Both the position numbers and the translations under genes were made by a program. A DNA stretch of 64,000 bases, from assembly GCF_900101595.1 (NCBI RefSeq), contig NZ_FMYY01000001.1:378072-442071 (forward strand), read 5' to 3'. Positions within the stretch are counted from its first letter, which is position 1. Each line of letters starts with the position of its first letter. The DNA is from Paenibacillus sp. cl123. Its GTDB lineage: Bacteria > Bacillota > Bacilli > Paenibacillales > NBRC-103111. Of the stretch, positions 1 through 64,000 are shown one piece after another. The notes below the pieces were generated by a model. It was not told the origin of the DNA. It saw only the letters and a program-made list of their open reading frames with translations, and searched no databases.

Positions 1-45
1 AAGGCAGAACCTAAAGGCAGAACCTAAAGGCAGAACCCAAAGGCA
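1..45. repeat. 13-bp tandem repeat at window edge
   Basis: About 3.5 head-to-tail copies of a 13-bp unit (AAAGGCAGAACCT) run from the first base; the third copy ends in C instead of T. The array may extend outside the window. No gene is seen between it and the transposase gene that ends at 258. Confidence 0.8.
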
Positions 46-257
46 TATCATTTATACAGAGAGAAAAGCACTCAACCAGTGTGATGAGTTAGGACGAATA
101 AAGACGCGATGAAATAATATAAAGAAATGACCGTTTTTGTCTGGAGCTGTTGAAAATATTTAGCTAATACGCAAGGCGAGTTCCGTGCTTAAGCTCGAGT
201 TAGGAGTTAAGAAATATTCCTCCAGCCCACAGATCAAATAGCTTAGAGATAAAATGA

Positions 258-1139
258 TTAGATAAATTCAGATTGAATAATACGGCGATAAGTAGTTCGT
301 GGAGAAGAGGCTGCCAACTGAAGCAGGGATGAGAAAAAGGGGCGGGCCAAGCTTGAAAGTTTGTATCTATACGCGAATTCCTCCAGATAGGATTGAAGGT
401 GCTTGGGTCCAATACCATGGAAAGTTTGGTTGATCCAATTGCCAAGTTTACGGTTGAGCGCGCATAATGGTTGAAAACGTCTGGAACAGTAGGGCCTTGT
501 TACGAAATGAGCCTCCGAATGCTGGGGAGAAATATAATTTTGCGAAAAGTGCTTTGTACCGCTTCGAAGTATGGAATCTCCATGCATGTGCGCGGCGGGC
601 ACTTTTTTGATTTTAAGGTGAACGGGTGAGCCTTGTTCATCTATGTCCGCACCGATTAGAAGAGTCTGTTTGCGTGGATGCTCCAGACTGCTGGAAAATC
701 GGGGTCGTCCGTAATTACCAATGTTTACACGTATAATTCCTGTGAGCAGCTCTTTGTTATTATCAAGGGTCATCGCATGTCGAAGCTTATGTAGCATAAG
801 CCAAGCTGTCTTATAGGTAACGTCGATGATGGAGCTCAGCTGCCGGGCATTTATACGGTAGGAGTCGTGCGAGAGCAGAAAAATGGCCTGGAACCATTTG
901 ACGAGGGCGGTTTTGCTGCCCTCCATCACAGTGCCGGAAATAAGAGATTCCTGAAAGCAGCAGCGGCTGCATTCAAACAGAGGAAGCCTTCTTGTACGGA
1001 TTTGGTACGCGTGACGGTGACCGCATACACTGCAAGTAAAGCCATTAGGCCATTTTGCTTTATATAGAGTATTTTCGCAGGCAGATTTGTTTGCATACTG
1101 CGCATTAAACTGTTCAAATGTGATCGGGGACGCTTCCAT
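258..1139 (-). CDS. IS1595/ISXO2-like transposase, possibly inactive or domesticated
   Basis: The 293-residue protein starts with a Cys4 zinc ribbon (CSVCGHRH ... FECSRCCFQ, residues about 36-62), then the segment typical of IS1595-family transposases (SGTVMEGSKT, KWFQAIFLLS, TYKTAWLMLHKLRHAM). Near the C terminus it keeps the family's conserved HGIGPKHLQSYLEEFAYRYK block. In active members a DE pair follows the Met-rich helix at the start of the DDE-type nuclease fold; here that position reads RVNIGNYGRP, so the first catalytic acid appears to be replaced. Length is normal for the family and the frame is open throughout, so this is either a recently inactivated copy or a domesticated homologue. 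I could not find convincing terminal inverted repeats. Confidence 0.75.
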   Translation of the reverse strand: MEASPITFEQFNAQYANKSACENTLYKAKWPNGFTCSVCGHRHAYQIRTRRLPLFECSRCCFQESLISGTVMEGSKTALVKWFQAIFLLSHDSYRINARQLSSIIDVTYKTAWLMLHKLRHAMTLDNNKELLTGIIRVNIGNYGRPRFSSSLEHPRKQTLLIGADIDEQGSPVHLKIKKVPAAHMHGDSILRSGTKHFSQNYISPQHSEAHFVTRPYCSRRFQPLCALNRKLGNWINQTFHGIGPKHLQSYLEEFAYRYKLSSLARPFFSSLLQLAASSPRTTYRRIIQSEFI

Positions 1140-1522
1140 AAAATCCTCCGTTCAAGACATAAGAATTATTTTATAGCGGAAAAAAGATACATCTGCAATG
1201 AATTCTTATAAATATCCTTATGTATCAGGTTATTTTGGGTTATGAACTCTATGAATGAATCTCTGTTAATTACGAAAAAATAGGAACGTTTGTTCCTTTT
1301 AATTATACCGAACGTATGTTTCCGTGTCAATCTTTTAGGAATGGAATTTGGGCAGTGGCTGAAGAATTCCTTTCCTGAGGGATGGGGATCATTCCCCAAA
1401 GTGCTGCATTGGGAGATGTGGAGAATCGACTCTTTCGCAGAGTAAAGCGGCTTTTAACTATAAGGTGCCATTTCTCTGAGTAGAGCAGACGACTATAGAA
1501 ATAGAGCGGCAGTTCGACGCAA

Positions 1523-1573
1523 AAGCAAGAAGCAAGAAGCAAGAAGCAAGAAGCAAGAAGCAAGAAGCAAGAA
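1523..1573. repeat. 7-bp tandem repeat (AAGCAAG)n
   Basis: Seven or so copies of AAGCAAG run head to tail, then degrade into GCAGGGA/GCAGGAA units up to about 1665. The strand given is almost free of T. It lies in the 780-bp gene-free stretch 1140-1917. Open frames crossing this stretch on both strands only encode the repeats themselves, so no gene is called. Confidence 0.85.
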
Positions 1574-1724
1574 GCAGGGAGCAGGGAGCAGGAAGCAGGG
1601 AGCAGGGAAAAGGGAGCAGAGAGAGGAGCAGAAAGCAGAGCGGAAACTAGAGAGCAAAGAACAGAGAGCAAAAAAAGTGAGCGGCAATGAGTCAGGTGTT
1701 TATAGGGAGCCAGAGAGCAAAGTG

Positions 1725-1800
1725 CAAAGGACCAAAGGACCAAAGGACCAAAGGACCAAAGGACCAAAGGACCAAAGGACCAAAGGAGCAAAGGGCCGAA
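1725..1800. repeat. 8-bp tandem repeat (CAAAGGAC)n
   Basis: Seven exact copies of CAAAGGAC (1725-1780) are followed by degenerate copies and a short AGCAAG hexamer run. The period is not a multiple of three, so it is not a coding repeat. It sits about 120 bp upstream of the cyclic-di-GMP gene and could vary in copy number by slippage. Confidence 0.85.
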
Positions 1801-1917
1801 AGCAAGAGCAAGAGCAAGCGGATGTTTTGGCTAACAATATTTACAACACATTTACATAAGTGCAGAAGGATTTAACATGGGGTTGAAAGTCCTATGATAA
1901 AGTAGGAATTAGGTACT

Positions 1918-3741
1918 GTGAGACAAAGAAAAGTGGGGATACATGCGATGGCTGCACAACGGGACAAAGGGACACCGGGAGATGAAGTGGAGACTTTGCG
2001 GCAGGAGCTTGGACATATTATCGAGCATCAGACCATACGCTCCGTTTATCAACCGATAGTTTCTTTGAGTGACGGAGAAATTACTGGCTATGAGGCATTG
2101 ACCAGAGGGCCAGATGGCAGCTTGCTCCACTCGCCGCTGCCTTTGTTCGAATGGGCGGAGAAGCTAGGGGTGCTGTATACCCTCGACCGTTTGGCTCGCG
2201 CCAAGGCGATTGAAGGCGTCAGGATGAATAACGATAAGCAGTTGTTATTTCTTAACGTGTCAGCCGAGATACTGAATGATCCGTTGTTTGCTCCTGGACA
2301 AACGTTGGAGCTGCTGACAGCTCGGGGGCTCAGGCCCTCCAATGTTGTCTTTGAAATTACGGAGCGGAGCTCGATTGAAGATTTTGCCTCAGCTCAAAAA
2401 ATATTGGATCACTACCGGCAGCAGGGATACAGAATTGCCATAGACGATGCAGGAGCGGGGTATTCGTCCTTGCAGGCTATTGCCGAGCTGAATCCGGATT
2501 ACATTAAAGTAGATAAGTCGCTTGTGGCGGGTATGCATCGAAGTAAAACCAAGGAGTACATGCTGGAGACGCTGGTTGCTTTCGCTGATAAGCTCGGCAT
2601 TTATTTGATAGCGGAAGGGATCGAGTCGCCTGATGACTTGATGAAGCTAACGAGAATGGGGGTTCATTACGGGCAGGGATATTTGCTGGGCAGACCTTCG
2701 GGGCAGGAACTGAAGCAGATACAGTCCGACATCAAGCGTCAGATCGCCGAGCATCGCAGCATGCGTGAATGGTCAGGACATATGCCGGCCATCGGCGAAC
2801 TGGCGGCGCCTTGCCAGACCTTTGACGCAAGAACACCGATATCGGGGGTGGCCAACTATTTCAAAAAGCATATGGATGCGCAGGGAGCAGTCATATTAAG
2901 AGATAATCGACCGGTGGGGCTCATTATGCGGGAGAGGCTGTTTCAACAATTGGCCGGTCAATACGGCTATTCTCTATTCTGGAACAGACCGATCGATCAG
3001 TTGATGGACGAAGCTCCTCTAATCGTGGACGACAGCAAGCCGGTGGAGGCTGTTTCGAAGCTCGCGACCTCACGCGCCATCGGTCATTTGTACGATCTGG
3101 TGATCATTACGTCTAATGATCGATTGCTTGGCACCGCGTCGGTGAGAACTATTCTGGAGTGTATTACGAACGTCAAGATGGAGAAAGCCCGGGTAGCCAA
3201 TCCCTTAACTGGCTTGCCGGGCAATTTGCAGATTAACAGGGAGATCAAGCGCCGCCTAACCGACGGCAAGCGCTTCTCCGTCATTTACGCGGACTTGGAT
3301 TTTTTTAAATGGTATAACGATAGATATGGCTTCCACAAGGGTGATCAATTAATTCAGTTCACGGCCGACTGCATTCAGCATTCGCTTCATTTGCTTGGGG
3401 CCCCCCATGACTTTGTCGGTCATATTGGCGGAGATGATTTTATTGCCGTCACGGCGTGCTCGGATTCGGAGAAGATTTGTCAGGAGATGATTCGCAGGTT
3501 CGACACAGGTGTAGTTGCCTTCTATGAAGCAGAAAGCTGGACCTATGTAGAAGACCGTCACGGCAACCGGGTAGAAAGCGACGGCGTCACCTTGTCCTTG
3601 TCGCTGGTCGTTTGCGAAGCGGGCTTGCATGCAACGCCTGAGCAGATCTCGCAGACGGCCGCCAGACTAAAGAAACAGTCCAAGGCACATCGGGGCAGCG
3701 TTGTATTCTGTGACCATGTCGGGCACCGTATTTCGATGTGA
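1918..3741 (+). CDS. EAL-CBS-GGDEF cyclic-di-GMP signalling protein
   Basis: A cytoplasmic protein that could both break down and make cyclic-di-GMP. Residues about 40-275 form an EAL phosphodiesterase domain with all key signatures visible: YEALTRG, FLNVSAEIL, EITERSS, the acidic pair in IDDAGAGYSSL, IKVDKS, AEGIES and GQGYLLGRP. Residues about 290-415 look like a tandem CBS pair, a likely nucleotide sensor. Residues about 430-600 form a GGDEF diguanylate cyclase domain with an intact GGDDF active site near residue 502; the usual RxxD inhibitory site before it is not seen. There is no membrane segment. A GTG at 1918 gives 607 residues, but an in-frame ATG at 1948, preceded by GTGGGG, is an equally good start. 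It stands alone, convergent with the HAD gene. Confidence 0.9.
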   Translation: MRQRKVGIHAMAAQRDKGTPGDEVETLRQELGHIIEHQTIRSVYQPIVSLSDGEITGYEALTRGPDGSLLHSPLPLFEWAEKLGVLYTLDRLARAKAIEGVRMNNDKQLLFLNVSAEILNDPLFAPGQTLELLTARGLRPSNVVFEITERSSIEDFASAQKILDHYRQQGYRIAIDDAGAGYSSLQAIAELNPDYIKVDKSLVAGMHRSKTKEYMLETLVAFADKLGIYLIAEGIESPDDLMKLTRMGVHYGQGYLLGRPSGQELKQIQSDIKRQIAEHRSMREWSGHMPAIGELAAPCQTFDARTPISGVANYFKKHMDAQGAVILRDNRPVGLIMRERLFQQLAGQYGYSLFWNRPIDQLMDEAPLIVDDSKPVEAVSKLATSRAIGHLYDLVIITSNDRLLGTASVRTILECITNVKMEKARVANPLTGLPGNLQINREIKRRLTDGKRFSVIYADLDFFKWYNDRYGFHKGDQLIQFTADCIQHSLHLLGAPHDFVGHIGGDDFIAVTACSDSEKICQEMIRRFDTGVVAFYEAESWTYVEDRHGNRVESDGVTLSLSLVVCEAGLHATPEQISQTAARLKKQSKAHRGSVVFCDHVGHRISM

Positions 3742-3761
3742 GCATACGGACCGTTGGCAGC

Positions 3762-4550
3762 TCAGGAAAATAAGCCTGGCAACTGATCTATCCGCTTGAT
3801 CAGATATACTTGGCGTTTGCCGAGTTTTTGCCGGGTAATCTTGGGCGACTCCGAGACAGGGTCCCCGCTCTCGTGCAGCCAGACGGCGTCCATCCCGACT
3901 TTAACGGCGCCGCAAACATCGTGCCTCCATGAGTTTCCGACCATAACGGCATGCCGGGGGGCGAGCTTTAGCGCATGCAGAGCGGATTTGAACAATACCG
4001 GAGAGGGCTTCTTATCCGCCGGTCTTAAGGCTGTGTAAACCCGCTCCGCAGGAAAAAACGACTGCAGACCGAACCGCTCGAGCAGCAGGAGCACTTCGGC
4101 ACGGGGGCTGTTGCTGATGATCGCCAAGGTAAAGCGAGGCATGAGCAGAGTGAGTGTATCATGAGTGCGAGGAGGCATGGTTTTGGCGGAAACCTGCAAA
4201 TGAAGCACCTCTTGCATAAAGTCGCGCGCCATCGACCCGGAGACTGGCAGCCTGCGTTCGAGAAAAGCCTCCCGCAGGCACTGCTGCTGCAGCTCGTCGA
4301 GCTGCTTGAAAGTCGAACGGGCTTTTTTGCGTTGGTGCCAGCGAGTGATATAGGCTTCCCAGAGCTTGTCGCTTTCTCCCGTCTCCGCTGAGTCCCACCG
4401 CGCCGCGTAGGCGCTCCACACCTCCCGAAAGCAAGCCTCGAAGCTCAGCCCCTGCAGCACCAGCGTCTGGTTTACGTCGAAAAAAATGACTTGTTTGCCG
4501 CTCAGCGGCTTCGATTCATTCACGGTCATCCCTCCGATTCTCCGGCACAT
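3762..4550 (-). CDS. HAD-superfamily hydrolase
   Basis: A haloacid-dehalogenase-type hydrolase, probably a small-molecule phosphatase. Motif I is FFDVNQTL, so the nucleophile Asp is kept but the second Asp of DxD is Asn, which is unusual. Motif II is IISNSP, motif III is the Lys in KPSPVLFK, and motif IV is VMVGNSWRHD. The helical cap between motifs I and II is large (about residues 40-150), as in YjjG/HAD-IA proteins. Three starts are possible: ATG 4550 (GGAG eight bases upstream), ATG 4529 (ribosome site too close) and GTG 4523, which has GGAGGG at six bases. The last two would remove 7 or 9 residues before motif I without harming the fold. Substrate unknown. Confidence 0.85.
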   Translation of the reverse strand: MCRRIGGMTVNESKPLSGKQVIFFDVNQTLVLQGLSFEACFREVWSAYAARWDSAETGESDKLWEAYITRWHQRKKARSTFKQLDELQQQCLREAFLERRLPVSGSMARDFMQEVLHLQVSAKTMPPRTHDTLTLLMPRFTLAIISNSPRAEVLLLLERFGLQSFFPAERVYTALRPADKKPSPVLFKSALHALKLAPRHAVMVGNSWRHDVCGAVKVGMDAVWLHESGDPVSESPKITRQKLGKRQVYLIKRIDQLPGLFS

Positions 4551-4714
4551 TCATCATTCTCCAACATGCTCGGTAAGGATCGAGTCCTTTCATTTTATGC
4601 GACGTGTAGGCAGGTCACCCCTCTTCCTCTCTGTTTTTTGCGATGTTTTTTTCTTTCGTGCTCCTATGCTATCATGGAGGTAGAAGGATAGTTTGTACGA
4701 ATGGGGTGTAATCG

Positions 4715-7426
4715 TTGTCCAAATCGAAGCTAATCGTCATTGACGGGAACGGGATTGCTTACAGAGCTTTTTTTGCGCTTCCGCTGCTCAGCAACTCGAA
4801 GGGGCTGCATACGAACGCGGTGTACGGATTTACTACCATGCTGTTGAAACTTATGGAAGACTATAAGCCCTCGCATTTTCTGGTCGCATTCGACGCCGGG
4901 AAGCAAACCTTCAGACATCAGGGCTATGCTCAATATAAAGGGACGAGAGAGAAAACCCCGCCAGAGCTATCGGAGCAGTTTCCAGTGCTGCGTGAACTAA
5001 TAGCTTCCTTCGGTATCCGGCAATTTGAACTGGACGGCTATGAAGCGGACGATATTATCGGAACAGTGACGAAGTTCGTAGAAGAAAGCGATACTTACGA
5101 AGCTATCGTCGTCACCGGGGACAAGGATATGCTTCAGCTCGCTTCGGACAAGGTGCATATCGCGCTGACACGCAAGGGAATCAGTGAGATAGAGCTGTTC
5201 GACCCCGCGCATATTGATAAAACCTATGGCTTAAAGCCGCATCAGATCATTGATCTGAAGGGACTGATGGGTGATGCCAGCGATAACATTCCAGGTATTC
5301 CGGGAGTGGGCGAGAAGACGGCACTGAAGCTGCTGTATGAATATGGTTCGGTGGAGAAGGTTCTTGAAAATGCCGCCGGCATCAAAGGAAAGATGGGAGA
5401 GAAGGTTGCGGCTCATGCCGAGGAAGCGAGAATGAGCAAGGAGCTGGCGACCATTCACCGGGAGGTCCCGCTGGATTTTCCATTAGAAGAGCTCGCGTAC
5501 AGCGGCTATGACCCCGCCTTGCTGGGCGATGCTTTCCGCCGATTGGAATTCAAATCGCTGCTGGAGCGTCTAGACCTGAACGGAACAGATAGCGGCGCTT
5601 TCGATACCCAGGAAGACGCAGCGCCGGGGACTGCTGCACATGCGCCTTGCTCCTGGGCAGCGGAGCCCGGGGAGCTCGCCGAGCTTGTGGGGGCGCTTGG
5701 GAGAGTAACTGCGCTCCACGTTGAGGCGATCGGTGAAAATCCTCATGTTTCCGAGCTGCTTGGCGTCGCATTCTTCACCAAGGGGAATGAAGCGGAGGAC
5801 GAAGCCGAGGATAAGACTTATTATGTCCCTTATGAGGCCTTGATCTCTTCGGCCGCGGCTCCTGTGCGAGACTGGCTTGCGAATCGGGATAAGGCTATCC
5901 ATGTATACGATCTGCATCGTGCGCTTCTCGCGTTATATTGGAGGGACATCGAGCTGAACGGCGTCGCTTTCGACGGGCTTCTGGCCGGTTACCTGCTGGA
6001 CCCGACGGAATCGGCGCTGACGCTGAGCGGTTTAACCGCGCGCTACGGACTTCCCGCTTTGCCTGCGGATGAGGACGTATTCGGCAAGGGAGCCAAGTTC
6101 AAGCTGCCCGAACAAGATGTGCTCTGCGCGTTTATGGGGCGCAAGGTGGAGGCCGTGCACCGGCTGACCGCAAAGCTGGAAGCAGCGCTCGAGGCCGGCG
6201 AGATGCGGGAGCTGTTCCACGAGCTGGAGCTGCCGCTTGCGCTGGTCCTTGCCTCTATGGAGCGGAAGGGAATTCAAGTAGATATTGAGGAACTAAAGGC
6301 TTATGGCATCGAGCTGGGCAAGCGAATCGAGGAAATTATGGAACAGGTTTATGCTGCCGTAGGAATGGAATTCAATATTAACTCTCCTAAGCAGTTGGGA
6401 GAGATTTTGTTCGACAAACTCCAGCTGCCCGTAGTGAAGAAAACGAAGACCGGTTATTCGACCGACGCAGAGGTGCTGGAGAAGCTGGAGCCGTATCATC
6501 CGATGATCGGCCACATTCTCCATTACCGAACGCTGGCCAAGCTGCAGTCCACCTACGTGGAAGGGCTGCTCAAGGAGGTACGTCCGGATACGGGCAAGGT
6601 GCATACGTATTACCGGCAGACAATCGCGGCTACCGGAAGGCTCAGCAGCCAATATCCGAACCTGCAGAACATTCCCATCCGGCTGGAGGAAGGGCGCAAG
6701 ATCCGCAAGGTATTTGTGCCTTCTATGCCCGGCTGGCGGATTCTGACCGCCGATTACTCGCAGATCGAGCTGCGAGTGCTCGCTCATATTTCCCAGGACG
6801 AGAGGCTGATAGAAGCTTTCCGCGAAGACATGGACATCCATACAAAGACGGCGTCGGACGTGTTCGGCGTGCCGGCGGAGTCCGTGGATTCGAACATGCG
6901 GCGACAGGCGAAGGCCGTTAATTTCGGTATCGTCTACGGTATCAGCGATTATGGGTTATCCCAGAACTTGCACATTACCCGCAAGGACGCGGCGCGGTTT
7001 ATCGAGCAGTATTTCGCCGTATTTAAAGGGGTGCGCAAGTATATGGACGATATCGTAGCCATGGCCAGAGAGGACGGATACGTGACGACGCTGCTGAAAC
7101 GGCGCCGGTATCTGCCGGAGATCAAAGCCTCCAACTTCAATCTTCGCTCGTTCGCGGAACGGACCGCGATGAACACGCCGATCCAGGGGACGGCGGCCGA
7201 CATTATTAAGCTGGCTATGGTTCAGCTGGATAAGCGGATGACCGCCGAGGGAGTCCGCAGCCGAATGCTGCTTCAGGTGCATGACGAACTGGTATTCGAA
7301 GTGCCTGAAGATGAGGTAGAGATGATGAAGGCTATGGTCGCGGAAGTGATGGAATCCGCGCTGCAGCTCGATGTGCCGCTGAAGGTGGATGTAGACGACG
7401 GAGTGAACTGGTACGAAGCAAAATAA
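4715..7426 (+). CDS. polA: DNA polymerase I
   Basis: Repair and Okazaki-fragment-processing polymerase, 903 residues. The N-terminal third is the 5'-3' exonuclease (FLAP) domain, with VIDGNGIAYRAFFA and the acidic cluster YEADDIIGT and VTGDKDML. The central domain (about 310-490) corresponds to the 3'-5' exonuclease, but the first catalytic DxE motif is absent (LHVEAIG in its place), as in other Bacillales enzymes that lack proofreading. The polymerase domain has motif A DYSQIELRVLAH (about residue 678), motif B RRQAKAVNFGIVYG (about 729) and motif C QVHDELVFE (about 854). The start is TTG with GGGGTG six bases upstream. It heads the polA-mutM-ytaF-coaE run. Confidence 0.98.
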   Translation: MSKSKLIVIDGNGIAYRAFFALPLLSNSKGLHTNAVYGFTTMLLKLMEDYKPSHFLVAFDAGKQTFRHQGYAQYKGTREKTPPELSEQFPVLRELIASFGIRQFELDGYEADDIIGTVTKFVEESDTYEAIVVTGDKDMLQLASDKVHIALTRKGISEIELFDPAHIDKTYGLKPHQIIDLKGLMGDASDNIPGIPGVGEKTALKLLYEYGSVEKVLENAAGIKGKMGEKVAAHAEEARMSKELATIHREVPLDFPLEELAYSGYDPALLGDAFRRLEFKSLLERLDLNGTDSGAFDTQEDAAPGTAAHAPCSWAAEPGELAELVGALGRVTALHVEAIGENPHVSELLGVAFFTKGNEAEDEAEDKTYYVPYEALISSAAAPVRDWLANRDKAIHVYDLHRALLALYWRDIELNGVAFDGLLAGYLLDPTESALTLSGLTARYGLPALPADEDVFGKGAKFKLPEQDVLCAFMGRKVEAVHRLTAKLEAALEAGEMRELFHELELPLALVLASMERKGIQVDIEELKAYGIELGKRIEEIMEQVYAAVGMEFNINSPKQLGEILFDKLQLPVVKKTKTGYSTDAEVLEKLEPYHPMIGHILHYRTLAKLQSTYVEGLLKEVRPDTGKVHTYYRQTIAATGRLSSQYPNLQNIPIRLEEGRKIRKVFVPSMPGWRILTADYSQIELRVLAHISQDERLIEAFREDMDIHTKTASDVFGVPAESVDSNMRRQAKAVNFGIVYGISDYGLSQNLHITRKDAARFIEQYFAVFKGVRKYMDDIVAMAREDGYVTTLLKRRRYLPEIKASNFNLRSFAERTAMNTPIQGTAADIIKLAMVQLDKRMTAEGVRSRMLLQVHDELVFEVPEDEVEMMKAMVAEVMESALQLDVPLKVDVDDGVNWYEAK

Positions 7427-7459
7427 GACTTACGGAAGAAGTACGAAAGGAAGATAGCT

Positions 7460-8311
7460 GTGCCTGAGTTGCCAGAGGTAGAAACCGTCCGCCGCACGCT
7501 GCAGCAGCTGGTGGCGGGCAAAACGGTGGAGAGCGTCAAGGTGATGCTGCCCCGTATCATTCAGAAGCCCGACGATATTCAGTTATTCGCTTCGCTGCTT
7601 GTAGGAGAGACGATTCGCTCGGTGGAGCGGCGGGGCAAATTTCTTCGCCTGATGTTCGATCATTATACGCTCGTGTCCCATCTGCGGATGGAGGGACGTT
7701 ATGGCATTTATCAGGCTGGTGAACCGGTTGAACCGCATACGCATGTTATTTTTTATTTCACGGACGGGAGCGAGCTGCGGTACAGGGATGTGCGGCAGTT
7801 CGGCACGATGCATATTTTCGATAAGGATCAGGATCTGAAGGAAAAGCCGCTGGTGAAACTCGGTCTGGAGCCGCTGGACGAGACGTTTACTTTGCAGGCT
7901 TTCCGTGACAGGCTTAGCCATCGGACGACGAAAATCAAGCCGCTGCTGCTTAATCAGGAATATATCGTAGGGATCGGGAATATTTATGTCGATGAGTCCC
8001 TGTATCTGGCTGGCATTCATCCGGAGCGGGAGGCGAATTCTCTTACCGGCCCGGAATGGGCCAAGCTGCATGAAGCCATCGTAACGACGCTGCGCGATGC
8101 GGTGGCCGTAGGCGGCTCGTCAATCAAATCCTATGTGAACGGACAAGGCGAGATGGGCATGTTCCAGCATCAGCTGCGCATGTACGGACGCAAAGGAGAG
8201 CCGTGTTACACCTGCGGCGGTCCGATCGAGAAGTCGGTTGTTGCGGGCCGGGGCACGCACTTCTGTCCAGCCTGTCAAAAGCCAAAGCCGCGAAGGATTA
8301 TCCGCAAATAA
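7460..8311 (+). CDS. mutM: Formamidopyrimidine-DNA glycosylase
   Basis: Base-excision repair enzyme that removes 8-oxoguanine and formamidopyrimidines and cleaves the strand by beta,delta-elimination. The N terminus PELPEVETVRR carries the catalytic Pro2 and Glu3; RRGKFL holds the conserved beta-hairpin Lys; IVGIGNIYVDESL is the helix-two-turn-helix; the C terminus is the four-Cys zinc finger (CYTCGGPI ... FCPACQ). Full length at 283 residues. It begins with GTG 33 bases after polA, with an AAGGAAG ribosome site, and is probably co-transcribed with polA. Confidence 0.98.
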   Translation: MPELPEVETVRRTLQQLVAGKTVESVKVMLPRIIQKPDDIQLFASLLVGETIRSVERRGKFLRLMFDHYTLVSHLRMEGRYGIYQAGEPVEPHTHVIFYFTDGSELRYRDVRQFGTMHIFDKDQDLKEKPLVKLGLEPLDETFTLQAFRDRLSHRTTKIKPLLLNQEYIVGIGNIYVDESLYLAGIHPEREANSLTGPEWAKLHEAIVTTLRDAVAVGGSSIKSYVNGQGEMGMFQHQLRMYGRKGEPCYTCGGPIEKSVVAGRGTHFCPACQKPKPRRIIRK

Positions 8312-8458
8312 TGCACCACCCGCCCAGAAATCCCATATAGTAAGCCATGAGCCGCCAGCCCGGCGTCACCGCTGCAAGCGTGAGCAGGCTGTGCGCAAAC
8401 AATCGATAACCTGCGCATGCTCGGGTGTGCGGGGTTATGGGCTGGGAGGGAAGGGCGC

Positions 8459-9145
8459 ATGCTGCCGTTTTTTTCGCTTTTTTTGTTGGCCTTGGCAGTT
8501 AGTTTGGACGGGTTTGGCGTAGGTGTTACTTACGGGCTTCGCAAAATTCGGATTCCATTGTTTTCCATCGCTATTATTTCATGCTGCTCCGGCTTGATTA
8601 TCTTTGTTTCCATGCAAATAGGCGTTTGGATGAGCGGGTGGGTTTATCCGGACTTGGCCAAAACGATCGGCGCTTTGATTCTGGTAGGGATCGGCCTGTG
8701 GGCCTTATACCAGCTCCGCAAGGAAGAAGCGGACTCCGAGGAGGCCGGTTCGGCCGAGACTGTCTCGGAGAGCGCTGCAGTTGTCCTGGGTCCTGCCAGC
8801 GCCAAAGAGATCATCTATATCGAGCTGAAGCGATTTGGGCTTGTCATTCAAATTCTTCGCAAACCTTCGATCGCGGATATGGACCGATCGGGCATTATTT
8901 CCGCGTATGAAGCAACCCTGCTCGGGCTTGCATTATCCCTTGACGCCTTCGGGGCGGGGATCGGAGCGGCTTTGCTTGGATTTACGCCTTGGCTGACTGC
9001 TGCAGTCATTGCGCTCGCAAGCGGCATGTTCCTGAGCTTCGGTCTGCGAGTCGGCTTCCGCTATGCCGGGGCCTTCTGGATGCGCCGATTATCCGTTGTG
9101 CCAGGATTTGTTCTTATTATCATGGGCATTATGAAACTATTCTAA
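8459..9145 (+). CDS. ytaF: Sporulation membrane protein YtaF (MntP-like)
   Basis: A polytopic membrane protein of the MntP/YtaF superfamily, 228 residues from the chosen start. Two homologous halves are visible, each beginning with a LALAVSLDGFGVG-type helix (LALALSLDAFGAG in the second, about residue 165), separated by a charged loop rich in Glu and Ser. MntP relatives export manganese; YtaF of Bacillus is associated with sporulation, but its substrate is unclear. The ATG at 8459 is chosen because GGGAGGG lies eight bases upstream; an upstream in-frame start at 8417 has no such site and would add hydrophilic residues before the first helix. It sits between mutM and coaE, the common Paenibacillus order. 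Confidence 0.9.
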   Translation: MLPFFSLFLLALAVSLDGFGVGVTYGLRKIRIPLFSIAIISCCSGLIIFVSMQIGVWMSGWVYPDLAKTIGALILVGIGLWALYQLRKEEADSEEAGSAETVSESAAVVLGPASAKEIIYIELKRFGLVIQILRKPSIADMDRSGIISAYEATLLGLALSLDAFGAGIGAALLGFTPWLTAAVIALASGMFLSFGLRVGFRYAGAFWMRRLSVVPGFVLIIMGIMKLF

Positions 9146-9171
9146 CCATTAAAGAAGCAGGGAGTTAGGCT

Positions 9172-9768
9172 ATGAATATCGGATTAACCGGAGGCATCGC
9201 CTGCGGAAAAAGCACGGTAGCCGCGATGCTGGTCCGCCGCGGAGCCTTGCTTGTGGATGCGGACCGCATCGCGCGGGAGGTAGTGGAGCCGGGCACTCCC
9301 GTGCTGGCGCAAGTGATCGAGCGGTTCGGGGCGGATCTGTTGCTGCCGGACGGCTCCCTCCACCGCAAGAAGCTGGGCGAGCGTATTTTCGGAGACGGCG
9401 AGGCTCGCCGGGATCTGGAGAGCTTGCTGCATCCTCCTATCCGCGCGACAATGCGCGAGAGGATGGCCAGCTTCCAGGAGAACCATCCGGACAAGCTGGT
9501 AGTTGTGGACATCCCGCTCCTGTACGAGTCGGGCCTCCAGCAGATGGTGGACGAAGTGATGGTCGTATATATTCCTCGGGAGCTCCAGCTCGAGCGGCTC
9601 ATGACGCGGGATGGCTTGACCTTGGAGCAGGCGGAGAAACGGCTGGATGCCCAGATGTCCATCGAGGAAAAAAAACGGCTTGCTGATATCGTCATCTTCA
9701 ACACAGGCTCTCTTGAAGAAACGGAAAGGCAGATCAGCGCGTTCTGGAAGGAAAGGGGGCTTACATGA
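9172..9768 (+). CDS. coaE: Dephospho-CoA kinase
   Basis: Catalyses the last step of coenzyme A synthesis, phosphorylating the 3'-hydroxyl of dephospho-CoA. The P-loop GLTGGIACGKST is at the N terminus, followed by VDADRIAREVVEPG, LHPPIRATM and VVVDIPLLYESG, all diagnostic of the family. Length of 198 residues is typical. An AAAGAAGCAGGGAG ribosome site precedes the ATG. Its last four bases overlap the start of the lytic transglycosylase gene, so the two are translationally coupled. Confidence 0.98.
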   Translation: MNIGLTGGIACGKSTVAAMLVRRGALLVDADRIAREVVEPGTPVLAQVIERFGADLLLPDGSLHRKKLGERIFGDGEARRDLESLLHPPIRATMRERMASFQENHPDKLVVVDIPLLYESGLQQMVDEVMVVYIPRELQLERLMTRDGLTLEQAEKRLDAQMSIEEKKRLADIVIFNTGSLEETERQISAFWKERGLT

Positions 9769-10328
9769 AGTTCTGGCGCAAGAAACGGGTATTCGCCGTG
9801 TTATTGGTGACCTTTCTTGTATTTCTGTTCTTGAGCAGTTCTTTCGTCGGACGACTCCTCTATGCGATTAAGTATGAAGAGGAGATTCACACATACGCCA
9901 AGCAGTATGACCTTGACCCGCTGCTGGTCGCCGCCATCATCCGTGTGGAAACAAACTACAGGCCGGATCTTGAGTCAAAGAAGGGTGCTTACGGCTTGAT
10001 GCAGCTCATGCCGGACACTTCGGACTGGATTATAGAAAAGGCTCCTTTTGACGACAGTTACAAGTCCAGGCTTCATGATCCGGCTGTCAGCATAGAGCTC
10101 GGCTCCTGGTATTTGAACTGGATGAGCAAGCAGTTTGAGGGTAATCCATACGCGATGGTAGCTGGATATAATGCGGGGCATGGGAAAGTGGGCATGTGGC
10201 TGGAAGATAAGCAGTGGGACGGAACTTTGAAGAACTCGCAGCAGATCCCTTACGGAGAGACGAGACACTATCTTCAGCGCGTCATGTACTATTACCATAA
10301 GTACGTGAAGCTTTATAGGGAGGAATAG
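9765..10328 (+). CDS. Lytic transglycosylase, SLT domain
   Basis: A membrane-anchored peptidoglycan lyase of 187 residues. Residues about 9-30 form a single N-terminal membrane anchor after a KFWRKKR basic stretch. The SLT (goose-lysozyme-like) domain follows, with the catalytic Glu in IIRVETNYRP, the ESKKGAYGLMQLMP motif and the YNAGHGKVGMWL motif. It overlaps coaE by four bases (ATGA). The same gene follows coaE in related genomes, but a functional link between the two is not evident. Confidence 0.93.
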   Translation: MKFWRKKRVFAVLLVTFLVFLFLSSSFVGRLLYAIKYEEEIHTYAKQYDLDPLLVAAIIRVETNYRPDLESKKGAYGLMQLMPDTSDWIIEKAPFDDSYKSRLHDPAVSIELGSWYLNWMSKQFEGNPYAMVAGYNAGHGKVGMWLEDKQWDGTLKNSQQIPYGETRHYLQRVMYYYHKYVKLYREE

Positions 10329-10330
10329 GA

Positions 10331-10390
10331 AAGAAGCGCCGGACAAGCGCCCTTTGCGGGGAGAATGACCGGCACTTCTTCTCGTTTTCA
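10331..10390. terminator. Bidirectional terminator between SLT gene and SASP gene
   Basis: Inverted repeat AAGAAGCGCCGG (10331-10342) and CCGGCACTTCTT (10369-10380), twelve base pairs with one mismatch, lies between two converging genes. The T-tract on the + strand is modest (CTCGTTTTC). Confidence 0.6.
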
Positions 10391-10403
10391 GTAAAACGTG
10401 GTA

Positions 10404-10628
10404 TTATTTGAATTGACCGGCAAGAGATTGCTCGGCAATTTGGACCAAACGGCGTGTAATGTGACCACCGATTGCACCAGTATCACGAGTAGCCATGTTA
10501 CCGTAGTAACCGTCTTGAGGAATTGCGATCCCCAATTCTTGAGCTACCTCGTATTTCAGTTGATCAAGCGCTGCGTTAGCTTGTGGCACTACCAGTGTGT
10601 TGCTGCTCCGGGATTGACCTGTACCCAT
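10404..10628 (-). CDS. Alpha/beta-type small acid-soluble spore protein
   Basis: Spore DNA-binding protein of 74 residues that coats DNA in the forespore and protects it from UV and hydrolysis. Both family signatures are seen: KYEVAQELGI, which contains the Glu-Leu-Gly-Ile region cut by the germination protease GPR, and the GHITRRLVQ block near the C terminus. The ATG is preceded by AAGGAGG. Expression is expected from a SigG promoter in the forespore; I did not identify it. Clear evidence of a spore former. Confidence 0.97.
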   Translation of the reverse strand: MGTGQSRSSNTLVVPQANAALDQLKYEVAQELGIAIPQDGYYGNMATRDTGAIGGHITRRLVQIAEQSLAGQFK

Positions 10629-10728
10629 GTCTGTTCACCTCCTTGTCGGTTGGTAATCCTATTATGCTCGTTTGACTTTTCTTCATGTAAGGGAGTCTCT
10701 GGAAAAAAGAAAGGAGGAACTGACGTAC

Positions 10729-11211
10729 ATGAAATGTCCATTCTGTGATCATTCCGGCACCAAAGTGCTTGATTCGCGTTCTGCAAATGAGGACAAGTCG
10801 ATACGCCGCCGTCGCGAATGTGAGAAGTGCGCCAAACGATTTACGACCTTCGAGATGGTGGAAGAAACGCCCCTGATCGTCATCAAGAAAGATGGAAGCC
10901 GGGAAGAGTTTAATCGAGAGAAGATGCTGCGCGGCCTTATCCGCGCCTGTGAGAAACGACCGGTGCCTTTAGAGCGTTTGGAGATGATCGCCTCCGAGGT
11001 CGAGAAGCAGATCCGCAACACGGCGCATGCCGAGGTCGACAGCCGCGCGATAGGCGAAATTGTCATGACCGAGCTGTATCCAGTCGATGAGGTTGCCTAT
11101 ATCCGATTTGCCTCCGTGTACCGGCAATTCAAGGACATCAACATGTTCATGAAGGAGCTCAGCGGGCTGTTAACGAAGCATCAAGTTGGCGGAGACGGCG
11201 GAAAAAATTAA
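10729..11211 (+). CDS. nrdR: Transcriptional repressor NrdR
   Basis: Zinc-finger/ATP-cone repressor that senses ATP/dATP and shuts off ribonucleotide reductase genes through NrdR boxes. The N terminus [17 protein letters not shown] plus [14 protein letters not shown] forms the Cys4 zinc ribbon; the ATP cone follows ([20 protein letters not shown]). The 160-residue length is typical. The ATG at 10729 is chosen because AAGGAGG is upstream and the zinc ribbon starts immediately; earlier in-frame starts add unrelated residues. Confidence 0.97.
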
Positions 11212-11225
11212 TTTTCCGCCAAACG

Positions 11226-11254
11226 TTGACAAGCCCGCTGCTCCATGGTATTAT
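11226..11254 (+). promoter_or_regulatory. SigA-type promoter of tRNA-Ala
   Basis: TTGACA (11226-11231), a 17-bp spacer and TATTAT (11249-11254) match the housekeeping consensus closely. The tRNA begins 20 bases downstream of the -10 box. Confidence 0.88.
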
Positions 11255-11273
11255 CATTCTTGTCGCCAAACGA

Positions 11274-11346
11274 GGGGCCTTAGCTCAGCTGGGAGAGCGC
11301 ATCGCTGGCAGCGATGAGGTCAGGGGTTCGATCCCCCTAGGCTCCA
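11274..11346 (+). tRNA. tRNA-Ala (GGC)
   Basis: A 73-base cloverleaf: acceptor GGGGCCT/AGGCTCC, D arm GCTC...GAGC, anticodon stem CATCG/CGATG with loop CTGGCAG (anticodon GGC, reads GCC), and T arm AGGGG-TTCGATC-CCCCT. The discriminator base is A. CCA is not encoded. The 3' part from the anticodon loop onward is the attachment site of the integrated element. Confidence 0.96.
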
Positions 11347-11348
11347 TA
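11305..11348 (+). repeat. attL, 44-bp direct repeat inside tRNA-Ala
   Basis: Identical over 44 bp to 25160-25203. It spans the anticodon loop, variable loop, T arm, acceptor 3' strand and two bases past the tRNA end. Confidence 0.93.
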
Positions 11349-11354
11349 ATGAAT

Positions 11355-11399
11355 AAAGCCTTTAAACACAAGGAATTCCGAGTGTTTAAAGGCTTTTTT
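11355..11399 (+). terminator. Rho-independent terminator of tRNA-Ala, supplied by the element
   Basis: A perfect 15-bp inverted repeat (AAAGCCTTTAAACAC with its complement at 11382-11396) is followed by a T-tract. It lies just inside attL, so it replaces the native terminator, which is now beyond attR. Confidence 0.88.
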
Positions 11400-11430
11400 C
11401 TATACCTAGATAATGATGATTTGAGGGTGT

Positions 11431-11449
11431 GGTCACACGTTTGGTCACA
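11431..11449 (+). promoter_or_regulatory. Left pair of GGTCACA sites, putative integrase arm sites
   Basis: GGTCACA occurs at 11431-11437 and 11443-11449, starts 12 bp apart. The same pair with the same spacing occurs near the other end (25023-25041). Arm-type binding sites of tyrosine integrases are typically short direct repeats flanking the core in this way; the assignment is inferred. Confidence 0.6.
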
Positions 11450-11565
11450 GCAAGTATTTTTTTGAGCTTTTTCCGGAGAAAATACTATAAACTGTGAGCA
11501 AAATAGTCACTGGTTTTCGCATAAATTCAAAATAAGCGCTAACTGTTGAATATATTTTTTTTATT

Positions 11566-12679
11566 CTAGCCGAACAACATTTCCCCATATTGTGTAGCGG
11601 TCTGTTTATGAACTGAAGGCAAAACATGAGAGTAAGTGTCAAGGGTTACTCTAATGTCGGAATGGCCAAGAATTTCTTTTACCACTTTAGGATTTATGTT
11701 TTGGGCTAACATGAGCGTAGCTACTGTATGTCTGAGATCGTGGAAACGGATGCGTGGGACATCTGCTTTCTTGATCAATTTATAGAAGTTACGAAGTAAA
11801 TTTCGAGGGTTAAGGGGCTTGCCTGATTTTGTACAAATAACCAAGTCATTGTCTTTATATTCTGAGCCAGCTGCAAGCTTCTGTTTTTTTATTTTCTTTT
11901 GCTGTTTCTTCAGGTCGTCCAATGTTCGCTGAATTAATGTTATCGTCCTTGCACTTGATTTGGTTTTGGTGTCCTGAATTATTTCCTTGCCGTCATGACT
12001 TAATGTTTGACGAACTCGCAGCACACCTAATTCAAAATCGACGTCCTTAAAACGAAGACCCAATATTTCTGACTGACGCATACCAGTGGTTAAAGCGAGA
12101 AGAAAAGCAATGTGGAGATCGTCCTGTTCGGCAAGTTTTAGAAATCGAACCGCCTCTTCAAGATTCCAGACAGACATTTCTTTACGAGGTACTTTTGGGG
12201 CTTCCGCATCAGCAGCCGGATTATATGATATATATTTGCGCTTCTGAGCAGTATGAAAGGAGCTCTTTACGATTTTCTGAATGTCCTGAATGGAGCGTTC
12301 TGACAAGCCAGTTTCTTTGAGCAGGAATGAATAGAACTTTTCAATCATTGCAGTTGTAATCTTGCCCATTTCCTGATTTTTAAAGTACGGCACAATATGC
12401 TTCTGAATATTTGACTTATAGGTTTTAAAGGTCACTTTTCTTAGTTTTACTTCCTTACTGTCAAGCCACTCGCCTTGAAGAAATTCTGTGTACTTCAAAT
12501 GATTGCTTTTGACATAGGTATGATCATCCACTTGCTGTAATATTTTCCTCATTTCTTTCTTTCTCTGATTTGAAGCCTCGCCGTTTAATTTGTCTGCGTT
12601 TGCCATCCTCATCTTTACCGGCACTTACTACGAACCAGTACGTACCGGTTTTCTCATCTTTGTGGACTTTCATTTGCAT
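11566..12679 (-). pseudogene. int: Tyrosine recombinase/integrase with frameshifted N terminus
   Basis: Site-specific integrase of the element. The catalytic domain is intact: Arg in TTGMRQSEILGL, Lys in the TKTKSSARTI beta-hairpin, HDLRH, LGHSD and Tyr in DTYSHV. A SAM-like core-binding domain precedes it (FKTYKSNIQKHIVPYF). The N-terminal AP2-like arm-binding domain (GTYWFVVSAGKDEDG) is present but in another frame, starting at ATG 12679 with GGAGG eight bases upstream and running into a stop soon after 12552. The frames meet at three tandem GAAA units (plus-strand TTTC, 12552-12563). Removing one unit would join the domains as one protein. As it stands, internal starts (for example 12624) could give a 352-residue form without the arm-binding domain. 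Could be real, phase-variable, or a sequencing error. Confidence 0.85.
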
Positions 12680-12777
12680 TGGTGAATCCTCCGTTCAGAA
12701 TAGTTTCGATAAACACAAATAAGCAAGAGCAAATAAGCCCCTGCCGATTACAAAGCTGTTACCAGACAAATTCTTTT

Positions 12778-12981
12778 TTATTTGGTTGAAGCGGCATACA
12801 ATAATTGCTCGCGCTCCGCTCGAAGCATCTCAATTTCTATTTTGATTATTTCTTTCCACTCAAGGGGGTTCCAAGAGGGCTAAACTCTAATGCCAACTTT
12901 ACGTGCTTCCTTCCAATATCAACCAAGCGTTCAAGATAACCATTGTTATCTTCCAGTGTAGTCCAAATTGTTGTTGCTCAT
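12778..12981 (-). pseudogene. Small element gene broken by two frameshifts
   Basis: From ATG 12981 (GGAGG ten bases upstream) a reading frame opens with MSNNN, but conserved-looking coding continues in a second frame (EDNNGYLERLVDIGRKHVKL) and ends in a third (PLEWKEIIKIEIEMLRAE to a stop at 12778). Together they make a plausible helical protein of about 68 residues. The second break sits at a run of five C on the coding strand, where one extra C would restore the frame. Function unknown; the position between integrase and excisionase genes is typical for small accessory proteins of such elements. Confidence 0.5.
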
Positions 12982-13055
12982 TGGTTTGAACCCTCCTGTA
13001 AAATCGGTAAGAACAAAATAAGCTGCGACAACAAAGCCGCAGCTTATTCCAAGGT

Positions 13056-13280
13056 TCATTCATCTTCCGCTAACTCTTTGTAACTTGTTATGCTCATCTT
13101 CGCTTGAGTTAGTACAAAGTTTTTTAATGCCATTTTTGGAATCCGATATGCTTTCCCAATCTTGAATGAATTAATTTGTCCAGATCGCAATAAATCGTAT
13201 GCTTTATTACGACCTATTGCTAGTATCTCCATCATGTCTGAAAGCTTAACAACATCATCGTAGTTGGAGAACATAGGCAT
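13056..13280 (-). CDS. Excisionase-like helix-turn-helix protein
   Basis: A 74-residue DNA-binding protein of the excisionase/MerR-like fold: VKLSDMMEILAIGRNKAYDLLRSG is the winged-helix part followed by KIGKAYRIPKMALKNFV. Its place next to the integrase fits a recombination directionality factor that promotes excision. ATG 13280 or ATG 13274 are the likely starts; AAAGG lies just upstream and suits 13274 slightly better. A longer open frame extends upstream to 13487 but has no ribosome site and contains the tandem 8-bp repeats, so it is not included. Confidence 0.8.
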   Translation of the reverse strand: MPMFSNYDDVVKLSDMMEILAIGRNKAYDLLRSGQINSFKIGKAYRIPKMALKNFVLTQAKMSITSYKELAEDE

Positions 13281-13364
13281 CCATCCTTTCAATGTATTCC
13301 AGAGTATAATATATACTCGAATCTGTCTGCGATACTGATTTGATAACCGTATTTTCATATTGAT

Positions 13365-13404
13365 TTTCCCACATTCCCGCATTCCCACGTTCCCACGTTC
13401 CCAA
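13365..13404. repeat. Five tandem 8-bp repeats, iteron-like
   Basis: Five units of the form RTTCCCAC (TTTCCCAC, ATTCCCGC, ATTCCCAC, GTTCCCAC, GTTCCCAA) lie head to tail between the leftward excisionase gene and the rightward gene at 13603. The phased array suggests a protein-binding site, such as a repressor, Rep or Xis site. Nothing else recognisable is in 13281-13602. Confidence 0.7.
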
Positions 13405-13602
13405 AGCTTTAAGTGAATTTTCGTATATGGTAGACTGGGTATAAAATTAGTTGATTTTAGCACTTTCTTAGCCTGCCTTTCCGTCACGTTGAATTTGATT
13501 ATTATACTTTTGTTTCGTTTAGATTAAATTATTATTCGTTAAATTATATCTGGCTCAACCAGCGTCAGTAGCTTAGAATCTAAATAAAAGGGGTGGTGCA
13601 AT

Positions 13603-14565
13603 ATGGAAGTATATCAGTCAGAAGACTTTATAGAAAAATATGTGGGGAAAGTAAAGAATATATTTTTTGAACTCAAGCTGGATGACATTAGGAAAAAGAT
13701 AAACAGGATTCTTCAAAAGGAGAATTTGTATTTTGATGATGAAGCGTATCTCGTATTACAGTCTGAAAACAAAGAAAACGAGACTAAAATTTGCAACTTT
13801 TTTGTTCTTCCTACACATAGCCTATATTTTGATGATGGAGAGAAGATCAATGAAGCAGGGATTGCTGTAGAACTATATTCGCAATTCAACGATGAAAAGT
13901 ACAAGCGCATTCTTGTAAATCTAAGTGATGAGGTAATTGAGAAAGGTAATTGGCTAACCACTGCGTATATTGATCGTGATTTCTTTGTGTATAAGCCGGA
14001 CTTATATAGGTATTTGAGGATTGCAATAAAGTTGTCTTCACGTATCCTTAAGAAAGAAGCTAAGAAGGTTTTTTATAATGACGAGTGGCTTGAAGATGAT
14101 GAAGCAATTGAGCATATTTCTAACTACTGGTATGACCGAAACATGCTCTCATTAAGGAAGCTTGGTAATGAAAGTGAATTTGAATCCAGTCACAAGGAAG
14201 TTACAGATGCGGTGCATTTTTTAGAAGCTCAGAACCAGTACATAGCTGAGACCGAATTGCTCCCCTTTCCGGAGAAGTTACCCGATGAATCTAAAGATCA
14301 GGGCTGGGAAGACAACGATTTTTATTACCTAATTTACTCAAAGGCATGGAGTTGGATTCGTGCTTATTTCAACCGTAAGGGGATTAAGCTTAAAACTACT
14401 GAAAAGGAATTAGATCATTACTTGGTTGAAGCAGGGGTCTTCGAAAGTAACGAAATAAGACCAAAGACCAATTTAAAGCGTGCTGATCGAAAAACTACTC
14501 AATTGAAAGAACGAGTATTTATGATTAACAAAATAAGGTTTAATGAGTTCTTATCTCGAAAGTGA
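13603..14565 (+). CDS. Conserved-looking protein of unknown function in element
   Basis: A 320-residue soluble, Lys/Glu- and Asp-rich protein I do not recognise. It has no signal peptide and no membrane segment. Two halves can be seen: an N-terminal part rich in beta strands (residues about 40-140, ending NLSDEVIEKGNWLTT) and a C-terminal part with a WSWIRAYFNRKGIK helix followed by a basic tail (LKRADRKTTQLKERVFMINK) that could bind nucleic acid. The ribosome site AAAGGGGTGG precedes the ATG. It lies upstream of the Rep-like gene in the same orientation, so a role in replication or its control is possible but not shown. Confidence 0.75.
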   Translation: MEVYQSEDFIEKYVGKVKNIFFELKLDDIRKKINRILQKENLYFDDEAYLVLQSENKENETKICNFFVLPTHSLYFDDGEKINEAGIAVELYSQFNDEKYKRILVNLSDEVIEKGNWLTTAYIDRDFFVYKPDLYRYLRIAIKLSSRILKKEAKKVFYNDEWLEDDEAIEHISNYWYDRNMLSLRKLGNESEFESSHKEVTDAVHFLEAQNQYIAETELLPFPEKLPDESKDQGWEDNDFYYLIYSKAWSWIRAYFNRKGIKLKTTEKELDHYLVEAGVFESNEIRPKTNLKRADRKTTQLKERVFMINKIRFNEFLSRK

Positions 14566-14680
14566 AGTAGCAACAATCGCAATATATATGTATATTATTT
14601 AAAGTAATATTATTTATATCAGTCATACTTACAATCGATAATTCTATAGTGTTGGTTCAATTTGTAAGAAAATAAAAGTG

Positions 14681-14713
14681 CGCAAACACATTCAGAAAGG
14701 GGATGTGTTTGCG
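14681..14713 (+). promoter_or_regulatory. Hairpin enclosing the ribosome site of the Rep-like gene
   Basis: A perfect 11-bp inverted repeat (CGCAAACACAT at 14681-14691, its complement at 14703-14713) has an 11-base loop holding the AAAGGGG ribosome site; the last stem base is the G of the GTG start. It could control translation, or be a Rep binding or nick site in DNA. Confidence 0.75.
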
Positions 14714-15819
14714 TGAAAATTGGTTATCATACCGTACTGTTAACAATTCCGATTGATTTCTTTACTGAGGAAACTTTATTCAAGGCATTACAAACATATT
14801 CAAAGGAATTGAATTCCAAGTTCTATAAGCAAGAATGGGCGAGTATTTCGTGGACTACATTTGAACTTTTTAAGGAACACGGACTGTTAATTTATTTGAA
14901 GGACTACCACTACAGGAGCGATAATAAGAAACGCATTTATAAAGTGCTGGAAGTTAGGTTAAATCCGAAGCGGTTGTCTGAAAAAAATGAATATGTGCAG
15001 GTAAGCACCTACGAAGATTACAAAGTAATCTCAATAGCGTTTAAAAAGGTGCTGGAACCTCTGAAACGTGCTTATAAAAAAATCTGCTCGAGTGGAGCTA
15101 ATCCATTTATTATGCCATTTTTATTCGATGATTTATCGCAATACAAGGTTGACCGAATTGACTATTGTATTAACGTCCGAACTCCACACATGAACAGGTA
15201 TATGGAGCTAATCCGCCGCGCAGACAAGCCAAAAACATTTGAAATGTGCCTAGAAGACAACTTACGAACTAAACGTAAAGAACCCTACAAAAATGCTTTC
15301 AGAATTACCAATCAATCGGTTCTGGTTAATTTTTATAATAAGAGCTTTCAGATGGCTAAGGTATTCGGTGATGAATTTCCTGAAGGACAAGAAGCAGAAC
15401 AAATCATTCGTCTTGAAGTTCAATGCAAAAAAAGGAAAGTAAATAACCTCAAATATCATTATGGTATCGAAGGTAGGTCACTGCTGGATTATTCCCGTGA
15501 AGAATTATCAGAAAGTGTGCTGTTGTCGTATTATGAGAAAACCGTTGGGTATGAGGATTATTATACTTTGCAGGAAGCAAGGCATTTGATCAGCAATTCC
15601 GATTATAAACGGAAAGATCGGGAACGTATGATTGAAGTTCTTGAGCTAATCAATCAGAAAAGATCAATTTGGAAAGCTAGGGATGAATGCAAGGATGGAA
15701 AAAAGCAGTTTAATGAAGCTGTTAAAAATATAAAAAAAACGGGCATAAACCCTGTCACAATTCCTGTTTGGTGGGGATTTGAACAGCTTCCCAATCTATT
15801 ACAGAAAATTGAACAGTAG
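14713..15819 (+). CDS. Putative replication initiation protein (Rep_trans-like)
   Basis: A 368-residue basic protein with features of the rolling-circle replication initiation factors of small mobile elements: YKVDRIDYCINV resembles the family's DRxD strand, VNFYNKSFQ resembles the conserved YNKxxQ segment, and IRLEVQCKKRK resembles the RxEV strand that follows. I cannot identify the catalytic Tyr with certainty. It starts at GTG 14713 with the ribosome site inside a perfect hairpin. If correct, the element replicates as a circle after excision. It converges with the small-protein cluster on the opposite strand. Confidence 0.6.
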   Translation: MKIGYHTVLLTIPIDFFTEETLFKALQTYSKELNSKFYKQEWASISWTTFELFKEHGLLIYLKDYHYRSDNKKRIYKVLEVRLNPKRLSEKNEYVQVSTYEDYKVISIAFKKVLEPLKRAYKKICSSGANPFIMPFLFDDLSQYKVDRIDYCINVRTPHMNRYMELIRRADKPKTFEMCLEDNLRTKRKEPYKNAFRITNQSVLVNFYNKSFQMAKVFGDEFPEGQEAEQIIRLEVQCKKRKVNNLKYHYGIEGRSLLDYSREELSESVLLSYYEKTVGYEDYYTLQEARHLISNSDYKRKDRERMIEVLELINQKRSIWKARDECKDGKKQFNEAVKNIKKTGINPVTIPVWWGFEQLPNLLQKIEQ

Positions 15820-15886
15820 TTTATGACCAATTAGCGGTTAAATTTATGTTCAAGCAATATCCTTATACAAAGGCAGAAGAATAATG

Positions 15887-15912
15887 AAGGGGAGTATCTC
15901 CCCCTTTATTTC
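15887..15912. terminator. Bidirectional terminator
   Basis: AAGGGGAG-TAT-CTCCCCCTT followed by TTATTT on the + strand separates the Rep-like gene from the leftward small-protein cluster. Confidence 0.6.
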
Positions 15913-16053
15913 CTACTTTTTGTTATCGGAATCTTTTCCATACTTATCGCTCAATTCCTGTGCTGTCTTAATAACATCGAAACCATTGTTGAGTGTTTTG
16001 CTGATAGCATCGGTTGCTGCGTTTTTCATTTGCTCCCACTTGTCGTTACTCAT
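15913..16053 (-). CDS. 46-residue small hydrophilic helical protein
   Basis: Small protein starting MSNDKWEQMKNAATDAISK and ending KYGKDSDNKK. The composition predicts one or two amphipathic helices with no membrane segment. An AAAAGGAG ribosome site is 12 bases from the ATG. It lies 22 bases after the glycine-zipper protein gene on the same strand, so the two probably form an operon and may act together, for example as a partner or protective peptide. Function unknown. Confidence 0.6.
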   Translation of the reverse strand: MSNDKWEQMKNAATDAISKTLNNGFDVIKTAQELSDKYGKDSDNKK

Positions 16054-16075
16054 AGCTTAGTATCGCTCCTTTTGG

Positions 16076-16267
16076 TTATCCGAACCATTTTTTTGTGAGT
16101 TTCCACCCTCCTGCTGCGCCACTACCAGTTCCAAATAAGTACCCGAGAGCAGTCCCAACACCAGGACAGAATAGCGTTCCAACAGCAGCCCCAGCTGCAC
16201 CACCAGCAAGAGCACTACCGCCAGTGACTGCAGTTTTTCCTGCTGTTTCAATGATTTTATCGCCCAT
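16076..16267 (-). CDS. 63-residue glycine-zipper membrane peptide
   Basis: From the ATG at 16267 (GGAGG seven to eight bases upstream) the protein is MGDKIIETAGKTAV followed by a Gly/Ala-rich hydrophobic stretch with several GxxxG spacings (SALAGGAAGAAVGTLF, GVGTALGYLFGTGSGAAGG) and a basic tail KLTKKWFG. This resembles pore-forming or bacteriocin-like peptides and glycine-zipper membrane proteins, but it has no double-glycine leader or signal peptide. The gene is followed by the 46-residue protein gene. Membrane activity is inferred. Confidence 0.7.
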   Translation of the reverse strand: MGDKIIETAGKTAVTGGSALAGGAAGAAVGTLFCPGVGTALGYLFGTGSGAAGGWKLTKKWFG

Positions 16268-16397
16268 ATATTTCACCTCCTTCCAACATAAGAAATTGAC
16301 CATACTAGTTTGTCTTTTTCATTAGAGAGATGAAAGTAGACTACGTATTGGTATGTTCATGATCAAACTTTTCAAAGAAGGCGTGGATGTGTAGGAA

Positions 16398-16613
16398 TCA
16401 AACCCGACTTCTTGGTTTCGTTATAAGTCGAATGATTTTGAAAATGAAATAAATCAAGTAGAAGGGTGTAACTGCCCAACCAATAAACGTTGACAAAATA
16501 GTTTTGTAAACGAAATAGTTCGATATGGTTGTAAAAACAATTACGTTCCGCTGCAATCTGCTTATTAATGCCCATCCAAATGGGATGCTCAACAGTACGT
16601 AAGCTGCAATCAA
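16398..16613 (-). CDS. 71-residue small membrane protein
   Basis: Starts at TTG 16613, immediately after the stop codon of the preceding gene, with GGAGGGG in that gene's last codons as ribosome site; this arrangement indicates translational coupling. Two hydrophobic segments are visible (about residues 2-17 and 42-62, TILSTFIGWAVTPFYLIYFI). No recognised family. Confidence 0.6.
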   Translation of the reverse strand: MIAAYVLLSIPFGWALISRLQRNVIVFTTISNYFVYKTILSTFIGWAVTPFYLIYFIFKIIRLITKPRSRV

Positions 16614-17177
16614 TTATAGCCCCTCCACTCTTGCTTCCGTAGTGATAGCAGCATCTATCATTTGTTTAATGTACGGTACAGCGGTATAAGCATGTTTATA
16701 CTCCGTAACTCCGGGATTATGGCGTTTTTTGACTAAGTTCTTTCTTGTTAACTTCGAAATGATTGAATAGACTTGCTTTTCCTTGTCGATACGAATTCTA
16801 TGCGTTGTCGTATTTTTGAACGTAAAATATACGCCCCATGCTCCTTTTTCAATTTTAAAATCGGGATGTTGATTTATGGATGATAATTGCGTAAATAATT
16901 GATCGTCCGTTAAAGGTCTTGCCAGAGAATAATCCTTAAAATTTAATTTGAACAGCTTGATTCCCGAGACTCCTTGCATAAAGATATAGGACGCTGTCCA
17001 TCCGATGACTGCTCCAAATAGAGCACCTACGGCCCCTCCCATTGCAGCAAGAGCAATCGTTCCTGCGGGAATGAGGATGAGGTATGCTTTTTTATAAGCT
17101 TTCATTGGGTTTTCAAGCTGGATTGGCTCTATATCAACTTTGGGAATAACAACGTTTTTATCGGCTTCGATTGACAT
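16614..17177 (-). CDS. Membrane protein with glycine-zipper hairpin and soluble C-terminal domain
   Basis: 188 residues from ATG 17177 (AAAAGGAG upstream). After a short acidic N terminus come two hydrophobic segments with glycine-zipper spacing (GTIALAAMGGAVGALFGAVIGW, cut here at the loop) and then a basic soluble domain of about 110 residues with alternating strands (WGVYFTFKNTTTHRIRID). It ends with a helix and the GGAGGGG that drives the next gene. I do not recognise the family. It shares the zipper type with the 63-residue peptide downstream, so the genes 17177 to 15913 may form one membrane-acting cluster. Confidence 0.7.
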   Translation of the reverse strand: MSIEADKNVVIPKVDIEPIQLENPMKAYKKAYLILIPAGTIALAAMGGAVGALFGAVIGWTASYIFMQGVSGIKLFKLNFKDYSLARPLTDDQLFTQLSSINQHPDFKIEKGAWGVYFTFKNTTTHRIRIDKEKQVYSIISKLTRKNLVKKRHNPGVTEYKHAYTAVPYIKQMIDAAITTEARVEGL

Positions 17178-17281
17178 AGCGATGCTCCTTTTGTTTGAAT
17201 ATGATCGACTACTTGACCTTGCTACACAACGCGGCACTCAAATTTGAATCTATAAATGCATCCTTTCATCGAGAATAGCTG

Positions 17282-17656
17282 TCATGGTAGGCTCATTCCA
17301 TTTTTAACAGATTCATTGCTCTTGCATTCCGTTCGTTGACCTGACACTCTACTGTTTATGGTATCAACGATAAGCTTCTTTAAATCCTCAGTAGTAAGTA
17401 CAGTCAGAACGGCATTTTTATCATTTGTCCGGTTGTCTAGCGGTGATTCACTACCAAACAAGTTTTCCAAAGAGCACCCCAGACCAGTCGCTATCTTTTC
17501 GAGTGTATTAATCGTGCAATTGTTTTTTTCTCCCCGCTCAATCTGTCCAAGGTAACTTATGTTAATAGATGAGTGAAGCGCCAGTTGTTCCTGGCTCATT
17601 CCTTTCTGTAGTCGCAAGAGTCGTATTCGCTCACCGATATGTTGTCTTGGATTCAT
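17282..17656 (-). CDS. XRE-family transcriptional regulator
   Basis: A 124-residue repressor-like protein. The N-terminal helix-turn-helix is clear (IGERIRLLRLQKGMSQEQLALHS, shown here in part, then SYLGQIERGE and TINTLEKIATGLGCSLENLF). The C-terminal 50 residues are hydrophilic. It lies just upstream of the membrane protein cluster on the same strand and is likely to control it or the element's maintenance genes. The ATG is preceded by GGGGGTGTG. Confidence 0.92.
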   Translation of the reverse strand: MNPRQHIGERIRLLRLQKGMSQEQLALHSSINISYLGQIERGEKNNCTINTLEKIATGLGCSLENLFGSESPLDNRTNDKNAVLTVLTTEDLKKLIVDTINSRVSGQRTECKSNESVKNGMSLP

Positions 17657-17807
17657 AATTCACACCCCCATAAAAATGATAGATTTTTCCTGTTTTTGCT
17701 TCAATATGATATAGCCACTAAAAAAGTATCTGGAGATACGATATCGTGAATAATCATCCGTATTTTATGGCTACATATATGAATTCCCGCCTTTGGGCAA
17801 CAAAAAA

Positions 17808-17893
17808 GACGCATACAACGAAGGCAACTTTAAAGATTGCACGAGAAATAGTCTTCATCTCATGAATCTTTGAAGTTGTCCTGTGTCTGCGTC
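17808..17893. other. Long imperfect inverted repeat upstream of XRE gene
   Basis: Left arm 17808-17838 (GACGCATACAAC ... AACTTTAAAGATT) pairs with right arm 17865-17893 (AATCTTTGAAGTT ... GTCTGCGTC). The loop is 26 bases. It is the only structure I see in the 390-bp gene-free stretch 17657-18050. Possibilities are a small RNA, an attenuator, or a single-strand origin for rolling-circle replication. Confidence 0.5.
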
Positions 17894-18050
17894 AAAATGT
17901 TTGTTATTATTGGCAGCTAGTGCAAAGTCATTATACTTTACGGCTGTGGAACCCTTTGCTGAAATCGCGAGTTCCATATCAAAAGTGGGAAAACCGTTTA
18001 TGAGAATAATATACATATACTTACCAATAGTTTCAAGGGTTATTTGTTTT

Positions 18051-18656
18051 TCACATTAAGCCTTTTTCTTTTAGACTGACGAAGGTGTTTCCTCCAATTA
18101 TGAGGTGGTCTAGCACTTCTATGCCCACAATTTCTCCTGCTCTCGCCAGCCGTTTGGTTAATTCAACGTCTTCTGGAGAGGGATTAGGGTCACCACTCGG
18201 ATGGTTATGAGCACAGATGAGAGAGGCGCTACAACGTTTAATCGCTGCGCGGAATACTTCCCTTGGATGAACGATTGCAGCGTTGAGAGAGCCAATCGAA
18301 ATGATTTCTTTAAAGATCACTCTGTTCTTTGTATTCAAAAATAAGCAAATGAAATGTTCTTTGGTTGCATACCTGAGTTCAGGTTCAAGTAAGTCAAATG
18401 CGTCTTTAGGACCGCGTATTGTTGTTTGCTCATAAGTTGGAATGGTCAAGTTCTTTGCAAGCTTTAACAGGGCTGTTAACTGACGAGCTTTACCCATGCC
18501 GATTCCTTTAATGCTCATGAGTTGCTGCTCGGTTACGTCCATTAGTTCTGCTGTAGTCGGAAACTGGTTGAGTAGTTGTTGGATGGGATAGCTGTCGGCA
18601 CGTTCACGTAAAACTTCTGAAATCAATTTTTTCAGATCATCTTTGCGATTGTTCAT
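18051..18656 (-). CDS. radC: RadC/JAB-domain protein
   Basis: A 201-residue RadC-family protein with an N-terminal helix-hairpin-helix segment (QQLMSIKGIGMGKARQLTALLKLA) and a C-terminal MPN/JAB metallo-domain with the HNHPSGDPNPSPED zinc motif and a conserved upstream Glu. Despite the old name its repair role is unproven; RadC copies are frequent in mobile elements. A second, broken copy is at 27312-27822. The cargo operon diverges from it. Confidence 0.92.
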   Translation of the reverse strand: MNNRKDDLKKLISEVLRERADSYPIQQLLNQFPTTAELMDVTEQQLMSIKGIGMGKARQLTALLKLAKNLTIPTYEQTTIRGPKDAFDLLEPELRYATKEHFICLFLNTKNRVIFKEIISIGSLNAAIVHPREVFRAAIKRCSASLICAHNHPSGDPNPSPEDVELTKRLARAGEIVGIEVLDHLIIGGNTFVSLKEKGLM

Positions 18657-18690
18657 TTAAATCTACCTCCTGATTATATTGATGGTTACA

Positions 18691-18726
18691 AAAAGGCTAG
18701 ACACTTATGAAAGTGTCCAGCCTTTT
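18691..18726. terminator. Strong hairpin between radC and the cargo operon
   Basis: AAAAGGCTAGACACTT and its near-perfect complement (18711-18726) form a 16-bp stem with one mismatch and a four-base loop, with A- and T-runs at the ends, so it could terminate in both directions. The rest of 18657-18899 holds no gene I can support. Confidence 0.65.
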
Positions 18727-18899
18727 GTCGCCTCTTGCGAGGACTACCTATCTGTATAGGTATCAGGTGTATAATATATAATCCTTTTGGTCTAAAATGC
18801 GACAAAATAGAACATTTGTTTGGAAGGATGTGGTACATTTTATGGCGAATTCTGTAAATAGGAGTAGATCAAATGTCATTATTAGAGAGGGGTTGAGTT

Positions 18900-20084
18900 A
18901 TGTCCAGAAATATACATTCTGCACAAGCATCAATGTTAGGATATCGATTTCAGCCTCTTTATGCATTGCTTGTACTTTGGAAAGAAGCGGATGACGATTC
19001 TAATGAGATTAACATTGAGGCCGAAGATGATATAGTTTTGAAAGGTAACTATACAAAGCTATATCAACTAAAGCATAGTACGGGAGATGTACATGAACTT
19101 ACAATAAAAAACGATGGTTTATGGAAAACTCTTAGAATTTGGTCTCCTTACGCTGAGTCTGATAAACACAAGATGTATTTCGTTACAGGAGATACCATTG
19201 CTCAAACCAATCCATTATATAAGTTAGTCAGTGGAGACTTAGATCGACATGACATAGTAGCTTTATTGACAAAAGAAGCCGAATTGGTAACTGAAGCTAG
19301 AGAAAAAGCAGTTGCTATAAATTCTAAGAAGTTACCATATGAGAATAAGTATCCGGGTTGTAGTACCTTTTTACAACTTAGTCCAAATCAGCGATTGAAA
19401 CTATTAGAAAAGATAACGGTTCGTATAGACACCTTCAATATATTACAGATTGAAAATAAGGTCATTGACCAATTGGATCAAATGGTAGTGAGAAAAATTC
19501 GACCATTAATTGCCAAAAGACTATTGGAGTGGTGGGATAGAAGAACACTTTCTTCATCAAAAATTACAAAGACTGAACTTTTAGTACAGCTACAAAGTTT
19601 AATTGCGCAAATTCAGGATAATAACCTCCCAGATGATTTTTCTAAATTATCCCCAGCATCAATTTCTGGTGAACTAGGCGGTTTTATGGAAAAGCAAATC
19701 GACCTAGTTGATGGAGGCTATAGCAGAAAGAAAAGAGCAGCGGTAACAAGATGGCGAGCAAGAAATCAACGTGAGAAATGGATAACAGATGACATCTTGA
19801 ATGCGTTAGAGCTTAATGACTACGATCAACTATTAATCGAGGCTTGGGCTGATCGTCACGAGCCAATGAAAGAAGATTTAGAAGGTGAAGAAGATAATTT
19901 CTGTAAAAAGAAAGGATTAGAGTTGCTTGACTGGACGCATAATGACGCACATCTTTATATAAATCCAATACGAGATGAGTGGAAACAACATTTTTTAATT
20001 CAAGGATCGTATCAACAATTATCTGAAGAATTAAAAGTAGGTTGGCACCCCAATTTTTTTGAAATGCTGGGTGATAACCAATGA
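18900..20084 (+). CDS. ABC-3C system effector with REase-like (Mrr/Cap4-type) domain
   Basis: First gene of the cargo operon, 394 residues. The N-terminal domain has the pattern of Cap4/DUF4297-type PD-(D/E)xK nucleases: AQASMLGYRFQPLYALLVL, an acidic strand EAEDDIVL and the YQLKHS strand that supplies the Q-x-K. The C-terminal 200 residues are helical and Trp/Arg-rich (VTRWRARNQREKW), as in the C-terminal domain of three-component ABC (ABC-3C) effectors. Inferred role: DNA-cutting effector held in check by the ATPase and middle component. Ribosome site AGAGGGG is seven bases before the ATG. The stop overlaps the next gene by four bases. Confidence 0.75.
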   Translation: MSRNIHSAQASMLGYRFQPLYALLVLWKEADDDSNEINIEAEDDIVLKGNYTKLYQLKHSTGDVHELTIKNDGLWKTLRIWSPYAESDKHKMYFVTGDTIAQTNPLYKLVSGDLDRHDIVALLTKEAELVTEAREKAVAINSKKLPYENKYPGCSTFLQLSPNQRLKLLEKITVRIDTFNILQIENKVIDQLDQMVVRKIRPLIAKRLLEWWDRRTLSSSKITKTELLVQLQSLIAQIQDNNLPDDFSKLSPASISGELGGFMEKQIDLVDGGYSRKKRAAVTRWRARNQREKWITDDILNALELNDYDQLLIEAWADRHEPMKEDLEGEEDNFCKKKGLELLDWTHNDAHLYINPIRDEWKQHFLIQGSYQQLSEELKVGWHPNFFEMLGDNQ

Positions 20085-20563
20085 CTTCATCTGATGTTTT
20101 TTCCATAACAAACCCTGCCTTAACATCACTTTTATTGTGGTCATTTTTAGAAGGCTTTGAGACTGGGGAAAGAAGCGGTTGCCCGTTCCCTTTAATTTTT
20201 TTACCATTACCCTTGGTGCTCTCCCAATCAATTAGGGATGATTTCAAAGGCACTAATGCAGCAACTGGATTATATAGTTGGATTACTCGTCGCCAAAAAA
20301 TATTAATTAACCTTGACACAAGAATCAATAAAACGGCGAGTTTAACTAGAAATGCTATTATTTTTGGTGCTTCGAATGGAATTATAATATTTGAAGCAAA
20401 TGGGACTTTAAAATCTGGTAGCAAAGGAATAGTTAAGAGTCGGTTGAAAAATAATTCTGATGAGATTAAAGAAATGATTGGCGCAGCAAACAAACTGGGT
20501 GTATGGTTTTCCCAAATTAACTCGACATCCAGTATATTAAATAGTTTGGGGTTAACGGTATGA
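20081..20563 (+). CDS. ABC-3C system middle component
   Basis: A 160-residue protein with the usual look of the middle component: an N-terminal FSITNPALTSLLLWSFLEGF helix pair, PLPLVLS, then a mixed alpha/beta region ending LGVWFSQINSTSSILNSLGL. Both its ends overlap neighbours by four bases (ATGA), showing tight translational coupling with the effector and the ATPase. In ABC-3C systems this protein bridges the ATPase and the effector; the assignment here rests mainly on gene order, size and these segments. Confidence 0.7.
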   Translation: MTSSDVFSITNPALTSLLLWSFLEGFETGERSGCPFPLIFLPLPLVLSQSIRDDFKGTNAATGLYSWITRRQKILINLDTRINKTASLTRNAIIFGASNGIIIFEANGTLKSGSKGIVKSRLKNNSDEIKEMIGAANKLGVWFSQINSTSSILNSLGLTV

Positions 20564-22506
20564 AAAGATGGAATATTCGTCAAATTCTATTGTACAGTCA
20601 TGATGATCGTAGACATGAGATTACTTTTGAAGTAGAGCAAGTAAATATTATTACTGGTGACTCTCAGACTGGAAAGTCGGCTCTCCCTGAAATCATTGAT
20701 TATGTTTTAGGATCAAGCGAATGTCACATACCTACATATGTCAGACGAAGTGTCTCATGGGTTGGTCTTGTTTGGAAGAAAAATGAGACTGAATTTGCAA
20801 TGTTTAGAAGAGTACCACGAGCCCCATACAAATCGAGTTCTGATATGCATTTTATTAATGGACGAAATATTACTGTTCCTAATCAAGCCAACGAAATTCC
20901 ATCGTCGACGAATATTGCTGGTGCATTAAAAAAATTCGAGAGATTAATTGGAATTGGAGACGTACAAAGTGAAGTTTTTGGCTCACAAAGAGATCGACAT
21001 ACGATTTCAATAAGAAGTGCAATACCGTATTTATTACAGGATGATAATATTATTACTAATAAAAATACGTTGATAAGAGGACTTGATGATTACCAGAGGC
21101 TTCAGACAATCATAGATGCTTTGCCCTACTACTTTGGAATAACTGATGAGGCTACAATTGAAAAGGAGATTGAACTCAAAAATTTAAAAAAACAGTTGAA
21201 GAGGCTAGAAAAAAACAGTTCAGAAGATGAGCAAATTACGATGAGTACCAATGCCCATACTCTTCTGTATCAAGCAACACAATTGGGATTGTGTGAAGCG
21301 TTACCTTTCGGGGCAACTGAAACGGTTGTAAATAGTATGCTACATAAGGTTGCTCAATGGAATCCATATTCCGATTCTTCATTAGTTGAGGAACGACTCG
21401 GTGATTTGTATGAGCAATTAAGTGTTCAGCAAAATGAGGTTATTTCAATTAAGAAAAGAATTAATTATGCCAAGAAATCTATACAATTTGCTCAGGATTT
21501 CAAGAGCACAGCTACTGCTCAACAAAGACGCCTTTCTGTGATTAATATTTTCAAAAATCCGGTTAATCCAGTTTCATGCCCACTTTGTCAACAAAATCTT
21601 GAAGAAGTTAACGAACCCATTAAACAGATCAGTGAGACTGTAAAGAAAGTCCAATTTGATCTTGATAATGTTGAAAAGGAGCGACCAAGCTTAGACAGTT
21701 ATATCACTTATCTAACCGAATTACTTGCTTCAGCAGAAGAGAAGATTTCTTCTATTAATGTCCAGATAGGAGCCCTTATTAAAGACAATGAAAAATTAGA
21801 GTCCGGTCTGGATTTAAAAGATAGAAGGAATAGATTGGTTGGAGTAGTTAATTTTTATATAGATTCTGTAGCAAAGGTGGCTTCGAAATCTACCACATCA
21901 TTCTCATCAGACCTTTCAGTACTAAGTGAGCGTATTAAGAATCTTAGTTTAGAAATTGATGTGGAATCAAAAAAAGAGGCGCTTGAAAATGTAGAAAGAC
22001 GAATAGCTGCTATGGCTAAGGAGATTATTGCAGACCTACCTTTTGAGGATAGGTATAAAGATAATCCGCTGTATTTAAATTTGCGTGACTTCAAAGTAGG
22101 GGTATCTTTACCTACTCGCATCGAATACATGAGAGATGTTGGCTCGGATGAGAACTATTTAAGTCTTCATATATCAATGATGCTTGCCATGCATAGACAT
22201 TTCGCAGAACTAAATCGTCCAGTACCTGGTGTTTTACTATTTGATCAGATAAGCCGCCCCTATTTTCCTTCTGAGGACGTTACGGAAATGGTTGAAATCG
22301 AAGGAAGTAATGATAATGATACAAAAGCATTGTTGCAGTATTTCAATTTGCTATTTAATGAGGTCAATCGTGGGGATTCTTTGCAAATAATTGTGATCGA
22401 ACATGCTTATTTTAAAAATCATCCAGAGTATATGAAGGCAGTTAAAAAGCGTTGGAAAAAAGGCATTGACGGTTTGATACCTATTGGTTGGCCGGAAAAG
22501 GATTAA
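20560..22506 (+). CDS. DUF3732-type SMC-like ATPase of ABC-3C system
   Basis: A 648-residue SMC/Rad50-like ATPase. Walker A is IITGDSQTGKSAL near the N terminus. Two coiled-coil segments (about 200-230 and 290-480) flank a CPLCQQNL motif near residue 340, which resembles a Rad50 zinc hook with a single CxxC. The C-terminal half carries GVLLFDQISRPYFP, the signature of DUF3732 proteins in place of a standard Walker B/signature pair, and ends with LQIIVIEHAYF. Expected role: sensing of phage DNA or replication intermediates and control of the nuclease effector. It overlaps the middle component gene by four bases. Confidence 0.85.
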   Translation: MKRWNIRQILLYSHDDRRHEITFEVEQVNIITGDSQTGKSALPEIIDYVLGSSECHIPTYVRRSVSWVGLVWKKNETEFAMFRRVPRAPYKSSSDMHFINGRNITVPNQANEIPSSTNIAGALKKFERLIGIGDVQSEVFGSQRDRHTISIRSAIPYLLQDDNIITNKNTLIRGLDDYQRLQTIIDALPYYFGITDEATIEKEIELKNLKKQLKRLEKNSSEDEQITMSTNAHTLLYQATQLGLCEALPFGATETVVNSMLHKVAQWNPYSDSSLVEERLGDLYEQLSVQQNEVISIKKRINYAKKSIQFAQDFKSTATAQQRRLSVINIFKNPVNPVSCPLCQQNLEEVNEPIKQISETVKKVQFDLDNVEKERPSLDSYITYLTELLASAEEKISSINVQIGALIKDNEKLESGLDLKDRRNRLVGVVNFYIDSVAKVASKSTTSFSSDLSVLSERIKNLSLEIDVESKKEALENVERRIAAMAKEIIADLPFEDRYKDNPLYLNLRDFKVGVSLPTRIEYMRDVGSDENYLSLHISMMLAMHRHFAELNRPVPGVLLFDQISRPYFPSEDVTEMVEIEGSNDNDTKALLQYFNLLFNEVNRGDSLQIIVIEHAYFKNHPEYMKAVKKRWKKGIDGLIPIGWPEKD

Positions 22507-22553
22507 GCTTCGTAATTATTCAGGTAATAACACTTTGGAGGATTACTATACAA

Positions 22554-23897
22554 ATGCAGATTAGAAAAATATGGATTGAGAAATTAGGGGGACTAGCGGA
22601 CTTCCATTTGGCTTTTCCTAGTCCCCTTGAATATCATTTTGGGGAAATGAAAGTATCTATTCTTGTTGGAGAAAATGGAACAGGCAAGACCTCGATTCTA
22701 AAATTCCTATCTCAGATTTTTGTTGATCAGCGCTATTTTGATCAATTAAAATCAAGCTTTCATCTTGAGTACGAAATAAATGGTGTCGAAAACTTCTTAT
22801 CCAATCAAAGTTATAGTAACAACTGTTTACCTTCAAAGGTTATAGTTTCTTCCTATTCAGCGTTTGAGCCATATCGATATAATTCACCTAAAAATTATTC
22901 CCCCGCTGAATATATATATCTAGGAACTTTAGGGAAAGGTACATTTGGACCAATTGGGCCAATTGCGTCTCTATCATCAGTATGTATACCAATTCTTGAA
23001 ACGTTTTTTCACAAGGACAAAAGAAAATTGTCAGCAATACAAGAGTTGTTAAATGAAATAGGCTATATAGAAGTACCCCAAATTCAATTAAGCTTTATTC
23101 AGTCCGAAAATTATCTAAACAAGAAATATGAAAACTTAAAAGATCAAGGGATTACTGATGAGAACTTGATGGAGATACGATATTTACTAGAAAAGCTACA
23201 TACTTTTCATCGTGACGTTTTAAATATTAAAAGAGTAAGAGGCAGACATCTTCTCGATCCAATTATTTTGGAAAACTATGTAGATGGTCCGAGTGGTTGG
23301 CTATCCGATGTAAAAAGATTAGCAAACTTACCGGGAGGCTTCAATATAGTAAAATCATTAAGTTTTAGAAAAGGGAATGAATTTGTACCACTTAATCAAT
23401 TAAGTTCGGGCGAACTAAGCATGTTTTTTAGGTTCTTTAAACTAATAGCCGCTATCTCTGATAACTCAATTGTATTGATTGATGAACCGGAGACTCACTT
23501 ACATCCTAGATGGATTCAAAAGTATCTCAATATGCTTAAATCAATATTCAGCAACTTTGACACCCATTTTATTATTGCAACACATTCACCTTTAATTGCT
23601 GCTGATGTACCCAACGAATCTATCATTGGTTTGCGAAAAAATAACAATGGAAGAGTTGAGCAGTATTTCGTTAATGAACAGACTCTTGGTACAAGCCCTC
23701 AAGAAATACTAAGAGAAGTATTTAAATTGGACAATCACTTCGGTGACTTTACGAATGATACGATATTAAAAATAAACAAACTAATTGATAAGGGAAAAAT
23801 CGATCTTGCAAAAAAATTGTATGATGACCTTGGAGATTCTGATGAAAAGTTTTCTTTATTTTTACGTATGAAACAACAGTTAGACAAGGGGAAATAA
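22554..23897 (+). CDS. AAA-family (OLD/Septu PtuA-like) ATPase
   Basis: A 447-residue ATPase. Walker A is ILVGENGTGKTSILKFLSQ; the C-terminal half has SSGELSMFFRFF (signature-like), Walker B IVLIDEPETHLHPRW and the His switch FIIATHSPLIA. The order and spacing match the ABC-type ATPases used by PtuA of Septu and by OLD family proteins. There is no TOPRIM nuclease domain at the C terminus; instead the next gene supplies an HNH nuclease. ATG 22554 is chosen (GGAGG 12 bases upstream); a frame start at 22488 inside the previous gene has no ribosome site. It follows the DUF3732 gene by 47 bases and is 1 base from the HNH gene. Confidence 0.85.
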   Translation: MQIRKIWIEKLGGLADFHLAFPSPLEYHFGEMKVSILVGENGTGKTSILKFLSQIFVDQRYFDQLKSSFHLEYEINGVENFLSNQSYSNNCLPSKVIVSSYSAFEPYRYNSPKNYSPAEYIYLGTLGKGTFGPIGPIASLSSVCIPILETFFHKDKRKLSAIQELLNEIGYIEVPQIQLSFIQSENYLNKKYENLKDQGITDENLMEIRYLLEKLHTFHRDVLNIKRVRGRHLLDPIILENYVDGPSGWLSDVKRLANLPGGFNIVKSLSFRKGNEFVPLNQLSSGELSMFFRFFKLIAAISDNSIVLIDEPETHLHPRWIQKYLNMLKSIFSNFDTHFIIATHSPLIAADVPNESIIGLRKNNNGRVEQYFVNEQTLGTSPQEILREVFKLDNHFGDFTNDTILKINKLIDKGKIDLAKKLYDDLGDSDEKFSLFLRMKQQLDKGK

Positions 23898-23898
23898 C

Positions 23899-25017
23899 AT
23901 GTGGAAACTCAGTCCAATAGAGGAAATTATAGAGATAGACCGTGGTATTCAAGAGTTTATATCCGATTTTTTTGAGTGGGTTTTGAATGCGGATGCTAGT
24001 AAAAATATCGATGAACTAAGGAAGCAAGTAACCATTAAAGAGAGTAGAATTGGTAGAGTAGCAGCGGCAACTAATATGAAGGAGTTAATAGTATTACTTG
24101 CAAAATCCTCACACAAAAAGATCATTGCGACATATTATGAAGACTTAACATCCAAATATTTAGATTTGGTTGACGGTGTAATACCTCCGCCACCTAAATT
24201 ATCCCCTGAAAGTCGATCTTTAATTCGAGAAATTTTCGAATATTTCTATGATAGTATCTTGGATTCTAAGACATTTCAACAAGAGTATATTCCTCAATAT
24301 AGCGGTTCGACTGAATTAAAAGCTTATTTAAGAGATAAGTTTGGAGACAGTAGAAAAGTATGTCCGTATTGTGATATACAATGGATAGGACATTCAGCGC
24401 ATTCTTCGATTGATCATTTTTTTCCGAAATCTAGTTATCCAATGCTATCTATATTTATTTCTAACCTAATTGTTTCATGTACTGGCTGCAATGATAGAAT
24501 TAAAAAGGCGAAATTATTACTGCCATTGTTTCATCCTCATTTTCATCAAGCGGCGGATCACTTTGAATTTGTACTTGACAATGAATGTAATAATATTGTC
24601 GATATCAAATTACTTTCTGATCAACGAGATTCACACAAAAGAGTTGTTAACTATTTTCAATTATTTAAACTAGAGGAGCTTTATGCAAGTGTCTTATACA
24701 AAGTTAAGGAGGACAGAAGAAAGCTAAGGGAAACAGTGAGGAGACTTTTTTTAGCTACTAACCCTTCCGGAGATAAGCAAAGGGTACTTCGAGATATCCT
24801 TCATGAAGAAATTAGCAACAGGATTGCCCAAAATATATTAAAAAGAGGACATTTCGATTTAACTAAGATTAAATATGATTTTTTACAAAGTATGAAGGGG
24901 CCGCTTTTTGATATTGAAATTGAGTATCTATCTTCCCACTTAAGATTAGATAGTCATATAGGGAATGATAGGAGCTTAAAAGATTCCGTTGTTACCGATC
25001 CAAATAAAATTGCTTAA
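23899..25017 (+). CDS. HNH endonuclease (Septu PtuB-like)
   Basis: A 372-residue protein with an HNH/zinc-ribbon nuclease in the middle: CPYCDIQWIG (about 155), SSIDHFFPKSSYP with the catalytic His pair, NLIVSCTGCNDRIK (about 190). The N-terminal 140 residues and C-terminal 170 residues are helical and not recognised, so it is longer than a minimal PtuB. It begins one base after the ATPase gene with AAGGGG upstream and closes the operon. The pair is best described as a Septu-like ATPase-HNH module; whether it acts alone or with the ABC-3C genes is open. Confidence 0.82.
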   Translation: MWKLSPIEEIIEIDRGIQEFISDFFEWVLNADASKNIDELRKQVTIKESRIGRVAAATNMKELIVLLAKSSHKKIIATYYEDLTSKYLDLVDGVIPPPPKLSPESRSLIREIFEYFYDSILDSKTFQQEYIPQYSGSTELKAYLRDKFGDSRKVCPYCDIQWIGHSAHSSIDHFFPKSSYPMLSIFISNLIVSCTGCNDRIKKAKLLLPLFHPHFHQAADHFEFVLDNECNNIVDIKLLSDQRDSHKRVVNYFQLFKLEELYASVLYKVKEDRRKLRETVRRLFLATNPSGDKQRVLRDILHEEISNRIAQNILKRGHFDLTKIKYDFLQSMKGPLFDIEIEYLSSHLRLDSHIGNDRSLKDSVVTDPNKIA

Positions 25018-25022
25018 CATTT

Positions 25023-25041
25023 GGTCACATTTCTGGTCACA
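25023..25041 (+). promoter_or_regulatory. Right pair of GGTCACA sites, putative integrase arm sites
   Basis: GGTCACA at 25023-25029 and 25035-25041, same 12-bp spacing and orientation as the left pair. It lies just after the HNH stop codon and about 120 bp before attR. Confidence 0.6.
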
Positions 25042-25093
25042 CTTTTTCATTTTCGAGCGCCGCGGCGCACTCGAACGTAGAAACATAAAACTC

Positions 25094-25117
25094 AAAAAAG
25101 CCTTGTCCCACAAGGCT
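25094..25117 (-). terminator. Leftward terminator inside right end of element
   Basis: AGCCTTGT-CCC-ACAAGGCT, with a T-run when read on the - strand. It would stop transcription entering the cargo from outside. Confidence 0.6.
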
Positions 25118-25159
25118 CTCCTCTCCTCTTTCCTTAACGTAAAAAAGCCCATCTCTCCA

Positions 25160-25203
25160 CTGGCAGCGATGAGGTCAGGGGTTCGATCCCCCTAGGCTCC
25201 ATA
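25160..25203 (+). repeat. attR, 44-bp direct repeat of tRNA-Ala 3' end
   Basis: Exact copy of 11305-11348. No D arm or acceptor 5' strand precedes it, so this is not a second tRNA. Confidence 0.93.
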
Positions 25204-25211
25204 CAAAATAA

Positions 25212-25242
25212 ACGTCACCACATCTCGTGGTGGCGTTTTTTG
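25212..25242 (+). terminator. Former tRNA-Ala terminator beyond attR
   Basis: ACGTCACCAC-N5-GTGGTGGCGT followed by TTTTTT. Its position right after attR fits the terminator that served the tRNA before the element inserted. Confidence 0.75.
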
Positions 25243-25289
25243 TATGGATTGCCTAGCGGAGATGAAACCCTAAAGGTTCGCCAGTGCGT

Positions 25290-25609
25290 AGGCGAAAGGA
25301 CACTGCGAGAAATTCGACCAGTGGATTCGCCGCAGGTTACGCATGTGCTTATGGAAGCAATGGAAACGAATGCATACCAGAATCAGTGAGCTCCGGGCAC
25401 TCAGCGTCCCAGAATGGGCATGTTTTGTCATGGCTAACTCCAGATGCGGAGCGTGGGAAATGTCTCGAAACACAAACAACGCCCTTCCGACTTCCTATTG
25501 GGAATCGAAAGGGCTGAAAAGCTTTGTTAACCTTTTGGAACCGCCGTATGCGGACCCGAATGTACGGTGGTGTAAGAGGACGGAGGTTAGGCGCCCCCTC
25601 CAACTCGAT
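25290..25609 (+). pseudogene. Group II intron 3' remnant (maturase C terminus and domains V-VI)
   Basis: The frame from about 25307 reads EKFDQWIRRRLRMCLWKQWK, then RISELRALSVPEWACFVMAN and SYWESKGLKS, the C-terminal maturase region of an LtrA-type intron protein. It is followed by a domain V-like hairpin (CCGCCGTA ... TACGGTGG, 25541-25570) and a domain VI-like stem with CTCGAT at the intron end. All upstream domains and the reverse transcriptase are missing, and a stop codon lies just before the preserved part, so it is a dead fragment. Confidence 0.8.
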
Positions 25610-25618
25610 TAAATTCTA

Positions 25619-26074
25619 TCAAAAAATTGCCGGGCTTAAGAAGTATAATGCATTCGGGTCAAATGCGGCACTAGATGATTTAAAAACACCAAAATTGTAT
25701 CTTGTATTTGCTTCAACAGTAAATGACACCCATTCGTTATTGTTACCAGGATTTAGATCCGTCACCGTAACAGGCTCAGCATCATTCTTATTTACAACAA
25801 AAATGTAATGAAAGTTATTAGGATTTTGTAAGAGTACTGTCATTGTCCGACCACCATCGTTTGGCCCGGTCTGAATATAGTACCAGTCTTTATCAGATGC
25901 ACTATTTATCTTCCCCATTGCAATATCACCATATTGCATTTGTTGTGCGACATAGTAGTCATCGTTATAACCTGTATCAACGATAGTTGCAGCGAAAGCT
26001 GCTTGTGAAGTAAAAACTAATGAACCAAAAATGATACCAGTTGCCACAATTTTTTTAGCAATGCTCTTAACCAT
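25619..26074 (-). CDS. Secreted protein with PPC-like beta-sandwich
   Basis: A 151-residue exported protein. Residues 1-28 are a classical signal peptide (KSIAKKIVATGIIFGSLVF then AAFA cleavage). The mature part (about 120 residues) resembles a bacterial pre-peptidase C-terminal type sandwich: YVAQQMQYGDIAMGKINSAS, DKDWYYIQTG, TMTVLLQNP and TRYNFGVFKSS follow the family's pattern of a turn 'D-x-D-x-Y/F' and repeated strands. AGGAGG precedes the ATG. No enzyme domain is attached; it may be an adhesion or coat-associated protein. Confidence 0.75.
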   Translation of the reverse strand: MVKSIAKKIVATGIIFGSLVFTSQAAFAATIVDTGYNDDYYVAQQMQYGDIAMGKINSASDKDWYYIQTGPNDGGRTMTVLLQNPNNFHYIFVVNKNDAEPVTVTDLNPGNNNEWVSFTVEANTRYNFGVFKSSSAAFDPNALYFLSPAIF

Positions 26075-26597
26075 TTCAATTCCTCCTAAAATTTAAATAT
26101 TTACATCCCAAATTTTACTATTTTATAAATATTAATTCCAATTAAAGTAATTTATTGAAGTTAATATATTATATATTTTCTCTTATTACAAATATTTACT
26201 TATATTGTGCTCGGGTGGAAAATTATTTGCTGTTGATGAAATGGAATGAAAAAAGCAGATTTTATGACTTTAGATCCTCTTTCTTTGATACTAGGAATTG
26301 TGAAGAGTTTTACAGAAATCATTATTCTAAGAAGTTTGCAGAGCGCTGCAGCTGCACCTTTTCACCTGTTGCGCTCGGCTTTATTAGCGCAGGTTTTTGG
26401 TCGCGGGGATTGTCGGGCAAGTTATCAGCAGCCTTGTTAGCCACCAGTATTATTGGAATGCCGTTGCCGTAATTTACTCAGTGACTCTGCTATTGGTTAT
26501 CATGCGTTTGCCCAGAGAAGAGAAGAATTAATGGATTCCGTCACTCTTCAAGCAAAAAAATGATCAAAAGATTTGATAGCACGCCCGGACTCCTAGA
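26075..26597. other. Gene-free AT-rich stretch with a possible transporter remnant
   Basis: No intact gene. Near 26440-26531 the + strand reads AVIYSVTLLLVIMRLPREEKN and a stop, like the last helix of a membrane transporter, but upstream frames are broken. This fits the decayed state of the next genes. Confidence 0.35.
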
Positions 26598-27179
26598 TTA
26601 CCCCAACGACCGTTCGGAAAGCTCCGTTACGCTCTGAATAAAGGATTGCAATTCGTCTATAAATATTTTGGCAGCTTGCCCCATAAATTTATCCGTTCGA
26701 TATAGGATGCAAATATCCTGGCTTGGTGTAGGGTTGAGAAGCGTGACGGCTGTAATGTTATCGAGTTTCAGATAATGAAGCAGCAGCCTCGGAAGAATTG
26801 CCGCTCCTATCCCTTGTTCGACTAAGGACAGAAGTGTCGATAATGTAAAGGTTACGATTGTATGGTTCAATGCAATCCCTTTTTCTTGGCAACAGGAGTG
26901 GATGACTTTCGTAATCTGATGCTCCGGTCCGAACATGACCATTTTGAGCTGCTGTAACTGTTCGAAGGGGATTGCCTTTAACTTCGCAAAGGGATGGCTC
27001 GAATGGATGGCCAGAGCAAACTCTTCATGGAACAAAGGGATGACCGAGATGCGATCATCCGGATTCGCAGGCACAGTGGTAATGCCAAGATCCCTTGTGC
27101 CGTTGACAACCTGCTCATACACATCCACGGTTTCCGTCACGTGTATGGAAAGCTTGGGATATGTACGGATTGAATTGGA
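26598..27179 (-). pseudogene. LysR-family regulator, N-terminal part missing
   Basis: About 190 residues of the LysR effector-binding domain remain: YPKLSIHVTETVDVYEQVVNG, shown in part, then RDLGITTVPANPDDRISVIPLFHEEFAL, here also in part, GIGAAILPRLLL and VTLLNPTPSQDICILYRTDKF. The helix-turn-helix domain is absent and the upstream sequence (27180-27311) does not continue it. Without the DNA-binding domain it cannot act as a regulator. Confidence 0.8.
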
Positions 27180-27311
27180 CTTGTATGCTAAGAACTGCGT
27201 ATGATGCTAACGGACGAACAGACAGCGCGTAGCGAAGCGGAGAGCATCTATTGAGCCGAAGGCTTGAATATAGAAGGGAGCCAGCGTAGTAAGCCGACCC
27301 CCCGTGACGTT

Positions 27312-27822
27312 TTACATCAATCCGTTTTCACGTAACGAATAAAAGTTATGAAGCGACACGACAAGATGATCAAGGAGTTCCACGCCTAATATCTCGCCAG
27401 CTTCTGCAAGGCGCTTAGTAAGCTGGATATCTTCATGCGACGGTGTACAATCCGTGCTGGGGTGATTATGAATGGCGATGATCGATGCGGAGGCTTTAAC
27501 TATCGCTCGACGGTATGTCTCCCTTGGGTGGAACAATAGCGGCTGACAATGAGCCGACCGATATGCGCTCTTTCGATATCACATGGTTCTTGGTGTTGCA
27601 GCAGATTATCCAAAATTCCTCGTGCATCAGGTGTCCGACTTCGTATCTCATCAAGTCGAATGCATCCTTTGGTGAACGGATTACATATGTGTCATTTTTC
27701 GGCGTATTCAAGGCTCTTGCTAATTTCAATGCGGAAGTGATTTGCTTTGCTTTTGACCCGCCGATTCCTTTAACGGTTTGTAGTTCTGCTGATCCTTGTC
27801 GCGGGTTGCGGTGCAGATGCAA
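27312..27822 (-). pseudogene. radC remnant with frameshift
   Basis: Two frames together give a RadC protein: 27822-27530 encodes VKGIGGSKAKQITSALKLAR and SPKDAFDLM ... SVGSLSAAIV, and 27536-27312 continues HPRETYRRAIVK with HNHPSTDCTPSHED and ends LRENGLM. The frames switch near 27525, and the N terminus is lost where a lipoprotein fragment begins on the other strand. It is a diverged paralogue of the intact radC at 18051-18656. Confidence 0.85.
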
Positions 27823-28136
27823 CCGATTTTAGCAAGGATGGAGCCAAGACAAAGGTAAAGCAACTCATCACGGAAGATATCGGCGGCGATTACGGCCCCA
27901 AGGTAGCAAAGACGGTAAAGGTCACCATTTCCAAAGTTGAGAAAGGCGCTTCTGACGGCAGAATGTTTGTCAGCGGCAACGGTAGCTATAAACGTGACGG
28001 ATGGAGCGAAAACGGAGTGGAGTAGGAAAGCACGACAATGTTCAGCTTTGGATAGGAATTGCAGCACAATGGTAAGGACTGGACTGTAGTTAATAGGAAG
28101 ATGCACGAGGAAAAGGCTACATACAAAAATAAATAA
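27774..28136 (+). pseudogene. Degenerate lipoprotein gene
   Basis: The frame reads VVLLILVAGCGADATDFSKD, with a lipobox LVAGC, then VKQLITEDIGGDYGPKVAK and VTISKVEKGAS, but contains TAG stops at 28023 and 28053 before ending at 28134. The start of the signal peptide is missing. It directly precedes the PQQ-repeat lipoprotein gene and may have been its operon partner. Confidence 0.55.
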
Positions 28137-28150
28137 GTGGGGGAACCGCA

Positions 28151-29986
28151 TTGCGCAAATTGATCGTCTCAGCATTATTGCTAACAGGGTTACTTGCTGG
28201 ATGTAACAACAATAACGGCACAATAAACAGCAGTAGTCCAGTAATCAATCAAGGCAAGGCTATTGAAGGGATATCGAACGTCGCTTGGACGTACAAGACG
28301 GATGAAAAGGCCGCTGTCAGTCAGCCTTTAGTTACACAGGACACAATATACTTCGGAACCGATAAGACGCTGTATGCGGTCGATACGAAGTCTGGAACGA
28401 AGAAATGGACTCGCCCTATTAACGTACTCCCGTCCGTTCCTGCCTTGGCAGGGAATACGCTGATCTACAATGATAAAGACGGAATTCACGCCGTCAATGC
28501 CGACAACGGAGAGGAAATTTGGAAGTACGATTACAACCAAAAGGCTCCTCCCGAGCTTAAACCGAAAGCAACGATTGCTTCCCCCAACCGCGCATTTATC
28601 ACGGAACAGACTAACGGCGGGATTACCCTTAAAGCGGTGGACATCAAGACAGGCAAAGTAAGCTGGGAATACGGCAACGCTGTCCCCTTTGTCGGTCTTG
28701 TTCTCGCCGAGGATAAGCTGTATGTTCCAATCGACGGTGTGATTCGCATTATAGATGAAAAGAACGGGAAGGAAATCGACTCCATCAGCACGGATGCACC
28801 AATATCCAGTTTGAACGTCGCTAGAGATCAGCTTTTCTTTGTTGATATGGGCGGCAAGATCACTGCATTTGATTTGAAGTCCAAAAAGCAGGCATGGCAG
28901 TATAGTAATGAAGCATTCGAAGTGCCCAATGCTCCTACTCTAACCGTACTCAAAGATAAGGTGATTGCTTCCGAAGTGAAAAGCGGCCTAGTGGTCGGTA
29001 TCGATGCTAAAGCGGGCAAAGAGCTATGGAAGATCAAGATGGGTGACGGGAAGTACCGTGCTACGCTCCCCTGGATTATTACGCAGCCTTCCGCACTTGG
29101 AGAAACATTATACATCGGTACTTGGGGCGGCGAGAATGATAAGGCTAAAGGTACTCCAGCATACTCCGATTTGATAGCAATTGACGGTAACAAGGGAACG
29201 GAGCTATGGCGGCAAAAGGTCGATGACTTCATTATGTACCCCCCAGCCTTCAATAACGGTCAGACTATCATTACCAACATGTATCAATCCGTGACAGCGT
29301 ATAATGAAGGAAAGGTCACAGTACAAGCGGCGGCAGTAGAGCCGAAGCCATTCGTAGAAGCATCAGCCACTAACAAGCCTGTGCCTGATGAAGCATCAAC
29401 GGAAGATGTGGAATATGAACTTAAGGACTTTGAAGGAAACTGGAAATCAGATAAACAAGCCTTCAAAATTGCTTTTACAGATAGCGACACTGGTATTATT
29501 ACCTTCTACGATCAAGGCGAGGAGAAAGCTATTCGGTTCGAGTACAAGAAACCTGTATCTGAATACAACTGGGTAATGCTGCTTGTCGGCGCAGATAAAA
29601 AGCCGATTAGCATAAGGCTGAGCGATAAGGACACGCTTGGCTATGCAGATGAGAAAATGAGGGATTCACTCAAGAGACAGGACGAGACACAAACGCCGAG
29701 CGATTCCGCTAAAGCACTTATCAGCGGATTTGAAGGAAAATGGTGCGATTCCTTTCAAGCTCTATGCTTTGAACTTAAATTGACCGATGTGAACAAGGGT
29801 ATGCTCGACTATTATCAAGAGCGCGATCCGATCAAGGAATCTTTCGATATTACCTACATGGATGAATACAGAATCGACATTAAGATCGAAGGTTCAAAGC
29901 TGGCTACCATTAGCTTGAGCAAAGATAAGATGATAATGACATACGAGACAGATTCATTGACTGAAATGATGACAAGACAGGAATAG
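28151..29986 (+). CDS. PQQ-repeat (BamB-like) lipoprotein
   Basis: An exported lipoprotein of 611 residues. The N terminus MRKLIVSALLLTGLLAGC is a signal peptide with lipobox LAGC. Residues about 40-390 form a beta-propeller of PQQ-type blades, with repeated units such as DTIYFGTDKTLYAVDTKSGTKKW, shown in part, and ADNGEEIWKYD, AGKELWKIKMG and GNKGTELWRQKV. The C-terminal part holds two related domains of about 85 residues (starting DFEGNWKSDKQAFKIAF and GFEGKWCDSFQALCFEL), separated by a linker. No catalytic residues of PQQ enzymes are evident, so a scaffold or binding role is more likely. The start is TTG with GTGGGGG upstream. Confidence 0.85.
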   Translation: MRKLIVSALLLTGLLAGCNNNNGTINSSSPVINQGKAIEGISNVAWTYKTDEKAAVSQPLVTQDTIYFGTDKTLYAVDTKSGTKKWTRPINVLPSVPALAGNTLIYNDKDGIHAVNADNGEEIWKYDYNQKAPPELKPKATIASPNRAFITEQTNGGITLKAVDIKTGKVSWEYGNAVPFVGLVLAEDKLYVPIDGVIRIIDEKNGKEIDSISTDAPISSLNVARDQLFFVDMGGKITAFDLKSKKQAWQYSNEAFEVPNAPTLTVLKDKVIASEVKSGLVVGIDAKAGKELWKIKMGDGKYRATLPWIITQPSALGETLYIGTWGGENDKAKGTPAYSDLIAIDGNKGTELWRQKVDDFIMYPPAFNNGQTIITNMYQSVTAYNEGKVTVQAAAVEPKPFVEASATNKPVPDEASTEDVEYELKDFEGNWKSDKQAFKIAFTDSDTGIITFYDQGEEKAIRFEYKKPVSEYNWVMLLVGADKKPISIRLSDKDTLGYADEKMRDSLKRQDETQTPSDSAKALISGFEGKWCDSFQALCFELKLTDVNKGMLDYYQERDPIKESFDITYMDEYRIDIKIEGSKLATISLSKDKMIMTYETDSLTEMMTRQE

Positions 29987-30101
29987 CGCCCATGCGGCGC
30001 TATTGGTATATTAGGAATATCTTGCACAAAATCTTGAAACAAATTACACTTGTTTTTGTTGCATTCAACAAGTTTTTTTCAATGCCTAAAAGTAAAAGGA
30101 G

Positions 30102-30782
30102 ATGTTACCTTTGACTCCAGAAGAGTTACTGGAAGTATTGAAACGGTACAGTGACTACACTGCGGCTGTGCCAACTGGTTCTGAGTTATTCTTTAAATGG
30201 GCGCCTATAGTTTCTCCTATTGCATCGCTTATACTAGTTCCTTTATCTATATTCGTAGTTTATTGGAATGTGGACAGAACCCAAAAAAAGAATAGAGAAA
30301 ATGATATCTTGAAGCAAAGACGCGATCTGGAATTGAAATCAGCAGAAGAGATGTTGGAGGAATTGACTAAAGTAAAGATAACCTACCAGGACATAATTGG
30401 AATCAAGCTAATCTACGAAATGTTCATATCAATTGGCTCAACAGTAACTGTGGACTCTGTTAAAACTCATATTGCTAAGTGCATGGTAGAGCAACATAAG
30501 GTTACTAATTCAGTTGCATCACAGTTTAGAAAAAGAAGAGTCATATTAAGAGATTTAAATAGCGACATAGAAAAAGTATTTAATTGTGGATCAGATATGG
30601 GGGATAAACTAAATCAATTTTATAAATACTTTTCGAGCGAGCCAGGTCACACTGATAATGAAATCATGCAAAGTGCTGCTATTATAAGCCAAAACGCTTT
30701 GGATTTAACAGACCATTTAAACCAGATAATTGATAAGCTTCAAGATAAATATTTTGCACCTTTGTTTGTCGAGAAATCTTAA
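30102..30782 (+). CDS. Single-pass membrane protein with coiled coil, unknown family
   Basis: A 226-residue protein with one membrane segment (about residues 28-51, VSPIASLILVPLSIFVVYW) followed by a long charged helical region (KKNRENDILKQRRDLELKSA) that should form a coiled coil, then a helical cytoplasmic domain. ATG 30102 has its AAAAGGAG directly adjacent, so TTG 30111, nine bases after the site, may be the true start. It is followed 70 bases later by an HNH protein gene in the same direction. I do not recognise the family. Confidence 0.65.
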   Translation: MLPLTPEELLEVLKRYSDYTAAVPTGSELFFKWAPIVSPIASLILVPLSIFVVYWNVDRTQKKNRENDILKQRRDLELKSAEEMLEELTKVKITYQDIIGIKLIYEMFISIGSTVTVDSVKTHIAKCMVEQHKVTNSVASQFRKRRVILRDLNSDIEKVFNCGSDMGDKLNQFYKYFSSEPGHTDNEIMQSAAIISQNALDLTDHLNQIIDKLQDKYFAPLFVEKS

Positions 30783-30852
30783 TTTGGACCTATCATGTTA
30801 CAAGCATTCAAAGGTACGGCGGCAGAACGAGGAGCGACATTAATAATAATTA

Positions 30853-31707
30853 GTGAACCACTATATGTTTTATAAAGAAGGTGTGTGCGTGCATTATCTT
30901 AAATTTAAAAGGGAACAGACAGGGAAATGCAACATATGCGGTAAAATCGAAAAGCTGACATGGGATCATGTTCCTCCTAAAGGTGGCCAAGCCTTTAACG
31001 ATATTGAGCAGGAATCCATCTTCCAATACTTGGCTGGTAGCAATGGAGAACGTAGATATCAGTTTTCTCAGAACGGAGTCAAATATAGAACGATTTGTAG
31101 CAACTGTAACAATGCATTATTAGGAGCAAAGGCCGATCCTGTTCTTAATGAACTTGCAGCGGATGTCATGCTTATGATTAAAACCAGGCTTACACTGCCA
31201 CAAGCGACGATTCATGTTAAGACAAAACCCGCACTAATTTGTAAATCTCTACTCGGTCACATGCTTTCAGCAACTGGTGATTTCGGCATGAGCAAGATTG
31301 ATGATAGGTATCGGGAGTACGTATTAGATGAGGCGATGATTATTCCTAAAGGAATAAAGGTGTTCTATTGGATATATCCGTATATGAGCCTAAAGGTAAT
31401 TAGAGATATAGCAATGCCCCGATACAGAGGTGAATGGAGCGATTTTAGCAGAGGGGGCGTCGGTATGTTCAGCATACTTAAATATCCCCCTGTCGGTTAT
31501 TTGGCTACAGATTTGAATGAATACGAAGGGTTACATGAATTGACTCAGTACTGCGGAAGTAGCTTGGATGATGAGGCAGAAATACCTTTCAGATTAGATG
31601 TGATACAGCCTGAATACTGGCCTGAGGCTGGAGAGGATAACTTCGTCATGGGAGGAGAAGGCTTGGGGAATGGAGTGTCTGCCAGACCCCGTAGTAAACG
31701 AAAGTAG
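30853..31707 (+). CDS. HNH-like zinc-binding protein
   Basis: A 284-residue protein with an N-terminal HNH-type module: CNICGKIEKLTWDHVPPKGG (about residues 26-45), then CSNCNNALLG (about 86-95). The WDHVPPK motif gives the catalytic His and the two CxxC pairs bind zinc. The remaining 180 residues, with Tyr- and Trp-rich strands, are not recognised. The true start may be GTG 30889, which has AGAAGG eight bases upstream and lies 12 residues in. With the preceding membrane protein it could form a two-gene system. Confidence 0.7.
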   Translation: MNHYMFYKEGVCVHYLKFKREQTGKCNICGKIEKLTWDHVPPKGGQAFNDIEQESIFQYLAGSNGERRYQFSQNGVKYRTICSNCNNALLGAKADPVLNELAADVMLMIKTRLTLPQATIHVKTKPALICKSLLGHMLSATGDFGMSKIDDRYREYVLDEAMIIPKGIKVFYWIYPYMSLKVIRDIAMPRYRGEWSDFSRGGVGMFSILKYPPVGYLATDLNEYEGLHELTQYCGSSLDDEAEIPFRLDVIQPEYWPEAGEDNFVMGGEGLGNGVSARPRSKRK

Positions 31708-31749
31708 CGTTTGAAGCAAGCACTATCTGTCAATCCATAATAAACAAAG

Positions 31750-31780
31750 GCTGCGGAGAGTCAAATTCTCACGCAGCCTA
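31750..31780. terminator. Hairpin after the Rpn-family gene
   Basis: AGGCTGCG and CGCAGCCT with an inner AGAG/CTC pairing form a stem between two converging genes. T-runs are weak. Confidence 0.5.
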
Positions 31781-31786
31781 AAGCAT

Positions 31787-32635
31787 TCAATGTGTTCGTC
31801 TCAAGCTGTTTAGTTGCTCGGCGGAAAGTCCAGTCAGTTCTGCGATGATTGCAATGTCCATACCTTTATCCAGCATGTTCTGGGCAACTTCTAGCTTTTC
31901 TTTGGAGCGACCAATGGACTCGCCTTCTGCCCTAGCACCTTCCAACATGGAAGCTTCATCATGCAGGGCTTTTTGTCTCATCTCGTACATGCGACGTGCT
32001 TCTGCATCCTGACTGAGATATTCCAATGCGGTCATTGCTTTACCCAAAGTTGGTTCGTTCACTTTCAACACCTCCCAGTTCGTCGTGTCTTCGCTTTTCA
32101 GAAATAGCAGCCAGTTGAGCAAGCCGCCTTCATTGGGTATGCTTTGCGTATTCAACTTGGATAGCTCCATGATGTGAATTTCGATGTCGTCGATCAGTGT
32201 AATGCCGCTATGGTCTTCCCGTAGATGGAAAATGTTATGGTAACGGTCATTAGGTAGAATGGAGAAGTTAAGGATATTGATCGTGACGCATTTCCGAAGC
32301 TGCTTGTAGGACTGTCCCTCTTCAAGTTGCCCTGCATATTGCCTACTCCAGTAGTACAGCGTACGTTTTTCATTGTCGTATTTGTTAAACAACTGCATTT
32401 CTATATTAATTAGCTTTCCTTCTGTCGTCTTAGCTTGGATGTCAAAGATGGATTGCTTATCGCGCGGCGAATCCTTATCCGTATACGGATTCATCAGGAC
32501 GATCTCGGTCAACGGCGGCTCTCCAGCCTCCATAAAGGTTCTGTTAAGGAAGGCGAGCAGGATATCCTTATTTTCTTCGCTGCCAAAGATGCGTTTGAAG
32601 ACGAAATCGTTCTTGGGGTCAAGCAGGTCATGCAT
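31787..32635 (-). CDS. Rpn-family recombination-promoting nuclease (PD-(D/E)xK)
   Basis: A 282-residue protein of the Rpn/'transposase_31' family. LLDPKNDFVFKRIFG at the N terminus is the family hallmark; the nuclease core follows with SIFDIQAKTTEGKLINIEMQ, where the Asp and the E-x-Q give the PD-(D/E)xK centre. The C-terminal third is helical with a terminal helix typical of the family (LDKGMDIAIIAELTGLS). Related proteins cut DNA and stimulate RecA-independent recombination; some act in phage defence. ATG 32635 is chosen, with TTGGAG nine bases upstream. Confidence 0.9.
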   Translation of the reverse strand: MHDLLDPKNDFVFKRIFGSEENKDILLAFLNRTFMEAGEPPLTEIVLMNPYTDKDSPRDKQSIFDIQAKTTEGKLINIEMQLFNKYDNEKRTLYYWSRQYAGQLEEGQSYKQLRKCVTINILNFSILPNDRYHNIFHLREDHSGITLIDDIEIHIMELSKLNTQSIPNEGGLLNWLLFLKSEDTTNWEVLKVNEPTLGKAMTALEYLSQDAEARRMYEMRQKALHDEASMLEGARAEGESIGRSKEKLEVAQNMLDKGMDIAIIAELTGLSAEQLNSLRRTH

Positions 32636-32683
32636 CCGAATCAACTCCAATCCTTGTCATTATTATTATACCATGATTCCCAT

Positions 32684-32998
32684 TTATGTTGCATAGTGAC
32701 GCGCCGCGCATCGCATTATCTCGTCTTTCAGGTCGTCGCCGTCTTCCCTTAGCTTCATGAGGCGAGCTAGGAATACCTTGTCTGTTCTTACAGCGGCCAG
32801 TTCAACCCGTAAAACCAGTTCAATATTCGTAATAGCAGAGACAGCATTCTGTACCGTCTCGTAGTCCAGCGTAGCCGCAGAGTGATAAATGTTATCCAAA
32901 ACAGCATTGATCATCTCTTCGCATGTTTCAATTTGAGTGTACAGTCGGTCTTCATCAAGCAATAGCGCTTCATATTTACGGGTCGAGTTTTGTTCCAT
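32684..32998 (-). CDS. Small helical protein of unknown function
   Basis: 104 residues, almost all predicted helix and strongly charged (DEDRLYTQIETCEEMINAVL, KLREDGDDLKDEIMR). No membrane segment, no recognised domain. It is 48 bases upstream of the Rpn gene on the same strand and may be co-transcribed with it. Confidence 0.6.
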   Translation of the reverse strand: MEQNSTRKYEALLLDEDRLYTQIETCEEMINAVLDNIYHSAATLDYETVQNAVSAITNIELVLRVELAAVRTDKVFLARLMKLREDGDDLKDEIMRCAARHYAT

Positions 32999-33084
32999 TG
33001 GACAGGACTCCTTTATTCGTTTTAGGGAAAAAGAAAAGAGACTCCATAACAGAGCCTCCTATAACAAGAGATTTGAGCTGAGGG

Positions 33085-33666
33085 GTGATCACAATCATGA
33101 TCACGAACCCTAGATTATCGACGGAAATTCGAGGATACAACAGAGCATACCGAAGTCCGAAAACCCGCATAGGAGTAGGCTTTCGGACATATGGGTACAC
33201 AGCAGGAAACCGTGCTAAGCAAGGGTTATACCATAAATGGGAGTTTACGTATGATGCCGCACGAAACGTGTATGTGTGTCCGCAAAAACAGGAATTGCCC
33301 TACCGGACAACCGACAGGAACGGCTACCGTCATTACGTGTCGGATTCGAAGGTCTGCTCCAGTTGTCCGATGCTTCAGAAATGCACACGATCCCGAAACC
33401 GCCGGAAGATCGTCACCCGGCACATTTGGGAGGCTAGCAAGGAGAATGTACGGGCAAACCGGCTGAGCAAATCCGGAAAACGCTTGTACCGCAAACGAAA
33501 AGAAACGATTGAGCGAAGCTTCGCGGATGCTAAACAGCTCCATGGGTTTCGCTATTGCCGTTTGCGGGGGCTGCGGAATGTGACGGAGCAAGCGCTCATG
33601 ACCGCAGCGGTGCAGAACATGAAAAAGATCGCCTTCCATCTGGAGCGGAAGGCGAAGGAGGCCTGA
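33085..33666 (+). pseudogene. IS1182-family transposase, C-terminal fragment
   Basis: The 190-residue frame carries the C-terminal part of an IS1182-type DDE transposase: [33 protein letters not shown] (zinc ribbon) and [20 protein letters not shown], which contains the final catalytic Glu, then MKKIAFHLE. The N-terminal half with the first two catalytic Asp residues is missing, so the copy is dead. Its end is marked by an inverted repeat at about 33709-33740. Confidence 0.85.
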
Positions 33667-33708
33667 CTCCATCTCTGCCCCAAAAAAACTCGTTCAAAAC
33701 ACGAAAGA

Positions 33709-33740
33709 AACCCAACGTCTTAACAAAACGTGGGGTTTCT
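33709..33740. terminator. Inverted repeat at end of IS1182 remnant
   Basis: GAAACCC-A-ACGT and ACGT-G-GGGTTTC pair around a short loop just after the transposase fragment. It may be the element's own terminator or its terminal repeat. Confidence 0.5.
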
Positions 33741-33835
33741 CGTCAATCTGGGAGGGCTTACGCCCTCCAATGAAATTTCAGTTCTCTACTCTACATTGAA
33801 CGTTAACTAATCGGAATTAAGCCAAGTATAAAGAT

Positions 33836-35800
33836 TCAATTAAAACGAAAACCGGTTAATTTTTCGACGGTATCCTTGAGCATCATGAAGACATCTCCAT
33901 CCGTCAATTTATTAGGGTTGGCTATGAGTGCAACGGTCGATTTGTTAACAAATCCCTTGCTTAATAATTCGGTCTGTGCGTTTTCCGGGGTCGTCTGAAG
34001 CCCTATGCCTAAGGCAATCGTATAGCTCGCTTGCTGCAAGGTCAACGCTTGCTTCGCTGGTTCATTCACATTTTTTAGAGCTTCAGAAGGGTTTCCTTCA
34101 AAAAATGGTTTATATTTTTTCTTTATGATATTCAGTTCATTCACAATACGCTGCATATTGGAAGGGTTGTCCAGTTTAAACGCCTCGTTATGATACGAGC
34201 CTACAGCCAGCCCCATGTATACAGCGGCTTTCAGACCCTCATATTGGTTATGCTTCATAAAGCTCATCTTTTCGGCCGTATAGGGCTTGAGGTCCATGCC
34301 TTGATCGTTAAGCGACTTCTGGAGCTCGGCAATCAGCGTTTTCGATTCTGCCATTGCTCGAAAAGTAATTCCATTTTTGATAGCTAACTTGGCGGCAGCA
34401 CCGGCTGCTTGACCCTCAGCCATACCGACCGGAATGACACGTGCGCTGCCATGTGCGAGCGTATCGTAGCTGGCCGATCTTCCCACGACGAGAATCCCGT
34501 CCACATTGTTCGGAACGATACTACGGAACGGCACCGCATATTTCAACGGATCCACGACGACAGACCCGTTGTCATTTGGGGAAATTCGTTGAATATCCGC
34601 AGGGTAAGATCCGAAGGCGATGCGATCCCACTGATCCCGGTTCTCCAGTAAATCGATGACAGTTAAACGATATAAGCCATTCAGATGGCGTGTCTCGCGA
34701 ACATATAATTCAGGAGCAATTCCACTGAGTTCAACGTTTTTGAATTCCTCGAATTTTTTCAAGAAATTAATGACATGCGGGATTTCTTTGTTTGCAATAT
34801 CCATTCCTTCTTTGACGGATTGAGGATTCAAGCCGTCAATTCCGAAGATCTGCAAGGCGTTGATCAGAATCGTCCCGTCTAGCTGCCTTCCAATGTTGAG
34901 ACCGCGCATTTTCACGCGCTCTTTGTTAAGCGGTTCGTATTCCTTCATTTCTTTACCGTAGCCCCATGCGGACATTTTACTGACACCGGTATTGCTGTCC
35001 CCGTCTCCATTTAACCGTTTGGCGATCAAACTCCAGGCCTTATCGTCGATATTATTTAAACGGAATACCGCGGTGACGGCCATCCGGGAGGCTGCATCAC
35101 CCAGATCCTCACGCCCGATTGTAAACGAGGCTCCGGAAGCGGCTGCCACATCGGCGTCTTGAGTAGCGTCAATAACGGCTTTTGCTTGCACTTTTTGCTT
35201 CGTTCCGTCCGGTAAGCCGACAGTGAGGCCTTGGACTCCTACGTTAGCCCCATCCTTTTGGACAATCGGTTCTATGGAGGAAGCTGTCATATACAGATCA
35301 ATATGCTTCTCGGCTTTAACCAATTCGTAAAAAGCATTGGCTCCCGTCGTCACATCAAAGGAATGGCCTTCCGTTTTGTTGTACCATTCCGTGAAAATTC
35401 CTTTGTTATAATAATCCTGCTCTTGTCCCGGCAGCTTCGCGGATGTTTTATCCCAATTCATGTCGATGCTGTTCAACCAACCGACCGTCATCAGTCCGCC
35501 CAGGACCGCACGGTTCCGGCTGTCGATCAGCAGTGTCTGCAGCCCGTTGCGCGCCGCGGAGACTGCTGCTGCAATTCCCTCGGGGTCTGTACCGACGACA
35601 ACTACGTCATAGCTTTCTTTCAACTTGTCCACGGATTGTACAACCTGGGGCTCGCGCTTCACATTCTCTGTCGGCGAGACAAGAACTCCTCCGTCGCCGT
35701 TTTTCGATGAGTTCATATACCATCCTATCCCCAGTCCAAGCAATACTATGAATATCGCTCCCGCTATAAACCGAACTCTTTTTTTGAACAATATGAACAC
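33836..35800 (-). CDS. Membrane-anchored FAD-dependent oxidoreductase
   Basis: A 654-residue protein with an N-terminal membrane anchor (residues about 10-28, AGAIFIVLLGLGIGWYM), so the enzyme lies outside the membrane. The FAD-binding Rossmann segment is VVVVGTDPEGIAAAVSAARN, in which the usual third Gly-rich position is DPEG; ALIDSRN-type acidic end and VIDATQDADVAAASG follow, and GRSASYDTLAHGSARVIPVG closes the cofactor fold, matching the FAD_oxidored family. Residues about 560-654 form a separate domain with repeated helical units that resemble SLH-like modules, possibly for wall attachment. Substrate unknown. It lies downstream of the two-component genes on the same strand. Confidence 0.85.
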   Translation of the reverse strand: MFILFKKRVRFIAGAIFIVLLGLGIGWYMNSSKNGDGGVLVSPTENVKREPQVVQSVDKLKESYDVVVVGTDPEGIAAAVSAARNGLQTLLIDSRNRAVLGGLMTVGWLNSIDMNWDKTSAKLPGQEQDYYNKGIFTEWYNKTEGHSFDVTTGANAFYELVKAEKHIDLYMTASSIEPIVQKDGANVGVQGLTVGLPDGTKQKVQAKAVIDATQDADVAAASGASFTIGREDLGDAASRMAVTAVFRLNNIDDKAWSLIAKRLNGDGDSNTGVSKMSAWGYGKEMKEYEPLNKERVKMRGLNIGRQLDGTILINALQIFGIDGLNPQSVKEGMDIANKEIPHVINFLKKFEEFKNVELSGIAPELYVRETRHLNGLYRLTVIDLLENRDQWDRIAFGSYPADIQRISPNDNGSVVVDPLKYAVPFRSIVPNNVDGILVVGRSASYDTLAHGSARVIPVGMAEGQAAGAAAKLAIKNGITFRAMAESKTLIAELQKSLNDQGMDLKPYTAEKMSFMKHNQYEGLKAAVYMGLAVGSYHNEAFKLDNPSNMQRIVNELNIIKKKYKPFFEGNPSEALKNVNEPAKQALTLQQASYTIALGIGLQTTPENAQTELLSKGFVNKSTVALIANPNKLTDGDVFMMLKDTVEKLTGFRFN

Positions 35801-35959
35801 CTCTGCCTATATGATTTTTGTACACAGCAGGATTGGTACTTCATTAATCTCTGCCGTCGTCCCAGTATAAACGATAAATGTTAATGTTCTTTATGCAGGC
35901 GCTTAGCGGTCGCTTAATAGATTCTTAATAAAAATTAAGAAATGCCGCAAACACAAAAA

Positions 35960-35978
35960 AAGACCGATTATCGGTCTT
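35960..35978 (-). terminator. Terminator overlapping the stop codon of the kinase gene
   Basis: AAGACCGA-TTA-TCGGTCTT, with a run of seven T on the - strand. The loop is the stop codon of the kinase gene. Confidence 0.88.
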
Positions 35979-37092
35979 CCTGTGATCCGGGAGATATATT
36001 CTCATATAGGGGAAGTCTGGTTGCAAAGGCCGTTTCCTTGCGGCTGCTCCGCACCGAAATCAAACCGCCATGGATCTCGATAATGCTTTTCGAGATCGCT
36101 AGCCCAAGCCCGGTTCCGCCGGTTTGTGAAGATCTTGATTTGTCGGTTCGATAAAATCGTTCGAAAATATATGGTATATCGCGCTCGGGAATAGGGTCGC
36201 CATAGTTGACGATTTCCACGACAGCCTCGTCGTCAACTTTGCTGATGCGGATATCGATATATTTGCCGGTGCTTCCGTAACGAATCGCGTTGGAAATCAT
36301 GTTTTCGTACGCGCGCATTAATTGGTGGCCGTCAGCAAGCACATACAAGCTATCGTTCGGGGCAGACAATCGGCATGCCATGTTTGCTTTTTTTAACTGG
36401 GGAGTAAATTCCTCCGCCAATTGCTTCAGGAAGCCCAGAATGTTTACTTTTTTCATTTGAAACTGAATGCCTTGCCCGCTTAGCGACGTATACTCGAAGA
36501 GGTGATCGATCAGCTTTTTTAAGATTTTCGTTTTTTCATAGGCGATGTTTATATAATACCTTAGCTCCACCTCATCTTTATAACGATCGGTCTCAATCAG
36601 CTCCAAGTAACCGAGAATCGAGGTGAGCGGAGTGCGCAGATCATGGGATACCCCTGTGATCAGTTCGTTTTTAGTTTTTTCGGCATTTCGCTCTTCTTCA
36701 ATCGACTTCCGCAGTTGTTGGGTCATATGATTAAAATGTTCCGCCAAGACCCCCAATTCGTCCGAGGATTTGGTCGTAATTTCATATGATAAATTGCCTT
36801 GAGATATCTCTTGCAGCCCCCGCGTGATCTCCTCCAAATACGAAAAAACTTTACTGCTGAGCACAAAAAAATAGACAAGAAAAAGCACACAGCCGGAAAT
36901 AATCATGATCGGCGTGGAGCCAATATGATTGACGACCCAGCGCATCGGCGTAGAGAACGGCCATACAAAAACAAGCTTCAAGCATAGACGATAACCGATA
37001 TATTCGGTGATGGCAGTTAGTGCAATGCTGAGCAGGAACAGCAATATAAATTTCCAGCGCATCGTATTGATGAATTTTATTTTCACGTCCAA
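35968..37092 (-). CDS. Sensor histidine kinase (VanS-like)
   Basis: A 374-residue membrane kinase: two membrane segments (about 12-35 and 56-78), a HAMP linker (EEITRGLQEISQGNLSYEI), the phospho-acceptor SHDLRTPLTSILGYLE, then N box ENMISNAIRYGS and G boxes DRDIPYIFERFYR and GTGLGLAISKSI. It lacks a large external sensor domain; the loop is only about 20 residues, so the signal may be sensed at the membrane. It follows the response regulator gene by 29 bases. The stop codon lies in the loop of a terminator. Confidence 0.93.
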   Translation of the reverse strand: MDVKIKFINTMRWKFILLFLLSIALTAITEYIGYRLCLKLVFVWPFSTPMRWVVNHIGSTPIMIISGCVLFLVYFFVLSSKVFSYLEEITRGLQEISQGNLSYEITTKSSDELGVLAEHFNHMTQQLRKSIEEERNAEKTKNELITGVSHDLRTPLTSILGYLELIETDRYKDEVELRYYINIAYEKTKILKKLIDHLFEYTSLSGQGIQFQMKKVNILGFLKQLAEEFTPQLKKANMACRLSAPNDSLYVLADGHQLMRAYENMISNAIRYGSTGKYIDIRISKVDDEAVVEIVNYGDPIPERDIPYIFERFYRTDKSRSSQTGGTGLGLAISKSIIEIHGGLISVRSSRKETAFATRLPLYENISPGSQEDR

Positions 37093-37121
37093 TCTCCAAT
37101 CCGTACTTATGATATTGCAGA

Positions 37122-37814
37122 CTACTCAATTGTGTAGCCTATTCCCCATACGGTTTTGATGTACTGAGGGGCGCTTGGATCTTTTTCGAGCTTTTCCCGA
37201 ATTTTACGAATATGAACCATAACTGTATTATTAGATTCGTAGAATGGCTCGTTCCACACGGATTCGTAGATTTGCTCCATACTTAGCACGCTGCCGCGGT
37301 GTTGGGCAAGCACCTGCAAAATAGCGAATTCACGCGGCGTCAGCTTAACCTGGTTGTGACCGACAAACACTTTGTGCGTCTTCAAATTTATAAGGAGATC
37401 ATCGATCACAAGCTCGCTATCATCCTTTGCTTGATTCGCATGGAACTGCTTGAATCGGCGAAGCTGCGATTTGACCCGGGCAACAATTTCCAGAGGACTG
37501 AATGGTTTAACCACATAGTCGTCCGCTCCAATGCTTAATCCCGTAATTTTATCGATCTCTTGGCCTTTAGCGGAAAGCATGATAATCGGCATTTGCTTTT
37601 CCTCGCGGATTTTCATACAAGCTTGAATCCCGTCCATTCGCGGCATCATGACATCAAGGATGATTAAGTCGACCGTATTCGTTTGCAAAATGTCCAATGC
37701 CTCGATTCCGTCACTTGCCGTACATACATGAAATCCTTCATTTTTTAAATAAATTTCCAGAAGATTGGTGATTTCCTTCTCGTCATCAACCAGTAGTATA
37801 GTGGCTCCAAACAT
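37122..37814 (-). CDS. OmpR/PhoB-family response regulator (VanR-like)
   Basis: A 230-residue regulator. Receiver domain: acidic pocket LLVDDE, phospho-acceptor Asp in LIILDVMMPRMDG, Thr/Ser switch in IIMLSAKG, Lys in DDYVVKPFSP. The C-terminal winged helix (VKLTPREFAILQVLAQHRG, then MVHIRKIREKLE) binds direct repeats. With the kinase at 35968-37092 it makes a complete two-component system. The neighbouring FAD enzyme gene is a possible target. Confidence 0.95.
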   Translation of the reverse strand: MFGATILLVDDEKEITNLLEIYLKNEGFHVCTASDGIEALDILQTNTVDLIILDVMMPRMDGIQACMKIREEKQMPIIMLSAKGQEIDKITGLSIGADDYVVKPFSPLEIVARVKSQLRRFKQFHANQAKDDSELVIDDLLINLKTHKVFVGHNQVKLTPREFAILQVLAQHRGSVLSMEQIYESVWNEPFYESNNTVMVHIRKIREKLEKDPSAPQYIKTVWGIGYTIE

Positions 37815-37962
37815 AAAATCGTCTTCCTTTATCTGAAATTTAAGCGCTCATGCCATTATCATACATGAATAACGCGAAAAGCAAGCCGCTGTGATGGCGG
37901 CCCTTTTATTTTGTTTGAACAATGGGCCCATTATCCCAGCCATACCCTTCGATTATCAGATA

Positions 37963-38538
37963 TCAGGATACGGAGTAATTTCGCCCTAGCTCGTAAGCTT
38001 GAGCCAGCAGCTTCTCCCGAGTTTCCGGGTTTGGATCCAAGGTGTTATACAAAATTTCAACTCTGCTATTCAAAATTCCGCAGTAACTGGCTATTGCGAC
38101 ATTCAGCTGCTGGTTCATCATGTTCTCGTATTGTCGCTTCGCCATGTCTTCCTTCGAATCTGCCGCTAGGCCAAGCCAAAGTACTTGTTTATGAGGCAGT
38201 TTATTTGAACCGTATGCAAAACCATTGTTCCAAACCCGGTCAATATATCCTTTGAGCATAGCCGGTAAACTGTACCACCAAACCGGGAAAATATAGGCGA
38301 GAGCCTCGTGTTTCTTCATGCGTTCCATTTCTGTCTCAACTTCAGGCGAATACCGCTTATGATCAGATGACCAATCCGGCTCATCCGCTTCCCCAAGCAC
38401 AGGATTAAATCCGCTGCGGTGCAGATCCAGCACTTCCGTTTCATGGCCTCCGTTTAGGAGCCCTTGCGTGAATCGGTCTGCAACAGAAAAGGTTAAGGAA
38501 TTCACCCTTGGGTGTGAGACAACGGTCAGTACTTTCAC
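37963..38538 (-). CDS. NAD(P)H-dependent flavin oxidoreductase (NQO1/KefF-like)
   Basis: A 191-residue flavodoxin-fold quinone reductase. VLTVVSHPRVNSLTFSVADR is the FMN phosphate loop, YIFPVWWYSLPAMLKGYIDR the conserved Pro-Trp segment, and WNNGFAYG follows. It likely reduces quinones or electrophiles. A divergent HxlR-family gene upstream is a likely regulator, an arrangement common for redox and carbonyl stress genes. Confidence 0.92.
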   Translation of the reverse strand: MKVLTVVSHPRVNSLTFSVADRFTQGLLNGGHETEVLDLHRSGFNPVLGEADEPDWSSDHKRYSPEVETEMERMKKHEALAYIFPVWWYSLPAMLKGYIDRVWNNGFAYGSNKLPHKQVLWLGLAADSKEDMAKRQYENMMNQQLNVAIASYCGILNSRVEILYNTLDPNPETREKLLAQAYELGRNYSVS

Positions 38539-38705
38539 GTCATATCACCTTCCATTCTACATTTTTAACAACCGCATATGGTACAAATTGAATTATGCCG
38601 TATAATAAAAAACATGGAAAGAACGCACTTTTTTGTTCTTATAGAACCAAAGAGTGCTATAGGTACTGAGAGGTAACTATTACATGTGTTAAAGGACTGT
38701 GACCA

Positions 38706-39050
38706 ATGAAGGAGCAAACGACCCAAGTCCATAATATCCCTGCCGAAGCGACATTGGAGGTCATTGGCGGGAAGTGGAAGCTGTTGATTTTATGTTATTT
38801 AAACTGCGGCCCCATGAGATCGAGCGAATTCAGAAAGGAAATCCCCGATATATCCCAAAAAATTTTAACTCAGCAGCTTCGGGAGTTGGAGGAAGACGGC
38901 ATCATCACCCGGACCGTATATAATCAAGTGCCTCCGAAAGTTGTCTACGAATTGAGTGAATTAGGGAAATCCTTGAAGCTCATATTAGATCAATTGGGCG
39001 AGTGGGGCGAATATTATATCAGAGCCCGTAAAAGCAAGGAAGCGGAATGA
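38706..39050 (+). CDS. HxlR-family transcriptional regulator
   Basis: A 114-residue winged-helix protein: LEVIGGKWKLLILCYL, the family signature, then RSSEFRKEIPDISQKILTQQ and LEEDGIITRTVYNQVPPKV. It lacks the conserved N-terminal Cys seen in HypR/YodB-type sensors. It is divergent from the flavin oxidoreductase gene and probably controls it from the 168-bp intergenic space. Its stop is eight bases from a tRNA 3' fragment. Confidence 0.93.
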   Translation: MKEQTTQVHNIPAEATLEVIGGKWKLLILCYLNCGPMRSSEFRKEIPDISQKILTQQLRELEEDGIITRTVYNQVPPKVVYELSELGKSLKLILDQLGEWGEYYIRARKSKEAE

Positions 39051-39057
39051 GCTTTAG

Positions 39058-39088
39058 GGCAAGGCTTCGATTCCCCCAGGCTCCACCA
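39058..39088 (+). pseudogene. tRNA 3'-end fragment with CCA
   Basis: GGCTTCGATTCCCCCAGGCT followed by CCACCA looks like the T arm and acceptor 3' strand of an alanine-type tRNA, similar but not identical to the tRNA-Ala at 11274. Nothing upstream completes a cloverleaf. It is probably an old attachment-site remnant. Confidence 0.65.
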
Positions 39089-39103
39089 AACGCACAGATG
39101 CGG

Positions 39104-39133
39104 CACGCCAGCTTCCGGCGTGTTTTCTTTTTG
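39104..39133 (+). terminator. Terminator after the tRNA fragment
   Basis: CACGCC-N7-GGCGTG followed by TTTTCTTTTT. The distance of 16 bases from the CCA end fits a native tRNA terminator. Confidence 0.8.
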
Positions 39134-39257
39134 TTTGGCGGAGCAATGAAATAAATCGTTATTTTCCGAGCAAAGGGTGTTGATTAATCAGCTACTCTGT
39201 GTTACTTTATAGTGGTAGTTAGTAATACTGCATACCTGTTATACAGAATAGTAAAGG

Positions 39258-39593
39258 GTGATTGTATTGGAAGACCTGACGGAAATGCTCAAAGGTGTGC
39301 TCGAGGGCTGCGTGCTTGAAATTATTAGCCGCGAAGAAACGTATGGCTATGAAATTACACGGCGGTTGAACGCCTTCGGCTTCACGGATGTTGTTGAGGG
39401 AACGGTGTACACCATTCTGATCCGGCTTGAAAAAAGTAAGCTAGTAGAAACGACCAAAAAGCCCTCCGACATGGGGCCGCCGCGAAAGTTTTTTACGCTC
39501 AATGATGCGGGACGTGAGGAGCTGCGGAGATTTTGGGAGAAGTGGGAGTTCGTTTCATCAAAAATTAACGAATTGAAGGAGTGGAAATCATGA
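39258..39593 (+). CDS. PadR-family transcriptional regulator
   Basis: A 111-residue winged-helix regulator: LTEMLKGVLEGCVLEIISRE, YGYEITRRLNAFGF and EGTVYTILIRLEKSKLVET are typical, and the short C-terminal helix marks the PadR-s2 subfamily. GTG 39258 or TTG 39267 may start it. It overlaps the next gene (ATGA) and heads the operon of two DUF1048 proteins and an ABC transporter, which it very likely represses until an inducer such as a drug binds. Confidence 0.93.
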   Translation: MIVLEDLTEMLKGVLEGCVLEIISREETYGYEITRRLNAFGFTDVVEGTVYTILIRLEKSKLVETTKKPSDMGPPRKFFTLNDAGREELRRFWEKWEFVSSKINELKEWKS

Positions 39594-39937
39594 ATTTTTG
39601 GGAAAAAATCACAGGCAGCGACATGACTAAAGCGATGAAAGCTTTCGAGGTGCGAGCCCAAAAACTGCCGGCTGATTATCAAGCGGCATGGGAAAAAATC
39701 AAAGTCAATCTTTGGTCGCATTCAGATTTTACCGGACGCAACCTCATGCCAATTCTTGACGGTGTCCTCGGGCTGCTCGAAGAAACGGCGGCGGACGGCC
39801 AGAGTGTCCAAGAGGTTTTGGGCGATGATATCAAAGGCTTCTGTTCAGCGCTGGCCAGCGAAGAAGGGGCAAAGTCTTTACGTGACAAGTGGCGCCAGCA
39901 GCTCAATACGACTATCGCTAAAAAATTAGGCAAATAG
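39590..39937 (+). CDS. DUF1048 family protein, first copy
   Basis: From ATG 39590 (AAGGAG upstream) 115 residues: NFWEKITGSDMTKAMKAFE, LPADYQAAWEKIKVNLW and VQEVLGDDIKGFCSALASE are the DUF1048 signatures. All-helical and cytoplasmic. Such proteins regularly accompany PadR regulators and DrrAB-type transporters; the role is unknown. It overlaps padR by four bases. Confidence 0.88.
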   Translation: MNFWEKITGSDMTKAMKAFEVRAQKLPADYQAAWEKIKVNLWSHSDFTGRNLMPILDGVLGLLEETAADGQSVQEVLGDDIKGFCSALASEEGAKSLRDKWRQQLNTTIAKKLGK

Positions 39938-39948
39938 GAGGATAAAAA

Positions 39949-40320
39949 ATGAGAATCCAGGATATCAAAATGAAATTCCAAGATATCATCGAAGGCAAAA
40001 AAGAGTGGAGAGCGCACATGGCTCGTGTCAAAGCGCTTCCTCAAGATTATCAGATTGTTTATAAAGAGATTCAAAAATATCTCTTTAAGGTTTGCCCGGT
40101 TGAGCTGACCGAGGGGACGGGGGTGCTGTCGGGAATAATCGATCTTTTTGAAGAGGGCGCTGCCTCGGGGAAAGGCGTGCTCGAAGTGACGGGCCGGGAC
40201 GTAGCGGCCTTCTGCGACGGTCTGATCACAGATTCTAAAACCTACATTGACATCTATCAGGAGTCTGTTGATGAAGAAGTTAACAAGGCCATGAAAAAGG
40301 CTATGGATAAAACCAAGTAA
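39949..40320 (+). CDS. DUF1048 family protein, second copy
   Basis: 123 residues, homologous to the preceding protein: KMKFQDIIEGKKEWRAHMAR, LPQDYQIVYKEIQKYLFKV and LEVTGRDVAAFCDGLI align segment by segment with the first copy. AGGAGG precedes the ATG. The tandem pair probably arose by duplication and may form a heterodimer. Confidence 0.88.
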   Translation: MRIQDIKMKFQDIIEGKKEWRAHMARVKALPQDYQIVYKEIQKYLFKVCPVELTEGTGVLSGIIDLFEEGAASGKGVLEVTGRDVAAFCDGLITDSKTYIDIYQESVDEEVNKAMKKAMDKTK

Positions 40321-40335
40321 AAGGAGGATACCGGG

Positions 40336-41094
40336 ATGGAGAAAGCCATTCAAGTGAAAGGTCTGCGAAAGTCATACAAGGACAAGGAAGTCCTGAAGGG
40401 CGTCGATTTTGAAGTGAGGCGGGGGGAGATTTTCTCTCTGCTTGGCTCCAACGGCGCCGGCAAGACGACGATCATCAGAATCCTCGCCACGCTGCTCAAA
40501 CAGGAAAGCGGAACCGCTGCCGTCAACGGCTTCGACGTTGCGGCAAAGCCCGACCAGGTGAGACAATCGATTAGTCTGACGGGGCAGTTTGCCGCGGTGG
40601 ATGAGATGTTGACCGGGCGGGAAAATCTGATCATGATTGCCAGGCTGCGGCATCTTCATCATCCTCGTCAAATTGCGGACGATTTATTGAAACGATTCGG
40701 TTTAACTGACGCCGCCGACCGCAAGGCGTCCACGTATTCGGGCGGGATGCGCCGCAGGCTTGACATCGCCATGAGTCTTATAGGAAAACCGCAGCTTATC
40801 TTCCTCGACGAGCCCACCACCGGGCTTGACCCCGAGGCACGCATGGAGACGTGGAGAATTGTCAAGGAGCTTGCCGACGGCGGCACGACGGTATTTCTGA
40901 CTACGCAGTATTTGGAAGAGGCAGAGCAGCTGGCCGATCGCATTGCCATTTTGCATGAGGGCAGGATTATTGCCAATGGCACGCTGGAGGAACTGAGAAA
41001 ACTGTTCCCGCCTGCAAAAATGGAATATGTGGAGAAACAACCGACCTTGGAGGAGATCTTCCTCGCAATCATCGGGAAAAAGGAGGCCGTATAA
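40336..41094 (+). CDS. ABC transporter ATP-binding protein (DrrA-like)
   Basis: A 252-residue ATPase: Walker A GSNGAGKTT, Q-loop LTGQFAA, signature TYSGGMRRRLDIAMSL, Walker B LIFLDEPTTGLDP and His switch TTQYLEEAEQ. The QYLEEAEQLADRIAIL segment places it in the daunorubicin-resistance type. With the permease that starts at the next base it should export a hydrophobic drug or natural product. Confidence 0.95.
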   Translation: MEKAIQVKGLRKSYKDKEVLKGVDFEVRRGEIFSLLGSNGAGKTTIIRILATLLKQESGTAAVNGFDVAAKPDQVRQSISLTGQFAAVDEMLTGRENLIMIARLRHLHHPRQIADDLLKRFGLTDAADRKASTYSGGMRRRLDIAMSLIGKPQLIFLDEPTTGLDPEARMETWRIVKELADGGTTVFLTTQYLEEAEQLADRIAILHEGRIIANGTLEELRKLFPPAKMEYVEKQPTLEEIFLAIIGKKEAV

Positions 41095-41862
41095 ATGGAA
41101 ACTGTAAAAAGTCATTTTTTCAGCGACATGAGCGTTATGCTTGGACGTTCCATCCGACATATATTGCGAAGCATGGATACCATCATCACCGTTTGCATGA
41201 CTCCGATTGCCATGATGCTGCTGTTCGTGTATGTGTTTGGCGGCTCTATCCAGACAGGCACAGATAACTATGTGAACTATCTGTTGCCCGGTATTCTGCT
41301 GATCGCGATTGCAAGCGGTATAGCTTACACGGCTTACCGGCTGTTTCTGGATAAGCAGCGGGGCATCATTGAGCGGTTCCACTCCATGCCGATTGCGCGT
41401 TCCGCCGTGCTGTGGGGGCATGTGCTGACCTCGGTCGTATCCAATGTCATTTCGCTTGTCGTCATCATTCTCGTAGCGCTCCTTATGGGCTTTCGCTCAT
41501 CGGCGGGGATACTGTCTTGGCTTGCCGTAGCCGGCATACTCGTGTTGTTTACGCTCGCTTTAACCTGGATCGCCGTGATTCCCGGACTGACCGCAAAATC
41601 GGTGGAGGGCGCAAGCGCGTTTTCTTATCCGCTGATCTTCCTGCCGTTTATCAGTTCAGCGTTTGTGCCGACCGAAACGATGCCGTCTGTCGTACGCGTT
41701 TTTGCCGAAAACCAACCGGTCACGTCGATCGTTGAATCCATCCGTGCGCTGCTGGCCGGCCAACCCGTGGGAAACGACATTTGGATCGCTCTCGCGTGGT
41801 GTGTCGGGGTCATGCTCGTAGCTTATATGTTTGCGATGAGGGCGTATAAAAAGCGGGTCTGA
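41095..41862 (+). CDS. ABC transporter permease (DrrB-like)
   Basis: A 255-residue ABC-2 type permease with six membrane segments; SMDTIITVCMTPIAMMLLFV, the YLLPGILLI segment and FISSAFVPTETMP, the ABC-2 signature region, are visible. It starts directly after the stop of the ATPase gene, so the subunits are coupled. Last gene of the PadR operon. Confidence 0.93.
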   Translation: METVKSHFFSDMSVMLGRSIRHILRSMDTIITVCMTPIAMMLLFVYVFGGSIQTGTDNYVNYLLPGILLIAIASGIAYTAYRLFLDKQRGIIERFHSMPIARSAVLWGHVLTSVVSNVISLVVIILVALLMGFRSSAGILSWLAVAGILVLFTLALTWIAVIPGLTAKSVEGASAFSYPLIFLPFISSAFVPTETMPSVVRVFAENQPVTSIVESIRALLAGQPVGNDIWIALAWCVGVMLVAYMFAMRAYKKRV

Positions 41863-41989
41863 GGCTCCCTCCGGGGAAAGGTAGCCCTTTAGGGCGCGTT
41901 GGTAGCCGTGTAGTGGTGTGGCTCAAATTTGTAGTAACCCCTATGGGTTTTCTGACGCTCGGGCACTGTATAAAAAATCAAAAAACGCC

Positions 41990-42020
41990 TTGACATTGAA
42001 GTCAACTCAAATGCTATTCT
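41990..42020 (+). promoter_or_regulatory. MerR-type promoter with 19-bp spacer
   Basis: TTGACA (41990-41995), a 19-bp spacer and TATTCT (42015-42020). The overlong spacer is typical of promoters bound and twisted by MerR activators. TTGAC and GTCAA form an inverted repeat across the -35 box. The start codon is only six bases after the -10 box. Confidence 0.75.
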
Positions 42021-42026
42021 GAATTC

Positions 42027-42500
42027 ATGGAAAAACAATATTCTATACAAGAGGTTTCGCAGTTGCTGGGGATGTCCAAGGATACGCTTCGGTATTATGA
42101 CCGGATTGGGGTCGTCTCCCCGTTCCGGGAAGACAATGGGTACCGCAGGTATTCGAAGAACGATCTCATAAACTTGATGAATATTCAGATTATGCAGTAT
42201 GCGGATTTTTCCCTTGACGAAATCAGGGGGAAATTCAGTTTCCCAAGATCGGAAAATATCGATCCTGCTTACTGCGAAGAAGTTGCGGCGTTCATCGATG
42301 CCAAAAACGCAGAAACACGCAAGAAGATTGACCGTCTGGAAAAGGTCAGTCGGCTGCTAAGCTTAGCGGCTGAAACGTTAAAAGACTTTAATAACGAAAG
42401 CGACCAACGGTTGGCAGAATTCGTCCGTGAGCTTTATCAGGATATTCGAAATAATGAACCGGCAATTTCCAGGGAGGGCTGTTCTGAGCATGAAGATTAG
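42027..42500 (+). CDS. MerR-family transcriptional regulator
   Basis: A 157-residue regulator: the N-terminal winged helix YSIQEVSQLLGMSKDTLRYY, RIGVVSPFREDNGYRRYSK is typical, followed by the helix FSLDEIRGKFSF and a coiled coil (about 90-125). There is no Cys cluster for metal binding, so it probably senses an organic compound or redox state. The expected transcription start coincides with the ATG, so the mRNA may be leaderless. Likely autoregulated; the next gene overlaps its end. Confidence 0.93.
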   Translation: MEKQYSIQEVSQLLGMSKDTLRYYDRIGVVSPFREDNGYRRYSKNDLINLMNIQIMQYADFSLDEIRGKFSFPRSENIDPAYCEEVAAFIDAKNAETRKKIDRLEKVSRLLSLAAETLKDFNNESDQRLAEFVRELYQDIRNNEPAISREGCSEHED

Positions 42501-42912
42501 AAATTTTTATTATCTGATTGCAGGCGTTCTTGCGATGCTGTTTGCCGCCACACATGCTTGGAATGGGCAATCCGCTGTGCTGCCGGCCCTTAACATGAAG
42601 ACGATATCCATGGAAACACAGACGATATTCACGTATGTTTGGCACATTATCACAGCGGAAAATCTAGTCTTCGGCATCGCATTTATTTTTATGTCATTCC
42701 AAAGTGAGCGATCAAGGACCTGGCTTGCCGCATGGATGATCGCGGCGATCCTGATCGTCCGCCTGTTGGTTATACTTGGCGTAACGGCATGGCTTGACGC
42801 CGCTTCACTTGCGAATACGTTTATAGATTCGATTGCCATAGTCATCTATGTCGCTTTGATCACACTGGGCACATGGAAGAAAAGACAGTCCGGTCGTCAG
42901 CAGCTGCAGTAA
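42490..42912 (+). CDS. Small four-helix membrane protein
   Basis: From ATG 42490, 140 residues with four membrane segments (YYLIAGVLAMLFAATHAW, ENLVFGIAFIFMSF, WMIAAILIVRLLVILGV and SIAIVIYVALITLG). It overlaps the MerR gene by 11 bases and is expected to be its target. No recognised catalytic motif. The function is unknown. Confidence 0.75.
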   Translation: MKIRNFYYLIAGVLAMLFAATHAWNGQSAVLPALNMKTISMETQTIFTYVWHIITAENLVFGIAFIFMSFQSERSRTWLAAWMIAAILIVRLLVILGVTAWLDAASLANTFIDSIAIVIYVALITLGTWKKRQSGRQQLQ

Positions 42913-42941
42913 CGGCAATGTCTTAGGATCAAAGTTGGAAG

Positions 42942-45014
42942 CTACATTTTCGCCTCGCCGCCCAGCAAGGCTGCTGCCAGCTGCGTCCGGTTTTTCAGGC
43001 CGAACTTTGCCAGCATAGCATTCACATGCTTCTTAACCGCTGCCTCACTGATATAAAGAGAGGCAGCAATCTCTCTATTCGTGCATCCTGCCAATAGAAG
43101 CTGAGCCACATCGTTTTCTCGCTTCGTCAGCTCATGCCGAGGGATCGTCAGATCAATCGGCTGGGCTTTTTGCGGCAGCGGAAGCTGCTTGGCGTCATCC
43201 CTCTCCGTTCCGATCATTCGCTTCACATAGGCTCTTAGATTGTCGTTCCGCGTATCCAGCCAATAGGTGGATGCCGGTTTCGGCAACCCGTAGTCATTAT
43301 GATCCGCACCTTGAATTTTTTTGAAGCCGAATCCCGACATCGCCTGGTCGTAATAGTCGAGCGGAGGAGGTGAAGTGACGATCAGATTGCCCGCCAACAC
43401 ATATTCGAATAGATGAGCGACGATGTCCGAGCGGGTTTGGTCATTTTCCAGATCCTCTACATCCACGCTCAGTAAGTACCAGGCCTTGCCCTGCGCCGCA
43501 GCCGCAGACAACTGCCGCTGCTGATCCTCAGAGATCGACTGGAACAACGCCCTTGAAACCGCGGCGGAGGCCAGATAATCCCATGTTTCCGAATTCACGG
43601 CCACGACGGTGAATACGCCGATTACACGTCCCGCGACGTTGCGCAGCAATTGAACGGACCGATTACCGTCTGACATGCTGAGCACATCGGGCCAGTTCAC
43701 GGCCGCCAATCTGAGCAGGCTTTCTTCGGGCGTAAAAGAGAAGCGGTATAGCTCCTGCGATTCCGGGTCGGAACAGATGACATGCCATGCCCGGGGGCGT
43801 TTTTTCCGTTCTATAAGATATGTCTCAAGTTCCTGCGAATTTTGTTCATTTAGCGGTTCGCGATAATTCGGCGAGGCATGCGTATGGCGGTAGTGCGCCC
43901 TCAGGATCGGGTTACCGGTATAATGAAGCAGCTCGGCAAGCTCTTTCGAAATGTTCTTTCCTTGTGCGATGCCGTCTTCCAATTTTTTCTCGGCGAAGGC
44001 AACTGCGATTCGGTTATACTGTTCGAATTGTTCCGGCATGCGTTCACGGAATGTTCGGCGCATAGCTTCCCAAACCATGTCGTGCAGCCGCCATCCGCCC
44101 GACGAACGGCTTACGAAGGAGAGCTTGATCAAATGATCAAAGGCGCCGGGGCTGATCGGCTTCCCGATTAACTCCTCCAGCAGCTCTTGCTGGAAGGTTC
44201 GTACTGCGGAGGATGCCAATAACAGTCGCCGGAGCTCATCATCCGGCGCTTCCAGCAGCCAACGGTCCAGCAGCCAACGGTCCAGCATGGCTTCAATCGG
44301 CTCTTGCCCGGCTGAGGCAGAGAAATCCGGCGTTTCCGTCAGCTCTCCGGGTGCGGGAGCAAGCAGGGAAACAGCGATCGGATGGCCTAACGTGCGAAGC
44401 CAAACCGCATCGATAGCCTCCTCATCGGTAACTCCCCCATTCAGCAAATACTGCCGGATATCCTCGTAGGTTAGCGCAGAAAGCGGCAACCGCACGATCA
44501 GATTTTTCCAGGCCGAATACCTCCAAAGTCCCTCCAGCGGATAACGTCCTGCCACAACGATAAGAATATTCGTGGGCAAGCGAGGAAAATAAAAGGTACG
44601 CATCCAGTAGTCGAGGGAGCCTGCTTCCTCGTATCCGTCAATCAGCAGCACGACCTTCTTGTCCTCGGTCAATCGGCTAAGCTCCAGAATACTTTGATTG
44701 GCTGCCGCCTCGTTGTTATGGTTCGTGGTCATGCCTATTCCATGCAGGACAGCACGCTCAAACGCTGCGGTATCACCGTTTATTTCCTGCAGATCAACCT
44801 GTATAGGAATGGCGTTCAGTTCTTCGGCTATCAAGGCAAAATGAGCCAGCAAATACGTTTTGCCGATGCCGGCCGTGCCGAACACATTGAGAATCCGTTC
44901 TGTCCGATCAGACAGATGATTGACAAACTGCTGAAAAAGCCCCGTCTCAAACGAACGCCCGACGAACTGGTCGAACATCAGATTGTTCAATCGCTGACCG
45001 ATCGTTTGCCGCAT
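42942..45014 (-). CDS. LuxR-family regulator with N-terminal NTPase domain (MalT/LAL-like)
   Basis: A 690-residue regulator. The N-terminal ATPase has Walker A NVFGTAGIGKTYLLAHF and Walker B KVVLLIDGYEEAG, then NB-ARC-like winged region up to about residue 330. The central region (about 400-600) contains YRFSFTPEESLLRLA and PASTYWLDTRNDNLRAYV and is not recognised. The C-terminal LuxR helix-turn-helix is clear: HELTKRENDVAQLLLAGCTN, EIAASLYISEAAVKKHVN. It is divergent from ilvB with a 130-bp gap, so it may control acetolactate synthesis. Confidence 0.9.
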   Translation of the reverse strand: MRQTIGQRLNNLMFDQFVGRSFETGLFQQFVNHLSDRTERILNVFGTAGIGKTYLLAHFALIAEELNAIPIQVDLQEINGDTAAFERAVLHGIGMTTNHNNEAAANQSILELSRLTEDKKVVLLIDGYEEAGSLDYWMRTFYFPRLPTNILIVVAGRYPLEGLWRYSAWKNLIVRLPLSALTYEDIRQYLLNGGVTDEEAIDAVWLRTLGHPIAVSLLAPAPGELTETPDFSASAGQEPIEAMLDRWLLDRWLLEAPDDELRRLLLASSAVRTFQQELLEELIGKPISPGAFDHLIKLSFVSRSSGGWRLHDMVWEAMRRTFRERMPEQFEQYNRIAVAFAEKKLEDGIAQGKNISKELAELLHYTGNPILRAHYRHTHASPNYREPLNEQNSQELETYLIERKKRPRAWHVICSDPESQELYRFSFTPEESLLRLAAVNWPDVLSMSDGNRSVQLLRNVAGRVIGVFTVVAVNSETWDYLASAAVSRALFQSISEDQQRQLSAAAAQGKAWYLLSVDVEDLENDQTRSDIVAHLFEYVLAGNLIVTSPPPLDYYDQAMSGFGFKKIQGADHNDYGLPKPASTYWLDTRNDNLRAYVKRMIGTERDDAKQLPLPQKAQPIDLTIPRHELTKRENDVAQLLLAGCTNREIAASLYISEAAVKKHVNAMLAKFGLKNRTQLAAALLGGEAKM

Positions 45015-45144
45015 AGCAGCGTCCCCCCACTTGTCCTCAACATTTTTATCTAAAAGTATACCTCCAACGTAAACGAAAGGATAGCCTCAATCCGCTCTTC
45101 CTGTAGTACCGTTAAAGAACGGGAAGACAAGGAGGTTATTAAAA

Positions 45145-46938
45145 ATGAAATTCATATCGGAAACAACGCTTGCCCCTCTACCAGGAAGAGGGGAAATACT
45201 TTCAGGTTCGGAGATTTTGCTGCGTTCTTTGCTTGCGGAAGGCGTTGAATGCGTCTTCGGCTATCCTGGCGGAGCGGTATTGTATATTTATGATGCGATG
45301 CATGACAATCCGGATTTCCATCATTTGCTGACACGCCACGAGCAGGGGGCCATTCATGCTGCCGATGGATACGCTCGCTCCACAGGCAAAACAGGAGTTG
45401 TCATGGCGACGTCCGGACCTGGCGCTGCCAATCTGGTAACCGGTATCGCAACGGCCTATATGGACTCTGTGCCGCTTGTCGTCATAACCGGAAATGTCTC
45501 GTCTGACCTGATCGGAACCGATTCGTTTCAGGAGGTTGATATCATCGGGATTACTCAGCCGATAATTAAGCACAGCTACCTGGTCCGGCATGCTTCCGAG
45601 CTTGCCCGAACGATTAAAGAGGCGTTTCATATTGCCTCAACCGGACGTAAAGGTCCCGTTCTCATCGATATTCCTAAAGACGTAAGTGCCGCCGTTACGG
45701 AATTCATATTGCCCGATCAAGCTTTTGTGCCGGGTTATACGGCTGAGCTTGAAGCGCGGGCTAAGGTCGATCAAGACGCGATAGAGCGGCTTGTTTCAGC
45801 TTTAAAGGACAGTAAGAAGCCGTTGCTGCTAGCAGGCGGGGGCGTCATTCAGGCTGACGGCAGCGAGGAGCTGCTTGATTTTATAGAGCGCACGGGAACG
45901 CCGGTGACAACCACGTTGCTTGGTCTGGGAGTCGTACCGGCGGATCATGAATTATGGCTGGGCATGCCCGGCATGCATGGCACTTACGCGGCGAACCAGG
46001 CTCTGCTGCAATGCGATCTTCTAATCGCCGTCGGAGTCCGCTTTGACGATCGGGTCACCATGAAGCTGGACAGCTTTGCACCGAACGCCAAGGTGGCGCA
46101 TATCGACATAGATGCGGCTGAAATCGGCAAGCTGGTACGTCCCTCAATCCCCATAACAGGTGATGCCAGGGTGGCCTTGGGACAACTGAACCGCAGTATT
46201 TCCTCCGGTCATATGGAGAAAAAAGAATGGACGGCCGCGCTTCGGAAATTAAAAACGGACTACAGGCTCCGGTTCAAGTCCTCCGATAAAGAGCTGAAGC
46301 CTCAATATGTCATTGAGATGATCTCTCGAACGACGAAGGGAGAAGCGATCATTACAACCGATGTTGGGCAGCATCAAATGTGGACGGCGCAGTATTACCA
46401 GTTTCGGAAGCCTCGTTCCCTGATTACATCAGGAGGATTGGGGACGATGGGCTTCGGCTTTCCTTCAGCGATCGGAGCGCAGATCGGCAATCCCGACACT
46501 ACCGTCATCTCTGTAAATGGCGACGGAGGAATACAGATGTGTTCCCAGGAGCTTGCCATCTGCTCCATACACCATATTCCCGTGAAAATCGTCATTCTCA
46601 ACAACCAAACCCTTGGCATGATTCGCCAATGGCAGGAACTGATTTACGAAGGGCGATATAGCCATATCGATTTATCCGGCAGCCCGGATTTTGTGAAGCT
46701 TGCCGAAGCTTATGGGGTCAAGGGTCTCAGGGCCGAAACTCCGGCGGAAGCCGAGCGTGTGTGGCAAGAAGCGTTGACGACGAAGGGGCCTGTGCTGATC
46801 GATTTTGTCATTTCCCGTGACGAGCTTGTCTACCCGATGATCCCGCAGGGGAAGGGATTGCAGGATATTATTCTAGGACCTGATATTGGAGGAGAAGCAG
46901 ATGAAACAAAGAAGACTGCTGTCGGTTTTGGTGAATGA
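45145..46938 (+). CDS. ilvB: Acetolactate synthase large subunit
   Basis: First common enzyme of branched-chain amino acid synthesis; it joins two pyruvates, or pyruvate and 2-oxobutyrate, using thiamine diphosphate. FGYPGGAVLYIYD, EQGAIHAADGYARSTGKTGV and the catalytic Glu in it, GTDSFQEVDIIGIT, and the thiamine-binding VNGDGGIQMCSQELA, NNQTLGMIRQWQ are all intact. 597 residues. AAGGAGG lies nine bases before the ATG. The small subunit gene overlaps its end. No T-box leader is seen, so control probably involves the divergent LuxR-type regulator. Confidence 0.96.
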   Translation: MKFISETTLAPLPGRGEILSGSEILLRSLLAEGVECVFGYPGGAVLYIYDAMHDNPDFHHLLTRHEQGAIHAADGYARSTGKTGVVMATSGPGAANLVTGIATAYMDSVPLVVITGNVSSDLIGTDSFQEVDIIGITQPIIKHSYLVRHASELARTIKEAFHIASTGRKGPVLIDIPKDVSAAVTEFILPDQAFVPGYTAELEARAKVDQDAIERLVSALKDSKKPLLLAGGGVIQADGSEELLDFIERTGTPVTTTLLGLGVVPADHELWLGMPGMHGTYAANQALLQCDLLIAVGVRFDDRVTMKLDSFAPNAKVAHIDIDAAEIGKLVRPSIPITGDARVALGQLNRSISSGHMEKKEWTAALRKLKTDYRLRFKSSDKELKPQYVIEMISRTTKGEAIITTDVGQHQMWTAQYYQFRKPRSLITSGGLGTMGFGFPSAIGAQIGNPDTTVISVNGDGGIQMCSQELAICSIHHIPVKIVILNNQTLGMIRQWQELIYEGRYSHIDLSGSPDFVKLAEAYGVKGLRAETPAEAERVWQEALTTKGPVLIDFVISRDELVYPMIPQGKGLQDIILGPDIGGEADETKKTAVGFGE

Positions 46939-47380
46939 TACGCCGGGTGTGCTTCAGAGAGTGGCTGGTTTATTTTCACGGAGAAGCTACAACATTGAAA
47001 GTATTACCGTCGGCACCTGCGAACAGGAAGGGCTGTCCCGTATGATCGTGGCCGCCCGTGGGGATGATGGACAATTTCAACAAATAAGCAGCCAGTTAAA
47101 CAAATTGATCGATGTCTTGCAAGTCGTCCAACTGCAGGATAGACCTGTCGTGAGCCGCGAACTTATGCTGGTAAAGCTCAAAATGGAGCCCTCCAGACGT
47201 TCGGAGATTCAAAGCCTGACGGAAACGTTCCGCTGCTCCGTTATCGATGTAAGCCCAAGTACGATGGTTGTGCAAATCGTGGGTGATCCGGAAAAAAACG
47301 ATGCCTTTCTTCAGCTGCTGCAGCCGTACGGCATTGTTGAGATAACTCGTACGGGCGAAACAGCCATGAACCGGGGATAG
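46901..47380 (+). CDS. ilvH: Acetolactate synthase small (regulatory) subunit
   Basis: 159 residues from ATG 46901 (GGAGGAG upstream). The N-terminal ACT domain LLSVLVNDTPGVLQRVAGLF, RRSYNIESITVG binds valine for feedback inhibition; the C-terminal ACT-like part holds ELMLVKLKMEPSRRSEI and VVQIVGDPEKNDAF. It overlaps ilvB by 38 bases, so subunit output is coupled. The presence of this subunit favours an anabolic enzyme over the catabolic AlsS type. Confidence 0.95.
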   Translation: MKQRRLLSVLVNDTPGVLQRVAGLFSRRSYNIESITVGTCEQEGLSRMIVAARGDDGQFQQISSQLNKLIDVLQVVQLQDRPVVSRELMLVKLKMEPSRRSEIQSLTETFRCSVIDVSPSTMVVQIVGDPEKNDAFLQLLQPYGIVEITRTGETAMNRG

Positions 47381-47431
47381 CTTGATTTCAGCTGTACAAG
47401 TCCGATATAGCGGATTTGTACAGCCTTCTCT

Positions 47432-48010
47432 TTAATCTGCGCGAATTCCTCCAAAAGCATTTTCCACGATATGTTTAACATAAGCATCATCCAGATGATC
47501 ACCGATTACTAGCAATTTATAAAAAATCGGTCCGTAGATAAGGTCAATGCTTACTTCGATATCGAGATTTTTCTTCAACTCTCCTCTTTGAACTCCCCGT
47601 TCCACAATCTGCTTGGCCTCGACCCGGCGAGGATGAAAGTACCTTGTCCGGTAGGCTTCTGCCAGTCCCGGATCGAATTGCCCTTCGCCGATCAGCTCCT
47701 TAATGATTTCACCCTCGCGACTAGTCAAAAACCGCGCTAAATCAGTGGCATGAACAAGTATGTCATTAAATACCGAGCCCGTGTCGGGCAGTGACAGCCT
47801 TGCCGAGGCAGCGGAGAGGAAGCCGTCCATCACGACGGCTGCTTTGTTGGGCCACCACTTATAAATAGTGGCTTTACTAACCCCGGCACGCTCGGCAATT
47901 TTTTCTACAGTGACTGCTCCAAAGCCATTTTCCAGCAATAACTCATAGGAGGCAGAAAGGATGGACTTCTGAGTTTCAACATTACGCGGACGCCCTCTTT
48001 TCGCATTCAT
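47432..48010 (-). CDS. TetR-family transcriptional regulator
   Basis: A 192-residue repressor: KRGRPRNVETQKSILSASYE, then AVTVEKIAERAGVSKATIYK and WWPNKAAVV form the TetR helix-turn-helix; the C-terminal ligand domain is of the TetR_C_11/'YPO4646-like' type with a long helical bundle. It is divergent from an MFS gene, with repeated operator-like sites between, so it most likely represses the transporter and itself. Confidence 0.93.
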   Translation of the reverse strand: MNAKRGRPRNVETQKSILSASYELLLENGFGAVTVEKIAERAGVSKATIYKWWPNKAAVVMDGFLSAASARLSLPDTGSVFNDILVHATDLARFLTSREGEIIKELIGEGQFDPGLAEAYRTRYFHPRRVEAKQIVERGVQRGELKKNLDIEVSIDLIYGPIFYKLLVIGDHLDDAYVKHIVENAFGGIRAD

Positions 48011-48036
48011 CGGAATCTCCCCTTTACGTTAAAAAC

Positions 48037-48147
48037 TATACGTTCATTATACAAAATAACCAACAGAAAGGAAAAGTTATGCCGCCCATTTACAAAACTG
48101 AACGTTTAGTATATGATATAATCAATTAATGAACTAAACGTACATTA
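48037..48147. promoter_or_regulatory. Operator-like sites between tetR and MFS gene
   Basis: Three related sites: TATACGTTCATTATA (48037-48051), GAACGTTTAGTATATG (48100-48115) and GAACTAAACGTACATTA (48131-48147), sharing a GAACGT-TTAGT core in either orientation. They flank both genes' likely promoters. Confidence 0.5.
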
Positions 48148-48168
48148 TTTTAAATGAGGAGGATTACA

Positions 48169-49416
48169 ATGAAACCGAAACAAGCCGCCCCCGATAAACC
48201 CGTTTCAAGCTGGATTATGTTTCTGCTAGCGTCCGCCTGCGGACTGATCGTTGCCAATCTTTATTATGCACAGCCCTTATTAGGGCCGATCAGCGCCGCT
48301 ATGGGTCTTTCCTCCGCAGCAGCAGGACTAATTGTCACTTTAACTCAAGTCGGTTATGTTGCAGGCCTGTTGTTTATCGTACCGCTCAGTGACATCATTG
48401 AAAATCGCCGCCTGGCGGCCGTATCGCTAATGGTGGTTGCAGGAGCATTGCTTACAGCGGCATTCGCTCCCAATACGCCGTTGTTCCTGACCGCGTCTCT
48501 GTTTATTGGACTGGGGTCCGTAGCGGCTCAAATACTGGTTCCCTATGCTGCCTATCTGTCATCCGAAGAGCAGCGAGGCCGCGTAGTTGGAAACGTGATG
48601 AGCGGACTTTTGCTCGGTATTATGTTTGCCCGGCCGGTGGCAAGCTTGATCACCAGCTTATGGGGCTGGCGAGCCATATTTGTTTTGTCGGCGGCTGTTA
48701 TTATTTTATTGACGGTTCTGTTGTCTCGTATTCTCCCGGAACGCAAGCCTTCGCCTACGCTGACCTACAATAAATTAATGGTCTCTTTGGGCGCCCTTTT
48801 GAAACAATCGCCTGTACTGCGCCGCAGGGCCCTTTATCAAGCCAGTTTATTTGGGGCTTTCAGCCTCTTCTGGACTGTGGTTCCTTTGCGGCTGGCCGAT
48901 GATTTCGGAATGTCGCAGCAAGGCATCGCTTTGTTTGCATTGGCAGGCGTGGGAGGAGCGGTAGCCGCGCCGATTGCCGGAAGACTGGCGGATAAAGGCT
49001 GGACCGGATTTTTGACCGGACTGGCCATGATGATTGCTGCCTTGTCCTTGCTGCTCACCTATGTTTACCAAGACAATTCTACAGTAGCTCTCGCTTTGCT
49101 CGTTCTTGCTGCCATTCTGCTGGATATGTCCGTATCGGGAAATCTTGTGCTGGGGCAAAGAGCGATTTACTCCTTGGGGAGCGAGGCAAGAGGCCGTCTG
49201 AATGGGCTGTTTATGTCCATTTTCTTCATCGGCGGAGCAATTGGTTCCTCTCTGGGCGGCTGGTCATACGACCAAGGCGGCTGGAGCTTCACAGCTCTGG
49301 TCGGAGCCGTTATGCCGCTTTTAGCTTTTATTTTCTTTCTTACTGAAAAACAATCTAAACCCGGCACGCCGAAGCTTCTGCAAAACAGAGTGAAGGGCAC
49401 TAGGCATTTTAATTAG
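48169..49416 (+). CDS. MFS transporter (YbcL/YgaY-like)
   Basis: A 415-residue transporter with 12 membrane segments. The [20 protein letters not shown] segment marks the DHA1-type 'NLYYAQPLL' subfamily; the loop between helices 2 and 3 is [13 protein letters not shown] and helix 7 begins [16 protein letters not shown] 48169 has GGAGG six bases upstream. Divergent from tetR, hence probably a drug or metabolite exporter. It lies just before the bacteriocin cluster and could by chance or design export its product. Confidence 0.92.
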
Positions 49417-49478
49417 TAACAAGAGCGGAGCATTCCACATACGCTGAGGTATCAAAAAACCTTAACGGAGGAATGAAG

Positions 49479-49754
49479 ATGAACGACTTCAGAAATCAGC
49501 TCCAAAACCTGGAGTTTTCCGACATGCAGGCGGGCCAGACGACGCCCTTTAACGCGCAGTATCAGCAAAATGCCGATCCTTCCCGCCTGTGTGTCGGATT
49601 TTGCGTTGGCGTTTGTTTTGTTCAATGTTTTAACTGCAATTGCAGTTGCAGTTGCAGTTGCAGCTGCAGTTGTAGTTGTAGCTGTAGTTGTAGCTGCAGC
49701 TGCTTCCGCTGCCACAATTGCGTGAATTGCCATAGCTGCGCACGCTGCCGCTAA
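49479..49754 (+). CDS. Heterocycloanthracin-type TOMM precursor with (Ser-Cys)10 core
   Basis: A 91-residue precursor peptide. The leader MNDFRNQLQNLEFSDMQAGQ and the PFNAQYQQNADPSRLC segment resemble precursors of the heterocycloanthracin/sonorensin family. The core has 21 Cys residues in total, including CVGFCVGVCFVQC, ten consecutive Ser-Cys pairs and a CHNCVNCHSCARCR tail. Cys and Ser in such cores become thiazoles and oxazoles. ATG 49479 has GGAGG seven bases upstream; the ATG at 49473 is too close to it. A terminator-like hairpin separates it from the enzyme genes, consistent with excess precursor production. Confidence 0.9.
   Translation: MNDFRNQLQNLEFSDMQAGQTTPFNAQYQQNADPSRLCVGFCVGVCFVQCFNCNCSCSCSCSCSCSCSCSCSCSCFRCHNCVNCHSCARCR
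49634..49701 (+). repeat. Hexanucleotide repeat coding for Ser-Cys pairs
   Basis: About eleven near-identical hexamers (AGTTGC with AGC and TGT variants) run head to tail inside the precursor gene. The codon variation shows the array is not newly expanded, but copy number could change by slippage without breaking the frame. Confidence 0.85.
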
Positions 49755-49777
49755 TAGCCGACGTTGACTGAAAGGCA

Positions 49778-49820
49778 GGGTCTCTGCACAAGCTCCGGCT
49801 TGCAGGGGCTCTTTCTTTTT
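49778..49820 (+). terminator. Attenuating terminator after the precursor gene
   Basis: CAAGC-TCCG-GCTTG with an outer AGGGTCTCT/AGGGGCTCT pairing is followed by TTTCTTTTTT. It lies between the precursor and the maturation genes. Confidence 0.6.
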
Positions 49821-49910
49821 TCAAATCAGGCATGAAGGACAAATTGCGTTACATAAAATGACAGAAACGGAATGACGCATATTGGAGATTAGGTAGCGAG
49901 GTGGTGCGGA

Positions 49911-51845
49911 ATGGCGAGTGTGAAGTCTTCCATGCGTTTGAAAATAAATGACGACACCTTTTTTCTCCCGAATTCTGACGGCGGCGTCTATTTCCGGAAC
50001 AATCGGGTGTCATTTCGCCTGGAGGGCAAGACGATTTATCAATGGATCGAAAAATTGCTGCCGATGTTCAACGGCGAATATTCGCTGGAAGAATTGACAG
50101 ACGGCCTGACGGAGGCATACCGGGACCGGGTGTATGAAATTGCGGACCGGTTGTACCAGAACGGTTTCGTACGCGATGTGAGCCAGGATCGGCCTCATCA
50201 ATTGCCGGCTGCTATACTTCAAAACTATGCTGCTCAATTGGCATATTTGGACAGTGTATCAGGCTCGGGCGCCTACCGCTTCCAAACCTATCGTCAAACC
50301 AAAGTGCTTGCGGTCGGTTCGGGCGCTTTTTTGAGCGCATTGGCGTCGGCGCTGTTTGAATCCGGATTACCCAGGTTTCACGTCCTCCTTACGACTTCCA
50401 CGCCTCAGACCAGCAGGAGGCGGCTCGCAGAGCTTGCAGCCCATGCTTCTCGCACCGATCCGGAGGCGGCGTTAGAAGAAGTCGTCCTGTATAAGCGCGG
50501 TATGAGCGGATGGCAGGAGGCTATCGAGCCATTCGACGCGGTTCTGTATGTATCCGAGGAAGGAAATGTCGAGGAGCTTCGGGTACTGCATGCGGCATGC
50601 AAGGAAGCAGGCAAGATGCTGCTTCCTGCTCTATGCTGCCAGCAGGCGGGTTTGGCGGGTCCGCTTGTACATGGGGAGGATGAAGGGGATTGGGAATCGG
50701 CATGGCGTCGCATCCATCAAACTGCGCTGCAGAAGGACCCGGAGCAACATATTTTCTCCTCCACGGCAGGAGCGATGCTTGCGAATGTGCTTGTATTCGA
50801 ATGTATGAAACGGTTCGCCGGGATAACCGAATCGGAAACGAATAGCAGAATGTTCCTGTTGGATCTTGAAACATTGGAAGGGAATTGGCATCCCTTCCTC
50901 CCTCATCCGCTTGTGACAGAAGGCACAGAGATCGAGGAGGTGCGGGATTTCGAGCAGCGGCTCCGCCCAAGCTCGGGGAACATCCGCTCCATCGCCGAAT
51001 TATTCTCCTGTTTCAGCCGGTTGACTTCGGAAGTAACCGGTGTTTTCCATGTTTGGGATGAAGGCGACCTCAAGCAGCTTCCACTCTCCTTATGCCGCGT
51101 TCAGGCGGTCGACCCGTTGTCGGAAGGACCGGCCGGGCTGCTTCCGGACATCGTCTGCGCAGGTCTGACGCATCAGGAGGCGCGGCGGGAAGCGGGGCTG
51201 GCCGGAGTGGAGACGTACGCGCTGCGATTGGCCAGCATCTCGATGACAAGCTTTCCGGCAGCAGAGAATATGGGTGTCGGTGCGGGGGAATCGTTCGCGG
51301 AGGGCGTTTGCCGCGGGCTGCAAAAATGGTTGAACAAGGAGCTGGAGAGCCGCCAATCGAACGGAAAGCATGCAGCCGCTCGTGTGGAGGGAATTTCGAT
51401 CGACGATGAACGCTGCCGTTATTTTTGGCAATCGCTGGCTGCGCTGCGGGGGGCTCCGGTTATCGGGCTGGGAGAAGAAATATCCGGTTTCCCTGTCATG
51501 TGGGTAGGCTCCCGCGGCCGCTGGTTTGGCAGCGCCGGCTTGAATCTGACATTGGCTTTGCGGGACGCGCTGCAGCAGGCTCTCCGTGATGTGCAGTATG
51601 AAACGGCCATCCCGTCTCCTCATCGTGCAGATGTTGCGTCCGTACAGCTGGAGGGAAATGTACCGCATCACGTCATGATTCCCAAGCAGGAAGAAGCGGA
51701 ACATTCGAAGGCGTTGGAAGCCGCGCTGCAGGTGTTGAGACAGAACCGCAAACGGCCCGTCATCCTGGATTTGTCCATCGAGCCGTTCATGAAAGAGGAG
51801 TTGGCCGGCGTATATGGCGTATGGCTGGAGGAGGAGTCCCGATGA
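49911..51845 (+). CDS. Thiazole-containing bacteriocin maturation protein (ThiF-like)
   Basis: A 644-residue protein matching the 'putative thiazole-containing bacteriocin maturation protein' family found next to heterocycloanthracin precursors. The N-terminal ~85 residues (VSFRLEGKTIYQWIEKLLPM, YSLEELTDGL) look like a precursor-recognition module; the centre (about 125-300) is an E1/ThiF-like Rossmann fold starting TKVLAVGSGAFLSALASALF, without an obvious adenylate-binding Arg/Cys set; the C-terminal part contains GAGESFAEGVCRGLQKWLNK. It probably binds the leader and presents it to the YcaO enzyme. GAGGTGG precedes the ATG, and the stop overlaps the next start (ATGA). Confidence 0.88.
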   Translation: MASVKSSMRLKINDDTFFLPNSDGGVYFRNNRVSFRLEGKTIYQWIEKLLPMFNGEYSLEELTDGLTEAYRDRVYEIADRLYQNGFVRDVSQDRPHQLPAAILQNYAAQLAYLDSVSGSGAYRFQTYRQTKVLAVGSGAFLSALASALFESGLPRFHVLLTTSTPQTSRRRLAELAAHASRTDPEAALEEVVLYKRGMSGWQEAIEPFDAVLYVSEEGNVEELRVLHAACKEAGKMLLPALCCQQAGLAGPLVHGEDEGDWESAWRRIHQTALQKDPEQHIFSSTAGAMLANVLVFECMKRFAGITESETNSRMFLLDLETLEGNWHPFLPHPLVTEGTEIEEVRDFEQRLRPSSGNIRSIAELFSCFSRLTSEVTGVFHVWDEGDLKQLPLSLCRVQAVDPLSEGPAGLLPDIVCAGLTHQEARREAGLAGVETYALRLASISMTSFPAAENMGVGAGESFAEGVCRGLQKWLNKELESRQSNGKHAAARVEGISIDDERCRYFWQSLAALRGAPVIGLGEEISGFPVMWVGSRGRWFGSAGLNLTLALRDALQQALRDVQYETAIPSPHRADVASVQLEGNVPHHVMIPKQEEAEHSKALEAALQVLRQNRKRPVILDLSIEPFMKEELAGVYGVWLEEESR

Positions 51846-53785
51846 GCGCTATTGTGGCGGTAATCGGAAGCGGGCAGCTCTCGAACCTGGTTTGCAACGA
51901 GCTGCTTTCCGAATGCGAGATCGTTCGCCAACCCGATTTTCAGGCCGGAATACCGGAAGCGGTAAAGCTGGCATTGGTGCTGCATGATGCTTGGCATCCT
52001 GCGGTTCACCGCGAAGCCGAGACGGTGCTGCGGCAAGCTGGCGCGCCCTGGCTGCGCGGCTTCGTTGCTTGGGGCGAAGGGGTGGTCGGACCGTTAGTCC
52101 GCCCGGATGCGCAGGGCTGCTCCCAATGCGCCGATACGAGACGGCTCATGGCGGGACGCGACCGCAAGGAGATGTGGGAGCTGCAGCAGCAGCTCGCCTT
52201 GCAAGGGGAAAACAAGCGGGACGTGTGGGCATCGCGCACGGGACTTTTGCAGGTGGCCCATTTGCTGGCGGTGGAAGCAAGGAAGGTGATTCACGGGAAC
52301 TCCGGTTCTTTGGAGGGACGTATTTTATTAATCAACATGAATACGCTGAACAGTTCTCGCCATTTTTTCCTGTCCGACCCGATGTGTCCGGTTTGCAGCC
52401 GGCTGCCTGACGATTCCAAGGAAGCGGCCCGCATTGCGCTTCAGCCAAACCCCAAGATCAGTGCGGACAGCTACCGCTGCCGTTCCATAGAGGAGCTGAA
52501 ATCGTTTCTGGCCAAAGATTACCTGGATAGCCGGACCGGCTTTCTGAACGGGAAAATGCGCGATCTTATTTCACCCTTCGCCGATGCGAGCGTCAATTTG
52601 CCCTTGTTCGGGCAAGACGAAGCAACGGCAGGCCGCTCCCATTCCTATGCCGATAGCGAGCTGACGGCCATTTTGGAAAGCTTGGAGCGATATTGCGGCA
52701 TGTCTCCGCGCGGCAAACGAACGGTAATCCGAGACAGCTACCGCAATCTGGAGGCAGATGCGATGAACCCGCTGCAAGTCGGGGTGCATGCCAAGGAGCA
52801 TTATGAGCTTGAAGGCTTTCCCTTTCAACCGTTCGATCCCGATCGTCCGATGGATTGGGTATGGGGATACTCGTTTTTGCGCGAGCGCCCGATTCTCGTT
52901 CCGGAGCTGCTTTCCTATTACAGCATGAGCTGCGGACGAGGATTGGTGTTCGAAACCTCCAATGGCTGCGCGCTGGGCGGAAGCCTGGAGGAAGCGATTT
53001 TTTACGGCATGCTGGAAGCGGTGGAGCGGGATTCGTTCCTGATGACTTGGTACGCGGAGCTGCCGCTGCCGCGCCTCGATCCTTATTCCGTGAACGATCC
53101 GGAATTGCATCTGATGATCGGCCGCCTTCAAGCGGTTGCGGGATTCGACGTCCATCTGTACAACTCTACGATGGAGCATGGTATTCCAAGCGTATGGGCG
53201 ATTGCCAAAAACAATAAAAAGCGGGGAATCAATCTCCTCTGCGCGGCCGGTGCCCATCCCGATCCGGTGCGGGCGGTGAAAAGCGCGATCCACGAATTGG
53301 CCGGCATGCTGCTCTCATTCGAAGAGAAGTTCGAGACGAATCGCGCGGAATATGAACGCATGCTCCAAGATCCATATCAGGTCAGGCATATGGAAGATCA
53401 CTCGATGCTGTACGGATTGCCGCAAGCGGAAGAGCGCCTTCGTTTTTTGCTGGATGAAAACCGTCCGTTGAAAACATTTGCGGAGGAGTTCGGGCCGAAG
53501 GCGCGCCATGCCGATCTAACCGATGATTTGACTGATCTGATACAGGCTTTGCGCAAGGTAAACCTTGATGTGATTGTTGTGGATCAGACCACGCCGGAGA
53601 TCGCGCGCAATGGTCTGTACTGTGTCAAGGTGCTCATTCCCGGACTGCTGCCGATGACGTTTGGCTATCACTTTACACGGTTGACAGGGCTGGAGCGGGT
53701 GCTCCGAGTGCCGGCGGAGCTTGGGTATCGCGAAACGACACTTACGCCCCAGCAGCTCAATCCCCATCCGCATCCGTTTCCGTGA
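51842..53785 (+). CDS. YcaO cyclodehydratase fused to a ThiF-like partner domain
   Basis: A 647-residue enzyme that turns Cys and Ser of the precursor into azoline rings using ATP. The N-terminal ~210 residues are the cyclodehydratase partner domain (IVAVIGSGQLSNLVC, GCSQCADTRRL and the second zinc pair MCPVCSRLP). The YcaO domain follows with SHSYADSELTAILESLERYC (ATP/Mg-binding Glu residues), ERDSFLMTWYAELPLPRL and SAIHELAGMLLSFEEKFE, and it ends in the proline-rich PHPHPFP, the PxPxP tail needed for activity. ATG 51842 is used (GGAGG upstream); it overlaps the previous stop by four bases. Confidence 0.94.
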   Translation: MSAIVAVIGSGQLSNLVCNELLSECEIVRQPDFQAGIPEAVKLALVLHDAWHPAVHREAETVLRQAGAPWLRGFVAWGEGVVGPLVRPDAQGCSQCADTRRLMAGRDRKEMWELQQQLALQGENKRDVWASRTGLLQVAHLLAVEARKVIHGNSGSLEGRILLINMNTLNSSRHFFLSDPMCPVCSRLPDDSKEAARIALQPNPKISADSYRCRSIEELKSFLAKDYLDSRTGFLNGKMRDLISPFADASVNLPLFGQDEATAGRSHSYADSELTAILESLERYCGMSPRGKRTVIRDSYRNLEADAMNPLQVGVHAKEHYELEGFPFQPFDPDRPMDWVWGYSFLRERPILVPELLSYYSMSCGRGLVFETSNGCALGGSLEEAIFYGMLEAVERDSFLMTWYAELPLPRLDPYSVNDPELHLMIGRLQAVAGFDVHLYNSTMEHGIPSVWAIAKNNKKRGINLLCAAGAHPDPVRAVKSAIHELAGMLLSFEEKFETNRAEYERMLQDPYQVRHMEDHSMLYGLPQAEERLRFLLDENRPLKTFAEEFGPKARHADLTDDLTDLIQALRKVNLDVIVVDQTTPEIARNGLYCVKVLIPGLLPMTFGYHFTRLTGLERVLRVPAELGYRETTLTPQQLNPHPHPFP

Positions 53786-53808
53786 AGCCGCTGCCGGGAG
53801 GGAGCAAG

Positions 53809-55389
53809 ATGAGTCTGGAAGCCTTTTTGCACAGTCTGCATTATGAAACGGATAGAGCCAGACCGCCGGATTGGGAAGTGGATTGGGAGGATGCGCCGCT
53901 TAAAGTGAAAATGTACCGGGGACTGCCGGCAGTTCCGCTTTCTCCGGAAGTGCCTCTGACGCTCGAGAGAGGGAGAATGCCCGAGAAACCGGGCCTAAGC
54001 AGCGTCGGCCATATGCTTTGGTACGTATACGGGTTTACACAAATGTGCCAGTCGAGTCCCGCCCCGGGCTCCGCAGCGCAAACAACCGGCTCAATGCAGT
54101 GGTGCCGGCGGTTCGTTCCGTCCGGCGGAGCCTTATATCCGAACGAGATATACGTCTATTTGCACACGGGGGATGCGCCGGCAGGCGTATATCATTACGA
54201 TGCGGCCCATCATCGTTTGGTGCTGCTGCGGGAAGGCAATTTCGCTCCGTACGTTTCCAGGGCGCTTGGCGGCCGTTATGATGTTTCCGCCAGCTTCGGC
54301 ACTGTTTTTGTGTCGACCGTATTTTGGAAAAACTTTTACAAGTATAATAACTTTTCCTACCGCCTTCAGGGGCTGGACGCCGGGGTGCTGACCGGGCAGC
54401 TGCTGGAAGTGGCGAATCGGTTCGGATTCACAGCCGATGTCCATTATCAGTTTCTTGACAGGGCTGTTAACCATCTGCTCGGGTTATCTGAACAGGAAGA
54501 AAGTGTTTATGCGGTCATTCCGCTGTCGGCGGAGCCTGCGGTCAGACGGTCCGATCAAAGCAACGACAGGGAAGGGAATGTCTCTGCCGAAGAATTGTGC
54601 CGGATGCTGCCGGCGGTCCGGCACAGCGCTTACCTCCGATCAAGGAGGATCAAGGATTACCCGATGCTGGTCAAAATGAATGAAGCGTCCTTTCAGGAGG
54701 CTTCGCATTCGTTTAGGGAGATCGGAGGAGGCAGTGATCTCGGTTATGGAGGGCGGGCGTTCGCTTTGCCATACGTAACAAGCCTATGCTACGATTTGGC
54801 AGCAGTCAGCCGGGAGCGCCGTTCACCGGACATGGATTTCGTTTACCGGGAGGTAAACCTTCTGCAGCTGGCCGCCCTGCTGCAGGAGGCTGCGGCTTCC
54901 TTCCGCTATCGGAACGATTTGGACGGAGCGGATGAAACGCTTGTGTCCCGCGTTTCCCTTTATGTCTGCTTGTACGGCGTTGCGGGCATTCCGGACGGCG
55001 CTTACCGTTATGACAGCGCAGGGCATCTGCTGCAGCAAATACGTCCGGGAGACCACCGGGCATGGCTTCAGCATGGGATGTCGCTGCATAATGTCAATCT
55101 GTTTCAAGTGCCAATCTGCTTGCATGTGGCGGGAGATCGGGATCATCTGCTGCCGCAGCTCGGGTATCGGGGATATCGGATCAGACAGATGGAAACGGGG
55201 ATTCTTGTCCAGCGGATCCTGCTCGCGGCATCCGCGCTCGGGATGGGCGGGCATCCGCTTCTAGGGTTCGATACGCAGATAGGCGACGAAATTTACGAAT
55301 TGACGCTGCGCGGGAAAATGAGTCTGATCCAAATTCCGATCGGTCCGTACCGCCAGCGCGCCTGGTTGAAGGGAAGCTTGCATGGCTAA
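53809..55389 (+). CDS. SagB-type dehydrogenase, tandem nitroreductase domains
   Basis: A 526-residue FMN enzyme that oxidizes azolines to azoles. Two nitroreductase-fold halves are visible: the first has RFVPSGGALYPNEIYVYL and GVYHYDAAHHRLVLLREG; the second has DMDFVYREVNLLQLAALLQE and GIPDGAYRYDSAGHLL and GMGGHPLLGFD, and seems less complete in its FMN-binding part (no GGALYP). ATG 53809 with GGGAGGG upstream is chosen; a GTG at 53782 overlaps the previous stop but lacks a ribosome site. It is the last gene of the cluster, followed by a terminator. Confidence 0.92.
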   Translation: MSLEAFLHSLHYETDRARPPDWEVDWEDAPLKVKMYRGLPAVPLSPEVPLTLERGRMPEKPGLSSVGHMLWYVYGFTQMCQSSPAPGSAAQTTGSMQWCRRFVPSGGALYPNEIYVYLHTGDAPAGVYHYDAAHHRLVLLREGNFAPYVSRALGGRYDVSASFGTVFVSTVFWKNFYKYNNFSYRLQGLDAGVLTGQLLEVANRFGFTADVHYQFLDRAVNHLLGLSEQEESVYAVIPLSAEPAVRRSDQSNDREGNVSAEELCRMLPAVRHSAYLRSRRIKDYPMLVKMNEASFQEASHSFREIGGGSDLGYGGRAFALPYVTSLCYDLAAVSRERRSPDMDFVYREVNLLQLAALLQEAAASFRYRNDLDGADETLVSRVSLYVCLYGVAGIPDGAYRYDSAGHLLQQIRPGDHRAWLQHGMSLHNVNLFQVPICLHVAGDRDHLLPQLGYRGYRIRQMETGILVQRILLAASALGMGGHPLLGFDTQIGDEIYELTLRGKMSLIQIPIGPYRQRAWLKGSLHG

Positions 55390-55437
55390 CGTTTGTACAG
55401 CCAGGCGATGCTTCTCCGGTTCAAAAGAAATTTCGCG

Positions 55438-55467
55438 AGCCCGAGCAGGAAACTGCCCGGGCTTTTA
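55438..55467 (+). terminator. Terminator of the TOMM operon
   Basis: AGCCCGAGCAG-GAAA-CTGCCCGGGCT followed by TTTTAAT. Confidence 0.85.
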
Positions 55468-55474
55468 ATCTGTT

Positions 55475-56920
55475 TTATTGGACCCATGGAACAATCTCGA
55501 ATACAGTGCCCAGGTTAGAATCGGCCACTTTCATAGAGCCGTAAACCCCCAAATAAAGCCGGGATTGACTCAAGTTAGTTCCCAATCCAACATAATAAGC
55601 GGCTTGAGAGCCGAAATCGTAATCCGTTTCAATTATAGTATAATCATTTGGTTTGCACTCCGTTTTGATCCTGGTATAAGCCAAAACTCCTCTAACAGGC
55701 GAATTTGCTTGCTTCCGAGCAAGGTCCGTAAACACGACGCTCCCCGTTAAGTCAGGGATTCCGTTGCCGCTATACGGCTGAACGCCTGTCAGTGCCGTTC
55801 CTCCGAACTTGCCTGGTCGGGGATCTTTATGATAATAACTGGTTAAAGGCTGCAGACGCAGCACTGAAGTTTGCAGCGCCTCATCGTAATAGGCCATGTA
55901 ATTCTTGTTCAACATCGAGTTTGCCGAACATTCTCTCGGCACGGATGTAGGCAAAGCGCCTTCCCACCCTCGCCAGCCCAAGTTAATAAGCTCTTCTTGG
56001 GCAAGCTCAAGCCCCGTCTTGGAAGCTTGAACAACTTGAGTAACCGGTATAGGTTTATAATGAACGAATGAAAAGACGGATTCCACCAGATCTTGACCGA
56101 CATTTCCTACGTATTTCACATATTGATTAGTGAACTTTTGATAGGAAATGCCCGTTGTATTTCGTACTCCTCTGGCGATGACCGTAAGTGTTTCCTGAAT
56201 AGGCACGGACAGCTCATGAAACCGCGTAACGACGGAGGGATTATCTGCAGATGTATTCATGCCTACATCAATTTCAATGATTTTACCTGCAAGCTCCATC
56301 ATGTTTTGGCTTAAATTAAACGGGTCATAGGCTGATCCGCCATCTCCCGTCGTCAAAACCAGCTTTCCTGTTTCAGGTGAAAAGTTTAAGCTGTTGACGC
56401 CATTATGATTTAAAAAGGGCCTTCTCAAATTGAGGAGTGTACGACGCCTATGAGGCTGACCGTTCGCTGGCAGAATCCATTCTTCGACGGTATCGATATG
56501 GTCATATTGTTTCTCCCTATTTGTCCACTTCAGGTTTAAAGTGCCGGGATCACACGGGTTAGGTTTAAAAGCTTCGGAAAAAGCTGTGGGACCCTGGGTT
56601 CCGGCTGCGGAGTAATGGAGGTAGAACAACCCGTTATAGTAAAATTGGGGGTGAAAGGCTAGACCTAACAGTCCTCGTTCGTCGTATCCGCCGCTGGAGC
56701 CGCCTAGTTTTAAGACCCGTGAACGAATATCGGCAAATGTTCCAATAACTCCGTGTCTGATGTAAAAGATTTCGCCGACCTGAGTCGCAACAATTATGCT
56801 TTCGATCGAATCCCCCGGAAAGATAGTTGTCTTTATAACGGTAGGCATATTTATCCTGCTGACAATAGGCTGCAGACGAACTTTAACTTTTTTCAACTGC
56901 ATGTCCCTCCCGGTTTCCAT
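55475..56920 (-). CDS. PQQ-dependent sugar dehydrogenase-like protein (GSDH family)
   Basis: A 481-residue six-bladed beta-propeller related to soluble glucose/sorbosone dehydrogenases. Seen: ESIIVATQVGEIFYIRHGVI, ERGLLGLAFHPQFYYNGLFY (the family hallmark), FLNHNGVNSLNFSPETGKL with the catalytic-type His, LVLTTGDGGSAYDPFNLSQ and LGWRGWEGALP (the Ca/PQQ-site region). There is no signal peptide, unusual for an enzyme that normally acts outside the cell. It converges on the SagB gene and is probably unrelated to the bacteriocin. GGGAGGG precedes the ATG. Confidence 0.85.
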   Translation of the reverse strand: METGRDMQLKKVKVRLQPIVSRINMPTVIKTTIFPGDSIESIIVATQVGEIFYIRHGVIGTFADIRSRVLKLGGSSGGYDERGLLGLAFHPQFYYNGLFYLHYSAAGTQGPTAFSEAFKPNPCDPGTLNLKWTNREKQYDHIDTVEEWILPANGQPHRRRTLLNLRRPFLNHNGVNSLNFSPETGKLVLTTGDGGSAYDPFNLSQNMMELAGKIIEIDVGMNTSADNPSVVTRFHELSVPIQETLTVIARGVRNTTGISYQKFTNQYVKYVGNVGQDLVESVFSFVHYKPIPVTQVVQASKTGLELAQEELINLGWRGWEGALPTSVPRECSANSMLNKNYMAYYDEALQTSVLRLQPLTSYYHKDPRPGKFGGTALTGVQPYSGNGIPDLTGSVVFTDLARKQANSPVRGVLAYTRIKTECKPNDYTIIETDYDFGSQAAYYVGLGTNLSQSRLYLGVYGSMKVADSNLGTVFEIVPWVQ

Positions 56921-57114
56921 TATCTTTATTAACGTATGCCGGGGAGTTTTGACTTAAACCTCTTTATTTACTTGGCTCGGTGCCGATTTCGAGCAAATGG
57001 CCGGTTCTTGCTCTCCATACGCTGGAGGAGTTGACGCATATTTGAACATGACATACTGTCGTCATATTGGGGGTGTTAAAATAAATCAAGACCATGCAAA
57101 GGGGAGATCAGATT

Positions 57115-57741
57115 ATGAGCAAGAAGATCGATTACAAGAAAGATTTTAAACCTCTTTATTTACCGAAAACGTCGCCGGAAATTGTGGAAGTGCCGAGGAT
57201 GCCGTTTTTTATGGTCAGTGGTTCCGGTGACCCTAACGGCGCGGAATTTGCCGCAGCGGTAGAGGCTTTGTACAGTTTGAGTTACGCCGTAAGAATGTCT
57301 TACAAAAGTGACGATGTGCCGCCAGGGTACTACGAATATACGGTTTTTCCGCTTGAAGGCGTGTGGGACTTGCTTGACCTGACCAAGCCTGCGACAGACA
57401 AAACAAATTTGAAGTATACGATTATGATCCGCCAGCCGGATTTTTTGACAGCCCCATGGTTTGAGCGGTTTCTCGAACAAACGAAAAAGAAAAAACCTAA
57501 TCCGTTTCTCGAAAAGGTCCGGTTTGAGGACGTGGAGGAAGGGACATGCTGCCAAATGATGCATCTCGGAAGCTTTGAGAATGAACCGGCAAGCTTCGCT
57601 CGAATGGAAGCGTTTTGTGCGGAGAATGGGTATAGCCGCAGCAGCAAAATTCATCGGGAGATTTATTTGTCAAATCCTCGAAAGACTGTACCGGAAAAGC
57701 TGAAAACAGTGTTAAGATTTTTTGTGCGGCAATCGGTATGA
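57115..57741 (+). CDS. GyrI-like domain protein
   Basis: 208 residues from ATG 57115 (AAGGGGAG upstream). YLPKTSPEIVEVPRMPFFMV, ALYSLSYAVRMSYKSDDVPP, VFPLEGVWDLLD and the Cys-Cys segment GTCCQMMHLGSFENEPASF match the GyrI-like small-molecule-binding family of Bacillales (YvaD/'GyrI-like' type). It stands alone and has no DNA-binding domain. Possible role: sequestering or hydrolysing cationic or cyclopropanone-type compounds. Confidence 0.88.
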   Translation: MSKKIDYKKDFKPLYLPKTSPEIVEVPRMPFFMVSGSGDPNGAEFAAAVEALYSLSYAVRMSYKSDDVPPGYYEYTVFPLEGVWDLLDLTKPATDKTNLKYTIMIRQPDFLTAPWFERFLEQTKKKKPNPFLEKVRFEDVEEGTCCQMMHLGSFENEPASFARMEAFCAENGYSRSSKIHREIYLSNPRKTVPEKLKTVLRFFVRQSV

Positions 57742-57791
57742 TAAAATGGTGGCGATTGGCAGACCTCGTGAATAACAATTAGGAGGCAACT

Positions 57792-57854
57792 ATGATCAAG
57801 GAAACTGACGGGCTTTCGGGTTTTGTGCAAACCGAAGAGCTGCTGCCATTTTGA
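57792..57854 (+). CDS. 20-residue open frame with strong ribosome site
   Basis: MIKETDGLSGFVQTEELLPF, preceded by AGGAGG at five bases. Small enough to be chance, but together with the next small frame it forms a possible translated leader ahead of the AraC-type gene. Confidence 0.3.
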   Translation: MIKETDGLSGFVQTEELLPF

Positions 57855-57868
57855 GGAGGATTGGAACG

Positions 57869-57970
57869 ATGATGATTGAGGCTGTAGATGATGCTGTGAG
57901 CCGGCTCTTGTCAACTGAAGCTGCTCGCGCAAAAACAAATGGGTTGTCGGAGGGCGGCCTGCGTAGATGA
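57869..57970 (+). CDS. 33-residue open frame coupled to the AraC-type gene
   Basis: MMIEAVDDAVSRLLSTEAAR and 13 more residues, with GAGGAGG upstream, overlapping the regulator start by four bases (ATGA). The overlap suggests that its translation helps start the regulator. No family recognised. Confidence 0.4.
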   Translation: MMIEAVDDAVSRLLSTEAARAKTNGLSEGGLRR

Positions 57971-59118
57971 GCAAGGATGAGACAAATACGAGGTCGCCAA
58001 GATCGATTTTGGATAGAATAGAGAGAAGTGCAGCTTATATGGAAGCCAATTTCGGAGAAAGGCTGACAAGAGAAAAGCTTGCCCAGCTGGCCGGGCTGAG
58101 ACCGGAGCATTATTCCCGGTTGTTTAAACAATACAAGCTGAAATCTCCGATCGATTATTTGACGGAACTGCGTATCCAGGCGGCGAAGCTGCTGTTGCGG
58201 CGCCGGGATCTGACGGTCAGGCAAGTGGCGCGGGCGGTTGGATTTGAAGATCCGTATTATTTCAGCCGCCGCTTCAGCTTGCATACGGGGATGGCTCCGT
58301 CGGAATATAAGCGACAGCCGCAATTGCGTGTGGTCGCCGTTGACTATTATGGACATTTGCGGGCGCTTGGCATCCGGCCTGTTGGAGTGAGCGCAGGGAT
58401 GGTTGGGCTGAAGGGGCTTCACGCGGACTGGTCTGAAGATGCCGTTGACATCGGCATAGATGATTTTCCCTATTATGACCTTGCTGCAGTTGAGCGATTA
58501 CAGCCCGATGCTATTTGCGTGCCTGTCTCCTGGATGAAGCGTGAACAAAGCGAAGCGCTGCTTGTAGAGGCGGATACTAAAAAAGACCCTTTGTACAGTC
58601 AATTCAAAGTAATAGGAGCCGCATTGGGGCTGGATAAGCAGGTTGAGGACTGGCTGCGCATGTATGAAGAAAGGTCTTCGGCGCTGCGCCGCAGGCTGGA
58701 GGCGAGGATGGGGGGACAATCGATCGCGATTCTTCGCATTCGCACCGCCTATATTCAGATTTACGGAAATGAAATTATGGGCTATGGGGTGTACAAATCG
58801 CTTGGCTTGACGCCTCCTCCTAAGCTAGCCAAACAATTTGAGATCAACGGAAATTATCATTCGACGGTTATCTCCCTGGAAGAACTGCCTTTTTATCATG
58901 CCGATCATCTCATCGTTGTTGTACAGCCTGACGAAGAAACGGAGCAGCTATGGATGGACATTCAGAAGTCTTCCGTCTGGCTGGACTTCCCGGCAGTTCG
59001 CAAAGGCCATATTTATCGGGTGGATGTTCACCGGTGGCTAGCCTATGATCCGCTCTCCATTATGGCGCAGATGGAAGAAGCTGCAGAGTTGCTTGGAGCA
59101 AGCTGCGTCGAAGAATAA
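57967..59118 (+). CDS. AraC-family regulator fused to a siderophore-binding-like domain (Btr-like)
   Basis: A 383-residue regulator. Residues about 10-115 hold the two helix-turn-helices of AraC proteins (RLTREKLAQLAGLRPEHYSR, TVRQVARAVGFEDPYYFSRR). From about 120 it continues as a substrate-binding-protein fold of the siderophore type (VVAVDYYGHLRALGIRPVGV, AAVERLQPDAICVP, HADHLIVVVQPDEETEQLW). This layout matches Btr of Bacillus subtilis, which binds a ferric siderophore and activates its uptake genes. It precedes a siderophore-binding lipoprotein gene. No ribosome site of its own is obvious, so it relies on the upstream small frame. Confidence 0.9.
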   Translation: MSKDETNTRSPRSILDRIERSAAYMEANFGERLTREKLAQLAGLRPEHYSRLFKQYKLKSPIDYLTELRIQAAKLLLRRRDLTVRQVARAVGFEDPYYFSRRFSLHTGMAPSEYKRQPQLRVVAVDYYGHLRALGIRPVGVSAGMVGLKGLHADWSEDAVDIGIDDFPYYDLAAVERLQPDAICVPVSWMKREQSEALLVEADTKKDPLYSQFKVIGAALGLDKQVEDWLRMYEERSSALRRRLEARMGGQSIAILRIRTAYIQIYGNEIMGYGVYKSLGLTPPPKLAKQFEINGNYHSTVISLEELPFYHADHLIVVVQPDEETEQLWMDIQKSSVWLDFPAVRKGHIYRVDVHRWLAYDPLSIMAQMEEAAELLGASCVEE

Positions 59119-59188
59119 TCGCCATATAAATGCACAATAATCCATCCCCGGTCGTCAGCGTGTATGGCTCTCATAAAAAAGCTGATGC

Positions 59189-59215
59189 TATAATCGATTA
59201 TGATAATCGTTATCA
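59189..59215 (+). promoter_or_regulatory. -10 box and Fur box of the siderophore-binding gene
   Basis: TATAAT at 59189-59194 is followed at 59201-59215 by TGATAATCGTTATCA, which matches the 7-1-7 Fur consensus of Bacillus (TGATAATNATTATCA) except for one base. Iron repression is therefore expected. No good -35 box is seen, consistent with a need for the AraC-type activator. Confidence 0.85.
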
Positions 59216-59239
59216 ATGAATCGGAGGGAATGGAGAGCT

Positions 59240-60190
59240 ATGAAAGTGAAATACCGAGTTAGAGGCTGGCATATGGCGTTTATGCTGGCGCTTGTGTTTG
59301 CGCTTGCGGGGTGCAGCACTTCGACGGGGAAACCTTCCGGCGATGCGCCAACAAGAGAATTTATAGATGATATGGGGAGGCATGTAGACATTCCGACGAA
59401 TCCGCAAAACGTGGTGCTGTGTGAATTTTCGCCGATTGCGCTTACGATTGGCCTTAAGCCGGCAGCCGTTTGCAATAATGACTTTCTTAATTCGTTTACC
59501 AAGGCATCGCTCGAAGGGATTGAGTCTGTAGGCGATCCGCCCAATGTCGAGAAAATAGTGTCCATTTCACCGGATCTGATGGTGTTCAGCTCGGTATACC
59601 CTAAAATATACCGGGAAGTTATGGATCAAATAGAAAAAATAGCTCCGGTTGTGTATGTGAATTTCACGGACCCGATTTATGATGTTTTTCCCAAGGTTGC
59701 CGATGCGCTCGGGAAAAAATCTCAAGTGGAAGACTGGATCAAAGGTTTTGAAGCCGACAGGACTGGAGCGCGGGAGAAAATAAAGCAGGCCATCGGAGAT
59801 GAGACAGTTTCCATTTTACGTATTGCCAAAGGGGACTTGCGCGTCTATCTGAGTACAAACTTCGGCGGTTATGTCGTGAGAAATGCTCTGCAAGCTAAAG
59901 CCGTTGCTAAAGTTCAGGCGGAGATCGACAAGGACCGCTGGAAAAATGCAGTGGCCATCTCGCATGAGCTGCTTCCGGAGTATGCGGGCGATCATCTGCT
60001 GCTGATCGTGGAGGATGAGGAGCAGTACAAGGAAATTCAGCAAATGGCCTTGTGGAAAGGGCTGCCCGCTGTCAAAAATGGACAAGTATATTTGCTCGAG
60101 GCCGGCAAATATTACAATTCCGATATCATCACGATCCGAGAAACGATGAAGGAAGTCGCCGATTTGTTAGCATCCGGCAAATCCAAGTAA
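59240..60190 (+). CDS. Iron-siderophore substrate-binding lipoprotein
   Basis: A 316-residue lipoprotein. Signal peptide and lipobox: WHMAFMLALVFALAGCS. The FecB/FhuD-type fold is recognisable in REFIDDMGRHVDIPTNPQNV, EKIVSISPDLMVFSSVYPK and YAGDHLLLIVEDEEQYKEIQ. ATG 59240 is chosen, 24 bases after the Fur box with GGAG upstream. No permease or ATPase gene follows; a terminator ends the transcript, so the transporter must be elsewhere. Its C-terminal half is clearly related to the same part of the upstream AraC fusion, suggesting both see the same siderophore. Confidence 0.92.
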   Translation: MKVKYRVRGWHMAFMLALVFALAGCSTSTGKPSGDAPTREFIDDMGRHVDIPTNPQNVVLCEFSPIALTIGLKPAAVCNNDFLNSFTKASLEGIESVGDPPNVEKIVSISPDLMVFSSVYPKIYREVMDQIEKIAPVVYVNFTDPIYDVFPKVADALGKKSQVEDWIKGFEADRTGAREKIKQAIGDETVSILRIAKGDLRVYLSTNFGGYVVRNALQAKAVAKVQAEIDKDRWKNAVAISHELLPEYAGDHLLLIVEDEEQYKEIQQMALWKGLPAVKNGQVYLLEAGKYYNSDIITIRETMKEVADLLASGKSK

Positions 60191-60214
60191 AGGACGCGTG
60201 TGCTGCTATACAGC

Positions 60215-60258
60215 AAAAAGGTACAGTTCCTCCCTAAATGAGGAATTGTACCTTTTTG
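60215..60258 (+). terminator. Strong terminator after the lipoprotein gene
   Basis: AAAAAGGTACAGTTCCTC pairs with GAGGAATTGTACCTTTTT (one G-T pair). The remaining space to HelD (60259-60607) holds no gene; a possible leader of unknown function. Confidence 0.9.
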
Positions 60259-60607
60259 TTTAGCGGTTCGTTTCCATGAGTCGGGGTCAGGGGTTAGCGA
60301 TACCGGAATTTATAAAAAATAGTATTGAACGCAAACAAACGCCATGATATAATCAATAGCGTTATTGACAAATTGAATTTTCAGGTGTTTACAATTTCAT
60401 CCCTATCTTAATTGTACATCTGGAGCTTCGGTTTGTCAATGCTCTTTTTTTAGAGCAAAAAAGTTTAACTTCACGCAAGCGGCAAGGCGTGAGGGAACTT
60501 TCTGCTCGCAAGAAAAGCTAGCGTCAGAACACGCAGGTATCTTCCTCGTAAGGGCCCCGATCGGCAGCTTATCTTATCCGGGAAATGGAAAAAGGAGTGT
60601 GTTCCGT

Positions 60608-63019
60608 ATGGAAACAAAGGATTGGCGGCAGGAGCAGGAGCGGCTGGAATGGGTCAGGAACAAACTGCAGGCGAGAATCGCGGAGCTGGAGCCGGAGGTG
60701 GCCGGACTGCGCGATCAGGCGGCGGACATTCGCAAGCGGTTTTGGGAAGACTTGTCGATCAATACGAGCACGACCGAAGATTTTGAAGATACTTTCTACT
60801 CGGTACAGCAGCAGTCGGCGATGCTGGCCGAACGAGAGCGCAGCCACCAGCGAATGGTGCAGCAATGGAACGGCATGAAGCGGCTGCTTCCATCGCCTTA
60901 TTTCGGACGCGTTGACTTTCAGGAGGAGGGCTTGAACGCGAGCGAGAAGGTCTATGTCGGCGTAGCTTCTTTCGTAGACAATGACGGACTGGATTTTCTG
61001 ATCTACGACTGGCGTTCCCCCATTGCGAGCTTATACTACGATTATCCGCCGGGCCCGGCCTCCTACTTGACTCCGACAGGCCGGATCGAAGGGACGATGA
61101 AGCTCAAACGGCAATTTCAAATTCAGAACGGACAGATTCGCACCATGTTCGATGCGAGCGAAACGATCGGGGACGAATTGCTGCAGCAAGTGCTCAGCAA
61201 GGACGCGGATTCGCAGATGAAAAGTATCGTGGCAACGATCCAGAAGGAGCAGAACGCCATCATCCGCAACGACAAAAGCCGGATGCTTATTGTTCAGGGG
61301 GCGGCAGGCAGCGGGAAAACTTCCGCGGCTTTGCAGCGCGTGGCGTATTTGCTCTACAAACACCGCCAGACGATCAGGGCTGATCAAATTGTGCTTTTCT
61401 CGCCGAATTCGATGTTTGGCAGCTATATTTCCACCGTACTTCCCGAGCTCGGCGAAGAAAATATGCAGCAGACGATATTTCAGGAGTATCTTGAGTATTG
61501 GCTAGGTTCCTCCTTGCGTTCAGAGGACTCCTTCGATCAGATCGAATACACCTTGACAGCACAGGGGGAGCCGGGCTATGAAGCTCGCCTTCAAGGGATC
61601 GCGTACAAAACCTCCGAAGCTTTTCTGAAAGCTCTGCAAAACTACGGGCAGTGGCTCGGGCGGGAAGGTATGTTGTTCAAGGACATCTGTTTTCGGGATC
61701 GCGTATTGATTACGGCGGAGCGTATGAGCGCGAAGCTGTACGAATTCGACAGCTCCCTGCCGCTGTTCAGTCGTGTCGTGCTTCTGCAGGAATGGCTCAT
61801 GAACGAACTGGCCGCGCTCGAACGCAAGGAACGGGAAGCTTCCTGGGTGCAGGAGGAGTTGAATTATCTCGATAACGATCAGTACGCAGAGTTTTTCGAT
61901 ATGCTGCACAAAGAGAGGGAGCTGTTCGACCTTTCGGAGCATTATGCTGTGGTTCAAGAGTTAATGAGCAACAAGCCACGGGGAGATGAAGGCGACGTTG
62001 ACTTTGCCCTGCGGGAGGAGGAGCTGATCCTTCGATCCATTGTGAAAAAGAGCTTCAAGCCGCTAACGAGAATCGTGAAGAAATTCGCCTTTATCGATAT
62101 TACAGGCATTTACGGCCAATTATTCGGCGACGAATCGTCATATCGGGAGAAAACAAATGAAGCCGCCGTCCCATCGTATTGGCCGGAAATCTGCAGGCAA
62201 ACCAAGGAGATGTTGGGTCGCAGCGAATTGTTTTACGAGGACGCGACGCCTTATTTGTTTGTGAAAGAACTGGTCGAAGGCGTCCGGACGAACACGGAAA
62301 TCCGGCATGTTTTCGTCGACGAAGGCCAGGATTATTCGGCGTTTCAGTATGAATATATAAAGAAGCTGTTTCCGCGTGCCCGGATGACGGTGCTCGGCGA
62401 TTTCGGGCAAGCGATCTTCATGCAGTCCACCAATCTGGAAGCGTCGGACTCTCCGCTGATCAGGTTGTTTGGCGAAGCCGATACAAGCCTCATCCGCCTC
62501 GTGCGAAGCTATCGTTCGACCAGAGAGATCGTGGAGTTTACGAAATCGCTGCTTCCGGGCGGGGAGGAGATCGAGCCATTCGACCGAAGAGGCGACAAGC
62601 CGCTTCTGATCAGTGCGAGCGGCGTGAAGAAGCGTAATGCGCGAATCGTGGAAGACATCGCTTCGCTCAGAGCTGAAGGTCTCACTTCTATCGCTATAAT
62701 TACAAAGACCGCTGCAGAAAGCAGGGAAGCCTATGAATCGTTACATGCCCAAGGCGTTGAAGGGGTGCAGCTGATTACGAAGGAGACCCTTGTTTTTGAA
62801 AAGGGAGTGATGATTATTCCCGTGTATCTCGCCAAAGGCATCGAGTTCGAGGCCGTCTTCATCTATAACGCCTCGCCGGAAGCTCACAGCCGGGACAACG
62901 AGCGCAAGCTTCTCTACACGGCGTGTACGCGGGCCATGCACCGGCTTCATCTGTATACGGCGGGCGATTGGTCGCCGTTCGTGCAGGCACTGCCTGCGAG
63001 TTTATACGAGCTAAGGTGA
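60608..63019 (+). CDS. helD: RNA polymerase recycling motor HelD
   Basis: An 803-residue UvrD/Rep-like ATPase that pries stalled RNA polymerase off DNA and can displace rifamycins. The N-terminal antiparallel coiled coil (RQEQERLEWVRNKLQARIAE) inserts into the polymerase channel. Helicase motifs follow: Q-type, Walker A LIVQGAAGSGKTSAALQRVA, SPNSMFGSYISTVLPELGEE, Walker B HVFVDEGQDYSAFQY, LVRSYRSTREIVEF, and the C-terminal VYLAKGIEFEAVFIYNAS and LYTACTRAMHRLHLY. ATG 60608 has AAAGGAG ten bases upstream. Single-gene transcript. Confidence 0.93.
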   Translation: METKDWRQEQERLEWVRNKLQARIAELEPEVAGLRDQAADIRKRFWEDLSINTSTTEDFEDTFYSVQQQSAMLAERERSHQRMVQQWNGMKRLLPSPYFGRVDFQEEGLNASEKVYVGVASFVDNDGLDFLIYDWRSPIASLYYDYPPGPASYLTPTGRIEGTMKLKRQFQIQNGQIRTMFDASETIGDELLQQVLSKDADSQMKSIVATIQKEQNAIIRNDKSRMLIVQGAAGSGKTSAALQRVAYLLYKHRQTIRADQIVLFSPNSMFGSYISTVLPELGEENMQQTIFQEYLEYWLGSSLRSEDSFDQIEYTLTAQGEPGYEARLQGIAYKTSEAFLKALQNYGQWLGREGMLFKDICFRDRVLITAERMSAKLYEFDSSLPLFSRVVLLQEWLMNELAALERKEREASWVQEELNYLDNDQYAEFFDMLHKERELFDLSEHYAVVQELMSNKPRGDEGDVDFALREEELILRSIVKKSFKPLTRIVKKFAFIDITGIYGQLFGDESSYREKTNEAAVPSYWPEICRQTKEMLGRSELFYEDATPYLFVKELVEGVRTNTEIRHVFVDEGQDYSAFQYEYIKKLFPRARMTVLGDFGQAIFMQSTNLEASDSPLIRLFGEADTSLIRLVRSYRSTREIVEFTKSLLPGGEEIEPFDRRGDKPLLISASGVKKRNARIVEDIASLRAEGLTSIAIITKTAAESREAYESLHAQGVEGVQLITKETLVFEKGVMIIPVYLAKGIEFEAVFIYNASPEAHSRDNERKLLYTACTRAMHRLHLYTAGDWSPFVQALPASLYELR

Positions 63020-63308
63020 TCGTCGCCTATAGGCGGAGCGGGGGCTGGCATGAGCTCGCATGAGCTGGGATGGACCGGCATGGGCCGGTGTGGTCGGCAG
63101 GCCATGCGAATGCGTAGGCCTCGATGCGGCTTGGATGTGCGCCGGACGCCCGGTTCATCCAGGTCGCGCCTCGCCGGCTTTTCCCGCTTTCCGCCCGAAC
63201 GCGGCGGCAGCATGCAGGGTGGCTCGGGCAGATGAATTTTGGCGGGCATGCTTCAGCCTTTAATGGAAATATTTGGGCGAGCAACAGGCGAGATATCATG
63301 TGCACATG

Positions 63309-63483
63309 TGCGAAAAATCATACAAACGATTGCGCAGCCCTAGGGTAAGGAGCGAAGATATGCGGAAAATCGTACAAATGGGCTCAGATGGAAGGTTATC
63401 GCGCATAGAGTATGCGAAAAATCGTACAAAAAGCTGTGAATGTGGCACTCGGAGATTATGATTGTATGGAAAATCGTATAAAT
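63309..63483 (+). repeat. Four 18-bp repeats at 52-bp spacing
   Basis: Copies of TGCGAAAAATCGTACAAA occur at 63309-63326, 63361-63378, 63413-63430 and about 63466-63483, with one to three differences. The period is 52, 52 and about 53 bp and the spacers differ. The surrounding gene-free stretch (63020-63692) holds nothing else except a terminator and some GC-rich sequence. Confidence 0.75.
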
Positions 63484-63566
63484 TCATGGACATGAATGTT
63501 TCTCTTGCCAAGCCGCCTCTTGAAGGCGTAAAATAATCTTAAATCATAGACGCAAGTGGCGAAGAA

Positions 63567-63610
63567 CGCCCCAATAATCCTTCTGATAGGGAGGATATTG
63601 GGGCTTTTTT
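63567..63610 (+). terminator. Rho-independent terminator
   Basis: CGCCCCAATAATCC and GGAGGATATTGGGGC form a long stem with a short loop, followed by TTTTTTA. No gene is known to end just before it on the + strand. Confidence 0.8.
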
Positions 63611-63692
63611 ATTCACACTATCCTGAATTCACAAGCTGAGCTATGATCGGGAAGCAAAATTGAGGTTTGTCATCATACATAGGGGGCGATTA

Positions 63693-64000
63693 ATGATGGG
63701 CTTCGAGGCTGAGCATGAAAGATGGTTTCAGAAACATCTGTCCAGGCGTCAAGGCGAACGTAAGGATGCGCTGAAGAGAGGACATGGGTATGGAAATCGG
63801 TTGTTTGTTGAAAACATATGGTGGCCTCTTATGGGGGATTTTAATGGGCTGCATCCGGAATACGAGGTTGGGGATTGGCGGGGAAGATCTTATTTTGTTG
63901 ACTTCATGTGGATTTTGGGCGGACATCTTTTTGCAATTGAAATCATGGACTACGGGTCGCATGGCAAGGACCGGACTAAATATCGTATGGATCTGAATCG
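63693..64000 (+). CDS. Nuclease-like protein, incomplete at window edge
   Basis: A frame open to the end of the window, at least 102 residues, starting MMGFEAEHERWFQKHLSRR with AGGGGGCG upstream. Later, VGDWRGRSYFVDFMWILGG and LFAIEIMDYGSHGKDRTKY resemble the D...E-x-K strands of restriction-endonuclease-like folds (DUF559-like). The rest lies outside the window, so the family call is tentative. Confidence 0.6.
   Translation, partial: MMGFEAEHERWFQKHLSRRQGERKDALKRGHGYGNRLFVENIWWPLMGDFNGLHPEYEVGDWRGRSYFVDFMWILGGHLFAIEIMDYGSHGKDRTKYRMDLN

Follow-up and report, generated by a model that had tools for sequence, protein, structure and literature searches.

A Lamassu operon and a portable Septu-like ATPase-HNH cassette at the end of a tRNA-Ala island in Paenibacillus sp. 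cl123

The stretch of DNA analysed here (the window) covers 64,000 nucleotides of Paenibacillus sp. cl123 and carries a 13.9-kb mobile island inserted in a tRNA-Ala gene. Five genes form the distal cargo at one end of this island, and their open reading frame coordinates confirm the compact arrangement described in the first-pass annotation, with all five on one strand, 4-bp overlaps at the first two junctions, and gaps of 47 and 1 bp at the last two. The features of the island, by position in the window, are the following.

11274..11346, + strand: tRNA-Ala (GGC) gene, the integration site (ARAGORN; Rfam RF00005, 62.4 bits)
11305..11357, + strand: attL-like repeat, the tRNA-Ala 3' end and flank (53-nt direct repeat, 94% identical to 25160-25212)
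11566..12624, - strand: island integrase (PHROG 1 integrase, 4.2e-70)
18051..18656, - strand: RadC-family protein, divergent from the Lamassu operon (PF04002, 3.4e-46)
18900..20084, + strand: gene 1, LmuA, Cap4-like nuclease region and CTD7 (394 aa; CTD7 and LmuA profiles)
20081..20563, + strand: gene 2, LmuC, ABC-3C middle component 3 (160 aa; 4-bp overlap with gene 1)
20560..22506, + strand: gene 3, LmuB, DUF3732 SMC/Rad50-like ATPase (648 aa; 4-bp overlap with gene 2)
22537..24953, + strand: portable PtuA-HNH cassette (72% similarity to Paenibacillus pabuli by blastn, none beyond)
22554..23897, + strand: gene 4, PtuA-like ABC ATPase (447 aa; 47-bp gap after gene 3)
23899..25017, + strand: gene 5, HNH protein, PtuB/PDC-M62B-like (372 aa; 1-bp gap after gene 4)
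25160..25212, + strand: attR-like repeat marking the island's distal end (142 bp 3' of gene 5)

By their profile matches, genes 1 to 3 are a three-gene Lamassu operon of the order LmuA-LmuC-LmuB, with CTD7, MC3 and DUF3732, and their earlier naming as a three-component ABC (ABC-3C) conflict system was right. Gene 1, which had been called nuclease-like from an EAEDD...YQLKH pattern, matches CTD7 (91 bits, cut-off 27.6; 9e-26) and the PADLOC LmuA profile over nearly the whole protein (2.3e-47), with EAED at residue 40 and QLK at residue 56; its match to Cap4_nuclease (20.8 bits) lies under the cut-off of 26.2. The 160-residue middle protein expected from gene 2 matches MC3 (PF20131, 4.2e-35) and LmuC (9.8e-16), while gene 3 encodes, as proposed, an SMC-like DUF3732 ATPase (DUF3732, 6.1e-43; PADLOC LmuB, 8.8e-108) with the P-loop GDSQTGKS at residue 33, CPLC at residue 340 and LLFDQ; its solved DUF3732 relatives are 9hqu, 9uxl and 9ny5. 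The features that mark a Lamassu system are found together here: an LmuB with P-loop and profile match, an LmuA with an enzymatic N-terminus and an ABC-3C C-terminal domain, and an LmuC between them. Gene order and domains are the same as in Lamassu/DdmABC systems with a DUF3732 LmuB, and the CPxC motif and Walker-B glutamine described in a part of PMC10586767 are also present in gene 3. What sets the window Lamassu apart from these systems is the second ATPase-nuclease pair that begins 47 bp behind it.

This second pair is assigned, again from profiles and motifs, to a Septu-like type, namely a PtuA-type ATPase with an HNH protein, and the resemblance to PtuA-PtuB noted earlier holds, the best matches being PtuA (5.6e-44) for gene 4 and PDC-M62B (1.7e-20) for gene 5. 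Gene 4 was correctly read as an AAA ATPase (AAA_15, 8.5e-21); it has Walker A, signature, Walker B and H-loop (GENGTGKT, SSGE, LIDEPE and THSP), and it starts at the ATG at 22554, with GGAGG 12 bases upstream. An in-frame TTG at 22488 would be an alternative start overlapping gene 3. For gene 5 the HNH assignment also stands, by PDC-M62B and conserved histidine, asparagine and cysteine residues, its Pfam HNH match (0.0022) being below the cut-off. C155, C158, D172, H173, N189, C194, C197, N198 and H212 are invariant across five clade members, and H173 and N189 are predicted to be catalytic by analogy with PtuB H75 and N91, given in a section of PMC13096335.

The likeness to Septu and to the PADLOC classes PDC-M62/PDC-M01 lies in the same ABC ATPase with full motifs followed by an HNH protein, and solved PtuA chains, 9vh1 and 8ee4 among them, are retrieved with the ATPase profile of the clade. 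Gene 5 differs from Septu in its length, since its 372 aa exceed the 204-247 positions of the matched PtuB profiles, to which it shows a weaker match (3.2e-13) than to PDC-M62B; a search of the sequences of solved structures with the gene 5 profile did not find solved PtuB, and a structural model predicted from 7 sequences was poor (mean pLDDT 56.6). Solved AriA chains of PARIS (AriA-AriB) are also among the matches of the clade ATPase profile, but the partner of gene 4 is an HNH protein and not of the AriB/DUF4435 kind found in locus L026. Retron-type PtuAB (Retron I-A, NCBIfam equivalogs) was rejected, the scores falling well short of the curated cut-offs, with 95.2 of 500 bits for PtuA and 29.4 of 150 bits for PtuB; no retron was recognised beside genes 4 and 5, and profile searches found no reverse transcriptase among the island genes scanned.

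The 47-bp gap had been singled out as the only point at which the operon could divide, and DNA comparison places the seam there. By blastn, similarity between the window and P. pabuli covers genes 4 and 5 only, starting 17 bp 5' of gene 4, and the two genes therefore form a portable two-gene cassette. A simple scan for terminator-like sites, which bears on terminators and not on promoters, listed none in the gap. The suggestion of two stacked systems sharing control fits these observations, and genes 1 to 5 are probably read as one transcript in the window. Co-transcription would not be general in the clade, because the gaps before the ATPase are larger in other members (140, 187, 355 and 692 bp) and the gap in G083 contains a stable hairpin.

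Tight spacing on one strand would also suit a single system of five components, with two sensors and two nucleases, all parts being needed, as the first-pass annotation had entertained. This reading was rejected on comparative grounds and is very improbable: genes 1 to 3 are found in places that lack genes 4 and 5, and the reverse also holds; for either half, the nearest relatives stand alone or beside different partners. The nearest Lamassu found, in G025, has an LmuB 58% identical to that of the window and adjoins a RadC 67% identical to the window RadC; the 666 bp of contig that remain after it hold no pair. Of the 15 other loci whose LmuB is related (7 + 8, chosen by similarity to the window LmuB with E up to 1e-20 and not by DUF3732), none yielded genes 4 and 5 in searches with the window's own proteins; two of these loci have less than 700 bp after LmuB (G025, 666 bp; G504, about 430 bp). 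The nearest relative of genes 4 and 5 is the pair of P. pabuli, placed directly behind a Lamassu of another type; the PtuA proteins are 75% identical and the LmuB proteins 21%. The refuting condition set beforehand, that the two halves are never together elsewhere, is thus contradicted in its broad form, by the P. pabuli pair, and holds in its narrow form, among the related LmuB loci.

The six intact ATPases of this kind form one clade, with 100/99 support in a tree of 43, and five of the six copies follow a defence operon of the SMC type that has the same orientation, the partners being three Lamassu types, the Lamassu-like PDC-M22 and Wadjet II. Among distant ATPase-HNH pairs, screened for SMC proteins similar to the queries or known to profile libraries, the count is 1/40 (p = 2.6e-5); these controls are 43 distant HNH loci minus L034, L097 and L117, which have no adjacent ATPase ORF, and the sole positive, G155, was counted generously, as 3.3 kb, holding a PLD gene and a 495-aa gene, lie between the end of its SMC gene and the pair. 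After collapsing to four lineages p is 1.2e-3, and with the window left out the count is 4/5 (p = 1.6e-4). Two broken copies outside the six have no SMC defence system, G757 (ATPase split, HNH with a stop) and G035 (an ATPase remnant), and counting both as negatives gives 5/8 (p = 1.8e-4); G366, with an HNH remnant only, no ATPase match and no SMC defence, is in no test and as a third negative would weaken the bias further. The remaining intact copy is carried by a Priestia plasmid; upstream of it there is a STAND-like ATPase and no SMC-type match. Two of the loci deviate in detail: in G1185 a PLD gene lies between the SMC ATPase and the pair, and in G083 PDC-M22B is broken. In this small sample of six intact copies, placement of the cassette behind SMC-type defences looks non-random.

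The borders of the cassette are sharp. DNA similarity begins 13-28 bp before the ATPase ATG in the compared cassettes; it is limited to the pair between G083 and G112 (85.6%) and, save one 180-bp piece elsewhere, between G083 and G757 (72%). In G112 the same cassette clade stands behind an SMC defence operon, as in the window, with the difference that its partner is Wadjet II and not Lamassu and that the gap is 692 bp. Partners are also exchanged in the other direction, as the Lamassu-PLD operons of G1185 and G155 are 86% identical to 24 bp past the last stop and are then followed by different ATPase-HNH pairs. It is a real possibility, short of an even chance, that the cassette is a pure hitch-hiker, att-site islands gathering cargo and the pair coming last by chance, with no functional link. 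The window pair does lie at the island end, 142 bp from attR, and in G112 the pair is separated by 51 bp from a following 535-bp duplication (90%) of a sigma-factor-like gene; the 5/6 count against 1/40 in controls, and the different pairs behind one Lamassu operon, speak against chance.

The reading that we favour, and consider likely, is that of two separable anti-phage systems stacked on the tRNA-Ala island, probably in one transcript, as an instance of a recurrent arrangement in which the cassette moves independently. Together with LmuC and LmuA, LmuB would detect abnormal ends or structures in phage or plasmid DNA and switch on the Cap4-type nuclease of LmuA, while the PtuA-type ATPase would control the HNH protein so that nucleic acid is cut on infection; the pair would move alone, with little beyond the ribosome-binding region. 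These steps follow the mechanisms described for each kind of system in parts of PMC10586767, PMC13096335, PMC12904381 and PMC11555353.

Functional cooperation of the two systems is plausible but unproven. A stronger form of the favoured reading, compatible with it though rather unlikely, ties the PtuA-HNH cassette to SMC-type defences as a relay or backup, in which it may respond to DNA products of LmuA or JetD that are nicked or coated by SSB, or else to phage proteins that inactivate the SMC system, and then serve as a second stage. The positional bias with changing partners is consistent with this, as are a table in PMC12904381 giving phage SSB detection for Septu and a passage of PMC11555353 citing action of Septu PtuAB on nicked DNA; the Priestia pair without an SMC system, the 0/15 count and a Planococcus plasmid LmuB (a 48% relative of the P. 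pabuli LmuB) without a pair directly behind it argue against it. Also rather unlikely is the proposal that the clade serves specifically as an accessory to SMC/Rad50-type defences (Lamassu types, PDC-M22, Wadjet II), swapping hosts among them and acting as a second stage, which might be triggered by DNA products of LmuA/JetD or might guard against phage inhibitors of SMC sensors.

Defences embedded inside other defence systems have been the subject of earlier work. Defence islands stack systems, yet a preference for one class of neighbour can rarely be stated; here one cassette clade stands behind differing SMC-type systems, its copies are cleanly delimited, and sister copies have exchanged partners, so that cooperation of a DNA-end or topology sensor with a PtuA-HNH nuclease can be tested by mixing halves. 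If true, such cooperation would account for the addition of a nuclease pair to a sensor with a nuclease of its own. In the literature searched, preprints and the PDC source paper being outside its scope, we found no description of a preference of PtuA-HNH pairs for neighbours of the SMC type.

Further plasmid searches gave no clade member beyond the Priestia plasmid, and a Vibrio plasmid pair, viewed as annotated, is in no count. PtuA was searched for in phages and none was found; in viral_contigs, neither the single LmuB or PtuA proteins nor alignment A2 had a match, alignment A4 had one weak, partial match, and the HNH alignment A1 matched 17 distant viral loci.

The first-pass annotation had proposed five same-strand genes as a candidate composite defence system, either one five-part system or two stacked ones. 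All five open reading frames were confirmed in place, and that observation stands. What survives of the composite idea is a stack of two systems that are separable and show a bias in which neighbour is chosen, and nothing beyond that.

Features of the island in the window
11274-11346, tRNA-Ala gene
18051-18656 (-), RadC
18900-20084 (+), gene 1, LmuA
20081-20563 (+), gene 2, LmuC
20560-22506 (+), gene 3, LmuB
22554-23897 (+), gene 4, PtuA-like ATPase
23899-25017 (+), gene 5, HNH protein
25160-25212, second copy of a 53-nt repeat of the tRNA-Ala 3' end, 94% identical, 13,855 bp away

The gene 1/2 and gene 2/3 junctions each overlap by 4 bp, 47 bp precede the ATG of gene 4, and 1 bp separates genes 4 and 5. 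Gene 1 carries the ABC-3C C-terminal domain CTD7, a PADLOC LmuA match (2.3e-47) and a Cap4-type nuclease region whose Pfam score is under its cut-off; profile matches identify gene 2 as middle component MC3 and gene 3 as DUF3732/LmuB, and together genes 1-3 make up a three-gene Lamassu. A P-loop is present in LmuB, as are CPLC (residue 340) and, in the place where the Walker-B glutamate is expected, LLFDQ, motifs that agree with LmuB as described in PMC10586767, and structures of DUF3732 relatives have been solved (9hqu, 9uxl and 9ny5). Gene 4 encodes a PtuA-type ABC ATPase with a complete motif set and gene 5 an HNH protein with PDC-M62B as top library match; PDC-M62 and PDC-M01 calls are described in PMC11811056 as often duplicating Septu calls. 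The G+C content, 36% in genes 1-3 and 33% in genes 4-5, gives a weak hint of two origins.

Relatives of the HNH protein were sought in overlapping genome sets with limits that differed between searches, namely the P. pabuli genus (75 genomes, 2 matches) and family (225, 5), the order (392, 7), the class with a broader profile (398, 39) and the phylum (398, 3); the single protein found one locus in genome_contigs (P. pabuli NBRC 13638) and one plasmid record. A 43-sequence tree groups six intact ATPases in a single clade (support 100/99): those from the window, P. pabuli (G119), three further genomes (G083, G112, G1185) and a plasmid of Priestia megaterium. An SMC-type operon lies upstream of the pair in five of these six members.

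Genes upstream of the ATPase-HNH pair, on the same strand as the pair
Window: Lamassu LmuA-LmuC-LmuB, gap 47 bp
P. pabuli: two-gene Lamassu (LmuA PDLC00239, LmuB PDLC00254), gap 140 bp
G083: PDC-M22A and a broken, LmuB-like PDC-M22B, gap 355 bp
G112: Wadjet II JetA-JetB-JetC-JetD, gap 692 bp
G1185: ABC-3C operon (MBL-type protein, trypsin-CTD5, MComp1, SMC-type ATPase), then a PLD-type gene, gap 187 bp
Priestia plasmid: ImmA/IrrE- and DUF6615-type genes; farther up, a protein of 2,103 aa whose matches are weak and of STAND/AAA type

The G1185 operon is classed by homology as Lamassu, because a close copy of its ATPase in genome G155 matches LmuB at 3.3e-92; the MBL protein of this operon type matches Avs1a (6e-94) slightly better than LmuA (3.5e-91). 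No SMC-type match was found upstream of the Priestia pair, nor SMC-type defence genes upstream of two broken copies (G757 and G035). On the Priestia plasmid, the gene immediately after the pair encodes a second HNH protein (L046:8954-9928; HNH_4, weakly similar to the Cas9 HNH). A further genome, G366 (L147:8239-11138), retains an HNH remnant only, with no ATPase of the pair found. Directly upstream of the remnant is a short ORF that by eye resembles the beginning of housekeeping SbcC, and an SbcD-like ORF precedes that one; the remnant may be a dead cassette next to a gene of Rad50 type.

As controls, 43 distant HNH loci were taken, 40 with an adjacent ATPase ORF (one of these with less than 2 kb of upstream sequence), and the 6 kb upstream of them were searched by phmmer, with queries taken from Lamassu, PDC-M22, Wadjet II and G1185. 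An SMC-type protein was found upstream in 1/40 (G155), and PADLOC on 10 upstream proteins and Pfam on four revealed no other; the SMC protein of G155 had no Pfam match in its C-terminal piece, so Pfam alone can miss SMC proteins. The cassette's choice of upstream neighbour is biased, within small numbers of related loci and a control search that detects only SMC proteins akin to its queries: Fisher tests of 5/6 against 1/40 gave p = 2.6e-5, or 1.6e-4 without the window, 1.8e-4 with G757 and G035 added as negatives, and 1.2e-3 with near-identical sisters collapsed (3/4).

The borders of DNA similarity lie close to those of the pair. Window and P. pabuli are similar only across window 22537-24953 (72%), a stretch that starts 17 bp ahead of gene 4 and stops shortly before gene 5 does, with PtuA 75% identical and LmuB 21%. 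G083 and G112 are similar from a point 28 bp upstream of the ATPase through the HNH stop (85.6%), and G757 shares the same extent with G083 at 72%, plus one 180-bp piece elsewhere. Sister cassettes have different partners: PtuA is 84% identical between G083 and G112, whereas the partners are PDC-M22 and Wadjet II, respectively. Conversely, G1185 and G155 (L142:504-7720, L144) share a Lamassu-PLD operon at 86% identity, which extends 24 bp beyond the final stop codon of the operon, and similarity resumes past the HNH gene (165 bp, 77%); between these stretches G1185 has the clade pair and G155 a 495-aa gene and a distant ATPase-HNH pair, as if a Lamassu were followed by a slot whose content can be exchanged. 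In G112, the Wadjet II and PtuA-HNH region is flanked by a duplication (535 bp, 90%; L143:3834-4368, L033:8252-8786) of a gene that by eye is sigma-factor-like, suggesting that an island inserted at that gene.

Searches with the window LmuB gave 8 matches in the family (104 genomes) and 9 in the class (398 genomes), its own genome counted in both, and no HNH protein lay near related LmuB at any of 15 other loci within the stretch examined at each. Other ATPases occur there: G040 has a convergent, AriA-AriB-like ATPase and DUF4435 pair beside its Lamassu (L026:298-2594), and the LmuB locus of G139 includes an ATPase that is divergent and weakly PtuA-like. The nearest Lamassu relative, G025 (identity LmuB 58%, LmuA 61%, LmuC 56%, RadC 67%), shares with the window a RadC beside the LmuA-LmuC-LmuB operon (L024:667-5036) and has no ATPase-HNH pair in the 666 bp of contig past LmuB. 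The parts are of known kinds and their arrangement is recurrent; no published description of recurrent SMC-type-system/PtuA-HNH arrangements was found in the literature searched, a scope that left out preprints and the PDC source paper.

By analogy with Lamassu as presented in PMC10586767 and PMC12904381, LmuB would sense DNA ends or structures and the LmuA effector would then act. For Septu, PMC13096335 describes PtuA and PtuB motifs as both required and one system as cleaving tRNA-Tyr, another is reported active on nicked DNA (cited in PMC11555353), and PMC12904381 lists phage SSB detection. In a putative relay, DNA damaged by LmuA or JetD might feed the PtuA-HNH pair, which, if true, would account for the recurring SMC-type neighbours.

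The operon is cargo at the far end of an integrated island, as shown by the tRNA-Ala gene, its 3'-end repeat and the gene order between them: an integrase adjoining tRNA-Ala, a small DNA-binding-type gene, genes at 13603, 14713 and 16614 that had no clear matches in the libraries tried, an Xre-type regulator and the divergent RadC, followed by the operon. A scan of 18600-25200 gave 2 terminator-like sites where 3.6 were expected, neither of them in the gap from gene 3 to gene 4, and promoter-like sites at chance level; no promoter-like site was listed on gene 1's strand even upstream of gene 1, and the scan is therefore uninformative on promoters. Between RadC and LmuA, at 18680-18760, lies a strong hairpin (-28.2 kcal/mol) with a T-rich stretch after it, a possible attenuator or terminator in a shared control region. 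About 330 bp past the attR-like repeat, 25539-25609 (+) resembles a Group II intron 3' domain (RF00029, 31.8 bits, E 1.9e-4, below the gathering score of 40), and, outside the island, 27496-27822 (-) is a second, truncated RadC-like ORF, its likeness to the RadC at 18051-18656 judged by eye.
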